Part shown: positions 1 to 64,000 of the stretch, piece by piece | How the letters are laid out: every line of letters begins with the position of its first letter | Numbering within the stretch: position 1 is the first letter of the stretch | Source: Paramarasmius palmivorus | Lineage: Eukaryota; Basidiomycota; Agaricomycetes; Agaricales; Marasmiaceae | DNA: 64,000 nt | Assembly (NCBI GenBank): GCA_037176845.1 | Contig: JAYKXP010000049.1 | Span: forward strand, 186,001-250,000 | Direction: 5' to 3' | Made by a program: the position numbers and the translations under genes | Notes under the pieces: generated by a model | The model's input: only the letters and a program-made list of their open reading frames with translations | Databases searched by the model: none | Told to the model about the DNA's origin: nothing

Positions 1-600
1 TGTCCCAGTTCAGAGTCCTGACCTCAAGCGAGCCGATGTCTGCCTAAGTAGGGGAGACTTGTCCTGACCCCCATGCACCGTGGACGACATGCCGATACAT
101 TCCTGCTCTCGAGCTGAGCATTATTATAGGGAATGGTAGTAAGAAATGTTTCGAAAGCCTATGTAGGGTCGTCGGGTATATGAGTAAGACAGAGCCGGAA
201 TATGTCTCCGCACTCGATAACCGCCTCGAGGTCGCTTCAGGGTCACTTGCTTTCTACTAGCACCACCATCTTGGTCACCATTCGTCTTTCTTCTTGCCAT
301 TCCTCTCGTTGTAATACCCGTTCTCGACGGCCGGGGTTGTACTCGAAGAACAAGGACCCGACAATGGACCCGCCAGCCTTCAGCCGGCATTCGATTCAGA
401 AAATTAGCCTGTGGAAGCCCCAAGAAATAAGAACCCAGTAACAATCTGAAGGATGCAGCAAATGACGACGACGACATTCGTGGTCCCAAGAATGCTTAGG
501 AGCGCATCCTGCTCTCCGGAAAAATTGGCAAGACACCCGGAACACAGCAGCATGTCAACGAGTCGTCTGTTTTATGAGACTTGGAGGATGTAGAGACCTT
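1..600. other. No gene recognised at left edge
   Basis: Short open frames exist on both strands but none shows a family motif, a convincing start context or a splice-supported extension. The stretch may hold the end of a gene lying outside the window, but nothing in the sequence settles this. Confidence 0.4.
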
Positions 601-601
601 T

Positions 602-1342
602 TCAAGGCTTTGGATAGCCAAATGGTGGTTTGGAACAGTTGGATGGGTTCCGGTATGTCGCAATAGTCCACATTTTTTTGGGGCGTGTTTTACTGAAACT
701 GTACCTCACAGCGAAACGGACATCGGTGCGACACACTGAAGATGCAGGATTGAACACAGTGGTCGATGGTTTTCTTGATGCACTCTGTCGTTCAATGGTC
801 GTTGGAACCCATCCTACTACCCAATTGCGGATGGTTCTTGACGAGGCCGTCGGTTTCAGTCTTGAAGCTGTTGCTGCTGCTGGACAATTGCACACATATT
901 TTCTTCATGCACACGTTGGTCTATGGGGCATTGTGGTAGTATCTGTAGGGGTGGCGCTTGGTGAGGGATATTGCGCGACCGTGGCTGTGCACATACTATT
1001 ACTCTGTCTGGCACTCGTACAAACAGGACACCAGCTTCTGGCTAGTTTGGAGGATTCCGGAGAACTATTGGGGCGGAAGGGCGGAAAGATTGAATGAGTG
1101 CTTGAGGGGCCCATGATTAAGGTTTTTGCGCGTTGACGCAGCTGAGAGTATGTCATATAACTGTTGAAAATATCCATAGCCTGATCATACAGCATTTTAG
1201 AGAACCACGTGCCGGTCGCCTCCCCCTCTAGAGAGATGAGCGACTGTACTGATTTCCATTGGGGTGTCCCGTTTTTGCAAGAGGTGGCCGTCAAGCTTGG
1301 CGTTAGTCCAGCGAGTCGACAAGGGCTATCCTTAGACGACAT
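602..1342 (-). other. Possible coding remnant, unassigned
   Basis: On the minus strand two open stretches in one frame (about 1342-905 and 895-602) are separated by a single stop. They read as a Ser/Thr/Pro-rich protein with a Cys-x-x-Cys pair (CPVC) near position 1025. No ATG with a good context and no family resemblance were found. The opposite strand also carries an uninterrupted 155-codon frame (630-1097) of hydrophobic character. One may be the shadow of the other. This could be an eroded gene, since the diverged repeats to its right also look like decayed coding sequence. Confidence 0.2.
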
Positions 1343-1998
1343 CGAGCTATGATTTGGGTATCCATGGAGAGTGGGGCTACTCGGAGAGCTTTAGGGAGTT
1401 GATGATGTGTCCGGAAAACTTCTGCTTTTGTCCAGGATATTTGCATGGTTTCAGATTTGGCGTTGGGGCTGTAGGGGTGCAGCTGCTTGGCGTTCAGGCC
1501 GCGAGCAGCATTGTCGCGGTATAGTATCGAGCTGTCATGTCTCAATCAGCAAATGACTCCCGTTGATGAAACCGAAGCTGTGACCCCACATACCGCTCGT
1601 GCTCTGCTATTTATTCCACTCCTCCCTTGCGTCGTTGCTGAGGTAGCCTCGTCCCGGTCTCTGTGTTGTGTTATGTGTGCGAATCGTCACAAGATGGACA
1701 AGGACACTATTCGTTCCCGCGCCGTGGATACACAAATTTGAATCTCAACCTTCCCCTGCGGTCCCAATGGCCTTCAACACCCAAAATCACTGTTCGCCGA
1801 CGTCATCCGTACCGCCGTCCTGTGTATCTTGACGAGGAACGCGCCCCTGTATGCTTTAGCTTCGTCGTTGAATGAGCTGTTCTGATGTGTTTAGTAGCAG
1901 CCTCAAATAGAAGACGACGGTTTGCTCTCCATCACATAGGTAGGACGTTCGGACCTCGCTGCCGTTGCACCTTCCTCACGGTCTGTTAGGTGGTTGAA
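1295..1998. repeat. Diverged direct repeat, copy A
   Basis: This roughly 700-base segment resembles the next one (2005-2750) in the same orientation. Matching landmarks in order are a 'caagggctatccttagacga'-type block, 'gggtatccatggagagtggggct', 'cgcgagcagca', 'tgttatgtgtgcgaatcgtcac' and 'atagaagacgacggtttgctct', each with a counterpart at the same relative place in copy B. Several frames are interrupted, so both copies look like decayed gene or element remnants rather than active genes. Confidence 0.55.
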
Positions 1999-2004
1999 TG
2001 GGAT

Positions 2005-2750
2005 TGGGGGCTGATTTACCAAGTCGACAAGGATTATCTTCGGACGAAAGTTGCGATATGGGTATTCATGGGAGAATGGGGCTTTGAGGGGGTTGATGAA
2101 GGTTCAGGGAAACGTCCGTTCCAGCCTATTGGCATGAATTTGGATTTGCAGACCAAGGGGTTGTAAGGGTGTAGGTGTTTCGCGGTCGTGCCGCGAGCAG
2201 CAATATGCTGTGCTATCAAAGTGTAACGTTCAGCAAATGTCAACACCCATTGATGAATCCAAATACCAGACATTCCGCATATCCCTCATGCTCCTGCTAT
2301 ATCTACGGCACCTTTCCTTCGCGTTTTGGTTGGGTTTTCCGCAGCTTGGGTTTTGTGTTGTGTTATGTATGAAGCATCACAGATGGACAAGGTTTGGTTC
2401 ATTCCCGCGCCATTAACAGCACATCTCAGAACGGAACTCTCACCTGCTGGGTCGTACGACATGCCCATGAAGACCAGAAACATCGCAAGGGCCCAGTGGC
2501 TGAGGATCCCTTCGACACGCATAAGCTCAGTCCCCCGATATCATCCTTACCGTCGCCCCGTGTATCCTGACGCGGAGGATGGCCCAGTAGGTTTTCTCTC
2601 GCGTTTGGTCAGCGCAACAAGCAATCCTAATAGACATCTAGTATCAGCCTTGCATAGAAGACGACAGTTTGCTCTACATGATACAGGTAGGCTTCTCAAA
2701 CTGCCTCGCTGCTCTTGCATTTTTCTCATGGTTGTCTAGGTCGCTGAACG
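2005..2750. repeat. Diverged direct repeat, copy B
   Basis: This is the tandem partner of copy A, in the same order and orientation, with many substitutions and indels. Landmarks include 'gggtattcatgggagaatgg', 'cgcgagcagcaatatg' and 'atagaagacgacagtttgct'. On the minus strand short frames are open (for example 2522-2286 and 2273-2034) but they do not join into a recognisable protein. The age of the duplication cannot be judged without an alignment. Confidence 0.55.
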
Positions 2751-2999
2751 CGAGCGGCAGGCGAACAGGCCCATACCAGCTATTGTCGAGCATAGGGAGG
2801 TCGGTGAAGAGCATGTCGAAGGAGCAAACCGTGGCTTGGTTGCGGGTGCAATTCTGTTGTTGGTGAGTCCACGGCAGTTTTGAGCGATTACTCGAGACTG
2901 ATTCTGGTTCATTCAGGAATTTCTCGTGGTTTTTTTCCTGATCAAACAAATGTTATTCTTGGAATTCGTTTTCAGGCATGGAGAGTGAAGCTTCTCTGT

Positions 3000-4009
3000 G
3001 GCTAAAATATCGATCTTGTACACCTGTGAGTAGGTACACTTCTTGGTTGGAGGCATTCGCTCATTGAGGACACAGTTTGCTTTCTTGCCTACTTTGAGAC
3101 CCCCTGCCGCAAACCATATAATTGCTTTACATTTCGCATCGTCACATTTTGCTTCAGATCAGTGTATTTTATCATCGCCGCCCTTCATTGCCACCTATCT
3201 TGTTTGGTCCAACTCTGCTACGTGTCCTAAAATTGATTCGAAGAACTTCAGTGGTTTATTCTGAATACTACTTTTTCCACCTGTCGTTTATTATACCCAT
3301 CGTGCTAGCCTTTCAATATTTCAACGTTTTACAGCGCTTGTCAACGAATCAAAAACACCAGACGACCGCTTTCTATTGTAAAGTTCGCGTCGTAACGAGA
3401 GCCCTGTCCTTGAATCCACAAAAAGTTACTATCAAGACCCATTGGAGTGAAATGAGTACTACCACTTGGGCAAAGGGTTGTAGTAACAATAGTGCTCATC
3501 ACGACGCTCTTTGCAGAGGTGAGATGAATGGTCCTAAAGTCCTGGTTCCGCCTTTGAGGATCTACCTCGGTAGGAGAATCCTCATCTGGCTTGAATAGTC
3601 GTGCACATATTCTATAGTAACTCCTTCCGCGTGTAGTTGCAGAAGAAGTCACACTTGAGCTAGAGAAGAAATGGAGTTGTTGGATTTCATCGGTAACGAG
3701 ACAAACGCCCTGTCCAAGTCATGCTACTTTTCCCCATGGGGTTTTGTTTGATCTTTGATCTGATGTGAGACTTACCACTCGTTCTCGGATCTCTTACAAG
3801 TCCTTCTCCTCCATGACCTCCTTCCAGTTCTCTTTCGTTCGGGGAAGAAGTGAAGGTCCTACTAAGAGGATAATCATGTACTTTAGTCATCACGTGGAGG
3901 CAATACAAAGCAGCACCAAACACCCCTCTCGGGCATAAAATTTCCCCGCACACAATTTTCGAATCCCTCGTCTTTTTGACTTTTGACTACCACCACCCGC
4001 ACACAAACA
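3000..4009. other. Intergenic, no gene recognised
   Basis: Open frames of up to about 158 codons occur on both strands, but none has family features. The last part, rich in C and T just before the ATG at 4010, probably contains the promoter and 5' leader of the next gene. Confidence 0.4.
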
Positions 4010-5106
4010 TGCCTTTCAAAAACTCTGCTTTCAAAGCTATTGTCTCAAAGCTTCTGCGACGTGACTCCTCTACTTCTCTCGCCCCTATGGAATCGGTCCT
4101 TCACGATTCGACGGCAGCAAAAGGAAAAGGGGTCAACACTCGCGAGAACGACCCTAAGGATGTCGATGAGGTTTCAAGCGCAGGCGCACCCATGGACTGG
4201 ATACCTTCTCTAGACTCTGATGAGTCTTTCGACGTCGGCCAGGTGAGTATATACGCGATTTCAATGTCCGAGGACGCGTCTTTGACATTAGGGGCACTTT
4301 TTATAGCTGTCACCAAATTTGTCCAAAACCCTCGAGACTCCAGAAGAGGCGGTGTACGTCAAGGTATGTTAGGCTCATTACTCGTTTCTGACAGTAGCTC
4401 ATCGCTCCCGCAGTCTTCCTGTGTCGTCAATACCCAGAACAATAGGACAAGGTATACATACACGTACACTCGCAAACGGATATTGTATACGATTGTCGAA
4501 GACTACGAAGGCGAAGCGGGATGCTTCGACGCAGGTGAGTCCGACACTGTTGACGTTGCTGATGAAGAAGGAAACGAGGACGGTGAATGGGAAGAGTATC
4601 AGTTGAAGTTTGAGTCGGACGAGACCCTGAATGATTGTAGCGCGAACGAGGATGGCTTGTTGAGCTTTGCCATGGTGCTAAGGTTGGGAGAGCCGAAGAA
4701 GTCTGTGGATGATGCTGCTATGGTCGGTTGGGAGACCTTTGACGAAACCAGCCTGCCGCCGTTGGTATACCTGACCGAAGGAGGAGAGAAGCCAGACGAA
4801 TGGGAGCTGATGGGCTTTGCCACAGCGCTGAAGATGCTGCAGCCTGTGGTGATGGATGACACAAGGCAAGTCGCAAAATTAGATATAGGTCCTTTTGACG
4901 AGAGCTCGCTCCCCCCACTGGAGTTCTTGACAGAATCTGAAGGTACGTCCGCAGAAGGTGAGGACCTGATTTGTTTTAGTGCGGCTCTGAATATGAAGGG
5001 GATGAAGTCACTTGTAGCCAATTGCTGGGCCGAATCTTTTAATGAAGATTCACTGCCATCGCTGGTGTTCTTGACGGAAGACAAGGTGAGTGGCGCAGAC
5101 GTTTAA
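4010..5106 (+). CDS. Acidic protein with three internal repeats
   Basis: I do not recognise this family. The chosen start (MPFKNSAFKAIVSKLLRRDS) follows a C/T-rich leader. An upstream in-frame ATG at 3976 is possible. Introns are read at 4243-4306 and 4364-4413; removing the first restores a sensible frame. The middle is acidic (runs of Glu and Asp around 4540-4620). The C-terminal half repeats a motif of about 50 residues three times, each ending in F(D/N)E(S/T/D)SLP(P/S)L(V/E)(Y/F)LTE. The 3' end is uncertain: the stop at 5104-5106 follows a good GTGAGT donor at 5086, so further exons towards 5220 are possible. No signal peptide or membrane segment was seen, so it is probably intracellular. 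Confidence 0.5.
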
Positions 5107-6999
5107 TATTGCTATCGGAAAGCCGCAATTCTGGCTGTCAATACAAGTGAGTGTTTTCGGCCTCTGTTTTGATAAGTTTTATTTGGTATGATCTTGGACT
5201 CAGAAAGGTAGGCACCTCGTTTTGGATGTCGAGCAGGTAGGTCAATTTTCTTCGAAAAAAAAGTCACGTATCTCCGCTCTTTCCTTGGCCATTTATTTTT
5301 CGCTGCTTGGCGATTGGGTCTTTCCTATAACATCGTATGTCCGATTCTTGTTCTCTTTGGTACTATTGGCGATCCCTGGTGGGCAGGCTAATTTCATAGG
5401 GACTGCATATCGCGCAAATTTTCATTTCGGACGATGGCAATTGTGACACACCTTCACACCAGCCTGCTAGAAGCCTCTCTCTGGAGGTATGGGTTCGACT
5501 TGGTTACGAACTGGTGGTCATCAACAATTTTTAGGTTATCGGGGGTCGGGCTGGCGAAAAGGTCCCTCCGCGAGAAGCAGCCGGCGTAGTAGGATGCCTC
5601 TGGGAGCGGCAACAATGAACAATGTGTCGATAGCATGAAGACCTTCCGTCGAGGTCTGCGAGGATGGCAGCAACTGGAATCTTGAAAGGCTATTCTACCG
5701 CGTAGGTGAGAGCATGTTGTTGGGAATCGGGATAGACTTCACCTCTGACTCGTTCAGAAACAGGAATACTCGAGTACCCCAACCTTGGTGACAATGATGC
5801 TGGTACACTCCGGGAGATGATTAGAAAGGACAATATTTTTTGTATGCATGGGTTTTCGAATCGTGGAATGTATTGGAGCCTTCGAGCTGTGTACCATGTT
5901 GGTTGGAAGAATGAAGCTAGTGATTGATGACATACATAGTCAAGTGACATGAACGAAGGGTCAACGAATATGCTAGCCACAGAGCCACAACGTCCAAATG
6001 CAAATGAGCTCCTTGCGGGACAGGAGAGGAAATTGTAAGCTCTGGAACCTGGAGCGTTGTCAAGGTGAAAGGCCCGTTGAACAGCATCCGAAGTGGCTAG
6101 ACTCGCCTTGACTCGCAGACAAGGCGAGCAGTTGGAGAAGCTCTCCCAAAGCGAGAGAGAGAACACTGATACTCCAAGCCCCATATCAGTCTGGACTCTG
6201 AAAACGTGGACAATGAACCAAACGAGATCAAAATCAAGCAACCAACATGCATGTCATTATCATTGCGGGAGCGAACATCTCTTCAAGTTGATCCGAGAGG
6301 AGTCGAGCCCTACTCCAGCCTGTTATACAAGTGGTTAGCGAAGCACGAGGATACGGTCTTGATCGCTCCAGCCCGTGGAGATACTGAAATTTAGGTGGCT
6401 AGATTCATGATATTAGAGGGAGTATGGCATCCCTGGTACGACCATATTGGCGAAAAACACCCGTATAACCAGCGAGGATGCGCTGTACATACATATCGTC
6501 GAAAAGAGATCAGGTCCTGAAAGGCAGTAGCTGCATGGTGACCGTATCCTTCGTGACGGAGATGCAGTAATCTGAGTCTCGAAAAGTCAATTGGTGACTA
6601 TTTTTGTAGCGAACTTCGATACGTATATGGTGTGACTCCGCAGGAGTCCTCGTGTGTCTCCGAGATGGTTCCTTTTCTTGGAAAATGAACGGACAGCAGT
6701 AATGATATGACCAAGGATTCAAAAGTAACTCCTCCGGCCGACGCCTTGTCCTTAGAGGAGCTGTTTGAGCAAAATGCGATTCCTGCGATGATATCTGAGC
6801 TGTAAATAACAAGTATGGGAGAGAAACAGAGAGTAACCTGACCTTGGTGATGATGGCAATAAACTACGCCCGAACTACGCCTATTTTTTCGGCTTCACGT
6901 GTTCAAGATGTAATAACCGCAAACAACCGGCGGCTCCTTTGGCAGTGACATGGACGAGAACCTTGGTCTTGAAACCTGCCCATCAAGGCTTCCAACAAA
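5107..6999. other. Long gene-poor stretch
   Basis: A 183-codon minus frame (6241-5690) and shorter plus frames (6093-6394) are open but show no domain, and they overlap on opposite strands. The plus frame at 6206-6394 ends with a passage that looks protein-like (YSSLLYKWLAKHEDTVLIAP) and could be a terminal exon of an unrecognised gene. The part before 7000 is probably the promoter of the zinc-finger gene. Confidence 0.35.
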
Positions 7000-8182
7000 A
7001 TGAGCCACTCTCGCTCTGTCTCTCCTGCTGCCCCCATGTCCGACCTTCACCCTCAGAATGACTATGCAAATGGGTATCCTCGTTCAGCTTCAAGGCCTGG
7101 CTCACCTACAGCTTCAAGACAGCAGCAAGAGACCATAGACACGGAAGACACTGTCACTTGTCAATGGGATAACTGTGGAATCGTATTTACGCACCTTCCG
7201 ACGTTGATAGAACACATTCATAACGGTAAGGTCTTTACCTGTTATCTTTCGGCGTAGCTGATGTTGACATGTCATCTCAGAACACATTGGCGTTCACAAA
7301 TCAAACTATACTTGTGAATGGGCAACGTGTCACCGAAGAGGCCTCTCTCAAACCTCGCGATTTGCTCTCATATCTCATATTCGGTCACATACCGGGGAAA
7401 AACCGTTCATTTGCTCTTTACCAGGTACGTATATCGTCTTTTATATCTCTAGAGTGTTCCTGATATGGCTTCGTAGAATGCGACAAGTCTTTTACGCGTT
7501 CCGACGCCCTCGCAAAACATATGAGGTTACAACACAACATTGAACCTCCTGCACCTGGTCGCGGTGGATCTAGGAAACGGAAACGTGATGAACCAAATTC
7601 TACGCCAGCACCTATGGCTGAACCTGCACCTCCGCCATTAAATCTCGAGGGTGAGAGTCTCACTCGACTACCGCTGACACCGACACTGACATACTACACT
7701 TAGAAATGGACGACGCAGACATCAACTACGAAAACTTTACTCGCGCCCAGCTCACCCAAAATCACAACATCCAAGATAACCACTCTGAAGACGACGACAC
7801 ACTTCCGCCATCCCTACGAGCGCACTATGACCAACAAACCGACACGATATATGGCCGTCCGCGAGAGATGGTTATGTACATCTTGATGAAAGCCAAGCTG
7901 CGTTATGCGATGGAACAAAATGGTCGTCTTCACGATGAGCTAGTGATTGCGAATGAGGACCTTCAGAGGGAGAGGAGTGATAAGGAGAGATTGGTGGATA
8001 AGTTGTTACGTGTTTCTTTTGGGTAGGTGTTTTGTCAGGTCGTGTCTTGCAGGATCTCATACTGTGGCTTTAGGGACGAAGCGAACCACCTTATTGCTCC
8101 GATGCAGATTCAGCCAGGGGACGGAAATAAGTTTACTCCGCCTCCACCGCAATTTATACATAGCAATGGACATGGGCACTAA
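7000..8182 (+). CDS. Three-finger C2H2 zinc protein, Iec1/YY1-like
   Basis: Five exons join in frame: 7000-7225, 7281-7424, 7477-7650, 7704-8022 and 8074-8182 (323 aa). The N-terminus is Ser/Pro-rich. Three consecutive C2H2 fingers follow: CQWDNC...HIHNEH, CEWATC...HIRSH and CSLPEC...HMRLQH, joined by a TGEKPF linker. A basic nuclear-localisation-like stretch (GGSRKRKRDEP), an acidic segment and a C-terminal helix rich in Glu/Arg come next. The spacing and the 'FTRSDALAKHMR' third finger recall the fission yeast INO80-complex subunit Iec1 and the YY1 group, so a chromatin-linked DNA-binding role in the nucleus is likely. The last intron (51 bases) is inferred because the frame after it reads sensibly to a stop at 8180. 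Confidence 0.75.
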
Positions 8183-8475
8183 CAAGGGCACTCACTCAAA
8201 CTCGCATTGTTTTCATTCCTTTTTGTTGTTTTATTACCGTATCATTATCATAGTTCACAGTGTAAACTGTATAGGGGTGGTGTTTCTGCAATTTAAGGTC
8301 AGGAATGAGGTCAATATCAATTCAATGAGATACCAGAAATACATTACACGGCAGTCGACGTGGTGCTAATTATAAGCAGAGTATACAAGAAATACATACA
8401 AAGCAAGAAATTAAATACTCGATAAGTACACCATCGACATACCACACATTGAGCCCCAGAGTCAAGCTTCAAAAT

Positions 8476-11132
8476 TCAAAACAACATCGACCCATCCCAA
8501 CCAACAACATTGGTCAGCTCCACATCCTCATCCATAAACTCGCTCTCATCCTGTACCACTATAACTGGATTCGGCGGCGCATTAACCACAGCCTCCCTAA
8601 TCTGCCTCAGATTATCCCGCGTCTCTGCTTCCCGCGCCGTCCTTGCAACCTCGCGATTTCGGTTTTCCAATGTCCAGTCATATGCAATTAGGCGTTGTGT
8701 GAGTGGATCTACCATAACGCGCTCGGTTTGCCTGCGAAGAGCACGACCACGCGGGACAGGCGGTGGATCGAACCAAAAGCTGCGGCGTGTAGGAAGTTCC
8801 TGGGGTTCGGCATCCGAATTAGAATCCGGGCTAGTGCTGGGACCTGCAACGGGGTTGACGGGCTGAGGACGAGATGAAGGTCCCGCAACAGGAGCACCAA
8901 CGTCAGAATCTGATTCTGGCGACTTCTCTTTAGGGGGTAACTTGAACACCGCTAATCTCCCCAGCTTATCGCCTACGTCAACGAACTTGAGTCCGTTTTG
9001 GACAAGACCGTTGTGTAGCGCTGAGAAGCGCTTTTGTCTCCTTTCTCTGCGCTTCTCTTCATCCTCTTCTGCACCATCACTGTTGCCATCGTCAGCCATG
9101 ACGGAATCCTCGTCCGAGTCGGGCTCCCAATCGGATGGAGGCTCGGCCATCCCGAGGAATACGGAGTGTCCTTTTCCACCTTCTTCTTCTTGTCCCAGAA
9201 GAGGCGGTGATGACGGAGCAGGAGGTGGACTGGGTTGAGGTGTGACAGTGGGTGTTGGGGCACCTTGGGGCAGTGGTGTAGGTGGTGGAGGTGGCGTTTG
9301 TTGCGAGCTCTGCGATTCCTGCGACTCAAGAAGTGGGAAAAAGATGTTATATTGCCTGGTCAAAGGTCGCGGCCTGGACGGCGGTGGAGCATTCGACGTG
9401 CTAACGTTGTTGTCGTTGGGCTGAGAGGTGCTAGGACGAGAGCTACTAGGCTGAGCGCCCAGATTGGATGGTTGATGTGAACCTGACGGAGCGTTTTGAG
9501 CTCGAGGCTGGGGAGTCTTGCGATTATGAGTTTGAGAGACAGTGCCACCACGCTTCGCTCTCTTGTTCGAGGGCCTATCTGGTCTGGTACGCTCGGACTC
9601 TGCGTGCCTATGATTATCGTCCTCGTCAACCTGCTCGATGTTCCGCTTCAAACCTTTTGATTGCGTTGGCAGAGCAGCTGGAATGGCACCACCACCTCCA
9701 TTGGGTTTGGGATCACCATTATGGTCGTCATGGTCGCCACCACGATCATTGTCGGATGGCTTAGGAGGGGGAATACCTGCGTCGCCCTTGTTCCGTGTGT
9801 TTCGCTTTGATGCTTCCGGTTTCGTAGTCCCATCCTTGTTCGCTGGTCCGTCGAGAGGTCGCAGAGGTCGCTTGGCAAGTCTGCATAGTATATTAAGCAA
9901 ATGAAGAGAACGTCGATGAAAAGAGATATCACCTTTTCATCATTTCTTCTTGCTGCGCACGCGAAGATGCAAGTCGAGTGTTAATGCGACGAGTCGTCAT
10001 GCCTCCATCGGATGCTGCCCTCTTACGAGTAGGAGGATTTACGTTGGGCTTAGGTCCTCTTGAAGCAATGACAGCAGCTGCGCTACTGTTCTCCCCAATG
10101 GGTCCTGCGCCAGCCTCCATAGATGAACTGGCTGCGTTAGAGCCATTGATAGTTCGATTCGGATGGCGGGGAAGTCTAACAAGAGGATTTCTCCCAAGGA
10201 TGGCTTTATTTCTGCCGTCGACTGGAATTCTCCTGCAAGTGCTCCTGTTAGCCTTCGGAGAAAGATCTGTAGAGAACAAGAACATACACATCACCAGTTT
10301 GTGCGTCATCGGAACGCTCTGCTGCCACGGGCTGTCTTGCCGCTACTGTTGCTTTGGTATCCGCAGTAATCTTCTCTCGAACCTCGCGTCCACATATCTT
10401 CTCGATGGCGCTGACAAGAATCTGCATGTCCTTTCTCTCCGCCTTGATGTCCCCCATGAGACCAACCACCTCTAGAGACGCTTTCTCCGCAAGCCTGAAC
10501 AGCTCATCCGTGGCATGACTCAAACTTTCACGGTCCGCTTCGTGGTCAATAAACAATTCTTCCAGACATTTTTCCCTTGGGCGATCACGATCATTCGCAT
10601 CGCGTTCTGGAAGTCCGTGCTCCGGCGGATAGGCAAAATATATCTGTGGCCTGGGACTTGCGCCTTCAGCCGAAGTCGGCCCAAACCCGGGCGATCCTCT
10701 ACCGCGAAGAGCAGGTTCTGGTGACGGTGACGGTGTATAGGTGTCTTCAGGAGGATCCGGGAACTCTCTCGGTAAAGGTGAATGTCGTGCATTTGGTTTT
10801 GGGCGATGAGGAGCAAGGAAGCGTTCGTGGTTGCGATTTCGAGGAACTTTGCGGGCTGTGATGTCCATTTTGTCTTCGTCGCCTGCCCAGCTATGCATGT
10901 CCAGTATTGGGATCCATTCCTTGCCGTCTGAGAATATCTGCGAAACAATCTCTTCTGATGAAAGCTCTTGCGAGATATCATATCTCTGAATGGACGTTGA
11001 ATCTTCATTTAATTTCGCTAGATGACCGCGAGAACGTACCTTTGCATAGTCTTCTATATACGATCTATCCTGCCGAATCAAGTTGGCAGCATTAATTTTT
11101 CCTCGACAGAGATTTTGGTTCCAGCCGGACAT
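8476..11132 (-). CDS. Long disordered, proline-rich nuclear-type protein
   Basis: Four exons join in frame on the minus strand: 11132-11040, 10985-10288, 10232-9933 and 9880-8476 (831 aa). The start MSGWNQNLCRGKINAANL was chosen; an in-frame ATG at 11204 is an alternative. The protein is dominated by low-complexity sequence: Pro-rich runs (PPPPPTPLP), acidic stretches (PDSDEDSVMADD) and basic patches such as SNKRAKRGG that resemble nuclear-localisation signals. A predicted helical, coiled-coil-like region lies near 10550-10350 (LFRLAEKASLEVVGLMGDIK), and a second Arg/Glu-rich helix near the C-terminus. No catalytic domain was recognised. It converges with the zinc-finger gene, leaving about 290 bases between their ends. 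Confidence 0.65.
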
Positions 11133-12958
11133 GATGGTAGCAGAAGGAGAAAAAACGAGGGTATCAAGGTCACAGTTTCCTTTATAGAAAGCAGTGGGGT
11201 CCAAGCAAAGACATTAGACATTTTGGACATTTTGGGAGAACAAAAGCTTTTTCGGCGCTAAGTCACGGTACGTTTGATGGCGTACTAGGCGTGGGAAAGA
11301 CAGTAGACGCCAGTCCACAAGCGCCTTATGCGCCCTTCGTTTTCTTCTGGGTCTTCCTCTACATCCCGGCGCCCCTCCATAACACTGCGTTCTCATAGCG
11401 TTCTCGCAGGCAGGATATAATTCCTCTCTTTTTGCAATGCTGGGCTTTCGTTTGTCTGGTTTTAGCCAGATTATTGTACAAGGCAGTTCCTTTGTCTCGG
11501 CAGAGTCCGTCGCCTTCTCAACGATGACAAGACAATAACTTCCAAGTTCTGAAGAATCACGGAAATGGAAGACAGGAACAAGAATTTTTTTGGAAGCAGA
11601 GCCTGGATTAGAGAGAGGGCTGAGTTACAGACGGGAAGAAAACAGACTCGAGTTGGTGAGTACACAGCGGCCTTTAGTCGGGGTTCTCTGGCCAGGAGTC
11701 TGACGTATACCATTGCATTTTTAGGAAATGTGCAGGAAAATGAAACACAGCGGTCGTCAGGCTAATCCCGTCATCAGAATCAGAATTCCTTGCCGTGTTT
11801 CAAGCTTCCTTCGCGTGAAGAAAGAGGTTTGCGGATGCCACATTCGTAGGCCCTGGGAGCTCGCATATCTCGTGAGTTCTGGGACTCGAAGGCGAGTTGG
11901 GTCAAACGCATTGCGGTTTATGCGCTGAAGTCAGTGGTTTTCCTATGATCCTACTCCGACTACTCGCAATGTGCTCAAATAGACTCATGCTTAGCTTCTG
12001 GTTGTCATGATTGGGGACTCGCATTTGTCAATCACGAATATGGTCATATAACTTCATGTCATCTACAATTCTTCCGGGGGTCAATTTCCCGTCATCAGAG
12101 TTTCGTCTTTACTCAAGTGGAAAATGAGCATCCTGGCGAGGAGGCCTTTACGTCTGTCAATAGGACCCAGCCCTACATACATATAGGTCATCGAATCACG
12201 GGCCCCCGACCAATTGCGTTTGGAGTCCGAATCCGAGTCGCGGCGTCCAGGCTTTCAAGCTGTCAGAATCGCGTCCAAAAGTCTCCACTGTGGCAGATCT
12301 CCGCCGTCGAGCTACTCCTCTTCAGCTCCAACCAGCTATTCGACGTTTGCCACTTGGGTCGGTATTTTTTACTTGAGATACCTTCATCGACATTCGTTCA
12401 TTAAACAAGTCACGTAATCAATGTAATTGAAATCTCTAGATGCGCCGGACATACACACAGTCTATTTTGATCTAAGCGACCAGGTGTCGTTATGGTACAA
12501 CGTTGGTCTAAAATTTCTGATTGGCTGACAGGCACTGTGCTCACAAAATCTCTAGAGTCTTACGCTTCCATGCAGCTGTTTGCAAGACTCCTTCCCTACC
12601 AAAGCTTAACATCGATCGAAGGCACCTCAAGTCTCACCAACCCAGACCGGGCTGCAGACGCCTTCGACCTGTGGTACACATCAGTCCCAGAATAACGCGC
12701 AGCAAAACACTTTCTGTTTACTTCCTGGGGTCAATAGAATTCTAAAACCTAAACATTCGTAATTCCTCGTCCCCGTTGGGTTTCATCCATACCATTCGTA
12801 TGTAAGATATAAACACTTTGAATGGCGCGCTCACGGACATCAATGGCACGTCAGGGTCTTCGCTTCTTTTCCCAGCCTTTCCTTTTCCTTCTTCCGGGCT
12901 TCAGTCAGAGAAAATTTTTGTCATTCAAGCTGGGCGTGCACGAACCATGACGAGAAGG
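11133..12958. other. Long intergenic region
   Basis: About 1.8 kb without a recognisable gene. Short open frames (60-95 codons) on both strands lack domains and splice support. The right part is the upstream region of the hydrophobin gene and probably holds its regulatory sites. Confidence 0.45.
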
Positions 12959-12959
12959 G

Positions 12960-12966
12960 TATAAAA
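12960..12966 (+). promoter_or_regulatory. TATA box of the hydrophobin gene
   Basis: A TATAAAA lies 100 bases upstream of the hydrophobin ATG, followed by a pyrimidine-rich stretch (tttctttttccccgctc) typical of the start region of strongly expressed fungal genes. Confidence 0.65.
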
Positions 12967-13065
12967 TGGGGCCACAGGATCTTGGGAGAAGCATCTATTC
13001 CTGTCCTTCCGAGTTTCTTTTTCCCCGCTCGATAGGCATAGAAAGTTTCGTTTGACTGCTTCATC

Positions 13066-14678
13066 ATGATCGCTCAAGCCCTCGTCGCTCTTTCAGCATC
13101 TGCACTCCTTATCAATGCAAGCCCTATTTACCCCTCCTGTGTCGGAGACTCTGCCACAACAGTCACTCACACAGTTACAGTCACCGCTTCGTATGTCGCG
13201 TCTATCTCTACTATCTGTCGAGCTAATTCTTGGTTTAGCGCTTGTGACTGCGGTGGCACCACTACTGGCATTACGACCATCGGAACCACTATTGGGACTA
13301 CCACTATTGGAACTACCACGATTGGCACTGTGACCACCGGTACCACCATTTCGTAGGTTCTTCACTCCTTCGTTCTCTTCAGTTCAACTAAATATAAGCT
13401 CTAGGGTGAGTACTGGTACCACGATCATCACAACACCCGTCACCATTCCAACAAGTCCACCACAGACGTTCGTACTCTTAGCACACGACATAGACCTTGA
13501 CACTAACTATGCGTGATTAGGACTTGCACTCATGACGTTCCTCCTCCTGTGAGCAGTGGAACTGTGTCTACGCCTGGAACTGTCAGCCTTCCCCCGAGCT
13601 CCATTCCAAGCTCTGGTGTTCCTCCCACCACGGTCCCAACTCAGAGCTTGCCCCCAACCTCAATCCCGAGCTCTGATGTGCCTCCTACTACGGTCCCGAC
13701 TCAGAGTTTACCCCCAAGCTCTATTCCAAGCTCTGATGTGCCTCCTACCTCGGCGCCCCCGAGCTCAGTTCCAAGCTCTGGCGTTCCTCCTACCACTGTT
13801 CCCACTTCGCCTCCAAGCTCCATCCCGAGCTCTGGCGTTCCTCCCACTTCGGTCCCGACTGAAAGCTTGCCTCCGAGCTCCGTTCCAAGCTCTGACATTC
13901 CTCCAACTTCGGTCCCCAGCTTGCCACCAAGCTCCATCCCGAGCACAGACATTCCTCCCACTACAGTTCCCACCTCCATTCCGGGCACTGACGTTCCTCC
14001 CACTTCAGTTCCTACCTCTATTCCGGGCACTGATGTTCCTCCTACTTCTGCCCCTGGAACTACCGCTCCTCCTACCTCTTCAGCCATTACTACCACCATC
14101 ACTTCTGAGGTGAGCCCATCTATAGCTAGTAACGATTTGCGAGTTTTCTAATGGACTATGTTTGCAGCCGCCTACCTCAACTGGCACCGGCGACGATGAT
14201 TGGCAATGCAGCACCGGCCCTGTTCAAGTGCGTTATGGATCTTATTGTTTCAACTAGCTCCAGCTGATGTACTGTCTCATTCTAGTGCTGCAACTCTGTC
14301 CAGAAGGTACGTTTCCATATTCCGCCGTCACCCAGAACCTCGATTAACTGATCTACTTATAGGCAAGCCACCCCGAAGCTGCTGGCCTCCTTGGTATGCT
14401 CGGTGTCCTCGCTGATCCGAATGCAGACGTGTAAGTGCACTACGCATTCTATGAACATATTAAGGTCTAAACACAATCACTTTAGCGGCGTTACCTGCTC
14501 GCCCATCACGGCCCTCGGTCTCGGTGGTAACTCCTGCAATGCGCAAACCGTTTGCTGCAGGAACAACCAATTCGTAAGTTTCTTTTTCCTCTCCGTTATG
14601 AATGAATGTACTTAACAATATGCGAAACAGAATGGTGTCGTTGCAATTGGTTGCACCCCCATCAACATTGGACTCTAA
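13066..14678 (+). CDS. Class I hydrophobin with Pro/Ser/Thr repeat extension
   Basis: Eight exons join in frame: 13066-13352, 13405-13467, 13521-14109, 14168-14227, 14286-14306, 14363-14430, 14486-14573 and 14631-14678 (407 aa). The protein begins with a signal peptide ([20 protein letters not shown]), followed by a Thr/Ile/Gly repeat region and about 190 residues of repeats built on '[19 protein letters not shown]'. The C-terminal 85 or so residues carry the eight-cysteine hydrophobin pattern: C, CC, C, then C, CC, C, visible in [30 protein letters not shown] and IGCTPI. Hydrophobins self-assemble at air-water and wall interfaces. The usual class I length is 100-150 aa, so this one is far longer. 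The repeat region is probably O-glycosylated and could tether or space the hydrophobin domain in the wall. Exon 2 uses a weaker GTTCGT donor. Confidence 0.88.
13568..14092 (+). repeat. Coding tandem repeats, Pro/Ser/Thr-rich
   Basis: Within hydrophobin exon 3, units of about 54-66 bases recur with 'ccaagctc', 'cctcc(c/t)ac' and 'gtcccgact' blocks in the same order. Later units shift to '[14 protein letters not shown]'. Copy number may vary between strains because adjacent units are nearly identical. Confidence 0.8.
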
Positions 14679-14947
14679 ATTCTGTCATCTTGAGCATCTG
14701 GTGAAACGTCCACTGTAGGACTTGTCATTCTTTTGGGACTGACTGTTTATATGTAGATAACGCATATACGTACCTAATTATCTAGCCAAAAATACCAGTC
14801 TGTCTGTGCGTTGAGTTTTGAGCTTGGGCGGATCTCGTACTGATCCACCATCGGTCTCGCGCGATGGCCGACAAGAAATGGGCGTCCCGTAAAATATATC
14901 CTTTAATGAAAGTAAAAGTGCAGCAAAATTCGTGCGTCACGGCTACG

Positions 14948-16895
14948 TCAACAAGATAGGAAGTAAACTATACATTCTCGCTGAGTCCACGAACTCCCAG
15001 CCCGTCCTTTCAGCAGAAAAGCACTATGAACATTTACAAATAGGTTTCCGGTCGACATAAATTTGCACCGCAACCGCTCTCTTTGTCGACAGTCGCACAT
15101 ACGAAGAGACCCAGATTCGTCGATTGATACTAAAGCAACTGGCATTTCTCCGGCCTGTGTTGCCACAATGTCTTCGTGTAACATGATGACGGCATTGAAG
15201 GAGAAAGGTAGATCACCTCTGAATATTTGTGCGAGCGTGTCTCCGGAGAGTCCAATGTGAAGCCCAGCTATATTAGCACTGGCGTCTTTCTCGGATGGAT
15301 CTACAAGATCCCGAACCACGGTACTGACGACTCCAAGGGGAGCCCATGGCGAAGTTATACTGATAGATTCGTCGAAGTGGATGACGGTGTAACGTCCATA
15401 CTAGAGTCCATCTCCAGTGCACCTCGCAGGACCAAACAGGTCGATCAAATTACCCCCTAGAGACCTCAGTGATGGACAATGGTGCCCAACTAAATCCTTC
15501 AGCTGTCAGCTTTTGCGCCGAGCACCTCGCGACTGCAATGTGCCGGGGTATAGTCCCACAGAGCAGAAGTTTGCGCATACGCGCTTCCCTAGACAACTCG
15601 GCGAGAAGCTCCGATGCGTTGACCCCCAGAATACCAGCAATGGCAAGAGTCTCATCTTCAGGTTTACTGGTACGACGATGACGAAGGAAGGGTATCAGCT
15701 CGCCATAGGTATACCGAAGTGCGGTAGTTGGAGCGGCGGGGATATACTCATCGGACTCGCGGGATGAGCTCTTGAACGAGAACGTATGGAGCACCACCAA
15801 AGTGTGTACAGTCGATGATTCCATCTGCAAGCTCGAAGTGTAAGTTTTGAGCGTCCGAAGCGTCTCGGACGCCTACGTGGTCACCGTCAAGGAAGATGAC
15901 AGGAATACGTCCTTGAGAAAGAAACTTGACGACGTCAGATAACGGTGGCCGCGTAGGTGGGCATTGACATGCAGGTTCAACATGAAGCGGGATGTACTAG
16001 TTGCTGAAATCGGCGACCAACTTGAAGTCGTGGGCTGTGACTGGATCGCGTACGCCAGGAAAGGTATACCACCGCCATATATTCGTTCCGTTTCAGCGTC
16101 AGGGTCAGAGTTCCAACGAGCTGCGAGCACTCTTTTGTAAAACATGAGTAGCTCGACGTGCACTCTAGAGTTTCCGACAAGCTGCGCGAAGTCGCGGAAG
16201 CCTAGGCTCCATGCCCATCTGGAGAGGGAAAATAGCAATGATCCTGCTCCAAGGAAGAGCGAATCTTCATGTAGGTCAGATAATACGGCGACATTTGGGG
16301 CTTCGAGGACGACCTGGTCAAGCTTTGACACAGCTCTTTCCAGCGAAGGCCTGAATCGTTCCATGTGTTGGCAGAGCATGGCAGGATTGCTGTTTAAGAG
16401 GCGCCTTCCCCAAGGCACAAGTAGTCTAACTAGAGCTTCTCCAGACAAAAAAGTTCGACTTTCCTGTAAGCTACTGCAAATGCAACCAGTTAAGACCATA
16501 TTGCCCAACAGACCTCCTAGAGCCTCCGTAACAGCCCTTTGAAGTCGATGGATGATATGGATGTCATCGTGAGGAAGAGGTATGAAGAAGGCATCGTCAC
16601 GATTGATTGGTTCATGGATGTCCAGTGCAGCAGCATCGACAGACCATGGAATGTCGAGGAAGTAGATAAATTCGTTTGCTATCCGACGTATGTCGTCCAA
16701 TGAAGAAACATAGTCTGGCAGAAGGGTTGATTCGTCGGTTTCTGTGCTCATAACAAATATTTTGTTCAGTGTCCTGTATACATTAAATCCGGGATACTTA
16801 CCTTTCAAAGGGTCATCGAGACCAATAAGCTTGTCCTCGCCGCAAACGCAGGAACACCGAGCCGGTTGTTGAATGAGGTATTGGATAATGTTCAT
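14948..16895 (-). CDS. HET-like (heterokaryon incompatibility type) protein, structure unresolved
   Basis: The minus strand reads as one interrupted gene. Exon 1 (16895-16802) starts MNIIQYLIQQ. A GTAAGT intron leads to a long exon from 16741 down to about 16050 with many Leu-rich helices. Frame changes, presumably introns, follow near 16010, 15780 and 15450. The piece around 15960-15840 reads 'SQGRIPVIFLDGDHVGVRD'. The piece at 15740-15450 reads 'RRTSKPEDETLAIAGILGVN' and 'SAQKLTAEGFSWAPLS', which strongly recalls the second half of basidiomycete HET-domain proteins (SxxxDE...GLLG...G..WAP). The end near 14948 reads like their C-terminal tail. HET proteins act in non-self recognition and cell death. 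I could not join all exons cleanly, so a frameshifted pseudogene is possible. Confidence 0.45.
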
Positions 16896-17207
16896 GTTGT
16901 CAGAGGACAAGAGCTTGAAGGAAGCTGTTCGGATACTTCGGCCGACTCGGATATTCGCACTTGGCTTACACACAATTACGTGACCCGACTTGATTCTTAC
17001 TCCCGACCCTCACCTCGTCAACGTTGTCATCTTCAACGTCAAGCTATGCATTCAAACTCCACCCAAATGATTATTCATAGCTCAGCATGCTAGCGAGTGC
17101 TGACTCTGGGACCCTCAATTCTAGTAGTTTCTGAAATACAAATTTTTTCAAATGACCTAGTTGGCATTGCAACACGCCGGTGCCAACTGAGGTTCAGGGT
17201 GTCAAAA

Positions 17208-17397
17208 AGGGATAGCGACGGAAGAGTAGGGTGAGCAAGTTTTCGTCTTTGGTGGTGCCCGGCGTGTACTCAATGTCCCGCAGCTCCAAGACCTGCGTAA
17301 TGGCCTGGAGAAGGGCTTTTCTCGCCGTCTTGTAACCCTCAAATAACTTAATCCGACAGAAAGCTTTGACCCATATGTGCTTGGCAAAGGTCCCCAA
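17208..17397 (-). pseudogene. Gene fragment carried in the duplication
   Basis: The minus strand holds an open C-terminal-looking fragment (AKHIWVKAFCRIKLFEGY ... LFRRYPFLTP, stop) with no start exon in reach. In the second copy (about 20840-21020) small deletions shift the frame, so that copy is broken. The parent family was not recognised. It looks like a fragment trapped next to the secreted-protein promoter when the unit was duplicated. Confidence 0.4.
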
Positions 17398-17638
17398 TCC
17401 GAGAATGAAAATCTTTTAAATTACTCCGTCATTATCCCGTCTCCCGTCTCGTCCGGGTCAGTGCTCCAAGCAGCGAGCGCCCTCGATACGCAGTTTCTCA
17501 GAGCGATGCAAAAATACTCCACAGCTAAAGCCAGACCTCCATTCGGGGATTTTAGTGGATACTTCGCGTATTGGAGCGACATTACAGCCTGCATAACAGC
17601 CCATTTACTGCGCAAATTATTATTATGCGCTCAAAAAG

Positions 17639-17645
17639 TATAAAA
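17639..17645 (+). promoter_or_regulatory. TATA box, secreted protein copy 1
   Basis: TATAAAA lies 88 bases before the ATG at 17727. The same element is kept in copy 2 (21263-21269). Confidence 0.6.
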
Positions 17646-17726
17646 ACACGACGAGCTGGTATACTTTGGATTCATCAGCCTATCATCCACTTTTCTATTC
17701 GTATCACTCAAACTACTCTCACAATA

Positions 17727-18276
17727 ATGAACATGAAAGCTTTATTCGCTATCATTCCTTTCGCCATTGTCTCTGTCGGTGCCTCCCCTATAAGTAGCGA
17801 CACATCAGCCTATGGGTGAGTCCCTTTATTTCCCACTCCAGACTCTTATTGAAGAGGGCTCTAGGGAGGAAGTATCCAGCAGCATTGGGTACGGCACGGC
17901 TGTCCCCAGCTCGAGCTATGCTATTCCTCCGCATGCCACCGCCACCGCCAGCACAATCCCATCCTGCGCACCTCATGGCATTCCTGACAGTGCTCCTCAC
18001 GGTGGTGACCACGCCACGGGTGGCCACCTTAGCAGCGGGTACTTCCCTTCCAGCGCCAGCCACGGCGCAAGTGCCTCGGAGTGGGGTGCCACTTTCCCTA
18101 GTGGCGTTCACACTGATATCGGAAGCCTTCCACCTTGCCCGCCACCAACTGCTGTGCCGAGCTGCGGGCCGGGGCATGTTTCTGGTTCAGAAATTCCCAG
18201 CTTCAGCATCCCAGTCCCTTCGGAATCATGGTCGGCGACAGCTGCGTCTAGCACCGAAAGTTCCTACGACTTTTGA
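17727..18276 (+). CDS. Small secreted Ser/Pro/His-rich protein, copy 1
   Basis: Two exons, 17727-17815 and 17865-18276, give a 166-aa protein. A signal peptide (MNMKALFAIIPFAIVSVGAS) is followed by a mature part rich in Ser, Ala, Pro, Gly and His, with repeated 'FPSSAS', 'HGASAS' and 'SGVHT' type motifs and only a few Cys residues (PSCAPHG, PPCPPP, SCGPG). It ends in STESSYDF without a GPI signal. No known domain was recognised. Composition and length fit a fungal small secreted protein or wall-associated glycoprotein. A paralogue lies 3.6 kb downstream within a duplicated segment. Confidence 0.75.
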
Positions 18277-18992
18277 TTGAGCTCGGACTCGACGATCCTT
18301 GGACAATCTATCTACACTTGAACTGCACATACTTTACGGACATTGTATCGTTAGATGCATTACTCTACATATTCCTACGTACACCTGCACGTTCGTATTC
18401 TATAGACGCCCAGATGGACGCTACCACTGTCATAGTATTGTGAAATATCAATAACCATGTTTTACCTGCCCGCTAATGGGAGACCACCCGCTCCAGATCC
18501 TATGTTTTGACGCATTCGGTTGGCATTCGCAGGGTTCTGCAAAGAGACGTATGAAGTCGAAGTTATGGGAGGCAAACTGCTCTGCAGTTATAGGCGCGTG
18601 CATTAATTGCATTATTTCAACCTGATTTCAACAATTACAGGATTATTTGAAGAAGCAGGGATACTGATACTGAGGGAGAAAGACGTAAGAATCTTACTCG
18701 AGATAAAAAGTCAACTGTCGCAGGCGCCTGCAGCGCGCCAAAATACGCCGCCAGCCGCGGCCGTATGCCAGTTTTTGCTTGGCAAAAATTGTCCCCAAAA
18801 ACTGTCATATTAGAGGCTGCCAGCGCTACGACCTTTGGCAGTGTTTCTCACTCACGTTCACAGTATCAAGAATTCTCGTAGGTGTGATACTACACTACTT
18901 TACACGATAAGTAACTGATGAATTTCAAGAATCCTAACCAACTTGAAGCTTCAAGGTTCTCCTGCGAGTCCTGTCATTGACTGGACAAATCT
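18277..18992. other. Intergenic between copy 1 and the AIG2-like gene
   Basis: This is the 3' flank of copy 1 and the converging 3' flank of the next gene. It includes a perfect 7-bp inverted repeat with a 3-base loop at 18772-18788 (TTTTTGC-TTG-GCAAAAA). No coding sequence was recognised. Confidence 0.45.
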
Positions 18993-19826
18993 TCAAGTAC
19001 ACCATACGATGCTGTGGACATTCTCCATATAGGTTTCGTCCGTGTCGCATACAAGAACCAAATCTATCTCAATATCCGTACGCCGAAACTTGCCGATATA
19101 GTTTTCGTAGGCGCACCACTGTGCATGTCCTGTTATGGTCCACACTGTTCCCTCTGTCACCACCCAATCCACAGGAGTCGATTCTGACCTTGAAATCCAA
19201 TTCAGGCCCCATCGTCCGTTGCGATAATCAGGAGCGTATCCATAGGTGTGAACTTGGCGGGGGTTTTCAACTCCCTCGTCTGAATCTCCAAAAATTCGCT
19301 GCTTGAGATCCTCTGAGGGTAAGGTAGGAATGAAGACTTTCTCTGGTTTATATTGCTCTGGTGTAATGTCGTGCAGCTCTCGGTGGAGAACTCTGAATTG
19401 CATGGCCATAATGGATTCGCGTTCGGGTTTTGGCTGTTTCTTCAGTACGGCTTCATCCCAGACATATGCGAATACTTCCCGAGGTGGTGTGATACCGCTG
19501 TCGAATGTCACTTGGACAAGTTGGAACTTGCGGTCGTCGTATGGTAATGCATTGATATCATATCCATCGAATTCCGGCCAATGTTGGCAGAGCCAGACTT
19601 TGCCTTGGACAACCCCAGTTTCAGATGGGACGAGGATGTCCTGATTGGGTGACGGTTGCGTTAAGGGAGTGGAAGCTGAGGCATATCCAGCAAGATAAGC
19701 GGTCCCTTGGAGAAATTCTGGTTCTTGTTTGTGAGGATAGCTATAGCTAGAAAGGTTTTTTGGGTCTGCCCAGAATCCGTGGACAAAGATATGGTGAAGA
19801 TGAGCGCTGATACCGTTGGACATCAT
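18993..19826 (-). CDS. AIG2/gamma-glutamylcyclotransferase-fold-like protein
   Basis: This is a single-exon 277-aa frame, unusual here because most neighbours have many introns. Near the N-terminus 'HIFVHGFWADPKNL' resembles the glycine-rich 'VFVYGTLMDP' motif of the AIG2/GGCT superfamily. Further on, 'VVQGKVWLC' and 'REVFAYVWD' match the G-x-V-x-G and Y-V strands of that fold. Proteins of this fold cyclise gamma-glutamyl compounds or remove gamma-glutamylamines, but the Tyr of the YGTL motif is His here, so the substrate cannot be named. It sits between the two copies of the duplicated secreted-protein unit, on the opposite strand. Confidence 0.5.
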   Translation of the reverse strand: MMSNGISAHLHHIFVHGFWADPKNLSSYSYPHKQEPEFLQGTAYLAGYASASTPLTQPSPNQDILVPSETGVVQGKVWLCQHWPEFDGYDINALPYDDRKFQLVQVTFDSGITPPREVFAYVWDEAVLKKQPKPERESIMAMQFRVLHRELHDITPEQYKPEKVFIPTLPSEDLKQRIFGDSDEGVENPRQVHTYGYAPDYRNGRWGLNWISRSESTPVDWVVTEGTVWTITGHAQWCAYENYIGKFRRTDIEIDLVLVCDTDETYMENVHSIVWCT

Positions 19827-20792
19827 GGTGGTGGTGTGGAACTCCTATTGACGTTGATAGTTAATACGGCCATAGTTTCTGTGGCTGTGCAGAGTAGATC
19901 ACGTGCAATGAGGCTTGAGGTTTCGGATTCAAATTTCAAGGTCTAGACTCTGAGCTCTCTTGTCCGGTACCAAGATATGTGCAGAACGACTCATCGAAAT
20001 CTTCTGTGCAAGCAGTCAGCGCTAGTCACTAGTCAGCTGCAGGATATCCCCGCTTCGTTCATCATTCCAATGGCCCTCAGAACTTTTCAAGACCTTCTCG
20101 ATCCTACCCCCGTCACAAGCCTTTTTTTCAAGGCGCCCCTCGATCTGTCCTCCTGATGATGTTTCATTAGACACTGCATAATATTTGGACACTGGCGTAA
20201 TCTCTGAAGCTGGTGATTCTCCGTAGTCATTCCCTTCCACATCGCTGATCATTAATTAATACCCATCAGCTCTTCGGGCCTCTGCACAGACTGCATTATA
20301 GCCTGTTCAAGGTGTTCGATTCGTTCCAGTCGATTTCAACCGGACTTTGCTAGGATTACATTCTCCAAGCTGCAGAAAGTCCACTGCCCGATCCGACCTC
20401 ATACGAGTACCATCCTTTTCGCGTTGGCCATATACGGTGTTTTTCAGGCACGAGAAGAGCTTGGTATCGAGACTTGTCTGCTCCCGAGCTCCGCCTCACC
20501 AAATGGACCTTTTTCGCGTATTACCTGAGACCTCCAAACTCCAAGCCATATTCAATAAGTTTCTAGTGGCACTATTGCTCGAGTCGCTTTACAGCCCTCT
20601 TGCGCCGGGGTGGATATATAATAGGCACGCTGAGCTTCTCGTCGGCAGGTGCTCATTACTCATAGGTGCGGTTCATTTTCGTACGAGTTGTGGTATAGCA
20701 TTGATATTGAAGTGTTGCCACTGTACCTCCAGGCTCCTGCCAAATGCGACCTCATTCAACTCGACTGTATTATTTCTGCAGTCGGAGAGTAG
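19827..20792. other. Intergenic, no gene recognised
   Basis: A 76-codon minus frame (20252-20022) is rich in charged and Ser residues and could be a small protein, but it has no family features. A 166-codon plus frame (20347-20847) runs into the duplicated segment and looks like chance. Confidence 0.35.
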
Positions 20793-21262
20793 TTGGCATT
20801 GCAAGACACCGATACCAACTGAAGTTCAGGGTGTCAAAACGGGATAGCGACGGAAGTAGGGTGAGTAAGCTTTCGTCTTTGGTGGTGCCCGGCGCGTACT
20901 CAATATCCCGCAGCTCCAAGTAAGGACCTGCGTAATGGCCTGCAGAAGGGCTGTTCTCGCCGTCTTGTACCCCTCAAACTTACCCGACAGAAAGCTTTGA
21001 CCCATATGTGCTTGGCAAAGGACCCCAATCCGGGAATGAAAATCTTTTAAATTACACTGTCACTATCCCGTCTCGTCCCGTTCAATGCTCCAAGCAGCGA
21101 GCGCCCTCGATACGCAGTATTTCAGAGCGATGCAAGAATACTCCACGGCTAAAGCCAAACCTCCATTCGGGGATTTTAGTGGATACCTCGCGTATTGGAG
21201 CGACATTACAGCCTGCATAACAGCCCATTTACTGCGCAAATTATTATTATGCGCTCAAAAGG

Positions 21263-21269
21263 TATAAAA
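21263..21269 (+). promoter_or_regulatory. TATA box, secreted protein copy 2
   Basis: TATAAAA lies 88 bases before the ATG at 21351, at the same distance as in copy 1. Confidence 0.6.
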
Positions 21270-21350
21270 GCACGACGAGCTGGTCTACTTTGGATTCATC
21301 AGCCTATCATCCACTTTTTGTATTCACCTCACCCGAACTAGCTCACAATA

Positions 21351-21909
21351 ATGAACATGAAATTTTTATTCGCCATCATTCCTTTCGCCATCGTCTCTGT
21401 CGGTGCTTCCCCTATCAGCAGTGCGTCAGCCTCTGGGTAAGTGTCTTTATTTTCTGATTCGGACTGGTATTGAAGAGAAGTTTAGGTCGGCAGTATACAG
21501 CAGTATCGCATCCGGCACGGCTGCCCCTAGCTCGAGCTTTGCTATTCCTACGAACCCCACCGCCACCGCCAGCACAATCCCATCCTGCGCACCTCATGGC
21601 ATTCCTCATAGTGCTCCTCACAATGTTGACCACGCCACGGGTGCACACTTTAGCAGCGAGTACTTCCCTTCCAGCGCCAGCACCAGTCACGGCGCAAGTG
21701 CCTCGGAGTCCGGTGCCACTTTCCCTAGTGGCGTCCACACTCACACTGGTCGCGGAAGCCTTCCACCTTGCCCGCCACCAACTGCTGTGCCGAGTAGTGC
21801 GCCTGGGCATGTTTCCGGTTCAGAAATTCCCAGCTTCAGCATTCCAGTCTCTTCGGCATCATGGTCAACGACGGCTGCGTCCAGCACTGAAAGCTCTTAC
21901 GACTTTTGA
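21351..21909 (+). CDS. Small secreted Ser/Pro/His-rich protein, copy 2
   Basis: Two exons, 21351-21436 and 21486-21909, give 169 aa. The signal peptide (MNMKFLFAIIPFAIVSVGAS) and mature part match copy 1 closely, including the intron position and the STESSYDF end. Differences include an inserted Ser/Thr (ASTSHGAS) and loss of a Cys (PSSAPGHV in place of PSCGPGHV). Both copies are intact, so both may be expressed. Function is unknown. Confidence 0.75.
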
Positions 21910-22305
21910 TTGAGCTCGGACTCGACGATCCTTGGACAATCTATCTATACTTGAACCGCACATCCTTTACGGACATTGTATCTTTATATCCATTATTATT
22001 CTTATAAATGCACATGCACGTTCATATTTCATAGACGCCTAGATGGACGCCAAACCATTACCAGTGTTTTAGAATACAAGCTCGGACAAGTGCAATGACA
22101 ATCGTGACACTGACTGCTTCACAATTTTTAGGGGGATCAACACGAGAGGTTTCATTTCAACTATTGTACACTTTGACATTCGAAGGAGACAGTTTGGTTT
22201 TATATGTGAGTTTCTGGGAATGAAAACGATAAGAAAAGGCAAGAAAAGACGGCGACGGCACGGAATAGTGATGACGAATGTATCGACAAAGATTGCGGGG
22301 CGCTT

Positions 22306-23714
22306 TTACCACCCATGACCGTGATGGCCGCCACCATGCTTACCTCCCTTGTGCCCGTCGTGTTTACCCTCTTCGGCACGGGGATGATGCTTGGGCGGTT
22401 TGTGTGGCTTGTGTGGCTTATGTGGATGCTTGTGGTCGACATCACGATCCTCGAGATCAGACTGTCAAGAAAGTGGTTTAACGCCAGTGTCATATAAGGT
22501 AATGGGCCAATCACCTCTTCAGCACGGGGATGATGCTTGGGCGGCTTGTGTGGCTTGTGTGGTTTCTTGTGGTCAACGTCGCGATCTTCGAGGTCAACCT
22601 CCTCGACCTGTTGAAAACGGATTTATATCAGCTTCATTTAAGGCTGAACCGCAATATGGGTTGATTACTTCTTCAGCACGCGGATGATGCTTGGGAGGCT
22701 TATGAGGCTTGTGTGGCTTCTTGTGGTCAACGTCGCGATCTTCGAGGTCAACTTCCTCAACCTGTTGAAAAATAGTTCACGTCAATGCCATGTAAAACTG
22801 GACCATAAGATATGATGACCTCTTCAGCACGCGGATGATGCTTAGGGGGCTTGTGGGGCTTATGAGGCTTGTGTGGCTTCTTGTGGTCAACGTCGCGATC
22901 TTCGAGGTCAACTTCCTCGACCTGTTGAAAATAGATTTTATATCAGCTTCATTTAAGGTTGAACCGCAAGATAAGTCGATTACTTCTTCAGCACGCGGAT
23001 GGTGCTTGGGAGGCTTATGAGGCTTGTGAGGCTTGTGAGGATGCTTGTGGTCAACGTCGCGATCCTCGAGATCTACTTCCTCGACCTGTTAAAAGATTGT
23101 TTGCGTATTAGCGTCGGTTACAGCCTGGCCATGAACTTGTCTAATCACCTCGGCACGAGGATGATGCTTGGGAGGCTTGTGAGGCTTGTGAGGGTGCTTC
23201 GGCTTTTTGTGGTCGACATCGCGATCCTCGAGGTCAACCTCTTCGACAGACTGTTAACGAATAGTTAAGCATCATCTACAGCTCGAGCGTGAAACGGAAT
23301 GATTACCTCCTCGTCACGGGGGTGGTGCTTGGGAGGCTTATGAGGCTTGTGGGGCTTGTGAGGGTGCTTGTGGTCGACGTCGCGATCCTCGAGGTCAGCA
23401 TCAGCAGACTGTAAAAATTTCACGCGAAAACCAGACTCAGTAAGCGGCGAACGCTCTAGAATGAGCGACCTACCTCCTCATCACGCGGCCAGTGTTTGGG
23501 AGGCTTGTGAGGATGGTGGGGCGGCTTCGGCTTGTGGTGGTCGACGTCGCGACCCTCAACAGTAGGATCCTCTGGAGCCTAGGTACACAATGTTAGACCT
23601 CGAGTCAAAATCAAGGGTTTGGACGCGACCGCGACATACCCTAGGGATGCTGATACTGTAGACCGAAGTCGACAGCATAAGAAGAGCAAGAATTTGAGCA
23701 AGAGTGAAGCGCAT
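22306..23714 (-). CDS. Secreted histidine-rich protein of eight repeat exons
   Basis: Nine exons, all in phase 0, join on the minus strand: 23714-23640, 23578-23474, 23408-23307, 23250-23149, 23085-22984, 22921-22820, 22761-22669, 22607-22515 and 22461-22306 (309 aa). Exon 1 encodes a signal peptide (MRFTLAQILALLMLSTSVYS). Each later exon encodes one repeat of 31-35 residues: an acidic start (VEEVDLEDR), then DVDHK, a run of HKP units, and KPPKHHPRAEE. The last exon ends in a Gly/His tail (GGGHHGHGW). Three to five HKP units occur per repeat. The only Arg residues in most repeats flank the His/Lys/Pro core (EDR before, HPR after). I know no family with this design. Binding of Zn, Ni or Cu, or processing into short cationic peptides, are inferences from composition. 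Confidence 0.85.
22461..23578 (-). repeat. Exon-plus-intron tandem repeat array
   Basis: The unit is one exon (93-105 bases) with its following intron (about 55-65 bases), roughly 150-165 bases in all. Introns are alike too: those at 22983-22922 and 22668-22608 share 'cttaaatgaagctgatataaa' and 'ttttcaacag'. Whole units were therefore copied, not only the coding part. Confidence 0.85.
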
Positions 23715-23786
23715 GATGACTGAGGCTAGTAGAACTCGTTAGACAGAGCAGCTGAGTACTGTAGTGTTCTGAGGGCAAATAGCCAC

Positions 23787-23794
23787 CTTTTATA
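23787..23794 (-). promoter_or_regulatory. TATA box of the histidine-rich gene
   Basis: On the minus strand TATAAAAG lies about 80 bases upstream of the ATG at 23714. Confidence 0.6.
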
Positions 23795-24718
23795 CGCGTT
23801 TTTCTGCAGTGTACAAGTTTAGGATACACTCAGCTGACAATAAGCCCATGACGCGGGTTTTGGAGCGTCCGAGCGGACATCGGACGTAAGAAAAGGAATT
23901 ATGAATGGTTTACTGTTGCTGAGCGTGTAATCTGGACTTTTCGAACCTTTACATGGTGAAGGAAAGGGACAGCCTGAGAGAAGCCGACGTTTACGCGTTG
24001 TTTGGTTGTTTGGTTATTACCGGCAATGTTTGGTTCGCCGGCAATTTCCGACATTCTCGCCACCATAACTGTTGTCTTGAGTCTTGACGACGAGGATTCC
24101 TGTGAGCCAGGCGCGCCACAATATCACCCTCGAGATCTCATACGGCCGGTAATACGGTTGACTCTAGGCAGCCAACTCCTGTAGTTGTCACTCAAGTTGA
24201 CTCGTCGCAATGTAAACAATGTAAACTTAGAAATACATCAGAATCTGAGTAACTATTAACGCGCCAGCTGTCTGAGGAAGGGGGCAAACATTCCACGGTG
24301 TTCATGTCTCTGAGAGCGTGTGACGCCTTGAATACGAGAATCGTGAACATGATCCTTCCCGAGCAATATATCTTTTATTGCCAGTGCAGGGCTCGGCCGT
24401 GAATACCCCGCGTATACACCAAAAAGCCTAAAGCTAAGCAGCCTCTGTACAAATCGTTCAAGTAATTTTAGTCCTTTAAGGTATTCTTAGCCCCTAGCAA
24501 TACATAAATGTCCAAGTATACCTGTGAACCATCCGCAGAAGCTGGACCCAGATGACAGTTATTTCGAATTCCCTTGTTCACCTCACACCGACCCTCACCG
24601 ACCTCACACTACAAATCAAGGTCAAGGTAATCCCCTTTTTGCTTCTATTACACCGTGAATGGTATCATAATGTTCCAAGAAAACTATCGTCTAATAATCA
24701 TGAGTAATATCCGCACGC
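23795..24718. other. Intergenic, no gene recognised
   Basis: Upstream flank of the histidine-rich gene and 3' flank of the methylsterol oxidase gene. Only short open frames occur here. Confidence 0.45.
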
Positions 24719-25942
24719 TTACTCCACCTTCAAGCTGCTCTTGCTGTTAACAACCCGCGCTTCCTCCCGTTCACCCTCAGCCAAGACCTCGTCCAATAGC
24801 TTCTTCTCAATCGCCATCAACTCAGCCCTGTCACCAGTCTTTGCCTTCTTCTTGGCCTCGGCAAGACGGCGTTGGTAGGCGTGGTACTTGTCATCAGTAC
24901 CAAAGATGAAGTCCCACCAGCGGAAGGAGGTGGCGTAGTTGTTGGTGAAAGCCATGTGATGGAAGTCGTGGTGGTCAGCGCCAGACCAGAAAGGAAGGAT
25001 GTGCTGAAGTGACCAGGGGAAGTCTAGTAGAGATTTAGTAAGACCAAGACCAAGAGACAAAGCGTAGATAACACATACCATAACCGCTGTGGGCGTCGAT
25101 GGCCTGGAATAGCTTCAAGATAACCCAGAGGAAGAAGGTAATGAAGTGAACCTCGGTGAAAGCGCAGAGCAACAGTGATCCACCGAGAGTTCCAGCACCC
25201 AAGATCATGACTTCAGCGGGGTGTGCGTACTCTGCAGCAAGACCGAAAGGAGCAGAGTATTTGTGGTGGAGCTTGTGAATGTGCTTGTAGAGTAGAGGTG
25301 TGTGCAATGCGCGGTGAGCTAAGGTAACGAATTCAGCGAATCAACCAAACTCTTTAACGCTGAATACTTACCGACGAAGTGGAACAAATCCTCAAAGAAC
25401 ATGAAGAAAAAGATCTGCCAGAGCATGGTCTGCCAGGTTGGGAAAGGTACGTGGTAGGTCTTCATGCCGACAGCCTCTGCCATTGGGTGAAACAGCCAGA
25501 TCTATAGCGGGTAACTGAGTCGCTTGGTGACAACGCAGAGTAGTAATGCGTACCGTAGGAAGCTCGACCGTGAAATGAGCGAACAGAACCTGTTTAGTGC
25601 ATTCCCATTGCTCCTTAGCGGTAGGGATTTTGTTGGGCTGTAGCTTCCATTTCCTAAAGTAAGGAATCGCGTCGATGATAATCCAAGGCAGCGAGCGTCC
25701 AAAGTAAACGGTCTAAACCAAAATATTAGTTTATTACAGAACTGAATTGAATTGAATTGAAGGTGTTCACGAACCTCATGCATCAGGAAACTCAAAAGTC
25801 CAGTAGCAATAATGGGGTTGCCAATCCAAACATACCAAGCAACCCATTTCTGCTCCCACCAGTTCAGGGAAGAGTAGTCGACCCCAGCGTAAAGCTGTTC
25901 GTAGATGTCGGGCGCAGCAGCGATTGTCGCGTTCAAGGACAT
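24719..25942 (-). CDS. ERG25: C-4 methylsterol oxidase (Erg25)
   Basis: Five exons, 25942-25775, 25712-25554, 25501-25372, 25318-25079 and 25023-24719, give 333 aa. It is a membrane di-iron oxygenase of the fatty acid hydroxylase superfamily that removes the C-4 methyl groups in ergosterol synthesis in the endoplasmic reticulum. The three histidine clusters are visible: HRALH, HKLHH and DHHDFHH. Hydrophobic membrane segments flank them (for example [20 protein letters not shown]). The C-terminus carries a charged Lys/Glu-rich tail. Length fits the family. A TATA box precedes the gene. Confidence 0.93.
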
Positions 25943-26002
25943 CGTAGGCGACGGTGGTAAGAGGGAAAGGGCGACTGTGTGAACCAGCGAACACGGCTCG
26001 CT

Positions 26003-26010
26003 GTTTTATA
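26003..26010 (-). promoter_or_regulatory. TATA box of the Erg25 gene
   Basis: TATAAAAC on the minus strand, about 60 bases upstream of the ATG. Confidence 0.5.
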
Positions 26011-26581
26011 AAACCGCTAACCGAAACCACACCACTTTTTTAAATTTTTTTTATGGCGTGAGTTCGGCGTGGGAAACTTTCTCAGTCCACGCCCGCCGTC
26101 CCCGAAAAGCAAACCATCTCGAAAATGTCGTCTTCGAGACCTCTTTGTCGTGGGCTGGAAATGGCCTAGAAACAAGAAAACTGAACGAGAACCGTCCTGA
26201 GCTCATTCGCCTCGCCAGTCGCTAGTTCGAACAAAGTGGTACAATAATATTTTTACTACTTCTCCAATTGCACATGTACCGCCGGCGTCAGATCTACACA
26301 AGAAAACAACAAGCAGCCCAAGACAAGACAAGTACAGCTACGAAAACAAAATGCACGTATGCAACTCCCGGGAAGCTGTACACCGGGGGCGTGATACAAC
26401 TTGCCAGTCAGGTGCATACTGTACATTCGGACAGCAGACAGAGAATTAAGATATCAATAAAAATGGTTCGACAGTAGATGGATGAAGGATACCGCGATCG
26501 GGAGGAAGAGGGACCGGTCGGCGAGGGCAAACCGTGAAGAGGTCGGTAGATTTTGATTTGCTTGGTTGGGGTATAATGCGA

Positions 26582-29394
26582 CTATAGTCCACGTTCTTTC
26601 TCGATCATATGTGGTGATTCGCTTTCCTTGATGTGATCTTGCGAAGCAGTGTCCATCGAAGGTGACCGTTGAGGGTGAACGTTCCGGTCTTCTAGCTGTA
26701 CTTCTTCGTTTAATGGCGCACGCCCGGTAAGAACAAGGCTGATAATACCAGTTAGTCAAGAGATCTGACAAAGTTCATTACAGAGATGGACTTACATCCA
26801 GCGAGGGAAAATACTGCCAGGTGGGATCGACCACTCTTCCGCAGCTTCATAGCTTGGAGGAACAATGCGGTCGCCCGTAATCCTCATGAGGATCCATGGG
26901 ATTCCGTTAATAACGAGGTAGGAGAGGATGCCAGCAATGACACCATATGCGATGCTAAGTAGATGCAATATCATCAGTAAGTGTTCAGGGAAGATCTCGC
27001 GAGACAAGATTGAATGTCCACTGCCTCGTCTCCTAGATGACTTCCGGAGATACAAAACCGTGATGGACATGGCCTTGTGATAGTGGAGTATCATTCCAAA
27101 GAGGATTGGCGTCGGATGATGGAAGTGGGTACGTATGGGATTCAACATGCGACGAGCCATCCAGGGGGATAGATGCATGAAGAAGCGACCAGGATGACTG
27201 ACAGAAGAGAAAGGGGGAATACTCACTTGTAGGATAAAGGAATGATAAGTAGCGTAAGGAATGCAGGGACTGCGTCACCGATGTAGTCCCAGTTGATATC
27301 ACGGACACTAGTTGATGGATTCATGAGTATGTCAGACAGATGAAACGGATATGCCAACTCACTTGCGGATCATCAATGATCCGACAATAACTAACGCACC
27401 ACCAGTGGCCCATGGAGGGATAGATGCAAAGATTGGCGAAAAGAAGACGGATACAAGGAACGCAAGGCCAGTGACGATAGCAGTAATACCAGTCTTTCCA
27501 CCCTCTAGAAACATTCCAAATTAAGTGAATGAGCAAGTCTGACATATCAGTTACTCACCACTGATACCAGTAGCACTCTCAATGAAAGCGGTGACAGGAC
27601 TGACACCGACAAGGGATCCCATACTGATGGAGAAGGCATCGACACAGTAGGCGATAGTGGAACCCTCAAAGTCGAGCGTAACGGGGTCACGGAGTCCAGC
27701 GAACTTGGCCATGGAATACAGTGTACTGTAGGGAATTAGCAAATGGCTAACCAAAGCTAGGGAAAACATTTACCCAGTGGTATCTGAAAGTGGTGAATCA
27801 GTACGGGTTTCAACATGAATATTGTCATGGACACATACCCAAAATGTCGACATACAAGAAGGTAACCAGAGCATACCAGACATGACCGTTGCTTTGAGCA
27901 CAAAACGGTCAGAACAGAGTAATAATAGAACAGAACCTATACTTACCCATAAGCGTAATCGAGTACGTTCCCAACTTTATCGAGCTTGTGGAAGGTAACG
28001 ACTTGCTTGAAGTAGTCGAACATCGCATCTCCTTGTGTGGTATGAGGGAAGTAGGTGACAGCGGTGGGTCGTGGCCAAGAAATGATCGAAACGATGAAGA
28101 TACCAATGAGAATGGCTCCTCGTACACGGTAGAGCATCAGAAGAACGGTAAGGATTCTATGAATTTGGTCATTGGCATGACATGTTCAGCCGAGCAACTA
28201 ATTCGCTTACCCTCCGAGGAAGATACCCAGCCACATCGTAGGATTCTGAAGAACGCCTCGAGCACAGAAATTTGAAAGCCCTTCTTCGAAATCTTCGGCT
28301 TTGCAGCCTCCAAGGCCAACAAAGTTCGTTTTGTTACCGCCAATAACGCCCAAGCCACTCGGAGCTACATTCGTTGGGGTTGGTTCATACATCTTCCTGC
28401 CGAGATTTAAGAGTACTCACACAAGCCGATGAAACTAAATGCAAAAATAAGAAAGGAATAGAACGGGTATCCGACATGGTGACTTACGCAATGAAGAGAC
28501 CAATACCCGCTCCGACTGCCAAAACCAGAGATTGAGGCATGAGTCGGACAAGCCACTGCCGCAAACCGATTAGCGAGAGGAATAAGAAAATCCACCTAGC
28601 GCAAAGATAAGAAACGTCATGGCGTTGAGCTCCGGCTATCTAGACTTACCCTTCAAGGAACACCGCCGACATAGCCTGGCCATATGAGATAAGCCCGGTA
28701 CCATGGAATCCGACGACCGAATATGCTAACTAGAGCAGAAAAGTATGAGTCTCCACCTGTCCTGAGTAAACAAATGTAAGTAGCTCACGTAGGCATTCAA
28801 ACCGAGACCCGGTGCCATTCCAACTGGCAGGTTTGCTAATGCACCCATCAGGAACGATGCCAACGCAGAAATAGCGGCGGTAGAAATGATCAGGTCGTTC
28901 CTGACTTCGTTAACGCAGGACAAGTACTCTGCATCTTCGACACAACCGTCACCAGTTGGACAGACACAGGTTCCTCCAGAGTCGGATAAGATAGAGGCGT
29001 TGACTGATATCTGGAAGGAAAACTCGGGGTTGGATGGGTAGATGAAACAGGAATAGCGGGAAACGAACAATGTATGCCATAGCCGCCTATGTATCACAAA
29101 TGTTCAATCATCCGTCAACTTATGACACGAAGTGAGAACATACCCATGTCGTTAGCCCTGCACGGATTTCCGTCTGCAGAAAACTGATTAGAACCCGCAG
29201 TCAGAAGGGAGATAAGGACCACGCACCGTAAACCTAGACCCAAGACGTTCCCTAGGATGTCCTGAACCCTCCAATTTGAACCATCTCCCAATGAAGGAGT
29301 CAGCAACCTGCGACCAAAATTTTCTTCAGTTAGATACCCCGCGAGAAGTCGAAACTCTTACCTGAGCATTGACACGATCTAGAAAGCTGACCAT
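26582..29394 (-). CDS. azgA: AzgA-type purine (adenine/guanine/hypoxanthine) permease
   Basis: A gene of more than a dozen short exons. The first is 29394-29362 (MVSFLDRVNAQ). Joined exons give the family signature: 'TEIRAGLTTW' + 'AAMAYI' + 'ISVNASILSDSGGTC', then 'LASFLMGALANLPVGMAPGL', 'SVVGFHGTGLISYGQAMSAV', 'VDAFSISMGSLVGVSPVTAF' and 'GGKTGITAIVTGL'. These match the NCS2-like AzgA proton-purine symporters of the plasma membrane, with 12 or more membrane helices. The final exon, inferred from a GTAAGT intron after FPRW, supplies a hydrophilic tail ending at 26582. Estimated length is about 600 residues. It is divergent from the SDR gene at 30053, with about 660 bases between the starts. 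Confidence 0.88.
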
Positions 29395-30052
29395 GTCGTC
29401 GAAGAATCACCCAGAGGCGAGCGCTAGAAGAATACAAGCAAAAAAGAAGGAGACAGGTCGGAATGAAAATTAAAAATACCGACCAGAGTTTTGTAGGGCT
29501 TCGCATAGATCACGCTCGGTCGCCTTTGATCCACTTTGATCGTTCCATATTCCCTTATGGCCCTACTCACTTATCTCCACATGGTCCGCCTGATAACCGG
29601 GTTAAAAAAATTTCCTCCCAGCCTTTTCTTTTTTCAGTAGATTTTTTTCCAGGGTATCTTGGTACCCGACCCCGATGCACCCGACTGTCTCCTCGAATTC
29701 GACCACAGGAAAGATAGGAAAACGTTTGTTCGACAACTCGTACTAAAATTAAGGAGGCACCCCATTCCCATCTGCGCTCACTTCCATGGCCCAGATCTTT
29801 CAAAATTATCCCAAGCTTTCCCGCGTTTCACACCCATAGATTTGCTCAAGATTGATATCTATTTAAATTCCTTCTTCGTCTCCACATCTCCAAGAAAGTG
29901 CATCCGAGTATCACAGATGTGTGGGTGGATTGTGTGCTCGTTGTGATGCAATAAGAGTATAGCCAAAAACCCACGGCAACAACCTAGCACAAGTAACTCC
30001 TCGTGATTTGCATTCATATCGAATTCATATCGTCCTTCTGAACGAAACAACC
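29395..30052. other. Divergent promoter region, permease and SDR
   Basis: About 660 bases between two divergent starts, with A/T-rich tracts such as 'ctttgatccactttgatcg'. No coding sequence was recognised. Confidence 0.45.
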
Positions 30053-31049
30053 ATGTCGCTCAAAGGCAAGGTAGCGCTAATCACCGGTTGCACGTATGTT
30101 ATCGAACTCTAATATATCTCGTCGCATGGTGACTGATATTCCAGGCACAAGAGGTGGTATCGGAAACGCCACCGCACTTGCGCTTGCCCGACAGGGTGCA
30201 TCAATCGCCGTGCACTACAGCTCTGCTTCCGAAAAAGCAATTGCACTAGTGGAACAGTTACAAGCACATGAGGGCGTCCGCGCTGCTGTATTCCAAGCCG
30301 ATTTATCAGAATACGATAACGTCCGACGTATGCATACGGAGATTGTCGAACAACTAGGTCATCCTGATATCCTATTCAACAATGCGGGGTCTACAGGAAA
30401 GGTCATCGGAAAGATGGGAAACATCCAGGACGTAAGCATCGAGGACTTCGAGAAGACCTGGAGATTGAATACGGGGTCGAGTTACTTGCTCACTCAGTTG
30501 TGTCTTCCACATATGGTGGAACAGAAGTACGGCAGAATCGTCTTCTGTTCCAGTGTTGCCGCAGGTACTGGCGGAGTAATAGGCCCTCATTATGCTTCCT
30601 CTAAATCAGCTCTCCACGGACTTCTTCATTGGGTTGCTTCCAGGCATGCCAAGGATGGAATCGTATGTCGAGACTTCTCTTCTTTTCTCAAGGCTCATCC
30701 CGAACTCTCTCAAGACGTGTAATGCCGTTGCCCCGGCTCTCATAATTGGTGAGCAGTCCTATGAGCTTCCTTCACATCCTCACGGAAAAGAATCATGATA
30801 TGCCTTCTCGTCAGAAACGGGTATGATGGCGAATCCGACAGAGGAGATGAAGAATATGATTCCAGTGGGCAGATTGGGCGTCCCGAACGAAATTGCGTCA
30901 ATCGTAGAACTTTTGGTCACGAACGCCTACATGACGAACAAGGTATGTAGATGTGTTCCTGGATGTAACTTTCTGTGGGTCTATCTTGTCCTGTCTTTCC
31001 CCACCAGATCATTGTGGCAGATGGAGGTTGGACAGCAGGCGCCTTCTAG
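30053..31049 (+). CDS. FabG-like short-chain dehydrogenase/reductase
   Basis: Five exons, 30053-30093, 30152-30662, 30715-30748, 30815-30942 and 31008-31049, give 251 aa, the usual SDR length. The spliced N-terminus reads MSLKGKVALITGCTGGIG, the NAD(P)-binding glycine motif. NNAG follows (residues about 86-89), then the catalytic Ser (FCSSVAAG) and YxxxK (HYASSKSAL). The C-terminus VADGGWTAGAF is typical of 3-oxoacyl-ACP reductase-like SDRs. The substrate cannot be told from sequence. The first acceptor was chosen at 30151 because it restores the TGxxxGIG motif. Confidence 0.88.
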
Positions 31050-31175
31050 GGCGGTGATTCCTAGAAGTATGGGAAACCAAAGGCGATATCCGTGCAGATT
31101 TGTTCATGATTCCGATAATACTGCTAAGTAGTGCCTTTGCTGTATAGTACTAGTGTTACCAGCACATAAATTGAG

Positions 31176-31181
31176 AAAAAA
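31176..31181 (-). terminator. Pol III terminator of tRNA-Glu
   Basis: On the minus strand a run of six T starts two bases after the tRNA 3' end. Confidence 0.75.
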
Positions 31182-31182
31182 T

Positions 31183-31262
31183 TCCATCACAGGGAATCGA
31201 ACCCTGGGCTATCGCGACACTCACATGAGAGGCGATAATGTTAGCCACTACACCATGATGGA
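31183..31262 (-). tRNA. tRNA-Glu (anticodon CTC) with a 9-base intron
   Basis: The minus strand folds into a full cloverleaf. The acceptor stem is TCCATCA/TGATGGA, the D-arm contains TAGTGGCTA, the anticodon stem is ATCGC/GCGAT, and the T-arm is CAGGG-TTCGATT-CCCTG. The anticodon loop is C-T-CTC-A, then a 9-base insert (31225-31217), then C. Removing the insert gives a normal 7-base loop and a 71-base tRNA. The anticodon CTC reads GAG. The insert begins one base after the anticodon, the canonical position for nuclear tRNA introns. Confidence 0.93.
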
Positions 31263-32183
31263 CGCAAAATACATGTATGAGGTTCTTGATATTGTGATGG
31301 GGAGTCCGTCCCAAGCCAAGCATCGGTTGGAAAGAACAGGAGGTGTATCTGAGGTGTATTTGGGCGGAATCGGGCTTGGACGATGCGCCAAGCGAGCACA
31401 CTCCCTTGACAGGTCTCGGATAGAAGTTGAGTAATTTTAAGCGAGGTATATGTTCTTCGTATCACCAAGAACACACGAGCCATTCGCGAATCGGGCCCAT
31501 CCCTGAATATGTTCGAACCATGTGGTAGTGCCATGCAGTGGCAAACGAAGAGCTCGAAAAGGCGACCCGAGAATTGCAAAATCATTTTTGATGCCACTCT
31601 TTTACGATGCACGATACGCGTTGAATGCAAGAGCAATGAAACCCGGGGAAGGGCGAAGACTGAAGGCGTCGAGTAATGGATAGGATCGTGATGATGGTCG
31701 AAGAAGGAGAAGCTTGGAAGGAAGTCGGCCAAAACATTCAACGGAACTCGAGGTATGTGGGGTGCACATTGCGTGTCTGCTCGAAGCAAGCTAAAGTGAG
31801 ATTTCTAGAGACAAAGGTCACCCATCTCCTAAATATCTCCGCTTGCATTCTACACGCCCTTCTGTCAAAATGCAAGGAAAAGTCGGGTTCGGGAGAGATG
31901 ATGGGAGAGACAAGTCATGTTCTTCATTATTGTTCACATCAACACATCACATCTTGCTCAATTACCACGACGGTACCTCACCGCTCCTGACCGTGCAATC
32001 GAGGCCTCAAAGGATCTCGTTTGGGAGTTTCTTTAGGAGAATCGGAATCGTACCCTAAGGTGAGCTATTTCTGTCATGAATCTTTGCAATTCTGCTGACG
32101 TCGGTGGTGTGACTGCAGTCCATTGGCATTGACCTCAGGGATTCCTATTCTTCTCCTTCCTTCCCCCATAATCAACCAGAACG
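31263..32183. other. Intergenic, no gene recognised
   Basis: Open frames here cross the tRNA or lack any motif. The right end is the promoter of the F-box gene. Confidence 0.45.
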
Positions 32184-33554
32184 ATGCAGCATGTTGTGCA
32201 GCAAGCAGACGCTGTCCACCAGCAAATTAACAGCATAACAGTGCTGCTCGAACAGTTCAACGCCAGGCGAGCTGGCCTTTTGCGAGAAGCATCCAGGCGA
32301 GATACAGAGACCCAGCAAACGACGAATAGGGCCACTACCGGATCACCACAATGCCCTGGGGTTTCTCCAGGTCCACCAATTGCGGCTCCCAAGCTCCCTG
32401 TAGAGATCTTGGATCTCATAACAAGATACTTGGAACGTAGTGACCTCGCTCGGATCGCCGTATCCCACAAAACCTTCTATTCCATTGCCAGCCGTGTCAT
32501 ATACCACGACATCATCGTTACCGCCGACATTAAATCTATGCGTTGCATGAAAACGCTCATCAAGCACCCAAACCTCGCATCTCTCGTTCGGTCATTTACT
32601 ATCAAATGGCCCACTGTATCCTCGCCAACCAGGAACCTTCATCAACTGGGAAAAGATACACTTCATGCCCTTACGGCTATCACATCCCTTACTATCGACA
32701 TACCCAACGAATTTCCGCCTTGGACACTACAGGATTGCGCATTTACGCTACATTCCCTTAATACTTCCTTCCGATTCGACCATCACCTGATTCGGTTCCT
32801 CGAATCTCAGCCCCGTATCACCGATCTTACACTAAGAGGTTTCAACTCGGATCCTTCCCAGTTCTCGTTCAGTGCCACTACCTTCAACCTCAATCCTAGG
32901 GAATATCCTGCTTCACCAACGCTGAGTCCGTCAGCGCTCCCATGCTTATCCCGAGTCAGCGCTATTCATGCCGGACCGGATATCATGGGTACTCTCATCA
33001 AGGGACGACCTATTCAGAGTGTCGTCATGCCTCTCTATGCAGACTGCTCTTCGGCGTCGTTAGATGCTATTGCCTCCTCGTCGGCACCTCTAGAGAGGCT
33101 GAACATCATGAGCTTCGACCCTAATGCCCCGAACTACCTGTTGACGGAAATAGCCAAGCGGTTCAAGAACCTCGAGGCGCTCGCAGTCGTTCTATTGTTG
33201 ACGGAATGCAGCGAGGTACGTTACTTTCCTTCACGTACCTTTTACAGACATCTTACTATCTGTGCCTCCCAGGCTGCTTTGGAAGCTGCAGCGCCGTCGC
33301 TGTCTAATTTTAATCGTCTCAGAGTAAGCGCGTCATCATCCTCTGCTTCTGTGAATTATACCTCTGATAACTACTTTTAGTACATCACTTTCATGTCCGC
33401 CTCGTCAAGAACTCAAATGACTGATAACGCTGAAAAGTGTATTGCCAATCTATGGCACTCGCACTGTCCAACCCTCAAGACTATCATATTGCCTATGGGC
33501 AACGTACTTTACTTTGAGAACTCCGCCTGGTCTGTCTTGACCGAGTTCTCATAG
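32184..33554 (+). CDS. F-box protein
   Basis: Three exons, 32184-33215, 33273-33323 and 33381-33554, give 418 aa. An N-terminal heptad-like helix (VHQQINSITVLLEQF) and a Pro/Thr-rich linker lead to an F-box (about residues 70-110): 'PKLPVEILDLITRYLERSDL' and 'TFYSIASRVIYHDI'. Leucine-rich segments follow, spaced like irregular LRRs (LTSL, ITDLTLRGF, LERLNIMSF, LEALAVVLLL). F-box proteins bind Skp1 and recruit substrates to SCF ubiquitin ligases. Such families are strongly expanded in agaricomycetes. Confidence 0.75.
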
Positions 33555-34388
33555 TGGACAATCGTTCTTCGATACACTGCCTTCTGCCCATCTTTTATTC
33601 TTCTCTCTGATTCGGTGGGTTATAGAGCTTCTACCCTATCTGAAATGCTGACATGACTGTAACCACAGTGTTCTCGAAGTGCTGGATAATTTATTCCTTT
33701 ACGGATACATGCTGTATTAATACTCAAGCTATCGTCCTCACTGCTTACAAAGTCGAAGAAAGATCTCCCCGGATACCATCTCACACTGATTTGACATGCG
33801 AGCCGGCCAAAGGAAGTGGTAATAATCCTACATACCTGTACCGAATGTTCTGGTATAATAAAGTGCTTCAATTTAGGATGTCCTTCAACACTCTCACGAA
33901 CACTCCACCGCGACGGCTAAATTTGGACTTCGCTGCAACTTCAGAGCCCGCAGGGTTCGTGTTACTCATCCTCGATCGCCAATGCTGGTCTCCTCGTCCA
34001 CGAGGATGCCTTCGCGCCATATAATAACCGCGCGTGATGTGCTAACCGCACTATGCGAGGCTTAGCACGAAGACGCCTCACAGCCTCCGTGCGAGACATT
34101 TTAGCGTTTTTGGAGAGTCTGGATGACAGCGCTTCAATACCATCATATTCGAGGAGGCGTAATTGCCTCGACAGCCGTGGTTCCATATACCCACGCTATG
34201 CCCAAGAGACGGTATGGCAGTCTCCAATACCCGTATCGGTGAGTATTTTCTCAAGCATGTCGTAGTAAGGCTAATGAATTGCTGCGGCATTATGTTTCCT
34301 CTGTCGTGTGTTGCAGGTTTTTAAAAGACAGGATACAGGATATGCTTTCACATACCCTCACTTTTTACTTTGTTCTATCTCACGCGAA
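33555..34388. other. Intergenic, no gene recognised
   Basis: Short frames occur on both strands without motifs. The last 100 bases are the leader of the cupredoxin gene. Confidence 0.45.
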
Positions 34389-35458
34389 ATGTTTCTCTTC
34401 ACTTCTTCTATCTTGGCACTCGCTGGACTGGCTGTTGCACAGAACCAGGTAGGTTTGGCCATTTTCTCCGACGTACACTCACTTATGTTCTGCAGACCAT
34501 CGATGTGAATGTTGGCGGTGTGCAGGCGAGGGGAGAGAACATCTTTATGTTCAGTCCGAGTACGATCACTGCTCAAGTTGGGGATGTCGTTAGGTATCTG
34601 CGATTCAATGCCTTGCCCTGTTTCGTTGGGCATTGATCTCGACTTTCATAGGTTCAACTTTTCGGGATCACCTGGGAATCATAGGCGAGTTTTTTTTGTC
34701 GCTGCTTCGTTGAGGTGTACTGATGACCCTCTACTGATAGTGTTACACAAAGTGCGGCATCCTTTGTGTTCTAATTGAGCTACACAACTGAAGCTACGCA
34801 GGTACCTTCCAGAACCCTTGCCAGCCAATGCCCGGCGGATTCGACTCTGGGTGGGTATTCATCCCCACAAACGGCATTCCTGCAGATACAGACCCTATCT
34901 GGAACCTGACCATCACCAACACTACCAATCGTCAGTCTGCTTCGTATTTGTAGAGACGGACGACGTACTGATGTGACATTCGTAGCAATCTGGTTCTTCT
35001 GCAAACAGCTTGTCCCTTTGCCTCATTGCACTACTGGTATGTTTATCAAACTATCGTTGGCTCGACGGCCAGTTACTGAGTCGTCTAGGTATGGTTGGTG
35101 CTATCAACGCTCCCACTTCGGGAGACAACACGTTTGATAACTACAAGTCTAATGCGGCTAAAGACACAAGTCCTGGAGTAAGTTGCTACATTCTCGAACA
35201 TTTCCCAGACCCGGCCTTAACACTTCCTTTTAGCAAGGGGTCGGTGCGCTCGTCGGAAATGGGGCCTCAGCGTCAGCAGTTCCCGGACCCATCACTAACG
35301 GCGCCATGTTTGCCGGAAGCCCCGCTGCTACTCCTGTCAGCACTTCTGCCGGTACTGCCCCTTCTACAGGCGGTGGTAGCACTAGTGGGGGCTATAAATT
35401 GCGCGTTGATGCGATGGTGTACTTGGGAGCTGTGGCTGCTATCGGATTGCTGGCTTGA
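34389..35458 (+). CDS. GPI-type extracellular cupredoxin (serine-rich protein family)
   Basis: Eight exons, 34389-34448, 34496-34593, 34652-34684, 34741-34751, 34802-34930, 34986-35036, 35089-35177 and 35234-35458, give 231 aa. A signal peptide (MFLFTSSILALAGLAVAQNQ) precedes a plastocyanin-like domain. The copper ligands expected for a type 1 site are present: His in HSVTQS, Cys in WFFCKQ, His in LPHC and Met in TTGMVGAIN. A Ser/Gly/Thr-rich linker and a hydrophobic end (LGAVAAIGLLA) suggest a GPI anchor. The HSVTQS motif spans three exons, including an 11-base exon, and the intron before it would be of the GC-AG kind. Role: wall-linked copper protein of unknown partner. Confidence 0.82.
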
Positions 35459-35672
35459 TCATACATGGTTTAGGGTGTTAAGAGTGACGCGTACTCTGAA
35501 TGAATACAGACACTTTCTAGTAAATAATGGCCAAATCATAGTAATGCTACTTGTTACTGTTCCGATCCCTTCCCGAGTAACGCGAATCGCGTCCCGTCAC
35601 GTGAGAGCTCCAAGTTTTCCGAATCACCTTCGTCTCTGGATTCTTTCCGTTTTCTCGTCTTTCTCGCGGAAC

Positions 35673-36731
35673 ATGAATCATCGACTCATTCTCCAGAGGC
35701 AAATTCGTCGATTTCCACGACACCTACCGAAAATACCAAATGAAGCTCGCCGTTTAAATTCCACCGAAACTCCCCGACCGTCTCAAAAGAACGATGCACC
35801 CTCGACGTCTCAGTCTGCAGCTCAAAAACCACCCCCAAGCACGCTGGGAATGTTTTTGACTCGTATTTTGGGTTTAAACACACCTCAGAAAAACGTAGGA
35901 AGACGGATGCAGCAAGTGTACGAGCAGTGTGCACTGGCACCTGAAAACCACAAGGACTTTTGGCAAAAAAGTGAGTACTCAGTACATCTGTTCCTTAATG
36001 AATACTCATTTCGTGTCTGGACAGAGTGCGACCTACCGCCTACCTTTCAATCTTGGTTTACAGTGACGAACCTCTACGTCTGGATGTTGACCGTTCGTTA
36101 CCGTGCACTTCCACCTCCATACGGCAAAATGTACGTTCAAGCGCTCGTGGACCACTTTTTCCTCGATACGGAGCATCGCATACGCGCTATTCTTCAGCCT
36201 CATGTTCCTCCTTTACCACCTTACACATTCCATCCCGAATTCTACGTTAACCCCAACATCCCTGCCGACGGGAAGATTAAGCGTGGAATGCGAGCCCCGG
36301 AGAGGCTCGTTAGTCGGCAGATGAAGATATTCAAGGAGCAATGGATGGGAATGACGTTGTCATTGGACCTTGGTCTTGCCGGGAGCGATGCGGAGCTCGC
36401 GGCCGCGATATGGCGGAATCTGTTGGGTGCTCGCGGTGCCAGTGGGATTGCATATCCAGGCAGCTCTGAGTCTGCACAGTTCAGACGTTCTGTGAACCTT
36501 GTTGGTGGAGCAGTGGATGACCCGGACAAAATCGACTTGGATAAGGAGGAACTTCGCGATGACGGCTCAGGAGTTCACGATTATCCACCAGATCAGGTCG
36601 ATAAATACGTCAAATATCCGGAGCTGATGCTCCAGATTGTCACCGACATTCGAAAGAAGATACATAAATTAGAAGCCATGCCTGACGAGCGGGTGATGAC
36701 AGTTGTTCCCAAATTCAGTCTCGAGGAGTGA
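35673..36731 (+). CDS. CBP3: Ubiquinol-cytochrome c chaperone (Cbp3/UQCC1)
   Basis: Two exons, 35673-35970 and 36025-36731, give 334 aa. The Arg-rich, acid-poor N-terminus (MNHRLILQRQIRRFPRHLPK) fits a mitochondrial targeting peptide. The conserved core includes 'YEQCALAPENHKDFWQK', 'LPPTFQSWFTVTNLYVWML' and 'VDHFFLDTEHRIR', as in the Cbp3 family that binds newly made cytochrome b and assists complex III assembly. The C-terminal extension is charged. It starts 214 bases after the cupredoxin stop on the same strand. Confidence 0.88.
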   Translation: MNHRLILQRQIRRFPRHLPKIPNEARRLNSTETPRPSQKNDAPSTSQSAAQKPPPSTLGMFLTRILGLNTPQKNVGRRMQQVYEQCALAPENHKDFWQKSEYSVHLFLNEYSFRVWTECDLPPTFQSWFTVTNLYVWMLTVRYRALPPPYGKMYVQALVDHFFLDTEHRIRAILQPHVPPLPPYTFHPEFYVNPNIPADGKIKRGMRAPERLVSRQMKIFKEQWMGMTLSLDLGLAGSDAELAAAIWRNLLGARGASGIAYPGSSESAQFRRSVNLVGGAVDDPDKIDLDKEELRDDGSGVHDYPPDQVDKYVKYPELMLQIVTDIRKKIHKLEAMPDERVMTVVPKFSLEE

Positions 36732-37269
36732 GCGATGTAACTAACATCGCTCACTCACTGTGTACACTATTACAGGTCTTTGGACGACTAATTTAATACG
36801 CTATAGGATGTTTCTGTCTTACTTGACGTCACTCTACCTTCAATCGAGATTGCAAGACAGGAATTTTCAGTCACAGAGGGTATGCAATTAACAGTTAGGA
36901 TGTTTTCCGATGCGATTCTCCGAAAGGCACAAAAGCCGTATATCTCCCTGAAACAGGACGACTACGTTTTTTCAAATGTCTTCGTTCGATACCAGGGCCA
37001 GCCACAATTTCCAAACGATAACTGTAGCAACGAATGCCAAAAGATTCCTATTCTTGGTCAGGAAACTCACATCAAACGGGTTAGAGGAGGAACGACACCG
37101 AGACGATCACTGGATCGTCGTGATCGGGCCGAGTCGAAACTGGCCTCAGTGGCCTGGTACTTAAAAGTTAAATCTAGCCCTACCACGTCCCTTCTCATTT
37201 ACCTCCATTGTCCTCTGGAAGGATATGCATCCTGACTCGCTCTCTCCCTCCGTCTCTTTTCAATCCTCC
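36732..37269. other. Intergenic, no gene recognised
   Basis: A 117-codon plus frame (36882-37235) is open but has no motif and lies where the F-box gene promoter is expected. Confidence 0.4.
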
Positions 37270-39101
37270 ATGTCCATCCCAGCCCGGTTCCCTATAGAGT
37301 TATTTGGAGAGGTCGCAGAACATCTAGACCTAGTGGACAAGGCTAAGCTTTGCTTGACGGTAAGTCTCCTTGTAGTTGTATGAATTCAATCTCTTACCTC
37401 CTCCTAGTCAAAGCAAGTACACTCTTTCGTTCTCCCATTATTATATTCCACCCTCGAACTCCGCGGAAGTCTATGTCTGAGTCGAGTGCGATTCCTCATC
37501 GCACATCCTCATCTAAGCAGATTCGTTCGAGAACTGGTGTTAATCCCCAACCACATGAAACCAGGCCCTACCCAAAAACATCTGTCTAGTGAAGTAGAAC
37601 TGACGCGGGCCATGGAGCTGTTAGCTCCAAACCTCTCGTCACTAGAAAAATTCGTATGGGATGGGTCCGAAATTGCAGATGATTATCTTTGGGTGGCACT
37701 TCGCAAAAGGTGTGTCTCTGCCCTTTGTCCTTTCAGAGCTATTATAACGCGAATAATCAGTTGTCCGTCCCTTCGTGACATAGCCATCAACCTCGGCACA
37801 AAACCCATGGACCCTACAAGTGCAGTAAGTCTATTCCTTCGATTCAGATGAAATGCTAAACAATCATCGCAGTTATTTCAGTTCGATGATCTCCTTCATT
37901 TCGGACTATCATCAAAAGTTCGCGATGACGACTACAGTCGTAAGTGTTGGCGTGTTCTTTGACGGATAGCTGCAGCTTACGAGCATTCCTTAGCCAATGT
38001 ATCGTTCGACCAAAGCGAAAAGCTGCCCACCGAATTTTGGGACATGCTTATCAATCGGTCTCCCCGCTTGCGTTCTCTGTCGCTTGGGCACAGAGGAGCG
38101 TCACACCACTCAAGGCGAAATCTAGATATTACACCCATCACGAAAGCAAGGTGGTCCAGCTTGTCCCGGCTCACTTTGGAGAACTGTCGCATCGAAGATT
38201 CCTCAGACCCGTTCTCGAATTTCAATGCCTTTTCCGAATTCATTGCTGCCCACCAATCGATCACGCACCTTCAGATTCATGGTCTTCCTGATCTAGGATA
38301 CCGAGACCTGTTGAAGCATCTCAAATCTCTGGGCTGTCCTGTTTCCCTGGGCGCGGTGCCTTTCGCGATTAACACGACCATTGAGGAGCTCACCTTAACC
38401 GACGAAGCTTACAATGGTATCGCTTTCCATGCGTTCCGGGAGTATGTGGCGTCATTACCCTCACTGAAGAAGCTCTCTTTGTGGATGGATTTCTCCTCCA
38501 ATGCAAACGACGCTGGAACCAAGTACGATCACATTGAAGAACTGCGAGGGCTAGTCTCTCGTTGCCCCAAACTCGAATCCCTTAAAGTGATGTGCTCGAC
38601 GAAAGGCAAGGATAGTTTCTGCATGGTATGTCCCCGTAGTCAAATGTCGATGAACACATACGCTAACCTATCGTGTCACAGGGCGACTTTTCTCAAGTTA
38701 TCCAAGGCTCGAGCTGCTTGAAAGCCGTCGAGATGTGGAAATGCCACAAGGCAGGCGATGCCCCACCAGCACAAGTGGCGGAGAAACTATTTCGCGATCA
38801 TACCGGTCTCGAGGAGGTCGTTATTCGTTCGATACACGGCCACCGTCGTAGACGCTCAGACTCTCTGAGAATTATGCAGACGGGTCTATATCGTGTCTGT
38901 CGGGCAGTGGATGGAAGGCTGGAGAACATTATTGCAAACGAAAAGGGTGGAAAGTGGTTGCCTTGGGCGGTAACCACCAAAAGGGACGAGCAGGAGCTTA
39001 ACAGAAAGCCTGTCAATAGGCGATCGTGGTTTACTGGGTCTTTCTGGAACGGATTCTGGAGGCGTGGTGCTACATTCAGATTCTACGAAGCGCGATGGTG
39101 A
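37270..39101 (+). CDS. F-box/LRR-like protein, tandem paralogue 1
   Basis: Six exons, 37270-37359, 37408-37709, 37761-37824, 37873-37939, 37976-38625 and 38682-39101, give 530 aa. The N-terminus (MSIPARFPIELFGEVAEHLD) is an F-box start, and leucine-rich stretches follow (LRSLSLGHRG, LSRLTLENC, LKKLSLWMDF, LESLKVMC). Exons 2, 3 and 5 are 302, 64 and 650 bases, exactly as in the next gene, which proves a tandem duplication. The C-terminal end is basic (HRRRRSDSL, WFTGSFWNGFWRRG). A role as an SCF substrate receptor is inferred from the F-box. Confidence 0.78.
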
Positions 39102-39632
39102 TTGTTGTTGGTCTCTAATACTTCTAGTTAATATCAATGGCTGGCCATTTCCTTATAGATCATAATCTCCGCTGTAATAAATGCGTTCATCCTGTAATAT
39201 AGATAATACTACTTAGGGTACTAATAGTAATTGACTGCGCTATCGCCCAGAGCTTACCATTTTTGGCAAGCGCGGCCTTAGTCTTGGAACTTCTAGACAT
39301 GCTATGCACCAATTGTTCTTCTGACCTCTAACACCCTGGACCCGTCAGCTACATTTCTCTGGACAACTATTACAGCTATTTGGGCAAAAGGAGCCACGGG
39401 CCAAGTTCTAGCATTCAAATAGCTCTCGACGATCACACCAAGAAGTTGCTACAGCATCTATAGGCAGTGTTTTTGCTCACGGTCGCTTTCGGAATAAGCT
39501 CTAAGGGTGTTTCAGGGTGATAAGCAGTGACTAGTGACTGGTGTACACGGGGAATGCGCTCGTTCAGGTATGTCAACTCCTCTCCTTTCTGTCCCTCACA
39601 ACTCTCACATCTTCGAGCAGTACAGTGGATCT

Positions 39633-41449
39633 ATGTCACGGATGACGACCAGAACACGAAAGTTACCGTTCGAAGTCTTCTGCGAGGTTGCCAAACACCT
39701 GCCTTGTGCATGGGATAAGTTATCGGTGTCTAAAACGGTGAGTGACTCGTTTAATGCCTCTTGAAGCTGCGACTAATATGCTTCTCGACAATTAGTGCAA
39801 GGCTCTACATTGGTACCTTCTACCCATCCTCTATCATACAATTGAAGTCAAGAGTACAAAACGATGTTACAAGCTCGTCAGAACCCTGGCTCAACACCCA
39901 CATCTTTGCCGTTTCATTCATGAAATGACCCTGAGGCCCAATTATCAGGCGCTGGCCAATGCAAAGAGACTGAAGGAGGAATCTGATATAGTCATAGCAT
40001 TAGAGCTAGTGGTCCCCAACATGCAGAAACTGAGGAAGTTCATGTGGGATGGTGTAGAGATGCCAGGCAATCGATTGTGGTTGGCTTTACGATATAGGTG
40101 CGTCGTCAAACTAGATTCGACGACGGATACTTAAATAATGATATGCCACAGCTGCCCAGACTTGAAAGATATTGGAACTAACATTGGAACCTTGGATATC
40201 GATCCTAACAGTGAAGTGAGGACTAACAAATATATCTTATATTGCACTCACTTAGCGAATGTAGCTCTTCGAATTCAGCGACCTTCTCGCGTTCACACTG
40301 ACCACCGAGAATCGTAATGCTAACTACCGACGCCGTACGTCGATGATACTGTACACTCTAAAACTCTAACGAAACCAACATAGGCTTCGAACTAAATGCT
40401 GAGAGTCTGCCACCCGCACTCTGGTACATGTTGGTGAAGAGGTGCCCTGATCTCAGATCCCTCACGATTGGCCATGGGGGTTCCACACGTTATTCACTCC
40501 GCACCTTGGATGTATATCCTCTATTACAAGGTACATGGCCACATCTCAGCTCTATCACCCTCTTCAATTGCGATGTCTATGATCCTACATTGCTCCCGCC
40601 TCTCTTTCCTATCATGCTGTCCACACCCGAACTTCTTCTTGACTGGATGAAAGATCGCCCTGCATTAAAGCGAATCCACGTCGATTTCTCCATGTTTACT
40701 ATGCACAAACTGGACTACGCCAATGAGGGTCTAGAGGCTGCCACAGTGCATCCCTTCGCTATCGTTCCCCTCACTCCGATCAAAAGTTGTGCGGAAGTTT
40801 CCTTTGACCAGGTAGCGTTAACGGGACGTTCCTTCCGGCTAATTGCCCCCCATCTCAGCAAGCTACCCAACTTGAAAAGGCTTTCCATCTGGATCGACTT
40901 CTCGAAAAGACCAGAGACAGATACAAATTACTGCGATGCCATTCCGCAACTGCAGATTATGATGAGGAATTGCAAGCAGCTGGAGGATCTTTGTATCCGA
41001 TGTTCTACGAGAAAGAAAGAGACGTTCACTCTTGTGAGTATATGTATTTCCATTTTGTATCATCTGCCAACTGGCTACTTCGTCTATAGAAAGAGTTCAG
41101 TGCGGTTTTGCGCGTACCGGGACTGAAACTGAAACGCCTTGAACTATGGAAGCGGAAAGCCAAGGACGATTCGCTTCTCGTTCGGGCTGCAGCTCGATGG
41201 GCTCGCGAATTCCCGTCGCTGGACGAAATAGTGCTGTACAGAATGGGAAAGTATGGCGAATGGACTCGACAGAGCCATCGGATAACTATTGCACTCGCGG
41301 GCACGTATCAGGTTGTTCGCGCATTCGACAAGACGGCATTGCGGCTGTCTGCTGTGGAAAGGGTCTGGCCAGACTGTTGGAGGTGGTCCAGTCGATTTGA
41401 TTATCGCATTCCTCCTCCACCCAAGCAAAGTGGTTTACATGCGAAATGA
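39633..41449 (+). CDS. F-box/LRR-like protein, tandem paralogue 2
   Basis: Six exons, 39633-39737, 39796-40097, 40152-40215, 40265-40334, 40384-41033 and 41090-41449, give 516 aa. The F-box start is MTTRTRKLPFEVFCEVAKHL. Shared landmarks with paralogue 1 include 'FMWDGVEMPGNRLWLALRY' against 'FVWDGSEIADDYLWVALRK', 'SCPDLKDIGTNIGT' against 'SCPSLRDIAINLGT', and 'LRSLTIGHGGS' against 'LRSLSLGHRGA'. Sequences have drifted strongly while gene structure stayed fixed. The last exon differs most in length. Confidence 0.78.
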
Positions 41450-41647
41450 ATGGTTGACTTCTGTATCATGTCTGTACTTGTATCGTCATGTAAAGTGTGT
41501 CGTTTTCTTGCTTTCGAGATTTATGTAGAACACTGTAAATACAGTTGCAATGGAACTGAACTGATCAATTCATACATACAAAAGTCACAAGTTATCTTCA
41601 TAAGAGGGGTTGTTACAAGTTCAAAGTCATAAACGACACCTTTGCAG

Positions 41648-43339
41648 TCACTTTGTACCAGCGAATCCGGTTCTATCCCAATAAGTGAGCGGCTGGTCAT
41701 CCCGTTCTCGACCCAACCTCTGGGCCGTCAGCCCAGCAGCTCTCACAAACAAGGTCCCATCCAGCCGATCTGCGCCAGGCAACTCAGTCTCCGAGAAATC
41801 AGACTGCCCAGCCGCCCTAGACCCGTACAGCGCAGAATAATGAGCCAATGCCCTCTGGCACTTGCACAAGTGGTCATCCGGGTGGTCGATGGCCTGTTGA
41901 AGAATAGAGAACCATGGATTTGGATTCAGTTCAGACACTGAAGACGACGGTGTGAGGGAGATTTTGGGACCCTTTAACGTGGCCGGAGTCCCCTCCAACG
42001 TTGGTTGGGCGTTGGTCCCGTCGAAGAAAGCGCCAATGTCCAGCGCAGGTTTGCCTCTGGCAATCCACCAGATCAGGCTGACAGCGAAGTAGCTACGAAG
42101 AAGAGTGTGCTGAGAAGATGGAGAAAGGACTGCCACTAGGGAAGGAAGGAACAGGGACGAGGTGACGAGGTGCATTCTTCAAGAGCATTAGTATAGGTGA
42201 CCAGAGCGTATCAAAGCGACATACGTGAAGAAGTCAGCATTGAAGTTCTTCTCCTCGCGGTAAGAGTATCCCGGCAGTGCATAGATCAATACGTTGGCCC
42301 ATTGGAGTTCCTCCACCTTGCGCTCAATGAGCTGTGCATCACTAGGGTCAAAATCGGCCCATTCGTTCACATGTCGCAGGATCGAGTCACCGAGATTGGC
42401 TACGGCATCAGTGAACATGTTGTCCTCGTCAGCACCTGGTTTCATCGCCTCATCTTTGAATATGCGAGCGAGAATCGTGAATGCATGGGTAGCACTAGGT
42501 TTCTGTGATCCTAGAACAACAGAATGGAGTCGAGATGCCAGTTTTCCAACGGAAGGGACTGGATCGGCTATGAATGAGGAAGGCGGTATGATGTTTGTCG
42601 TCCTCACTTTATGGACGGCGGTCTGTGCCAAACCTAGCGATAGTGTATCAGTAATGATTCCCAATTTTTACGAGGCACATACCCTCTGCAATTAAACCTG
42701 GAATCTTGAACTCGATTCCATACCCAGTGTGAATCATGGGGTGAAGAAGGGCATCCAAGAAACGAGTGACCATCTCTGGATGCTCCCCGGATTTGTTCTT
42801 TGAGGCAAAGTTGGCAGCTGAAGAGAAAACGTGTTCTTCGAGAACAGCGGATGCATCCTTCTGCTTGAGAGCCTCAACAAAATAGTTGAGATAGGCGTTG
42901 TAATAGCTAGGAGAACCCAGAGTCAGCAAGATCATAATGTAGGAGCCAGGCACGTACTTTTCGTCCCCAAGGTGCTCGTTGAAGTTTTGGCGGGTGATAG
43001 CTTCAGGAGACTTGTAGGCTGGCCGTTGGTAGCCTTTATCGTGATCATAGGTTGCTTGGATCACAGCCCCGTTGGCTCCAAGAGCCCAAACTGCGAGCAC
43101 ATGGTGTGCGATATGGCTAAAAGGTATCATCAGCAAGGCTGGTCAGCGCAATACATTTTCGCAACATACTTGTGGAAACCTTTGTCGTTGAAAAAGACGT
43201 GGTGCTTCTCAAAATCGTCCTGAAGCACGTTCTTCGCCGTCTCTGTTGCCTCTGGAGTAATTCCAGGCAAAGCGTTGGGCGAGATCCGCGATGGCGAAGT
43301 AGAAGGGTTCGGGAACAGTTGGAAAGCGTTTGAAGACAT
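41648..43339 (-). CDS. Questin-oxidase-like protein (DUF4243)
   Basis: Five exons, 43339-43170, 43116-42958, 42906-42683, 42633-42225 and 42176-41648, give 496 aa. The sequence follows the questin oxidase/AflY-like pattern: 'HIAHHVLAVWALGANGAVIQ', 'AITRQNFNEHLGDE', 'FLDALLHPMIHTGYGIEF' and a helical C-terminal half. Members catalyse Baeyer-Villiger type ring opening in polyketide pathways such as aflatoxin and geodin synthesis, but most basidiomycete members have no known substrate. The His residues in HHVL and the HPMIH(T)GYG motif are conserved. No polyketide synthase lies in the window. Confidence 0.8.
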
Positions 43340-43818
43340 CCTAGATCAATTCTGGGTAATAAAAGTGAGCAAGGATCTCGGTTTTTATAGAGCTACGCAC
43401 CTGTCTGACCTTGTCTGACAGATTCCTCCTTGTGATCCATGTTCCTGCGTGACTAGCTTCGTCATACGCTTCCTCGACGTGCATCGCTCATGAATAATAC
43501 ACTCGAGAGACGTAGATCAAAGGTCCGTTTTACCGACAGCTGGGGTCGCTGGACCAGCGACGAATAGAAAACCTGAGAACAAGGACACGGAGGTCAGAAG
43601 AATAGAGTGCCGTGAGAGTCGTTGTTCGTGGACGCGTCTCGTCGGCATCGGACTCTTGTCGGCATCGGATCTTGTCCGGCCCCAGTCCGAGTCACAACTT
43701 GTCTCTTCCCGTTTCGCGGCAGTAGCTTTCAAAGCAGTTTCTCATTACTAAGGTATGTATCTAGGCGCATGTCAATTAACCCAACTTATCTGGATCCCAG
43801 TGTAATAGTAAAGGGAAC
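43340..43818. other. Intergenic between questin-oxidase-like and SDR genes
   Basis: Promoter of the questin-oxidase-like gene and 3' flank of the SDR gene. It contains a short direct repeat, 'gtcggcatcggactcttgtcggcatcggatcttgtc', near 43641-43676. Confidence 0.45.
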
Positions 43819-44885
43819 TCATTGCGGTACTGCAACAGTTGAACGAGTTTCCTTGATAGTATGCTCCCACAGCTCGGCTCTCTGCTCTTTCGTTCCATGG
43901 TAGTTCTTCATCCCAATATCCTCCCCTTTGCTTCCAATACGATACGCATTTGTCCCAGTGGTGCATTTGTTCTTTGCTTCGGGCCCTGCTGTACATCGGT
44001 AGTAGCCATTCCATAGGAACTCGCCGCACTGGTCGATGGTCACCGTCCACCAGAAGAACAAGGGAAGCAAGTACACCATCATCCGTAGATATTGTTCCTC
44101 TGCGACATTGAGAATGTTGGTCTTCACGAAACCGGGGTATGCGTGGATGAAGACAAGCTTGGGATGTCTCGTCGAGAATTCCTACCCGTGAGGTCAGTTC
44201 AGGTCGCACCTTCCAGAACTTTGACACTTACTTCGCACATCAAGTCATTATAGGTCGGAGGAGCGAGAGCAGCACGGGTAACTGTAAAGCTCTTCTTGAG
44301 GCCATAATCGTCGTCGATGGCTCCTCCCTTGCCAGGACCCATGATAGACATGACTTTGGCATCTTCTCCTTGGCTCTGGGCCTTGTACAGTGCCGGGAGT
44401 AGGTCATTGACAAAGACCCAACGTCCATAGTAATGGACCGCAAGCTGCTTGTCAATGCCGTCGACGGTTTCGTTACGGGCAGCAGTCGTGATGAATCCCG
44501 CGGAAATGCATAGGAAGTTGATCTTGGGGTATTTTTGCAGGACCTCCGCCGCGCTCTTGTGAGCGTTGTCCATCACGCTGATGTCGCACTGAACAAAGTC
44601 GTACTTCCCGAGTCTATACAGCCGGCATAAGTACCCCATGTAGTTCAGAAGTGGAATGAAATAAGATGCTCACGTTTCTGGCGTTTCCTTCCGCAGGTGT
44701 TCGAAGATCTCCTTCGCAGCGTCCTCATTTCGCCCGACGATGACGATTGTACCGCGACCTTTGGTATGCCTGTTAAAGGCCTGAACCATACCACGACCAA
44801 TACCAGAAGTCCCGCCAACGACGACGCAGACAGGGTTCTCGTACTTCGGCGCAGCCTGCGCGTTCTTCTCTGCCAAGGACACCAT
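43819..44885 (-). CDS. Atypical short-chain dehydrogenase
   Basis: Three exons, 44885-44674, 44613-44232 and 44181-43819, give 318 aa. The N-terminus holds the cofactor motif GGTSGIGRG and a following VIVGRN, suggesting NADP. ISAG replaces the usual NNAG, and the catalytic Tyr lies in TYNDLM, where the Lys of YxxxK is Met. The family of fungal SDRs with 'HAYPGFVKTN' after this site commonly shows such changes, so activity is unsure. A hydrophobic stretch (MVYLLPLFFWWTV) near the C-terminus may contact a membrane. Start MVSLAEKNAQ chosen; an upstream frame extension lacks an aligned motif. Confidence 0.8.
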
Positions 44886-45784
44886 GTGAGAGGGGGGTTC
44901 AGAGACAAGTGAATGGGGTGGGTTGTGGAGATGTGTTGCGAGGTATAACTGTAGGATTCGGAAATCCCTATTCCCACAAAAGCGTGACAAGGAACTTGAC
45001 GAATTATTTTTTCAGTCTGTTTCTAGTCCGCCTTTTTCCCTCTCTGATTGATTTCTGCACCACACTGACCGTCTCCAAGGAGCTATCTTTCCCAAGCATC
45101 CGGTGGCCGTTCTGAGCTATGCATTCGTAAAGGCTCGGAGTTGCAAGGGCTGCTAAAGGTGACAAAAGTGAGTCCTTTGTAATATCCGGGCAGCCAAGTC
45201 GGGGCAATAACAAATGAATGCGCCCTTCAGGTATCTTTTCCACATTGTCGTGTTGTCCCCGAGGCACGGTCAATCACAGATTTACGTCCGTTTTGCGCGA
45301 CTTTCGGAGGTAGTAGCGTTGTGTCCTTCATTTTGATCTCAGATTGCTCCATCAAAGCGCCGAGGCGACTTTCAAAACCACAAATGACCCTTTCTGATTC
45401 GTGACGTATTCACAACTTGATCATTTTGATGGTGGCTCATGAACCGAACCACGGAGACTCGGTGTTCGAATCAGCTCGACTCGATAGGACTCGAGCCACG
45501 AAACCGCCCTGTAGCTCCTCCTCGCACCCCAAATATAGCGAATCAGAAATTCTTCCTTGTCGGGGCTACCACAATATGTTCCAGATATGTTTCTCGTTTC
45601 TCGACTAACGGAAAATTTATTTGCCCTCACCAGCGCCCTTTTCGACCCTGCTGATTCATCTCTTACAGTTAGACCCCTATAGGAGTCACCAAAACACGTC
45701 AGACTTGAGTGATTCTTGGATTGTAGAAGACTCAAGAGCACCTCCCTTTCGAACTTCTCTCCAACTAAACCCATCACTGCTACA
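44886..45784. other. Divergent intergenic region
   Basis: About 0.9 kb between the divergent starts of the SDR and GGPPS-like genes. A 118-codon minus frame (45777-45421) is open but has no motif. Confidence 0.4.
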
Positions 45785-47027
45785 ATGACCTCTACTCAAC
45801 GCGTTGTCACCATCCCTCCTGTTACTCAATGGTCAGAGACCAGCGAGGCTGTGGGTCCTTCTCGTCCTCTGAGACGCGACTGTCGCTCATTTGTTACTCA
45901 TGTAGATCCTCAATGCGCCGTACGATCACTTCTGCACTATGAAAGGTCTCGGGACCAGTCACAAGCTCTTCGACGCGGTCAACGAGGTCCTCAAAGTACC
46001 GGAGGACAAGTACAAGCTTATCTTGAAAATCTCTCACATCCTCGGTGCTTCTTGCAACCTCGCGTAAGCACTTTGTCTTCACCTTCCTCGATCGCATGGG
46101 TTCTGACTGTCTTCGTAGTCTCGATGACTTGGACATTGGTTCTGAGCAAAGTCGGGGTTACGCAGCCACCCCAGCTATTTTTGGCGTACCCCAGACCATC
46201 AATACTGCGGGGTATCTGTTTGTATTGGTTATGGAAGTTATGGCAGAGCTTCAAGCTTTGCACCCAAGCGCCGATCTCAATTCAATTCTTGTTCGTAAGT
46301 GGTGTACGTCCTCTTGATCGATGAGGGAAGTCTGACTTCATCTTAGAGGAGATCAAACTTGTGCATCGTGGACAAGCGCTGGAAAACCATTGGCAAAACA
46401 CGATGACTTGTCCCACTGAAGAGGAGTGTATTGACGTGATGAACAAGAGTAGGTGCCTATCGTATACCGTCGAAAGAGCCGCGCTCATGAAGAGTTTCAG
46501 AAACCGCCGCCTTCTTCAGGCTTTTCATTCGTCTCATGCAAGCATGCGCCACGCAAAACCAGAATCTGTATGTCTTCACTTCTTGGATATCGTTCACAAG
46601 TAACCAAAGTACTTCGCCTTAGGGATTTCGTTCCCGTGTCAAACACCCTGGGAGTTTTCTTCCAAATTTGGAGGGACCTCAAGGATCTTGAAAGTGGTAC
46701 AGACATCTCTGAAGGCAAATTCACCTTCCCCATACGCCATGCGATTGCTTACAACCCCAAGAACCCGCTAATCAAATGTAAGTGTTCTTCAACAGAGGCC
46801 TACAGTTAGCTTATTTGCATTGTTCAGATTGCCTCGCTCAGCACTCTGCGGCTCCCCCGGTCATTGAGAAGGTCATGAGCTACCTTCGCGACGAGTCCAA
46901 GTCCATCGAATACTCGAAAGAGACTCTGAAGATTCTGCAAGGACAGATTCAGGCAGAGTTGAAGTCGCTTGGTGGTAGCGCTGGTATCGAGAGCTTGGTC
47001 AATGAACTATTGAGTAGCTTGCAGTAG
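45785..47027 (+). CDS. GGPP-synthase-like isoprenyl protein with altered Asp motifs
   Basis: Seven exons, 45785-45850, 45906-46063, 46119-46294, 46347-46448, 46501-46567, 46623-46777 and 46828-47027, give 307 aa, the usual length of fungal geranylgeranyl diphosphate synthases. Conserved landmarks are NAPYDHF, LKVPEDKY, FGVPQTINTAGYLF, LVHRGQALENHW, CPTEEE, NKKTAAFFRLFIRLMQ, DFVPVSNTLGVFFQI and EGKFTFPIRHAI. The first aspartate motif, normally DDxxD, reads DDLDI. The second, normally QIRDDYxNL, reads QIWRDLKDL. The substrate-binding GKxxR near the N-terminus is KGLGTSH. These changes suggest lost or changed prenyltransferase activity. It could be a regulatory subunit, a neofunctionalised enzyme or an early pseudogene with an intact frame. 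Confidence 0.82.
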
Positions 47028-47252
47028 ACAGCAGAACTACATCAGAATTACAGGCCAAAAATCCTTGTATTGTTAGTTAGAATAATCGACTTCGACTTGG
47101 TTTATTACTTGGTGTCTCTGTTTTGCTTTGAGGGTGTTTGATGCAGACAACTGCTATGAACCTCAGTCGTTGAAGCTAAGGTTGAATATGTGGATGTTGC
47201 TTCCTTGACATCAACTGTATTCACTACTCTACGAAATGTACAAAAAAGCTAT

Positions 47253-48856
47253 CTATACTTCAAAATTATCAGCCCAGTGCGCCAAAACCCCCACACCCCG
47301 CTTATGCAGCGACGACCACTTCGCATCACGACAGATGATCACGGAGTGTGCGTTCCGAACTCCAGGGAAATATGCCAAATTCCTTTCAAAGGTAAGCTTC
47401 CTCAACGATTCGAGCATTTTTCGCTGAGCAGGCGTCAAAACAGGTTGCTTATCATGCCCATCGCCGACCAAGACGGTGGAAGCAGCGATAGCAGCTTCTT
47501 GAGGTACCTCCAGCTCCGCTTTGAGTAGTGTACGGAGAAGGGAATCCTGATCGCTGTCATGGAGGAGTTTAAGCCGGTACCGAGACCGGAATATCGAAAG
47601 GACAACAAGTATTCCGCCGAGGATTATTGACACCGGGAGGAGAATGGGGGTGAGGATGTAGAGTATCTGGAGGCGGGGTTTGAGTTGTGATAGTTCGACA
47701 GCAAGAATGATACTAGTGCTTACTGCATTATACGGGAAATCAAGGGGAATTCGGAGGAGGACTCGGGCGCGCTCGTACCAAGCGCGGCGAGATTTTTGAG
47801 TCATCACCACAAATGCTTCATTTGAAACAGGAGAAATACTCTCTATCAGTGGTGGGTACTTGGAAGAGATTCCCCTATGCAAACTCAGCGGCTGTCGTGG
47901 ATCCCAAGTGTCGTGGAATACACGTACATTTGCAAAGCCTCTGGTTGAAACTCTTCCTCGATGCCCAAAAAGGGATCGTGGGTTTCAAGCGCAGAACTGA
48001 CGAATGGGACGGTCAGGTCGTTGATACTGTCCAAAAGTCATTAATGACGCGTAGTCAGAAGAACGTCGAAGCACTTACGCGTTTGAGTAAAGACGTCGGC
48101 GTTTGAAGAGAGACAGAGCCTTATAGAACACTGAATCTAGACAAAGGTCATCGGCCGTTCGAATCGAAATGAGTAAATAGAACCTTTGTGAGCCATGACC
48201 TCTAACAGAGATTGTCCGGAAGGTGACCACTCATCCACTGCATACATTTGCTTTCCAGTTCTTGAGCAAAGGCGAGGTCCTAGGTAGGCTAACGCGTCAT
48301 AAAGACGCGAGTTCTGGTATCTGGACGAGATCATTACTTCTTGATGACTTCGGCAACCAACATTTGAACTCACGTCACCAGTCCAATATGAGGAGTCGCG
48401 ATAGTATCAAAGTTTACAGGGATAATGTCGTTGAAGAAGTCCTTCCCGTGCAGAATCCTGAACGCGGGATGTCAGTGACGACGAAAAGAAGAGTGCAAAT
48501 TTACATACCCAATAAGATAGCGGGCAACTAATCCTCCCAAACTATAGCCAACCACAGAGAAACGGTCTACATGAAGGTCTAGATTTCTGAGCCTTTCGAC
48601 TTCCCTGAAGAGCTGGTGACCATCAGACGAATGCAAGAGGAAGTACAGGAAAATCTCTTACTTCCTTCGCAATTCTTTCAGCGCCCCAATCTATACCATC
48701 GTATGTATACTCTCCGGCATTACTGCTTGAAACAAAGAGCACCAGCTCCTCCTCGCAGGCTTCATGTCGTTCACGGATGAAGCTCTCCATCTGTGCGACA
48801 TGACCAGGGTGCCCCCACATTCCATGGATAAGCAATAGAAGATGAACGGACGTCAT
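47253..48856 (-). CDS. DUF676-type lipase/serine hydrolase (ROG1-like)
   Basis: Seven exons, 48856-48662, 48612-48509, 48457-48374, 48320-48184, 48136-48079, 48026-47928 and 47874-47253, give 432 aa. The alpha/beta hydrolase core shows LLLIHGMWGHPGH (oxyanion side) and GYSLGGLVARY with the nucleophilic Ser. 'FDTIATPHIGL' follows. A candidate catalytic Asp is in 'INDLTVPFVS', and the His in the C-terminal 'VLAHWADNF'. One strong membrane segment (LYILTPILLPVSIILGGILVV) lies in the last exon. ROG1-type proteins cleave glycerolipids at membranes. It is divergent from the glycerophosphodiesterase gene, which may reflect shared lipid metabolism. Confidence 0.82.
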
Positions 48857-49390
48857 TTCACCGTGAAACTGTGAAGTACCGTGTTCGCGATGGGTTTGGA
48901 TTCACGCCGGCGAGAGTATATCGAAGTACGACACCAGCGCGTCGAGACCTTGGAGAGCTGTAAAGACCATCAGCCGGTCAAGACGGCCCAAGAAATATGT
49001 ATTACAAACTACCATTTCCCGGTGTGATTCAGGGCTGGAGCATCATGCATATGCATCATGTCTCTGAGTTACAGTAACGAGAATAATACCCCAAGGACCA
49101 GAGCTAGTCGATATTCGTTTCGATGTGATGATGAAGGGGGTTGTTGACAAAAAGAGAAAGAGGTCCGGACATTCCCGGCATTGAAAAAATTTCTCGGAGC
49201 CGGTGCCGTCAACGGGCGCCAGCGCTACGAACTTGTTGATCCCGCATTTGCATTGTTTTTCTCCATCTTTCAAATGTCACTGTATGTAATCTCTCGGTAG
49301 GCTTCCGCCCACTAAGTATGATACTCCAGTCCAGTTTCTTTTCTTCGTTCCAGCAAGTGCAAGTTATTGATACATACCTATCCCGATTCA
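48857..49390. other. Divergent promoter region, lipase and GDPD
   Basis: 534 bases between divergent starts. A 76-codon minus frame with CKCG and CREC pairs is open here (49273-49043), but no start, splice or family evidence supports it. Confidence 0.4.
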
Positions 49391-50738
49391 ATGACTTCAT
49401 CTCCCACAGAACTTCCGGGTATGTCTTCATGCGAGTCTGATTGATACTCCAGTGACATTATGTATCCGTCTAGAGTGTTGGGGACATCGAGGGGTCCGTG
49501 ATATCCATTTCAATCTTGTTCTCGTACGCTGAACAACGTTACTACAGGCTTCAGCTGCGTTCCCGGAGAATACGCTCGCCAGCTTTGAACGAGCAATTCA
49601 CGATGGTGCGGAAGGGATTGAGAGTGGTGAGTTTTCTTGTCATCATATCCATCGTCTTACTGTTTACATCTCAATCCCTAGACATTCATTTATCTGCCGA
49701 CAATGTGATCCTCATGTTTCACGATCCAGGTCAGCTTCGGTGCCACTATCTTCTGCGCAAATAGTTGACGAGTCTGGTCAGATTTGTCGCGCACAATCGG
49801 TGTCAAGGGTGAGCATCAAAAGCATCTCTGGCCGTCTCTCTATCCTTAGCTCCATTTCAGGGTATATTAAGGACTTGCCATGGTATGGACCAGAAGGGAT
49901 GGAGCATCTACGGACGAAAAAGGAACCGAGGCAGCCCATACCAACATTTGCTGAGACTGTGGCGTTCCTAATGCAAGTTAGTGCTATTCCTTTCCCTTAT
50001 CTTCCCGCACTCAACCCTTGTAAGCCCGGGAATCGTCACGTCTCCTTCAACGTCGATGTCAAGCCTCACAGTGATGCAAAACAAATCTTCACGCTGATGA
50101 GCGAAATCATCACCGCCCAACCCGATTGGCAAACTGAACTCGCACCTCGCATTCTACTCGGACTATGGCATCCAAGCTATCTACCTGTTGCGAAATCAAT
50201 CCTTCCCTATTGCCGCCGCTCATACCTTGGTGTCAGTGTATCAATTGCACGACGATATTTTTGGGATGATTGCGACACATTTTCGATCGTGATGCCTGCG
50301 TTATCCAACAGGGAAGGACAACAATTCATCGCAGAATGCAAGAAGAATGGCAAGAGAATCATGGTTTGGACTGTCAATGACCCGAACCGGATGGTAGAGG
50401 TAAGTTCGTGGTTCGTGATTTATAGGATACCTTCCGCTAACTTGAACCAAGGCATGCCGTTGGGGAGTCGATGTCATCTTGACAGACGTCACTAAGACAT
50501 GGTTGGACCTTAGGGAGACGTTGCAAGGTTCGTTTATCCCAATGTGCTCTTGTAATAGTCACTGATATACACGCGCGCAGCCGACTTCCCCTTGGTTAGT
50601 GCGAAGTATAGTCGTCGTTTCTTATGGACAAGTCCCTTCTTCTGGACTCCCATTATCATACTGTTGCATTACATCTCCGACTGGTACTTCACGAGAGTCG
50701 TCGGTCCTTGGGAGACTAAAGAGGAAACTAAAGCTTAG
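49391..50738 (+). CDS. Glycerophosphodiester phosphodiesterase
   Basis: Nine exons, 49391-49418, 49474-49493, 49548-49626, 49682-49729, 49782-49808, 49861-49976, 50025-50399, 50452-50527 and 50581-50738, give 308 aa. The spliced N-terminus reads WGHRGASAAFPENTLASFE, the GDPD hallmark, followed by EGIESDIHLSADN and FHDPDLSRT (metal-binding E, D and catalytic H). The TIM-barrel core continues with VDVKPH, LLGLWHPSY and 'IMVWTVNDPNRMVEACRWGV'. A hydrophobic C-terminal stretch (PFFWTPIIILLHYI) may anchor it to a membrane. GDPDs hydrolyse glycerophosphodiesters to glycerol-3-phosphate and alcohol. Confidence 0.88.
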
Positions 50739-50879
50739 ATTTTTGATTAGGAACACATTACAGTAGATTCTTTTTTTCGTGTCTGTAGAGTCCAAGTATC
50801 GGGCGTGATCCATATAAGTTATCGTTCATTCCGTTCTGTGCAATTACAAGCATCAAAGCAAATGTCTACATGCAGATGA

Positions 50880-52506
50880 TTAATAAATGTAAGGGAAGAT
50901 TTTGTATGGCACAAGCTTTTTGTACTTGTCCCAGTCCTTGCCGTATCTATACCTCCTTGTGAGCTTACGCCAAATGGTACAGAGTGAAGGACTTACTTCT
51001 TCTGGCACCAAGCATCGTCGCGAGATTGACGGTGCATGAGGAAAATAGTGAAGTAGATGGGGTAGTAGTAGGGAACCAGACTTGAGAATCCACATGGGAG
51101 AGACCAGGCCAGAGCCATAACGAGATCACCGCTTTGAACATCATGAGCCAACGAACAAGACACGGAACGATGCCAAACCTACATATAATTAGGATGACGA
51201 GATATTCCCCACCAGCCCGAGATCAAGAGTTTGGTACCACGCTCGGTGGGCATGTACTTCAAATCTATCGCACAATCAGCACCGAGCCGGAAATAGACAG
51301 CTTTCCAACATACTCTTGGGGTTCTTGCCATTGCGGAAATCATTCTTCTCTCCATTTGCGCTACGGAAAATCCAGTAGCCAAAGAAGTTAACGCCGATGA
51401 TGAGCGCAGTGTTCACAGGTCCCAACTCGACCTGGTTGAAAACGAGGTAACGAGTCTGCAGGGAGAATGTGAAGGGTACCCATAACAAGTCGCCGACGGA
51501 GAGCATGAAGCCGAATCCATCAGTCACAATATCAATGGTGGTGAACAAAGCGGGCTATAGAGGGCATCATGAGCATCTTCTGTGCAGAAATAGGCACAAG
51601 CTTCCTTACCTCGTTGTACAGGGCATCCGCCACGTACCAGATCTGGAAAGCAGAAGCAAGCCACATAGAATCGGTAACGTTTGCGAATCCACCACGGCGA
51701 ACGGCTTGCTCGCAGATCATAGAAATGTTGATGAGAGCCCAAAGAATGAGACCGGGGCGAAGTTCGTTAAAGGACATGATATCGAACGAGCCGATGGAAG
51801 GGTTTAGTTCTCGTCCAATGAAGAACTAGCAAGTATCAGTAAGATACTACATTCCAAGGGAGAAACTAGAAAACGTACATCATAAATGACATTTCCGGTG
51901 TTTCCTCCTAAAGCAAGCAGCTTCCCGGGGACAAAAGACATGGCATAGACGTAGATAGCTTGTATGATGGACATCAACAATGCGGCCGTGCACAGTCCGA
52001 CCCATTTGTGGTAGATAAAAGTCATGGGTCCTGGTCCGTATTTGATGATAGAGCCAACTGCGAGACCAATGGCTAGCATAAAGGTAGCGAATCCTAGTAC
52101 AGTTATTAGACATGTGCACTCGGCATCCAGACCCACACCTACCATTAATCTTATATTCCTTCACGCTACCATCCCGAAGTACTGCACCCTTGAGCCAACT
52201 ACCCGGAAGAATAATCCAGCACAACACGCAAAACGCGTACCACCCAAAATACGCGATAGTTGCTTCCGTGTCCCAAAACCTTTTCCACCATCCTTCCCGG
52301 CTGAAGAAGCTCACCAAATCCTGCATCTCAAATTTAGGTGGGCATCCTCCGGTTTCTTCGGCACATCCAAAGTAGAGAATGTAGGTGATAATGGGAACAG
52401 TAACAGTGACCGTGAGCGCGCCAATGGGTCCGAAGAAGTCGTATTCTGTAGTGCGAGGATTCAACTCCTCTGGAGTCTTTTTCGAGGGCTGGGGTGCTGC
52501 AGCCAT
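50880..52506 (-). CDS. ERG24: Delta(14)-sterol reductase (Erg24)
   Basis: Seven exons, 52506-52143, 52093-51879, 51825-51610, 51554-51314, 51264-51183, 51131-50997 and 50955-50880, give 442 aa. It reduces the C14-C15 double bond of sterol intermediates in the endoplasmic reticulum, using NADPH. Signature regions are FFIGRELNP, 'FELRPGL'-like NELRPGL, and [18 protein letters not shown], where the final Ile comes from the splice. The end [12 protein letters not shown] is typical. Several membrane segments are visible. It converges with the GDPD gene, leaving 141 bases between their stops. Confidence 0.92.
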
Positions 52507-52916
52507 GAGCGGTGATGGGTGAATGAAGCCAAGACGAACATTGAAGCTGAATTTAAGTCTTTTATTTTCTGGTAATCGCACGATTGCAAAAAAATTCAGG
52601 ATGCGCTCGGCGCCCGATGACGGCAGGAGGTAAGCTAGCTCACTACTGCCACTGTGCCAGGATGTTCAGAATCGTACGAGTTTACAGACCAGGAATGCGT
52701 AACATTTTCACAGCACGCACCTAAATGCTTCCCCAAGAGGTTCAAGTAATCTTACACAACGTCAGAGACACGCATAGGTGTACAGGTAGACATAGATTGT
52801 CCGAGGCTATTATACAGCAATAAAAAAAAACCGATACAACGATGGAACAGAGATGTTTTGCCGACTACAAGGTATAGGGTGATAGAGATAGCATACGGGA
52901 AATGTCAGAATGTAAA

Positions 52917-53430
52917 TCACTTTGGCGGTTGCTGGCCTATATACGCAGGCGAATACCCTTGCTGGAAGCTACCCGGTTGTTGTGGGCTAAAGTATCCCTG
53001 CGAAGTATGGAATCCACCGCCGTATGCGACTGGAGGCTCCCAGAGACTAGAATTCCATTAAGCAGAGGTTTTGCGAGGATAAAGGATAGAATACACACCC
53101 AGGACCCATCTTCGCTCTCCACTGACAAATTCCGCACATCCATATATCCTTCGAGTCCATGGGAATGATGGGTACGAAGAAGAATTCTAGCCACATCTTG
53201 CTTTTGGCTGCAAAAACGGATGCATTATGGCAATTGGGACATAACCTAGCAGCTTGCTCGCCGCCTGCGGGTTTAATCTTGGTCTGGCAGCCAACTGATA
53301 GAGATCATCTTCGTTGAGAAAGCAGAACAAGAGCCGAAATGAAGCGACATACAGAGGATTGGAAGGCAAACTGTTGGGTTTTGAGTTAGGCAGGGGAATT
53401 GTGTGCATGACGGAATCGCTTACTGAACAT
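52917..53430 (-). CDS. Small zinc-ribbon protein
   Basis: Three exons, 53430-53424 (only ATGTTCA), 53294-53099 and 53046-52917, give 110 aa. The product starts MFIGCQTKIKPAGGEQ. It continues with CPNC, VFAAKSKMWLEFFFVPIIPM and CGIC, the pattern of the small eukaryotic zinc-ribbon family in which two CxxC pairs flank an aromatic 'W..FF..P..P' segment. The C-terminus is a Gly/Gln/Tyr/Pro-rich tail (GGGFHTSQGYFSPQQPG). The first exon was deduced from the family start, a good GTAAG donor and a TATCAG acceptor. Function is unknown. Confidence 0.72.
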
Positions 53431-53735
53431 GGCGGTCGGAAGAGAACTGGAAAGGACTGTAGAGACTGGTGATGGTATAAGTAAGTAAGAGAAAGCAGAC
53501 GTGCGCAGTAAGGAAGGCAATGCTGCCTAAGGCGCCAAGCATTTGCCGAAAGCCGACTTACCGGCGATCTTATCTTATCTGGGAAACAGGCAGTATCGTT
53601 CCAACTGAGTCGAAAGTATCCAGTGTGCCAACAGTAATCGTTTCAGGATTCCACAAAGTATACAGTATGCCAACAGTGATGATTACAAGAGAATACGATG
53701 CTAAACGGTCTCATATCGTTCATAACAGGCGAGCT

Positions 53736-54662
53736 TCACAGTTCCGAGTTATCCCCCACTTGCTGCTGTAATGCTTCTAGGTCGTCCGGCTTCAGTACCT
53801 TCTGCAGGGTTTCAAGGCTATCAGTATCCTCATGAAGTACAAAGTGCTCCCAAAGAACCCCGACATGCTTCAGTAGTGCTTCTCGTGGTTTCCCGGCGTA
53901 TTCGTCGAAAGCAACGTGCTCTTGTTTCTCGGCAAGGAAGTTGACCAAAAACTTGACGTCTTCGAGGTCCGATCTGGCCTTCAGCATGGTTTTGGGTCTT
54001 GTTGAATCTTGTATTGCCGACCATCGTTTCAACTTGGTGAGTATTAGGACTTTGGGGTGTAGAACTGGAAGCCCTGCAGGACAGAGCGTATCTTTTGAGC
54101 TCCAACCGATTAAGCAAAAGATGGAAATATTCACCTGAGAGGCTAGTTTCTAATAGGGGACCTGCGACCAAGGGCAGTCCAAGTTGTCCAGTAGGAAGTG
54201 TTTCGACCAAGACATTGTTCTGACCATGCTGCAAAAGCGAGCGGACATCGGGGTTGACTTCCAAGTTGCTATGTTCCTTCAAGATCAATAGATTAGCAAG
54301 CCATGAATGACTACGACTTGTGCTTCAAGAGAACCTCGGGGTCGATTTTGTAAAGATGAAGCCCATGGTCGACGAAGAGTTTATCCTTCTCCTTTACGGC
54401 TTCCCTGAGCGCGAGTATAGTCAGGTTTTCAGGAAGCTTTATTAGAATGTCTATATCGTGCAAAAGGATAAGATTAGGCCAAGGACGGTCTAATTTGAAC
54501 CTGGATACTCATCTGTGTAGTACGTTCGCTGCCCAATAGCGCCAGAGCGAGTCCTCCAATGACAGCGGTTTGACACCCAATCTCATTCGCGAATCGAATA
54601 AAAGCTCGAGCGACTTCTTGCTGCTTTGTAGCTGAAGTGGTCAAGCGAATAATTTGGGACAT
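53736..54662 (-). CDS. Nucleotidyltransferase-fold-like protein
   Basis: Four exons, 54662-54509, 54450-54318, 54268-54135 and 54073-53736, give 252 aa. An N-terminal GGLALALLGSERTTQMNILI segment resembles the 'GG.a...hG..R.T.DiDi' strand-turn of minimal nucleotidyltransferases. The rest is helical (VLHPKVLILTKLKRWSA, DLEDVKFLVNFLAEK). The Asp residues of the usual TxDIDL are replaced (TTQMNIL), so catalysis is doubtful. The start at 54662 was preferred to an in-frame ATG at 54767, which would overlap the divergent neighbour. Confidence 0.6.
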
Positions 54663-54756
54663 GGTATGAGGCCAAAAGGAGTTGTGACGGCAAAGGCTGT
54701 GTACGGTACTGATTCCTGAGTAAATATTTGTTATTGCCTCTTGACACAGAACCACC

Positions 54757-55621
54757 ATGTCATTCACCCAGACAGAAACATTATCTCAACCCCCGCTCTT
54801 CCTCTTCAACCCCAAACACAGATTACAAGATGCATTTGTGCGGCCTCCAGACGAACTGGTATATCTTGCTCTCATGGAGCTCTCCCTTATCAATATCGAG
54901 TTGATTGAATTTCGGCTACCACTCTACGCACGAATGAACGTCCCAGCGATGATGACTGTACGTGCTGGATATCATTCTTTATTCATATACTAAAATGGTC
55001 AGAGTACAGCATTACACTTACCTCGTACCAGACGAGCAACTGCACAAAGCGTCGGAAGCTTTGCTCGAACTGGGTCTTCCGGCTTTTTACCCTGATAATA
55101 CGCTTCAGGGCGACTTTTTAACGCTTGCGAAAACTCACAGAATTACTCGTTCCACTGCACCCGGACTACTACAGTATCTCAGCCTACTTCCAGCCTCATT
55201 CGCATCTTTCACGCCGGAAGAACTATCCGAGATACACATCCTCCCACCAAAGGGCTCGAGTTTCGACCATACACTGCACATATACTCTCCACGCCCCTCC
55301 GCAGTGTATTCCTGCTTATTTCGGGCATTATCTCGATATCCTAGGTCTGCAAGAACTCGCGGCACGCTGCTGGCGGATCTTGCCGAACTCATCAGGTATA
55401 ATTTGTTGAAAGCGACGTGCTTCAACGAGGAAACGATTGACGACGATGCGGAAGAATACAATGTTGACGATGATCCTGACGTTCAAGATGCTTTAGGTCA
55501 GGTTCGAAGGTGGTCAGAGGCAGGAGAATGGCGAGAAGGAGAGGAATGGATAGGTGATTGTCTTGCAGCGGTGGTGAGCGGCAAAGGACGGATAGAGTTA
55601 GTGCCTTGGAAGACAGGATAG
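54757..55621 (+). CDS. Unassigned acidic protein
   Basis: Two exons, 54757-54957 and 55010-55621, give 270 aa. The acceptor at 55009 was chosen because it gives a continuous frame (MMT-HYTYLVPDEQLHKASE). The C-terminal third is acidic (DDDAEEYNVDDDPDVQD) and Trp/Glu-rich (EWREGEEWIGDC). I do not recognise a domain. It reads divergently from the nucleotidyltransferase-like gene, with starts only 94 bases apart, so the two probably share a promoter. Confidence 0.6.
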
Positions 55622-56031
55622 TGCTTTCCACCTATGAGGTCTACGGTGGAGGGATTGAATTTGTACTGGCCCAGTAGCTGTTCAGGTTGGACCAAAGCCA
55701 TATGTCAATATAATTGCGACCTCGACGTTCACCGCTCTTTCTCGACAACACGCAGGACGACACAGAAAAAGTATCACTGTGGCCCATAGATGACTGGTCT
55801 TCCTTGCTCTCAAGGATTTTTCCTCACAATATTAAGTTGATTGTGGCACAGTTGATCATAAATTCGTTACAGACTACAAGGGTATATACACTGTAGTAAT
55901 GTACAGATAATGTTAGGCTTCCACTGATACGTAGTGTTACTCGTGAATCATGACAGGTCAGAAACGCAAATACTCTATAATTAAGGAGCACTGAGGACAA
56001 TCTAAGTTTTGACCGTCAGATGCTGAACAAC
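55622..56031. other. Intergenic between convergent genes
   Basis: 3' flanks of two convergent genes. Nothing else was recognised. Confidence 0.45.
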
Positions 56032-57070
56032 CTAGAGAGAAACAGGCCCACGCACCGACATGAATTGTTCATAGTTAAGCTGGACCCATCCATTCCGGTT
56101 AGTGTCCGCTCTACAATGCGAATCAGAAAGCGAGTACGAATATGAGAACAACTACCCACCGTTGGAAAGATTCTGTGAGATTCTTCACGACTACACACGC
56201 ACGTACAAAGCGATCAAAGGTGATCCCGGGCGCTGGCCCGTAGTCGGTCACCGGGGCAGAGGCTAGCGCAAACAGTAAGCGCCTGTCACGGTAGACAGTC
56301 ATGACTCAACACACCGTATTTTTGCTCTATTAAACGTAAAAGATTCGGCGAAAGGTTGTATCCGAAGCTCCTCAATGCTTCAGACAGTTCATTGCCTTCA
56401 ATTGACCCAGAGCGGTCCCTGTCGAAGTGTCGGAAAACGTTCTGCCAGTCGGAAATGTATTTCCACAACCCGGCGAATTCTGGTGTGCATGGTCACAAAG
56501 ATGCTTGAGATGTTCAAAATGAAAACGGACCATTGAAGTTTATTGTGCCGCTTCTGTCGACATCCTGAACAAGACGTCTGAGACCTCGCAGGGTGAAAGA
56601 GAGCAGGCCACTCACAAATATCGACATGAGCATCTTCACAGTATCGAGATCGAATTCTGACTCGAATTTAGCACCATTGACCATCATAGATCCTTCCTAC
56701 ACACTCACTTGTCCAGTTTCCTGTCCAACAATCAATTAGAAATCCGCAACAAAACATGATAGGACCTGAGCACACACCATTTACCAACGCCTGCTGCAAC
56801 TCGTTAACAGTGATAGCTCCTGAGCGGTCTTGATCGACATTCTGGACTAGAAAGAGTTGTAGCAGAAGCTTCTTCAATACACAATTTTCACCCACAGTAC
56901 GACCAAAGCTGGGGATCGACTCCTGGTGGTGGTCCCGGTGCATAAGAATAGCTCGACTGGTGAGATTGTCGACTGTAGTTGCTATGAGTACTGTGTCTTG
57001 AGCCTCCGGAAGCATATCCGTGGCCATGGTGTTGGGTATTGTAGGCGGGTTGAGAGTATCCTTGATACAT
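56032..57070 (-). CDS. Penta-EF-hand calcium-binding protein (Pef1/ALG-2-like)
   Basis: Eight exons, 57070-56896, 56846-56778, 56720-56709, 56656-56616, 56564-56531, 56479-56315, 56262-56160 and 56110-56032, give 225 aa. A Gly/Ser/Tyr/Gln-rich N-terminus (MYQGYSQPAYNTQHHGHGYA) precedes the PEF domain. EF loops are visible as DQDRSGAITVNE, DVDRSGTINFNE and DRDRSGSIEGNE, with weaker fourth and fifth hands (FDRFVRACVVV, DTNRNGWVQLNYEQF). Members bind Ca2+ and work in membrane trafficking, budding or polarity. Exon 3 is only 12 bases (encoding about GNWT). The end SVRGPVSL is read through a possible donor; no plausible final intron was found. Confidence 0.85.
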
Positions 57071-57310
57071 GGGGGACGACTGAAAATGTGACCGTTGCAG
57101 CAAGAGCCGGCTTAAATACGGGCGCAGTTAGACATCAATTATGTGGCTGTGTTTGTCAGGGGAATGACGGGGTTCATCGCCTCCGATATCGATTCACATC
57201 ATCTCCGAAGTTTCACGGACTGCTGCGGTGGGAGAAGAATAGAAGAACAATGTTTTCATTCAGCTCGAAATTTTCGACTAGTTACTGTGATCATTATTCA
57301 AGAAGCGATG

Positions 57311-58929
57311 TTCTACTTGGTCTTTTCCTTGCCCCACAATGCCCGACGAATTGTCGCTTCACGTTCTTGAGTGCGTTTGCTGAACAGCAAAGCGATCTCG
57401 TGACGCCAGGTGTACGACATCATGTACATACCCAGGCGCTCCTGGTAGTACTGGAGGCGGTGTAAGTAAAGGCCCGATGCAACACGGAAAGAGCATGGTA
57501 CATACCTTGTAGTCGGAGTATTTCTTTGCGGAGATTCTCTCAGTCAGAACCATGGACCCCATCAACATAAAGAGATATGTCAAGGGGGCAGGAATAGCCC
57601 AGAACACAATGGGATCAGTCGGAGGATAAGTCTGAAAGACAGCATGAGCGGTGATCGACTATTCACAGTAAACGCCCATACTTTGCTCGGGAAGATGAAT
57701 CCCTGGAACCAAGGTGCGGCCAGGAAAGGGAAGAACGAGATGGCCCACTGGAAAAGACATCAGCAACAAGGCAGATAATCATAACAGAAAGAAGTCTGAC
57801 CCAGAATTCCTGCTCACACCAAAAGTTGGGGTGACGGACCCATGCGAACATTCCTCGAGTAATGAAACCACGCTGAGCATCCGCAGGAGTCCAGTTGAAC
57901 TTGGCAAAGAACCATTGCTTGGAAGGTGTGTAACTGGAATGATAAAGTTAGCGCGGTTAGACTTATGGGCTGCAACACCTACTAAGCTGACTTGCGGTTT
58001 GTTAAGACGCTCTTTTTGTATAGTTGGAATGACCATTGCTGGTTATCAGCGATAAACTGCATCAGCAAGATACCGAGACTCATCGCGTCCAATACCTGTG
58101 TAACTCATGACGTTAATGATAGTAGCGCGCTCATCGGAGAAAAACTTGCGATGTCGGTGATGAGGATTTCATCATGTGGTTGAGCGATGACGGAGATTGC
58201 GGCGGGCAAGCCGAGCCCGAGAAGGAGTACATTGCGGAAGACTGTAACGTTCGAGTTAGTGAGCGAACTGTGGTGTACTTGCAAAGGTACGCACCGGTGA
58301 AAACGAGATTGAATATTTGGAAAGCCCAGCTAGGCATTGAGTTACGAACAACCTGCCATCTATAGTCTTCGGCGCCGCTGATACGTCAAGTCAGACTTCC
58401 GGATGTACTTGAAGGAAAGTCTAGCATAACTAACCTCTTGTATAGTCCTTTGCGACAGGCGTTGTGGAATTGTCTGACGGAGAAGTTAGCTAGTCTGAGG
58501 AATGGTAGCAAACCCTCGTCGACAAACCTAATGGACCATGCACCAACCAAACCAACGATAATCAAGGCACGAAGACTGAAGTCCTTCGTAGGATCAATTC
58601 CATAGCGTTCAATCGACTGCTTCGTGACCTCCTCCGGCACGTATGGCATTAAGATCCATTTCTGCTCGTTAGGCCACCAGGGAAGTAGCGTGAAGTAGAT
58701 TGTGTAGATTGACGGAAGGAACGGCCACAAACGATCCAACTAGGAAACTTGAAAGTCAGCACAAGCACAAGAATAGACAACTTTAAGGAAAACGCACATG
58801 AGAGGCATTGCCGGTGACAACACTGGCAACGTAGGTCGAAGTCGTCGCAAGTACGAAGACCTGAGCAGGATAGTGCAACCAGGGTGGCAGCTCTGCCATT
58901 AGCGTTGACCACTGTGACGCGAGAGACAT
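57311..58929 (-). CDS. DUF1295 / steroid-reductase-like membrane protein
   Basis: A multi-exon gene starting MSLASQWSTLMAELPPWL (58929) and ending at 57311. Exon 1 is 58929-58798 and exon 2 begins at 58739. Family landmarks are RLWPFLPSIYTIYF, GAEDYRWQVVR, MQFIADNQQWSFQ, GFITRGMFAWVRHPNFWCEQ and ISAKKYSDYKYYQE. These fit the DUF1295 family of multi-spanning proteins related to 3-oxo-5-alpha-steroid 4-dehydrogenases, where the RHPN(F/Y) motif lies near the cofactor site. The substrate is unknown. Between WSIR and LANFSVRQ (about 58533-58500) lies a 33-base stretch that could be a very short intron or an 11-residue insertion. Confidence 0.8.
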
Positions 58930-60375
58930 ATCGATGGATGAAGTGGAACGGGCGCTGAGTATCTCCAAGCTGCGGAGGTGTTAAGTTATAGCGCAGAGCT
59001 CCAAGTAATCAGTCAGAGGTGCTGATTGAGTTTCCCAACTCGTCGTTCTTTAGGGGGGTCTTTGTTTTTCGGATAAGTGGATTCATGGAGGATCAAAACA
59101 TGGATCTATCGCATCCCATTTACGAAACGAACTATTCAGCGTGACCGCGAAACCAGCCCTTGGTTCAAGTGTCGTAAGATTGTGGGTTTCGCGGCTTCTC
59201 ATGGCGGTTCGTTTGGTTCATTTGGTCTTGTCGTCGCACAAATTCTTTGAAGGAGTTGTTTTCTCTTGTATCATTGATTGTCGAGGAGCCGAGCTAGAGA
59301 GCGCTTAGCTTAGCAGCAGTGACGACGGTCTTGAATCAGAATTCCGGAATATGATTTTCAGCGCTAGCACAGTTTTACCATACTCTAGTCATTTCGACGT
59401 GCTTGCACCTCAATTATAGACTATGGGTATCACCAGATGCGGACCCTTGGGGTAAAGCGTCCGAGGTGAACGGATTGGATAGATGACACATCTTCGGGCT
59501 TGATGAATCAGAAGTCCGGAAAGACACCTACAAGGAACAACATGTCTTTATCAGCTACCCAGCGACGGAGGTTTCTGTGACAAAAGGGCTAGATCTGCTC
59601 TTTCGAGCGAAAGGGGAGAGATGAATGCTGTAACAATGAATGGAGGTGATTCTGCGCCTGCATCAAGCTGCATCAACGTGTTCATTTGAGAGTATTCAAG
59701 GGCGGTGAGGTAATGAATTTGATTGATCGTTTCGAAGCAGACGCCGCCCGCAAGTAAAGATACAGTATTGGGACCTATTGAAACCTGAGCGTTTTAGCGC
59801 GAGAGACTTGTGGAGACTGTACTGCAAGATCATGACCCTGGACTCGGTAAGACTTAGTGTGATAGAGCGCGAATGGATCGGGTATCGCAGGCCTTGATCA
59901 CAGCCTTGCTCGAGCATGGCTAATTTGCGGCCAAGACAGGGTTGAAAAGCGTAGCATGGTGCAGTTTGGAGTAACGTAGTGTCCCGCAGCGACGGCTTTG
60001 TTCCTGGGCATTTCTGGAAGTTGAAAATGACTAGGATACGTTGTATAGGCCCGACTTGGGCCGTGAAGATCGCAAGTTTGAATCAACACACACCGAATAC
60101 CAAAACCAATACCCATCCGTTCTTGACCCTTCCTCAGCACCTGCTCGAAGGAGACTGGTCATCTCCATATTCCTTTAGGTGTAGCTTGACTTTGGTAATC
60201 TCGTACCAGAATCATGAACCCAGTCGTTAGAGGTTTGAGTCAAGTTCAGATTGTCACACACCCGAGTCACGCACACGTAGCGCTGGCTACACAAAATTGG
60301 GCGCTAATATTAAAGAATTGATGATTTCGTTGTCTACTTCATTCGATACAACTACAAGTCACTTGTATGCAAACA
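58930..60375. other. Long intergenic region
   Basis: About 1.45 kb. Only frames below 85 codons without motifs occur. It separates the housekeeping-type genes from the terpenoid pair. Confidence 0.45.
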
Positions 60376-62467
60376 CTAGACAGATTCGAGTATAAGAGCC
60401 CGAGCTGCCTCAGAACGAGGTTCAATGACGCATTCGAAAGGTATTGGACGGCTGTACGAATCGACTAAGTCCCAAAGCAAGTACTAGGCAGGAGAACGAC
60501 GTACCTGATGAGCTCACGCGTATAGAGGTCACCATCAGTACCAAAGACTTGTCCTTCCTTCTTGCGGATGTCGAACGTTGCAAGTAGAAGAGCGACAGTA
60601 ATCCAGATTGAATCAGTCGCCATTGATTTACCTGGGCAGGCGCGTCTTCCATAACCTGATAGTATCGCACTGAGGGCTCGATCATCGCAGCAAAAATGGT
60701 AATGCTCACCAAATGCGACATCAGTATCGGGCATGAGATGGTTCAAAGTACCGTCCACGTTTAAGAAACGTTCAGGAATGAACTTGTCCGTTGCAGGTCC
60801 ATAAAGGGCTTCGTCGCGCAGAATAGCCCAGGTATTTCCAATGACAATTGAACCTTTTGGGATCATCCAACCATTGTATACGTCGTCTTGAGAGGTAGCG
60901 TGTGGGCTTCCCAAGGGACCAACAGGATTCCAACGAGTGAGTTCCTTCACGAGAGCTTCCACATACGGAATTCTCTCGCGATCTGCAAATGTTGGCAGGC
61001 GTTTACCTCCTGTGACAGCGTCGACTGCAGCTTGGCCCTTGCGAAGCATCTCCGGGTTCATCGACATCACGAGGAAGAACGATAGAAGCGAGGAAACTGT
61101 AGTGTCACTACCCGCAGCGAACATGGTCCCTATGTCGGAATCATATCAGATTGAGTTCTCGTTCGTGAGCAATGAGACTACCTAGGATGTCTGCGAGACG
61201 AGCCATGTCATCGGGGGTTTCACCTTTATCTCGGAGGTCTGCAAGTGAGCGGGAACCGACTGAGGGTCTGTATGTTCCGTCTTCCTGTTCAATGATTTAG
61301 ACGCGGCTTCGCTCAAATGGTATTTCGAGGCCTACCACCGTCTGTTTCAACCATTCGAATGGCAGATCGCGGAGATCATAGCTGAGCTTCTTCCATTCTT
61401 CGGTCTTCTTTTTGATGCTTGGAAGTTTCTTCAAGATGGGAAGCATGCTGACTATAGATGACATTAGGAATGATAATCAGATAACTGAGAGAGAACAAAC
61501 CAAGGAACAATCCTGGGTTGAAGGCGTCGGAAATGTCCTTAATGACATGTTCTGCCCGATTAATGTTGGGGTCGTTTTCGGGAAGAACGTCCATCCCATA
61601 TGTCGTTGAGAGGATAAGGTCGCCGGCCATGCTGCCTCAAGGTCAACAAAGTCGAATATGGTCATCTATGGTCCAACTTACTGTCTGAGTAGTTTGTCGA
61701 ACTGCTCTGGAACTTCAAGAAGGCGCTTGAGGAGCTTGCGACTAGCCAATTCTTCCTCGGGACGAAGGAGAGAACGATTGCCTTCCATTTCTTGACGGAA
61801 AAGCTTGCGGCCCGCTGTTAGATTTACGTGAGTGACCATCGAACACTCGCGGATGGATAAACGCACCTTTCCAAGTCTCGTCATTATACTGGCTCATCGG
61901 GAATGGCCATTCGAAAGACACACTAACAAGACATCAGCGCCTATCAGGATATCCCAATGATGTATAACGCACAGTTTAATCAGAGGTAGGATGGGCCTTA
62001 GAATATGTTAGTACTCATGTGCACGTGAAACGCATTAAGTGCCTCAACTTGTTGGAGTAGACCGTTCCACGTTTCACGAACAGCTCCTGCGTGGCTTTAA
62101 GTGAATTTGCCACTATCTATTAATCCGCATTAGAGCGCCAGTTTGCAACATGAATTCGATCACTGACCACAACGGTCCCAAAGTACTTGAGGCATATGAT
62201 GTCGGAGCCTGTATCCGTAGCGATGAGAAGAGACACGGGGCTCAGAAAAGAAGACACACCATAGTATTGACTGATTTCCTTGAACTGGACCCATAACTGA
62301 CGTGAAGGACTGGTGTTGAAGATATTTCCAAGTAGCGGTATACCTCTGGGACCAGGAGGCAAGGGAGTGCGTGAATCCTTGATGACCTTGTAGATCGTTG
62401 CTGTTACCAGCAGACCTGCAAGAATCGTCCATCCATTGACATTAGGATTATCCATGAGAGATTCCAT
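60376..62467 (-). CDS. Cytochrome P450 monooxygenase
   Basis: A multi-exon gene on the minus strand, starting MESLMDNPNVNGWTILAG and ending near 60376. An N-terminal membrane helix is followed by the Pro hinge LPPGPRGIPLLGN. The oxygen-binding I-helix reads FAAGSDTTVSS, the K-helix ExxR is KELTR, PERFL follows, and the haem loop is FG...YGRRACPGKS with the Cys ligand, split by an intron. A GTGAGC donor at about 60525 joins GDLYT to DSYSRPIPFEC, giving a normal C-terminus. It resembles fungal P450s acting on secondary metabolites. It is divergent from the terpene synthase, so oxidation of its product is a reasonable inference. Confidence 0.88.
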
Positions 62468-62793
62468 TTAGTTGTTACTGCGAAGCCTAGAGTAGAGCTT
62501 GAAGGATGGCGTTTTTGTGGAAAGCACGAAGGAAAGGTCCAAGGTTCTGACCAATTTGTAAGGTGCATATTGAATCGCGGCAATAGGCCGAGATCCATGG
62601 CTGTTCTTCGACTTTGCATGGAAGTGTATTGCTCTGATGCTCCATACTTAGTACGAGACAAAATGAGGTCACCTCCGCTCGCCGTGGCCAATTTCAATGA
62701 TGGATCTCGGGGTTCAAAAGGTGAGACGGAAGGAGTTGTAAGATGGATTGGCGCCCAAGCGGCCCAACAGCGGGATTTTCATTTTCAACTCCG

Positions 62794-62809
62794 CTCGGGT
62801 CCGCCCGAG
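62794..62809. promoter_or_regulatory. Palindromic CTCGGG-CCCGAG element in the divergent promoter
   Basis: CTCGGGTCCGCCCGAG has perfect 6-base inverted arms. Its right half, TCCGCCCGAG, recurs exactly at 62884-62893. Both lie in the 604-bp spacer between the P450 and terpene synthase starts. CGG/CCG palindromes are typical targets of fungal Zn2Cys6 regulators. Confidence 0.45.
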
Positions 62810-63071
62810 TTGCGCCGGTTCGTTTCTTCCTTCCAGCCAGTTCACAGCAAACGAACCCTTCACGTTATGGCTTTTCTTGGCTGTCCGCCCGAGCTCACAG
62901 AAGCACTCAGAGGTCAATGTGTATCACTTACTTGTCTCTGATGAGACGACGGATTGTCAATGATTTGCTGTAATGGAAAATTTTCGATATACCCAGCTGT
63001 TATCGTTCTGGCACCTGAACCCCACTTTCTTCTGCATTTGACTCTTCGCAACTTTGAGCTCAAGTTCGACC

Positions 63072-64000
63072 ATGACTCTTCAAGTTCCTCCTCTCGATGA
63101 CAACTTCCCGCCCATCAAGTTTCACGATCATGCAGACGAAATAGCAGAAGCCTGCAACAAGTATATCCTTGAACATTGGCCTTTTCGCGATGAAAATGAC
63201 CGCCAGAACTTCTTGAAGATTCGTGTCAGCTATCTGGCATCTACAGGTAGAGTTCATTGAGGCATTCATTTTAAACATGAGCTAATTGATCTTTCGGATT
63301 CAGTGACTCCATTTACGAAGTCGATCCCAAAGACCACGTTGTTCTGTATCTTTGTATCGTTCTTTACATTGCTAGACGACTTCATTGACCGCGGGGAGGT
63401 CGATGTAACCAACAAAGGACCCGCGCTTCTGGCACTTCTGCCACCCCCATACGACCACCAGGGGGAGTTGCCGGTATGATTCCTCTCCAATAATCGATGT
63501 CACTATCTCACAGTATACTACAGGGGAAGAAAGGCGTAGACCTCTCATACATGCTGCAAGATATGTGGGCTCAGCTGCGACGTTTAAGTTCTCGCGAAGA
63601 GTATGAGACTGTTAGCAAGGGTATACAGTTCTTTTTCAAGTGAGGTCTATCTTATTGAGGTCAACTTTGCACTCATGCTAGAATAGGGCCCAGAAGAACC
63701 CTACTATCACTTCAGTAGACGAATACCTTGAAGCACGGCGCATCCAAATAGGTTGCACCTTGATTTTCCCCCTTATGCGTGTTGCGATGGAGGTACGGCC
63801 AACTGCAGAGGAGATGGACAGCCCCCTCATCACTGAGCCCGAGGTTCTGGCAGGAAGTATGTGAATTAGATCGTGCTTGGGATCAACTTGCTAAACCCTC
63901 TTCTTGCTAGAGGCTGCTGTTCTCCTTAATGGTAAGCCCGCCTCGCGTCATACCACGTTTCATCTTCTGATCTTCTTCCCCAGACATCTGCTCATGGGAG
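63072..64000 (+). CDS. Terpene synthase (class I), truncated by window end
   Basis: Six exons are visible: 63072-63246, 63304-63473, 63524-63639, 63687-63856, 63911-63931 and 63984 to the edge. The spliced protein starts MTLQVPPLDDNFPP. It has the first metal motif as FFTLLDDFID (DDxxD), then LSYMLQDMWAQLRRLSS, and reaches the second motif as LLNDICSWE (start of NDxxSxxxE) exactly at the edge. This fits a basidiomycete sesquiterpene-synthase-like enzyme that ionises farnesyl diphosphate. The product cannot be predicted. The rest of the gene lies outside the window. Confidence 0.85.

Follow-up and report, generated by a model that had tools for sequence, protein, structure and literature searches.

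Kex2-processed repeat proteins (KEPs) of fungi form a large class of predicted secreted precursors in which similar repeats are bordered by basic residues. As far as the available survey text goes, they are recognized by the dibasic sites KR, RR, KK, and RK, and the words exon and intron are absent from the main texts of two wide surveys. For Coprinopsis cinerea, the available part of PMC9769878 describes some KEP products as apparently cut after single arginines, including peptides seemingly released in this way from Coprinopsis KEPs expressed in Pichia. Dikaritins (ustiloxin and phomopsin type) likewise begin as a signal peptide followed by repeated cores that are cut by Kex2, and the excerpted text of PMC7329392 attributes their Tyr-based cyclization to DUF3328 proteins encoded nearby. 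In honey bees, the apidaecin gene has one exon for each repeated peptide (PMC3415428, available part); the peptides are Pro-rich and cationic and are separated by spacers resembling RREAEPEAEP (PMC11549390, available part). A fungal KEP type, P-4 (Rhizophagus, Diversispora, and Trichomonascus), is listed with an Apidaecin HMM profile in the excerpted text of PMC7329392.

The GHHPH region of vertebrate histidine-rich glycoprotein consists of tandem repeats, rich in His and Pro, that become more active in acid. Both the glycoprotein and a GHHPH peptide are antifungal, more strongly at low pH, and zinc is cited there as boosting the antibacterial effect of related peptides; this system differs from the gene described below in that the region belongs to a larger plasma protein, and acidic leaders and arginine borders are unmentioned in the available part of the paper (PMC2537934). 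The SP7-like effectors of Rhizophagus irregularis are fungal and consist of a signal peptide followed by 6 to 11 imperfect hydrophilic repeats. They differ in acting on plant splicing and, for several of them, in having a nuclear localization signal; the available description, on which we base the likeness, reports a feature common to these genes ahead of the first repeat and makes no mention of one exon per repeat (PMC11333574).

The repeat gene considered here lies on the minus strand, from 23714 to 22306, of the window, a 64,000-nucleotide stretch of Paramarasmius palmivorus DNA (contig C49, positions 186001 to 250000; coordinates below are those of the window unless a contig is named). The coordinates given by the sequence-only reading are exact for that strand, with the ATG at 23714 and the end of the stop codon at 22306, and its description of a predicted secreted, histidine-rich protein with one repeat in each of eight phase-0 exons agrees with our nine-exon model, which has a predicted product of 309 amino acids; the gene model and its splice pattern are predictions from the sequence. 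Exon 1 (23640 to 23714; 75 nt; 25 residues, MRFTLAQILALLMLSTSVYSISIPR) comprises the ATG and a signal-like stretch, MRFTLAQILALLMLSTSVYS, followed by ISIPR, and ends exactly on Pro-Arg; from the hydrophobic stretch we read it as a putative signal peptide. Repeat 1 (exon 2, 23474 to 23578) is the most divergent (HWPR, EGR). The gene model and repeat alignment place repeats 2, 4, and 5 in exons 3 (23307 to 23408), 5 (22984 to 23085), and 6 (22820 to 22921), while repeat 3 in exon 4 (23149 to 23250) ends one Glu short. Repeats 6 and 7, in exons 7 (22669 to 22761) and 8 (22515 to 22607), have cores three codons shorter, and exon 9 (22306 to 22461) contains repeat 8, a Gly/His/Lys tail (GKHDGHKGGKHGGGHHGHGW), and the stop codon.

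Each of the nine exons has a length divisible by three, so that every intron is in phase 0. The eight introns are all GT...AG and 53 to 65 nt long; their lengths modulo 3 (1, 2, 2, 0, 2, 1, 1, and 2) vary freely, and the repeat exons vary by whole codons only. Intron 1 (23579 to 23639; 61 nt; GTATGT...TAG) and intron 2 (GTAGGT) have donors closer to the fungal consensus than the weaker GTNATY of introns 3 to 8. Computed retention of intron 1, 2, 3, 4, 6, or 7 gave a shortened product, and retention of intron 5 or 8 gave one that was not cut short (330 and 327 amino acids), which is why introns 5 and 8 are unsupported by stops. A TATA-box-like TATAAAA (23788 to 23794, minus strand) lies 80 nt upstream of the ATG and is a modest signal, such a motif also being present in 107 of 2,000 shuffles of 150 nt.

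The repeat array, which was also returned by mechanical repeat finders, has the consensus VEEVDLEDRDVDHKxPHKPHKPHKPPKHHPRAEE, and 18 of the 35 columns in the alignment of its eight copies are invariant. The parts that had been assigned to every repeat are less uniform than first described: the leader VEEVDLEDR is present in five of the eight repeats only, and the final AEE likewise in five (DEE in two and AE in one). When all 28 repeat pairs were pooled, the Nei-Gojobori method gave a pS of 0.60 and a pN of 0.10; the resulting pN/pS of 0.17, which becomes 0.08 over the 21 pairs without divergent repeat 1, compares with a range of 0.59 to 2.18 in neutral simulations (n = 300). The repeats are thus under strong purifying selection, and the acidic leader with its flanks and the HKP core have equal pN/pS values (0.17 each). 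Repeats 4 to 7 encode almost identical protein, yet a third to two thirds of their synonymous sites differ; they therefore seem to be old copies kept alike by selection, not by recent copying. The synonymous difference in the cores may partly reflect misaligned HKP triplets, themselves a 9-nt repeat, but pS is still 0.59 when only the leader and flanks are counted.

The introns had also been described as near-copies of one another, which is true of only one of the 28 pairs. Introns 5 (22922 to 22983) and 7 (22608 to 22668) are 87% identical untrimmed, with a z of 9.3 when 6 nt of the donor end and 15 nt of the acceptor end are trimmed and the comparison is made with shuffles that preserve single-base composition only. 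Among the other pairs, 11 have a z of 2.0 to 3.2 (none of them involving intron 1, which is unlike the other introns, with a trimmed z of ≤1.4) and 16 have a z of <2. Duplication of whole exon-intron units is plausible, as had been suggested, but it would be old, because pooled repeat pairs differ at approximately 60% of synonymous sites; recent duplication is unsupported. With one repeat per phase-0 exon, loss or skipping of any one of the seven inner repeat exons would not shift the frame, as the earlier reading held for changes in repeat number; the synonymous divergence speaks against a recent change. Introns 5 and 7 are closer to each other than the flanking synonymous sites are (pS of 0.33 for repeats 4 and 6 and of 0.44 for repeats 5 and 7), and intron 6 between them is dissimilar. 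A recent duplication of a two-unit block was considered and is unsupported, with introns 6 and 8 unlike (z of 1.2) while introns 5 and 7 are alike. The idea that the introns are introners was rejected: in its own genome, intron 5 matches only itself and intron 7.

After its first 20 residues, the chain (289 residues) contains 55 His, 50 Pro, 44 Lys, 35 Asp, and 34 Glu residues and no Cys, Phe, Met, Asn, Gln, or Tyr. All 17 arginines past the signal peptide are on borders between acidic and basic modules, a placement that should be read as one ancestral pattern copied eight times and not as 17 independent events. Nine of them occur as Pro-Arg preceding Ala or Asp, the first of these closing exon 1, and eight occur as Asp-Arg or Gly-Arg preceding DVDH; both border arginines are invariant in all eight repeats. 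The cores account for 41 of the lysines and the tail piece for the other 3. KR, RR, and RK sites are absent from the product, and its four KK sites (in repeats 3, 5, 6, and 7) are all part of an HKKP within a core, none of them at a border. Computed cutting after every arginine yields eight cores, each 19 or 22 residues long, with leaders of 9 to 13 residues between them. The cores come in five variants; the commonest, present in three of the eight repeats, is DVDHKHPHKPHKPHKPPKHHPR (22 residues). At pH 5.5, this core has a computed charge of +9.3 and the leader AEEVEEVDLEDR one of −5.7; the corresponding values at pH 7 are +4.5 and −6.1, and that of the leader at pH 4.5 is −3.9. The leader can therefore mask the core near neutrality and does so less in acid.

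Set beside the described systems, the gene is built as a variant of multi-peptide precursors already described, and its exon layout has a precedent. The statement that no described family has this design stands for the repeat sequence, which is unmatched in the databases searched, but goes too far where the layout of the gene is concerned, because the apidaecin gene of bees devotes an exon to each peptide and the KEPs are a large fungal class. Predicted exons 2 to 9 resemble the apidaecin exons in each encoding one repeat, and both genes alternate a Pro-rich cationic unit with a spacer. They differ in that apidaecin borders are dibasic (RR) with an EAEP-type spacer and its peptide is Arg/Pro-rich, whereas here the borders are PR and DR or GR, the leaders are of the kind given above, and the peptide is His/Lys/Pro-rich. 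KEPs have at least three similar repeats, and this gene has eight; a hydrophobic first exon stands in the place of the signal peptide, and loci with a Kex2 layout are present in the genome. Membership of the class is nevertheless doubtful, because KR, RR, and RK are lacking, the borders are single arginines, and only the four KK sites inside the cores could qualify; published pipelines, as far as the available text goes, count KK and might for that reason list the gene.

We tentatively favor, with rather less than even confidence, a multi-peptide precursor that is cut after its arginines by a Kex2-type protease and releases acid-activated His/Lys/Pro peptides. What the sequence itself shows is the repeat array with its reading frame, its purifying selection, and its placement of arginines; we infer a metal-binding or antimicrobial role from composition. 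In this scheme, the gene would be transcribed and spliced as predicted and its product secreted. The nine Pro-Arg sites would most likely be cut first, which would yield units of 31 to 35 residues (e.g., AEEVEEVDLEDRDVDHKKPHKPHKPHKPPKHHPR); cuts might also occur behind the eight Asp-Arg or Gly-Arg sites and set eight cores free. Inside the cell, the acidic leader (approximately −6) would neutralize the core (+4.5) at pH 7; acid around mushroom mycelium would then protonate the histidines, bringing the core to approximately +9 at pH 5.5, and the peptide could bind microbial surfaces and in addition chelate metals (e.g., copper or zinc) as an acid-activated defense peptide.

The main reason for favoring a cleaved precursor is that the arginines mark the module borders. 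The invariance of the border arginines, purifying selection in leader and core alike, and the presence of Kex2-layout loci in the genome also argue for it: at two loci on contig C58, a subtilase (Peptidase_S8) match is followed approximately 0.6 kb on by a P_proprotein match. The computed charges, the Coprinopsis KEP peptides seemingly cut after single arginines, and, as an analogous function, the acid-enhanced antifungal effect of His-rich GHHPH repeats point the same way. Several points argue against such a precursor. Kex2 may cut at Pro-Arg, but a literature search for such cleavage returned no supporting passage; Asp on both sides of an Arg is unfavorable to it; and the arginine placement is one copied pattern. 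KR, RR, and RK sites are lacking, with KK confined to HKKP inside the cores, a poor cutting place, and the leader is as conserved as the core, which exceeds what a disposable spacer would require.

The last two observations would fit a chain that stayed uncut and worked as a complete repeat array, as a disordered secreted or wall-bound polyampholyte with pH-dependent charge and self-association and with metal ions on its 55 histidines. Leader and core are equally constrained and alternate regularly, no KR, RR, or RK separates the repeats, the terminal Gly/His/Lys tail could, from its composition, bind metals, and the computed net charge of the whole mature chain swings from +62 at pH 4.5 through +36 at pH 5.5 and +5 at pH 6.5 to −3 at pH 7. 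An uncut chain is the main rival and a serious possibility, although we think it probably not the correct one, and it leaves unexplained why Arg, and never Lys, marks every module border. Release of a peptide that acts on the fungus itself or on its neighbors, as a KEP-type signal or self-recognition factor and not as an antimicrobial, would suit similar repeated peptides under selection, which are in keeping with a receptor ligand. Known peptide pheromones usually have aromatic or hydrophobic residues, and the unit here is very hydrophilic and polycationic and contains neither; with KR, RR, and RK sites also absent, we regard a signaling role as unlikely, even though alpha-type pheromones and other KEP peptides derive from such precursors (PMC6339444, available part).

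Oxidative cyclization of the cores by UstYa (DUF3328) enzymes, as in a dikaritin-type RiPP precursor, is the least probable of the readings considered. Tyr in the repeated core of a dikaritin is usual, not universal, and the mature chain has none; together with the lack of a UstYa gene within approximately 167 kb, this led us to reject membership. Some di-histidine KEP types do adjoin DUF3328 genes, but the two that are named, G-3 and G-8, are listed under Ascomycota in the available part of PMC7329392. That the locus is no expressed gene at all, only an array of repeats that is in decay or arose by chance and whose ends happen to resemble splice sites, might be suspected from the weak donors of introns 3 to 8 and from the failure to match any annotated protein, those of the host species included. 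Nine stop-free exons in a single frame, a pN/pS well below the neutral range, and the TATA-like box upstream make this very improbable. Whatever probability remains beside the cut and uncut chains is shared among signaling, cyclized cores, a non-expressed array, and readings not listed here.

The neighborhood of the gene does not suggest a peptide cluster, as judged from the predicted domains. The window contains 498 open frames of ≥60 amino acids, and 10 of the 30 that were scanned against Pfam gave matches: short-chain dehydrogenase, F-box-like, CBP3-like, questin oxidase-like (two), GDPD, ERG4/ERG24, and P450, with fatty acid hydroxylase and an F-box LRR model under the curated cutoff. None matched UstYa (PF11807), which has at least 36 matches in the genome, counted as exon matches, none of them in the window and the nearest at C49:376612-378027. 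Two equal-score UstYa matches, at C31:374606-374956 and C85:31728-32078, are each accompanied, equally far away, by the same second exon match and are perhaps a recent duplication or uncollapsed assembly haplotypes. Beside the repeat gene, a predicted secreted, Ser/Pro/His-containing frame without a Pfam match (21361 to 21906, plus strand) has a 77% identical copy approximately 3.6 kb upstream (17740 to 18273, plus strand), which is read across a single TAA that may belong to an intron. A tandem repeat array with units of 15 to 159 nt (13254 to 14148, plus strand) extends into an open frame (13507 to 14148, plus strand) of Ser/Thr/Pro-rich appearance with no Pfam match, and a tRNA-Glu (CTC) lies at 31182 to 31262 on the minus strand.

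Searches of the genome itself (68.3 Mb) found one copy of the repeat gene. The DNA search returned this gene alone, and the six-frame protein search recovered seven of its eight repeats and missed repeat 1, so that a diverged paralogue could have escaped. Against 5.8 billion proteins, the whole 309-residue product had 7,989 candidates scored and none at an E value of ≤0.1 (a search covering proteins of approximately 170 to 540 residues), and its first 128 residues had 43 candidates and none at ≤10 (70 to 224 residues). Pfam returned no family, apidaecin included, at E values up to 1, a range in which HMMER filters drop most very weak matches, and the product matched no PDB sequence. As a control, the neighboring cytochrome assembly gene matched 169 proteins, the best being a Paramarasmius palmivorus protein that shares 320 of 321 positions once a 31-residue gap, probably an intron, is set aside; among the best 120 of the 169, the next were from Moniliophthora, Marasmius, and other Agaricomycetes. 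The database thus presumably contains the proteome of the host, among whose proteins the repeat gene is probably unannotated; since the host species is represented and there is still no match, the lack of matches in relatives is weak evidence of absence. A literature search, with most subscription journals outside its scope, found nothing on His-rich secreted mushroom repeat proteins with copper or on tandemly repeated exons in fungi.

Gene predictors seem to overlook genes of this kind, as there is no annotated match even from the host species. If the gene does encode a cleaved precursor, fungi would possess a polyprotein in which single arginines border acid-activated His/Lys/Pro peptides, a fungal counterpart to the bee apidaecin gene with its one exon for each peptide, and KEP surveys that rely on dibasic sites may overlook such precursors. 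The precursor reading also has the merit of yielding testable cleavage points, peptides, and an acid switch. A stronger form of it, in which the gene represents a new class of mushroom precursor, each exon a peptide cassette with an acidic mask and single-arginine borders that is cut after Pro-Arg to give several copies of an acid-activated, metal-binding defense peptide, is rather unlikely as a whole; were it true, exon skipping or exon loss would tune the dose of peptide while leaving the frame intact.
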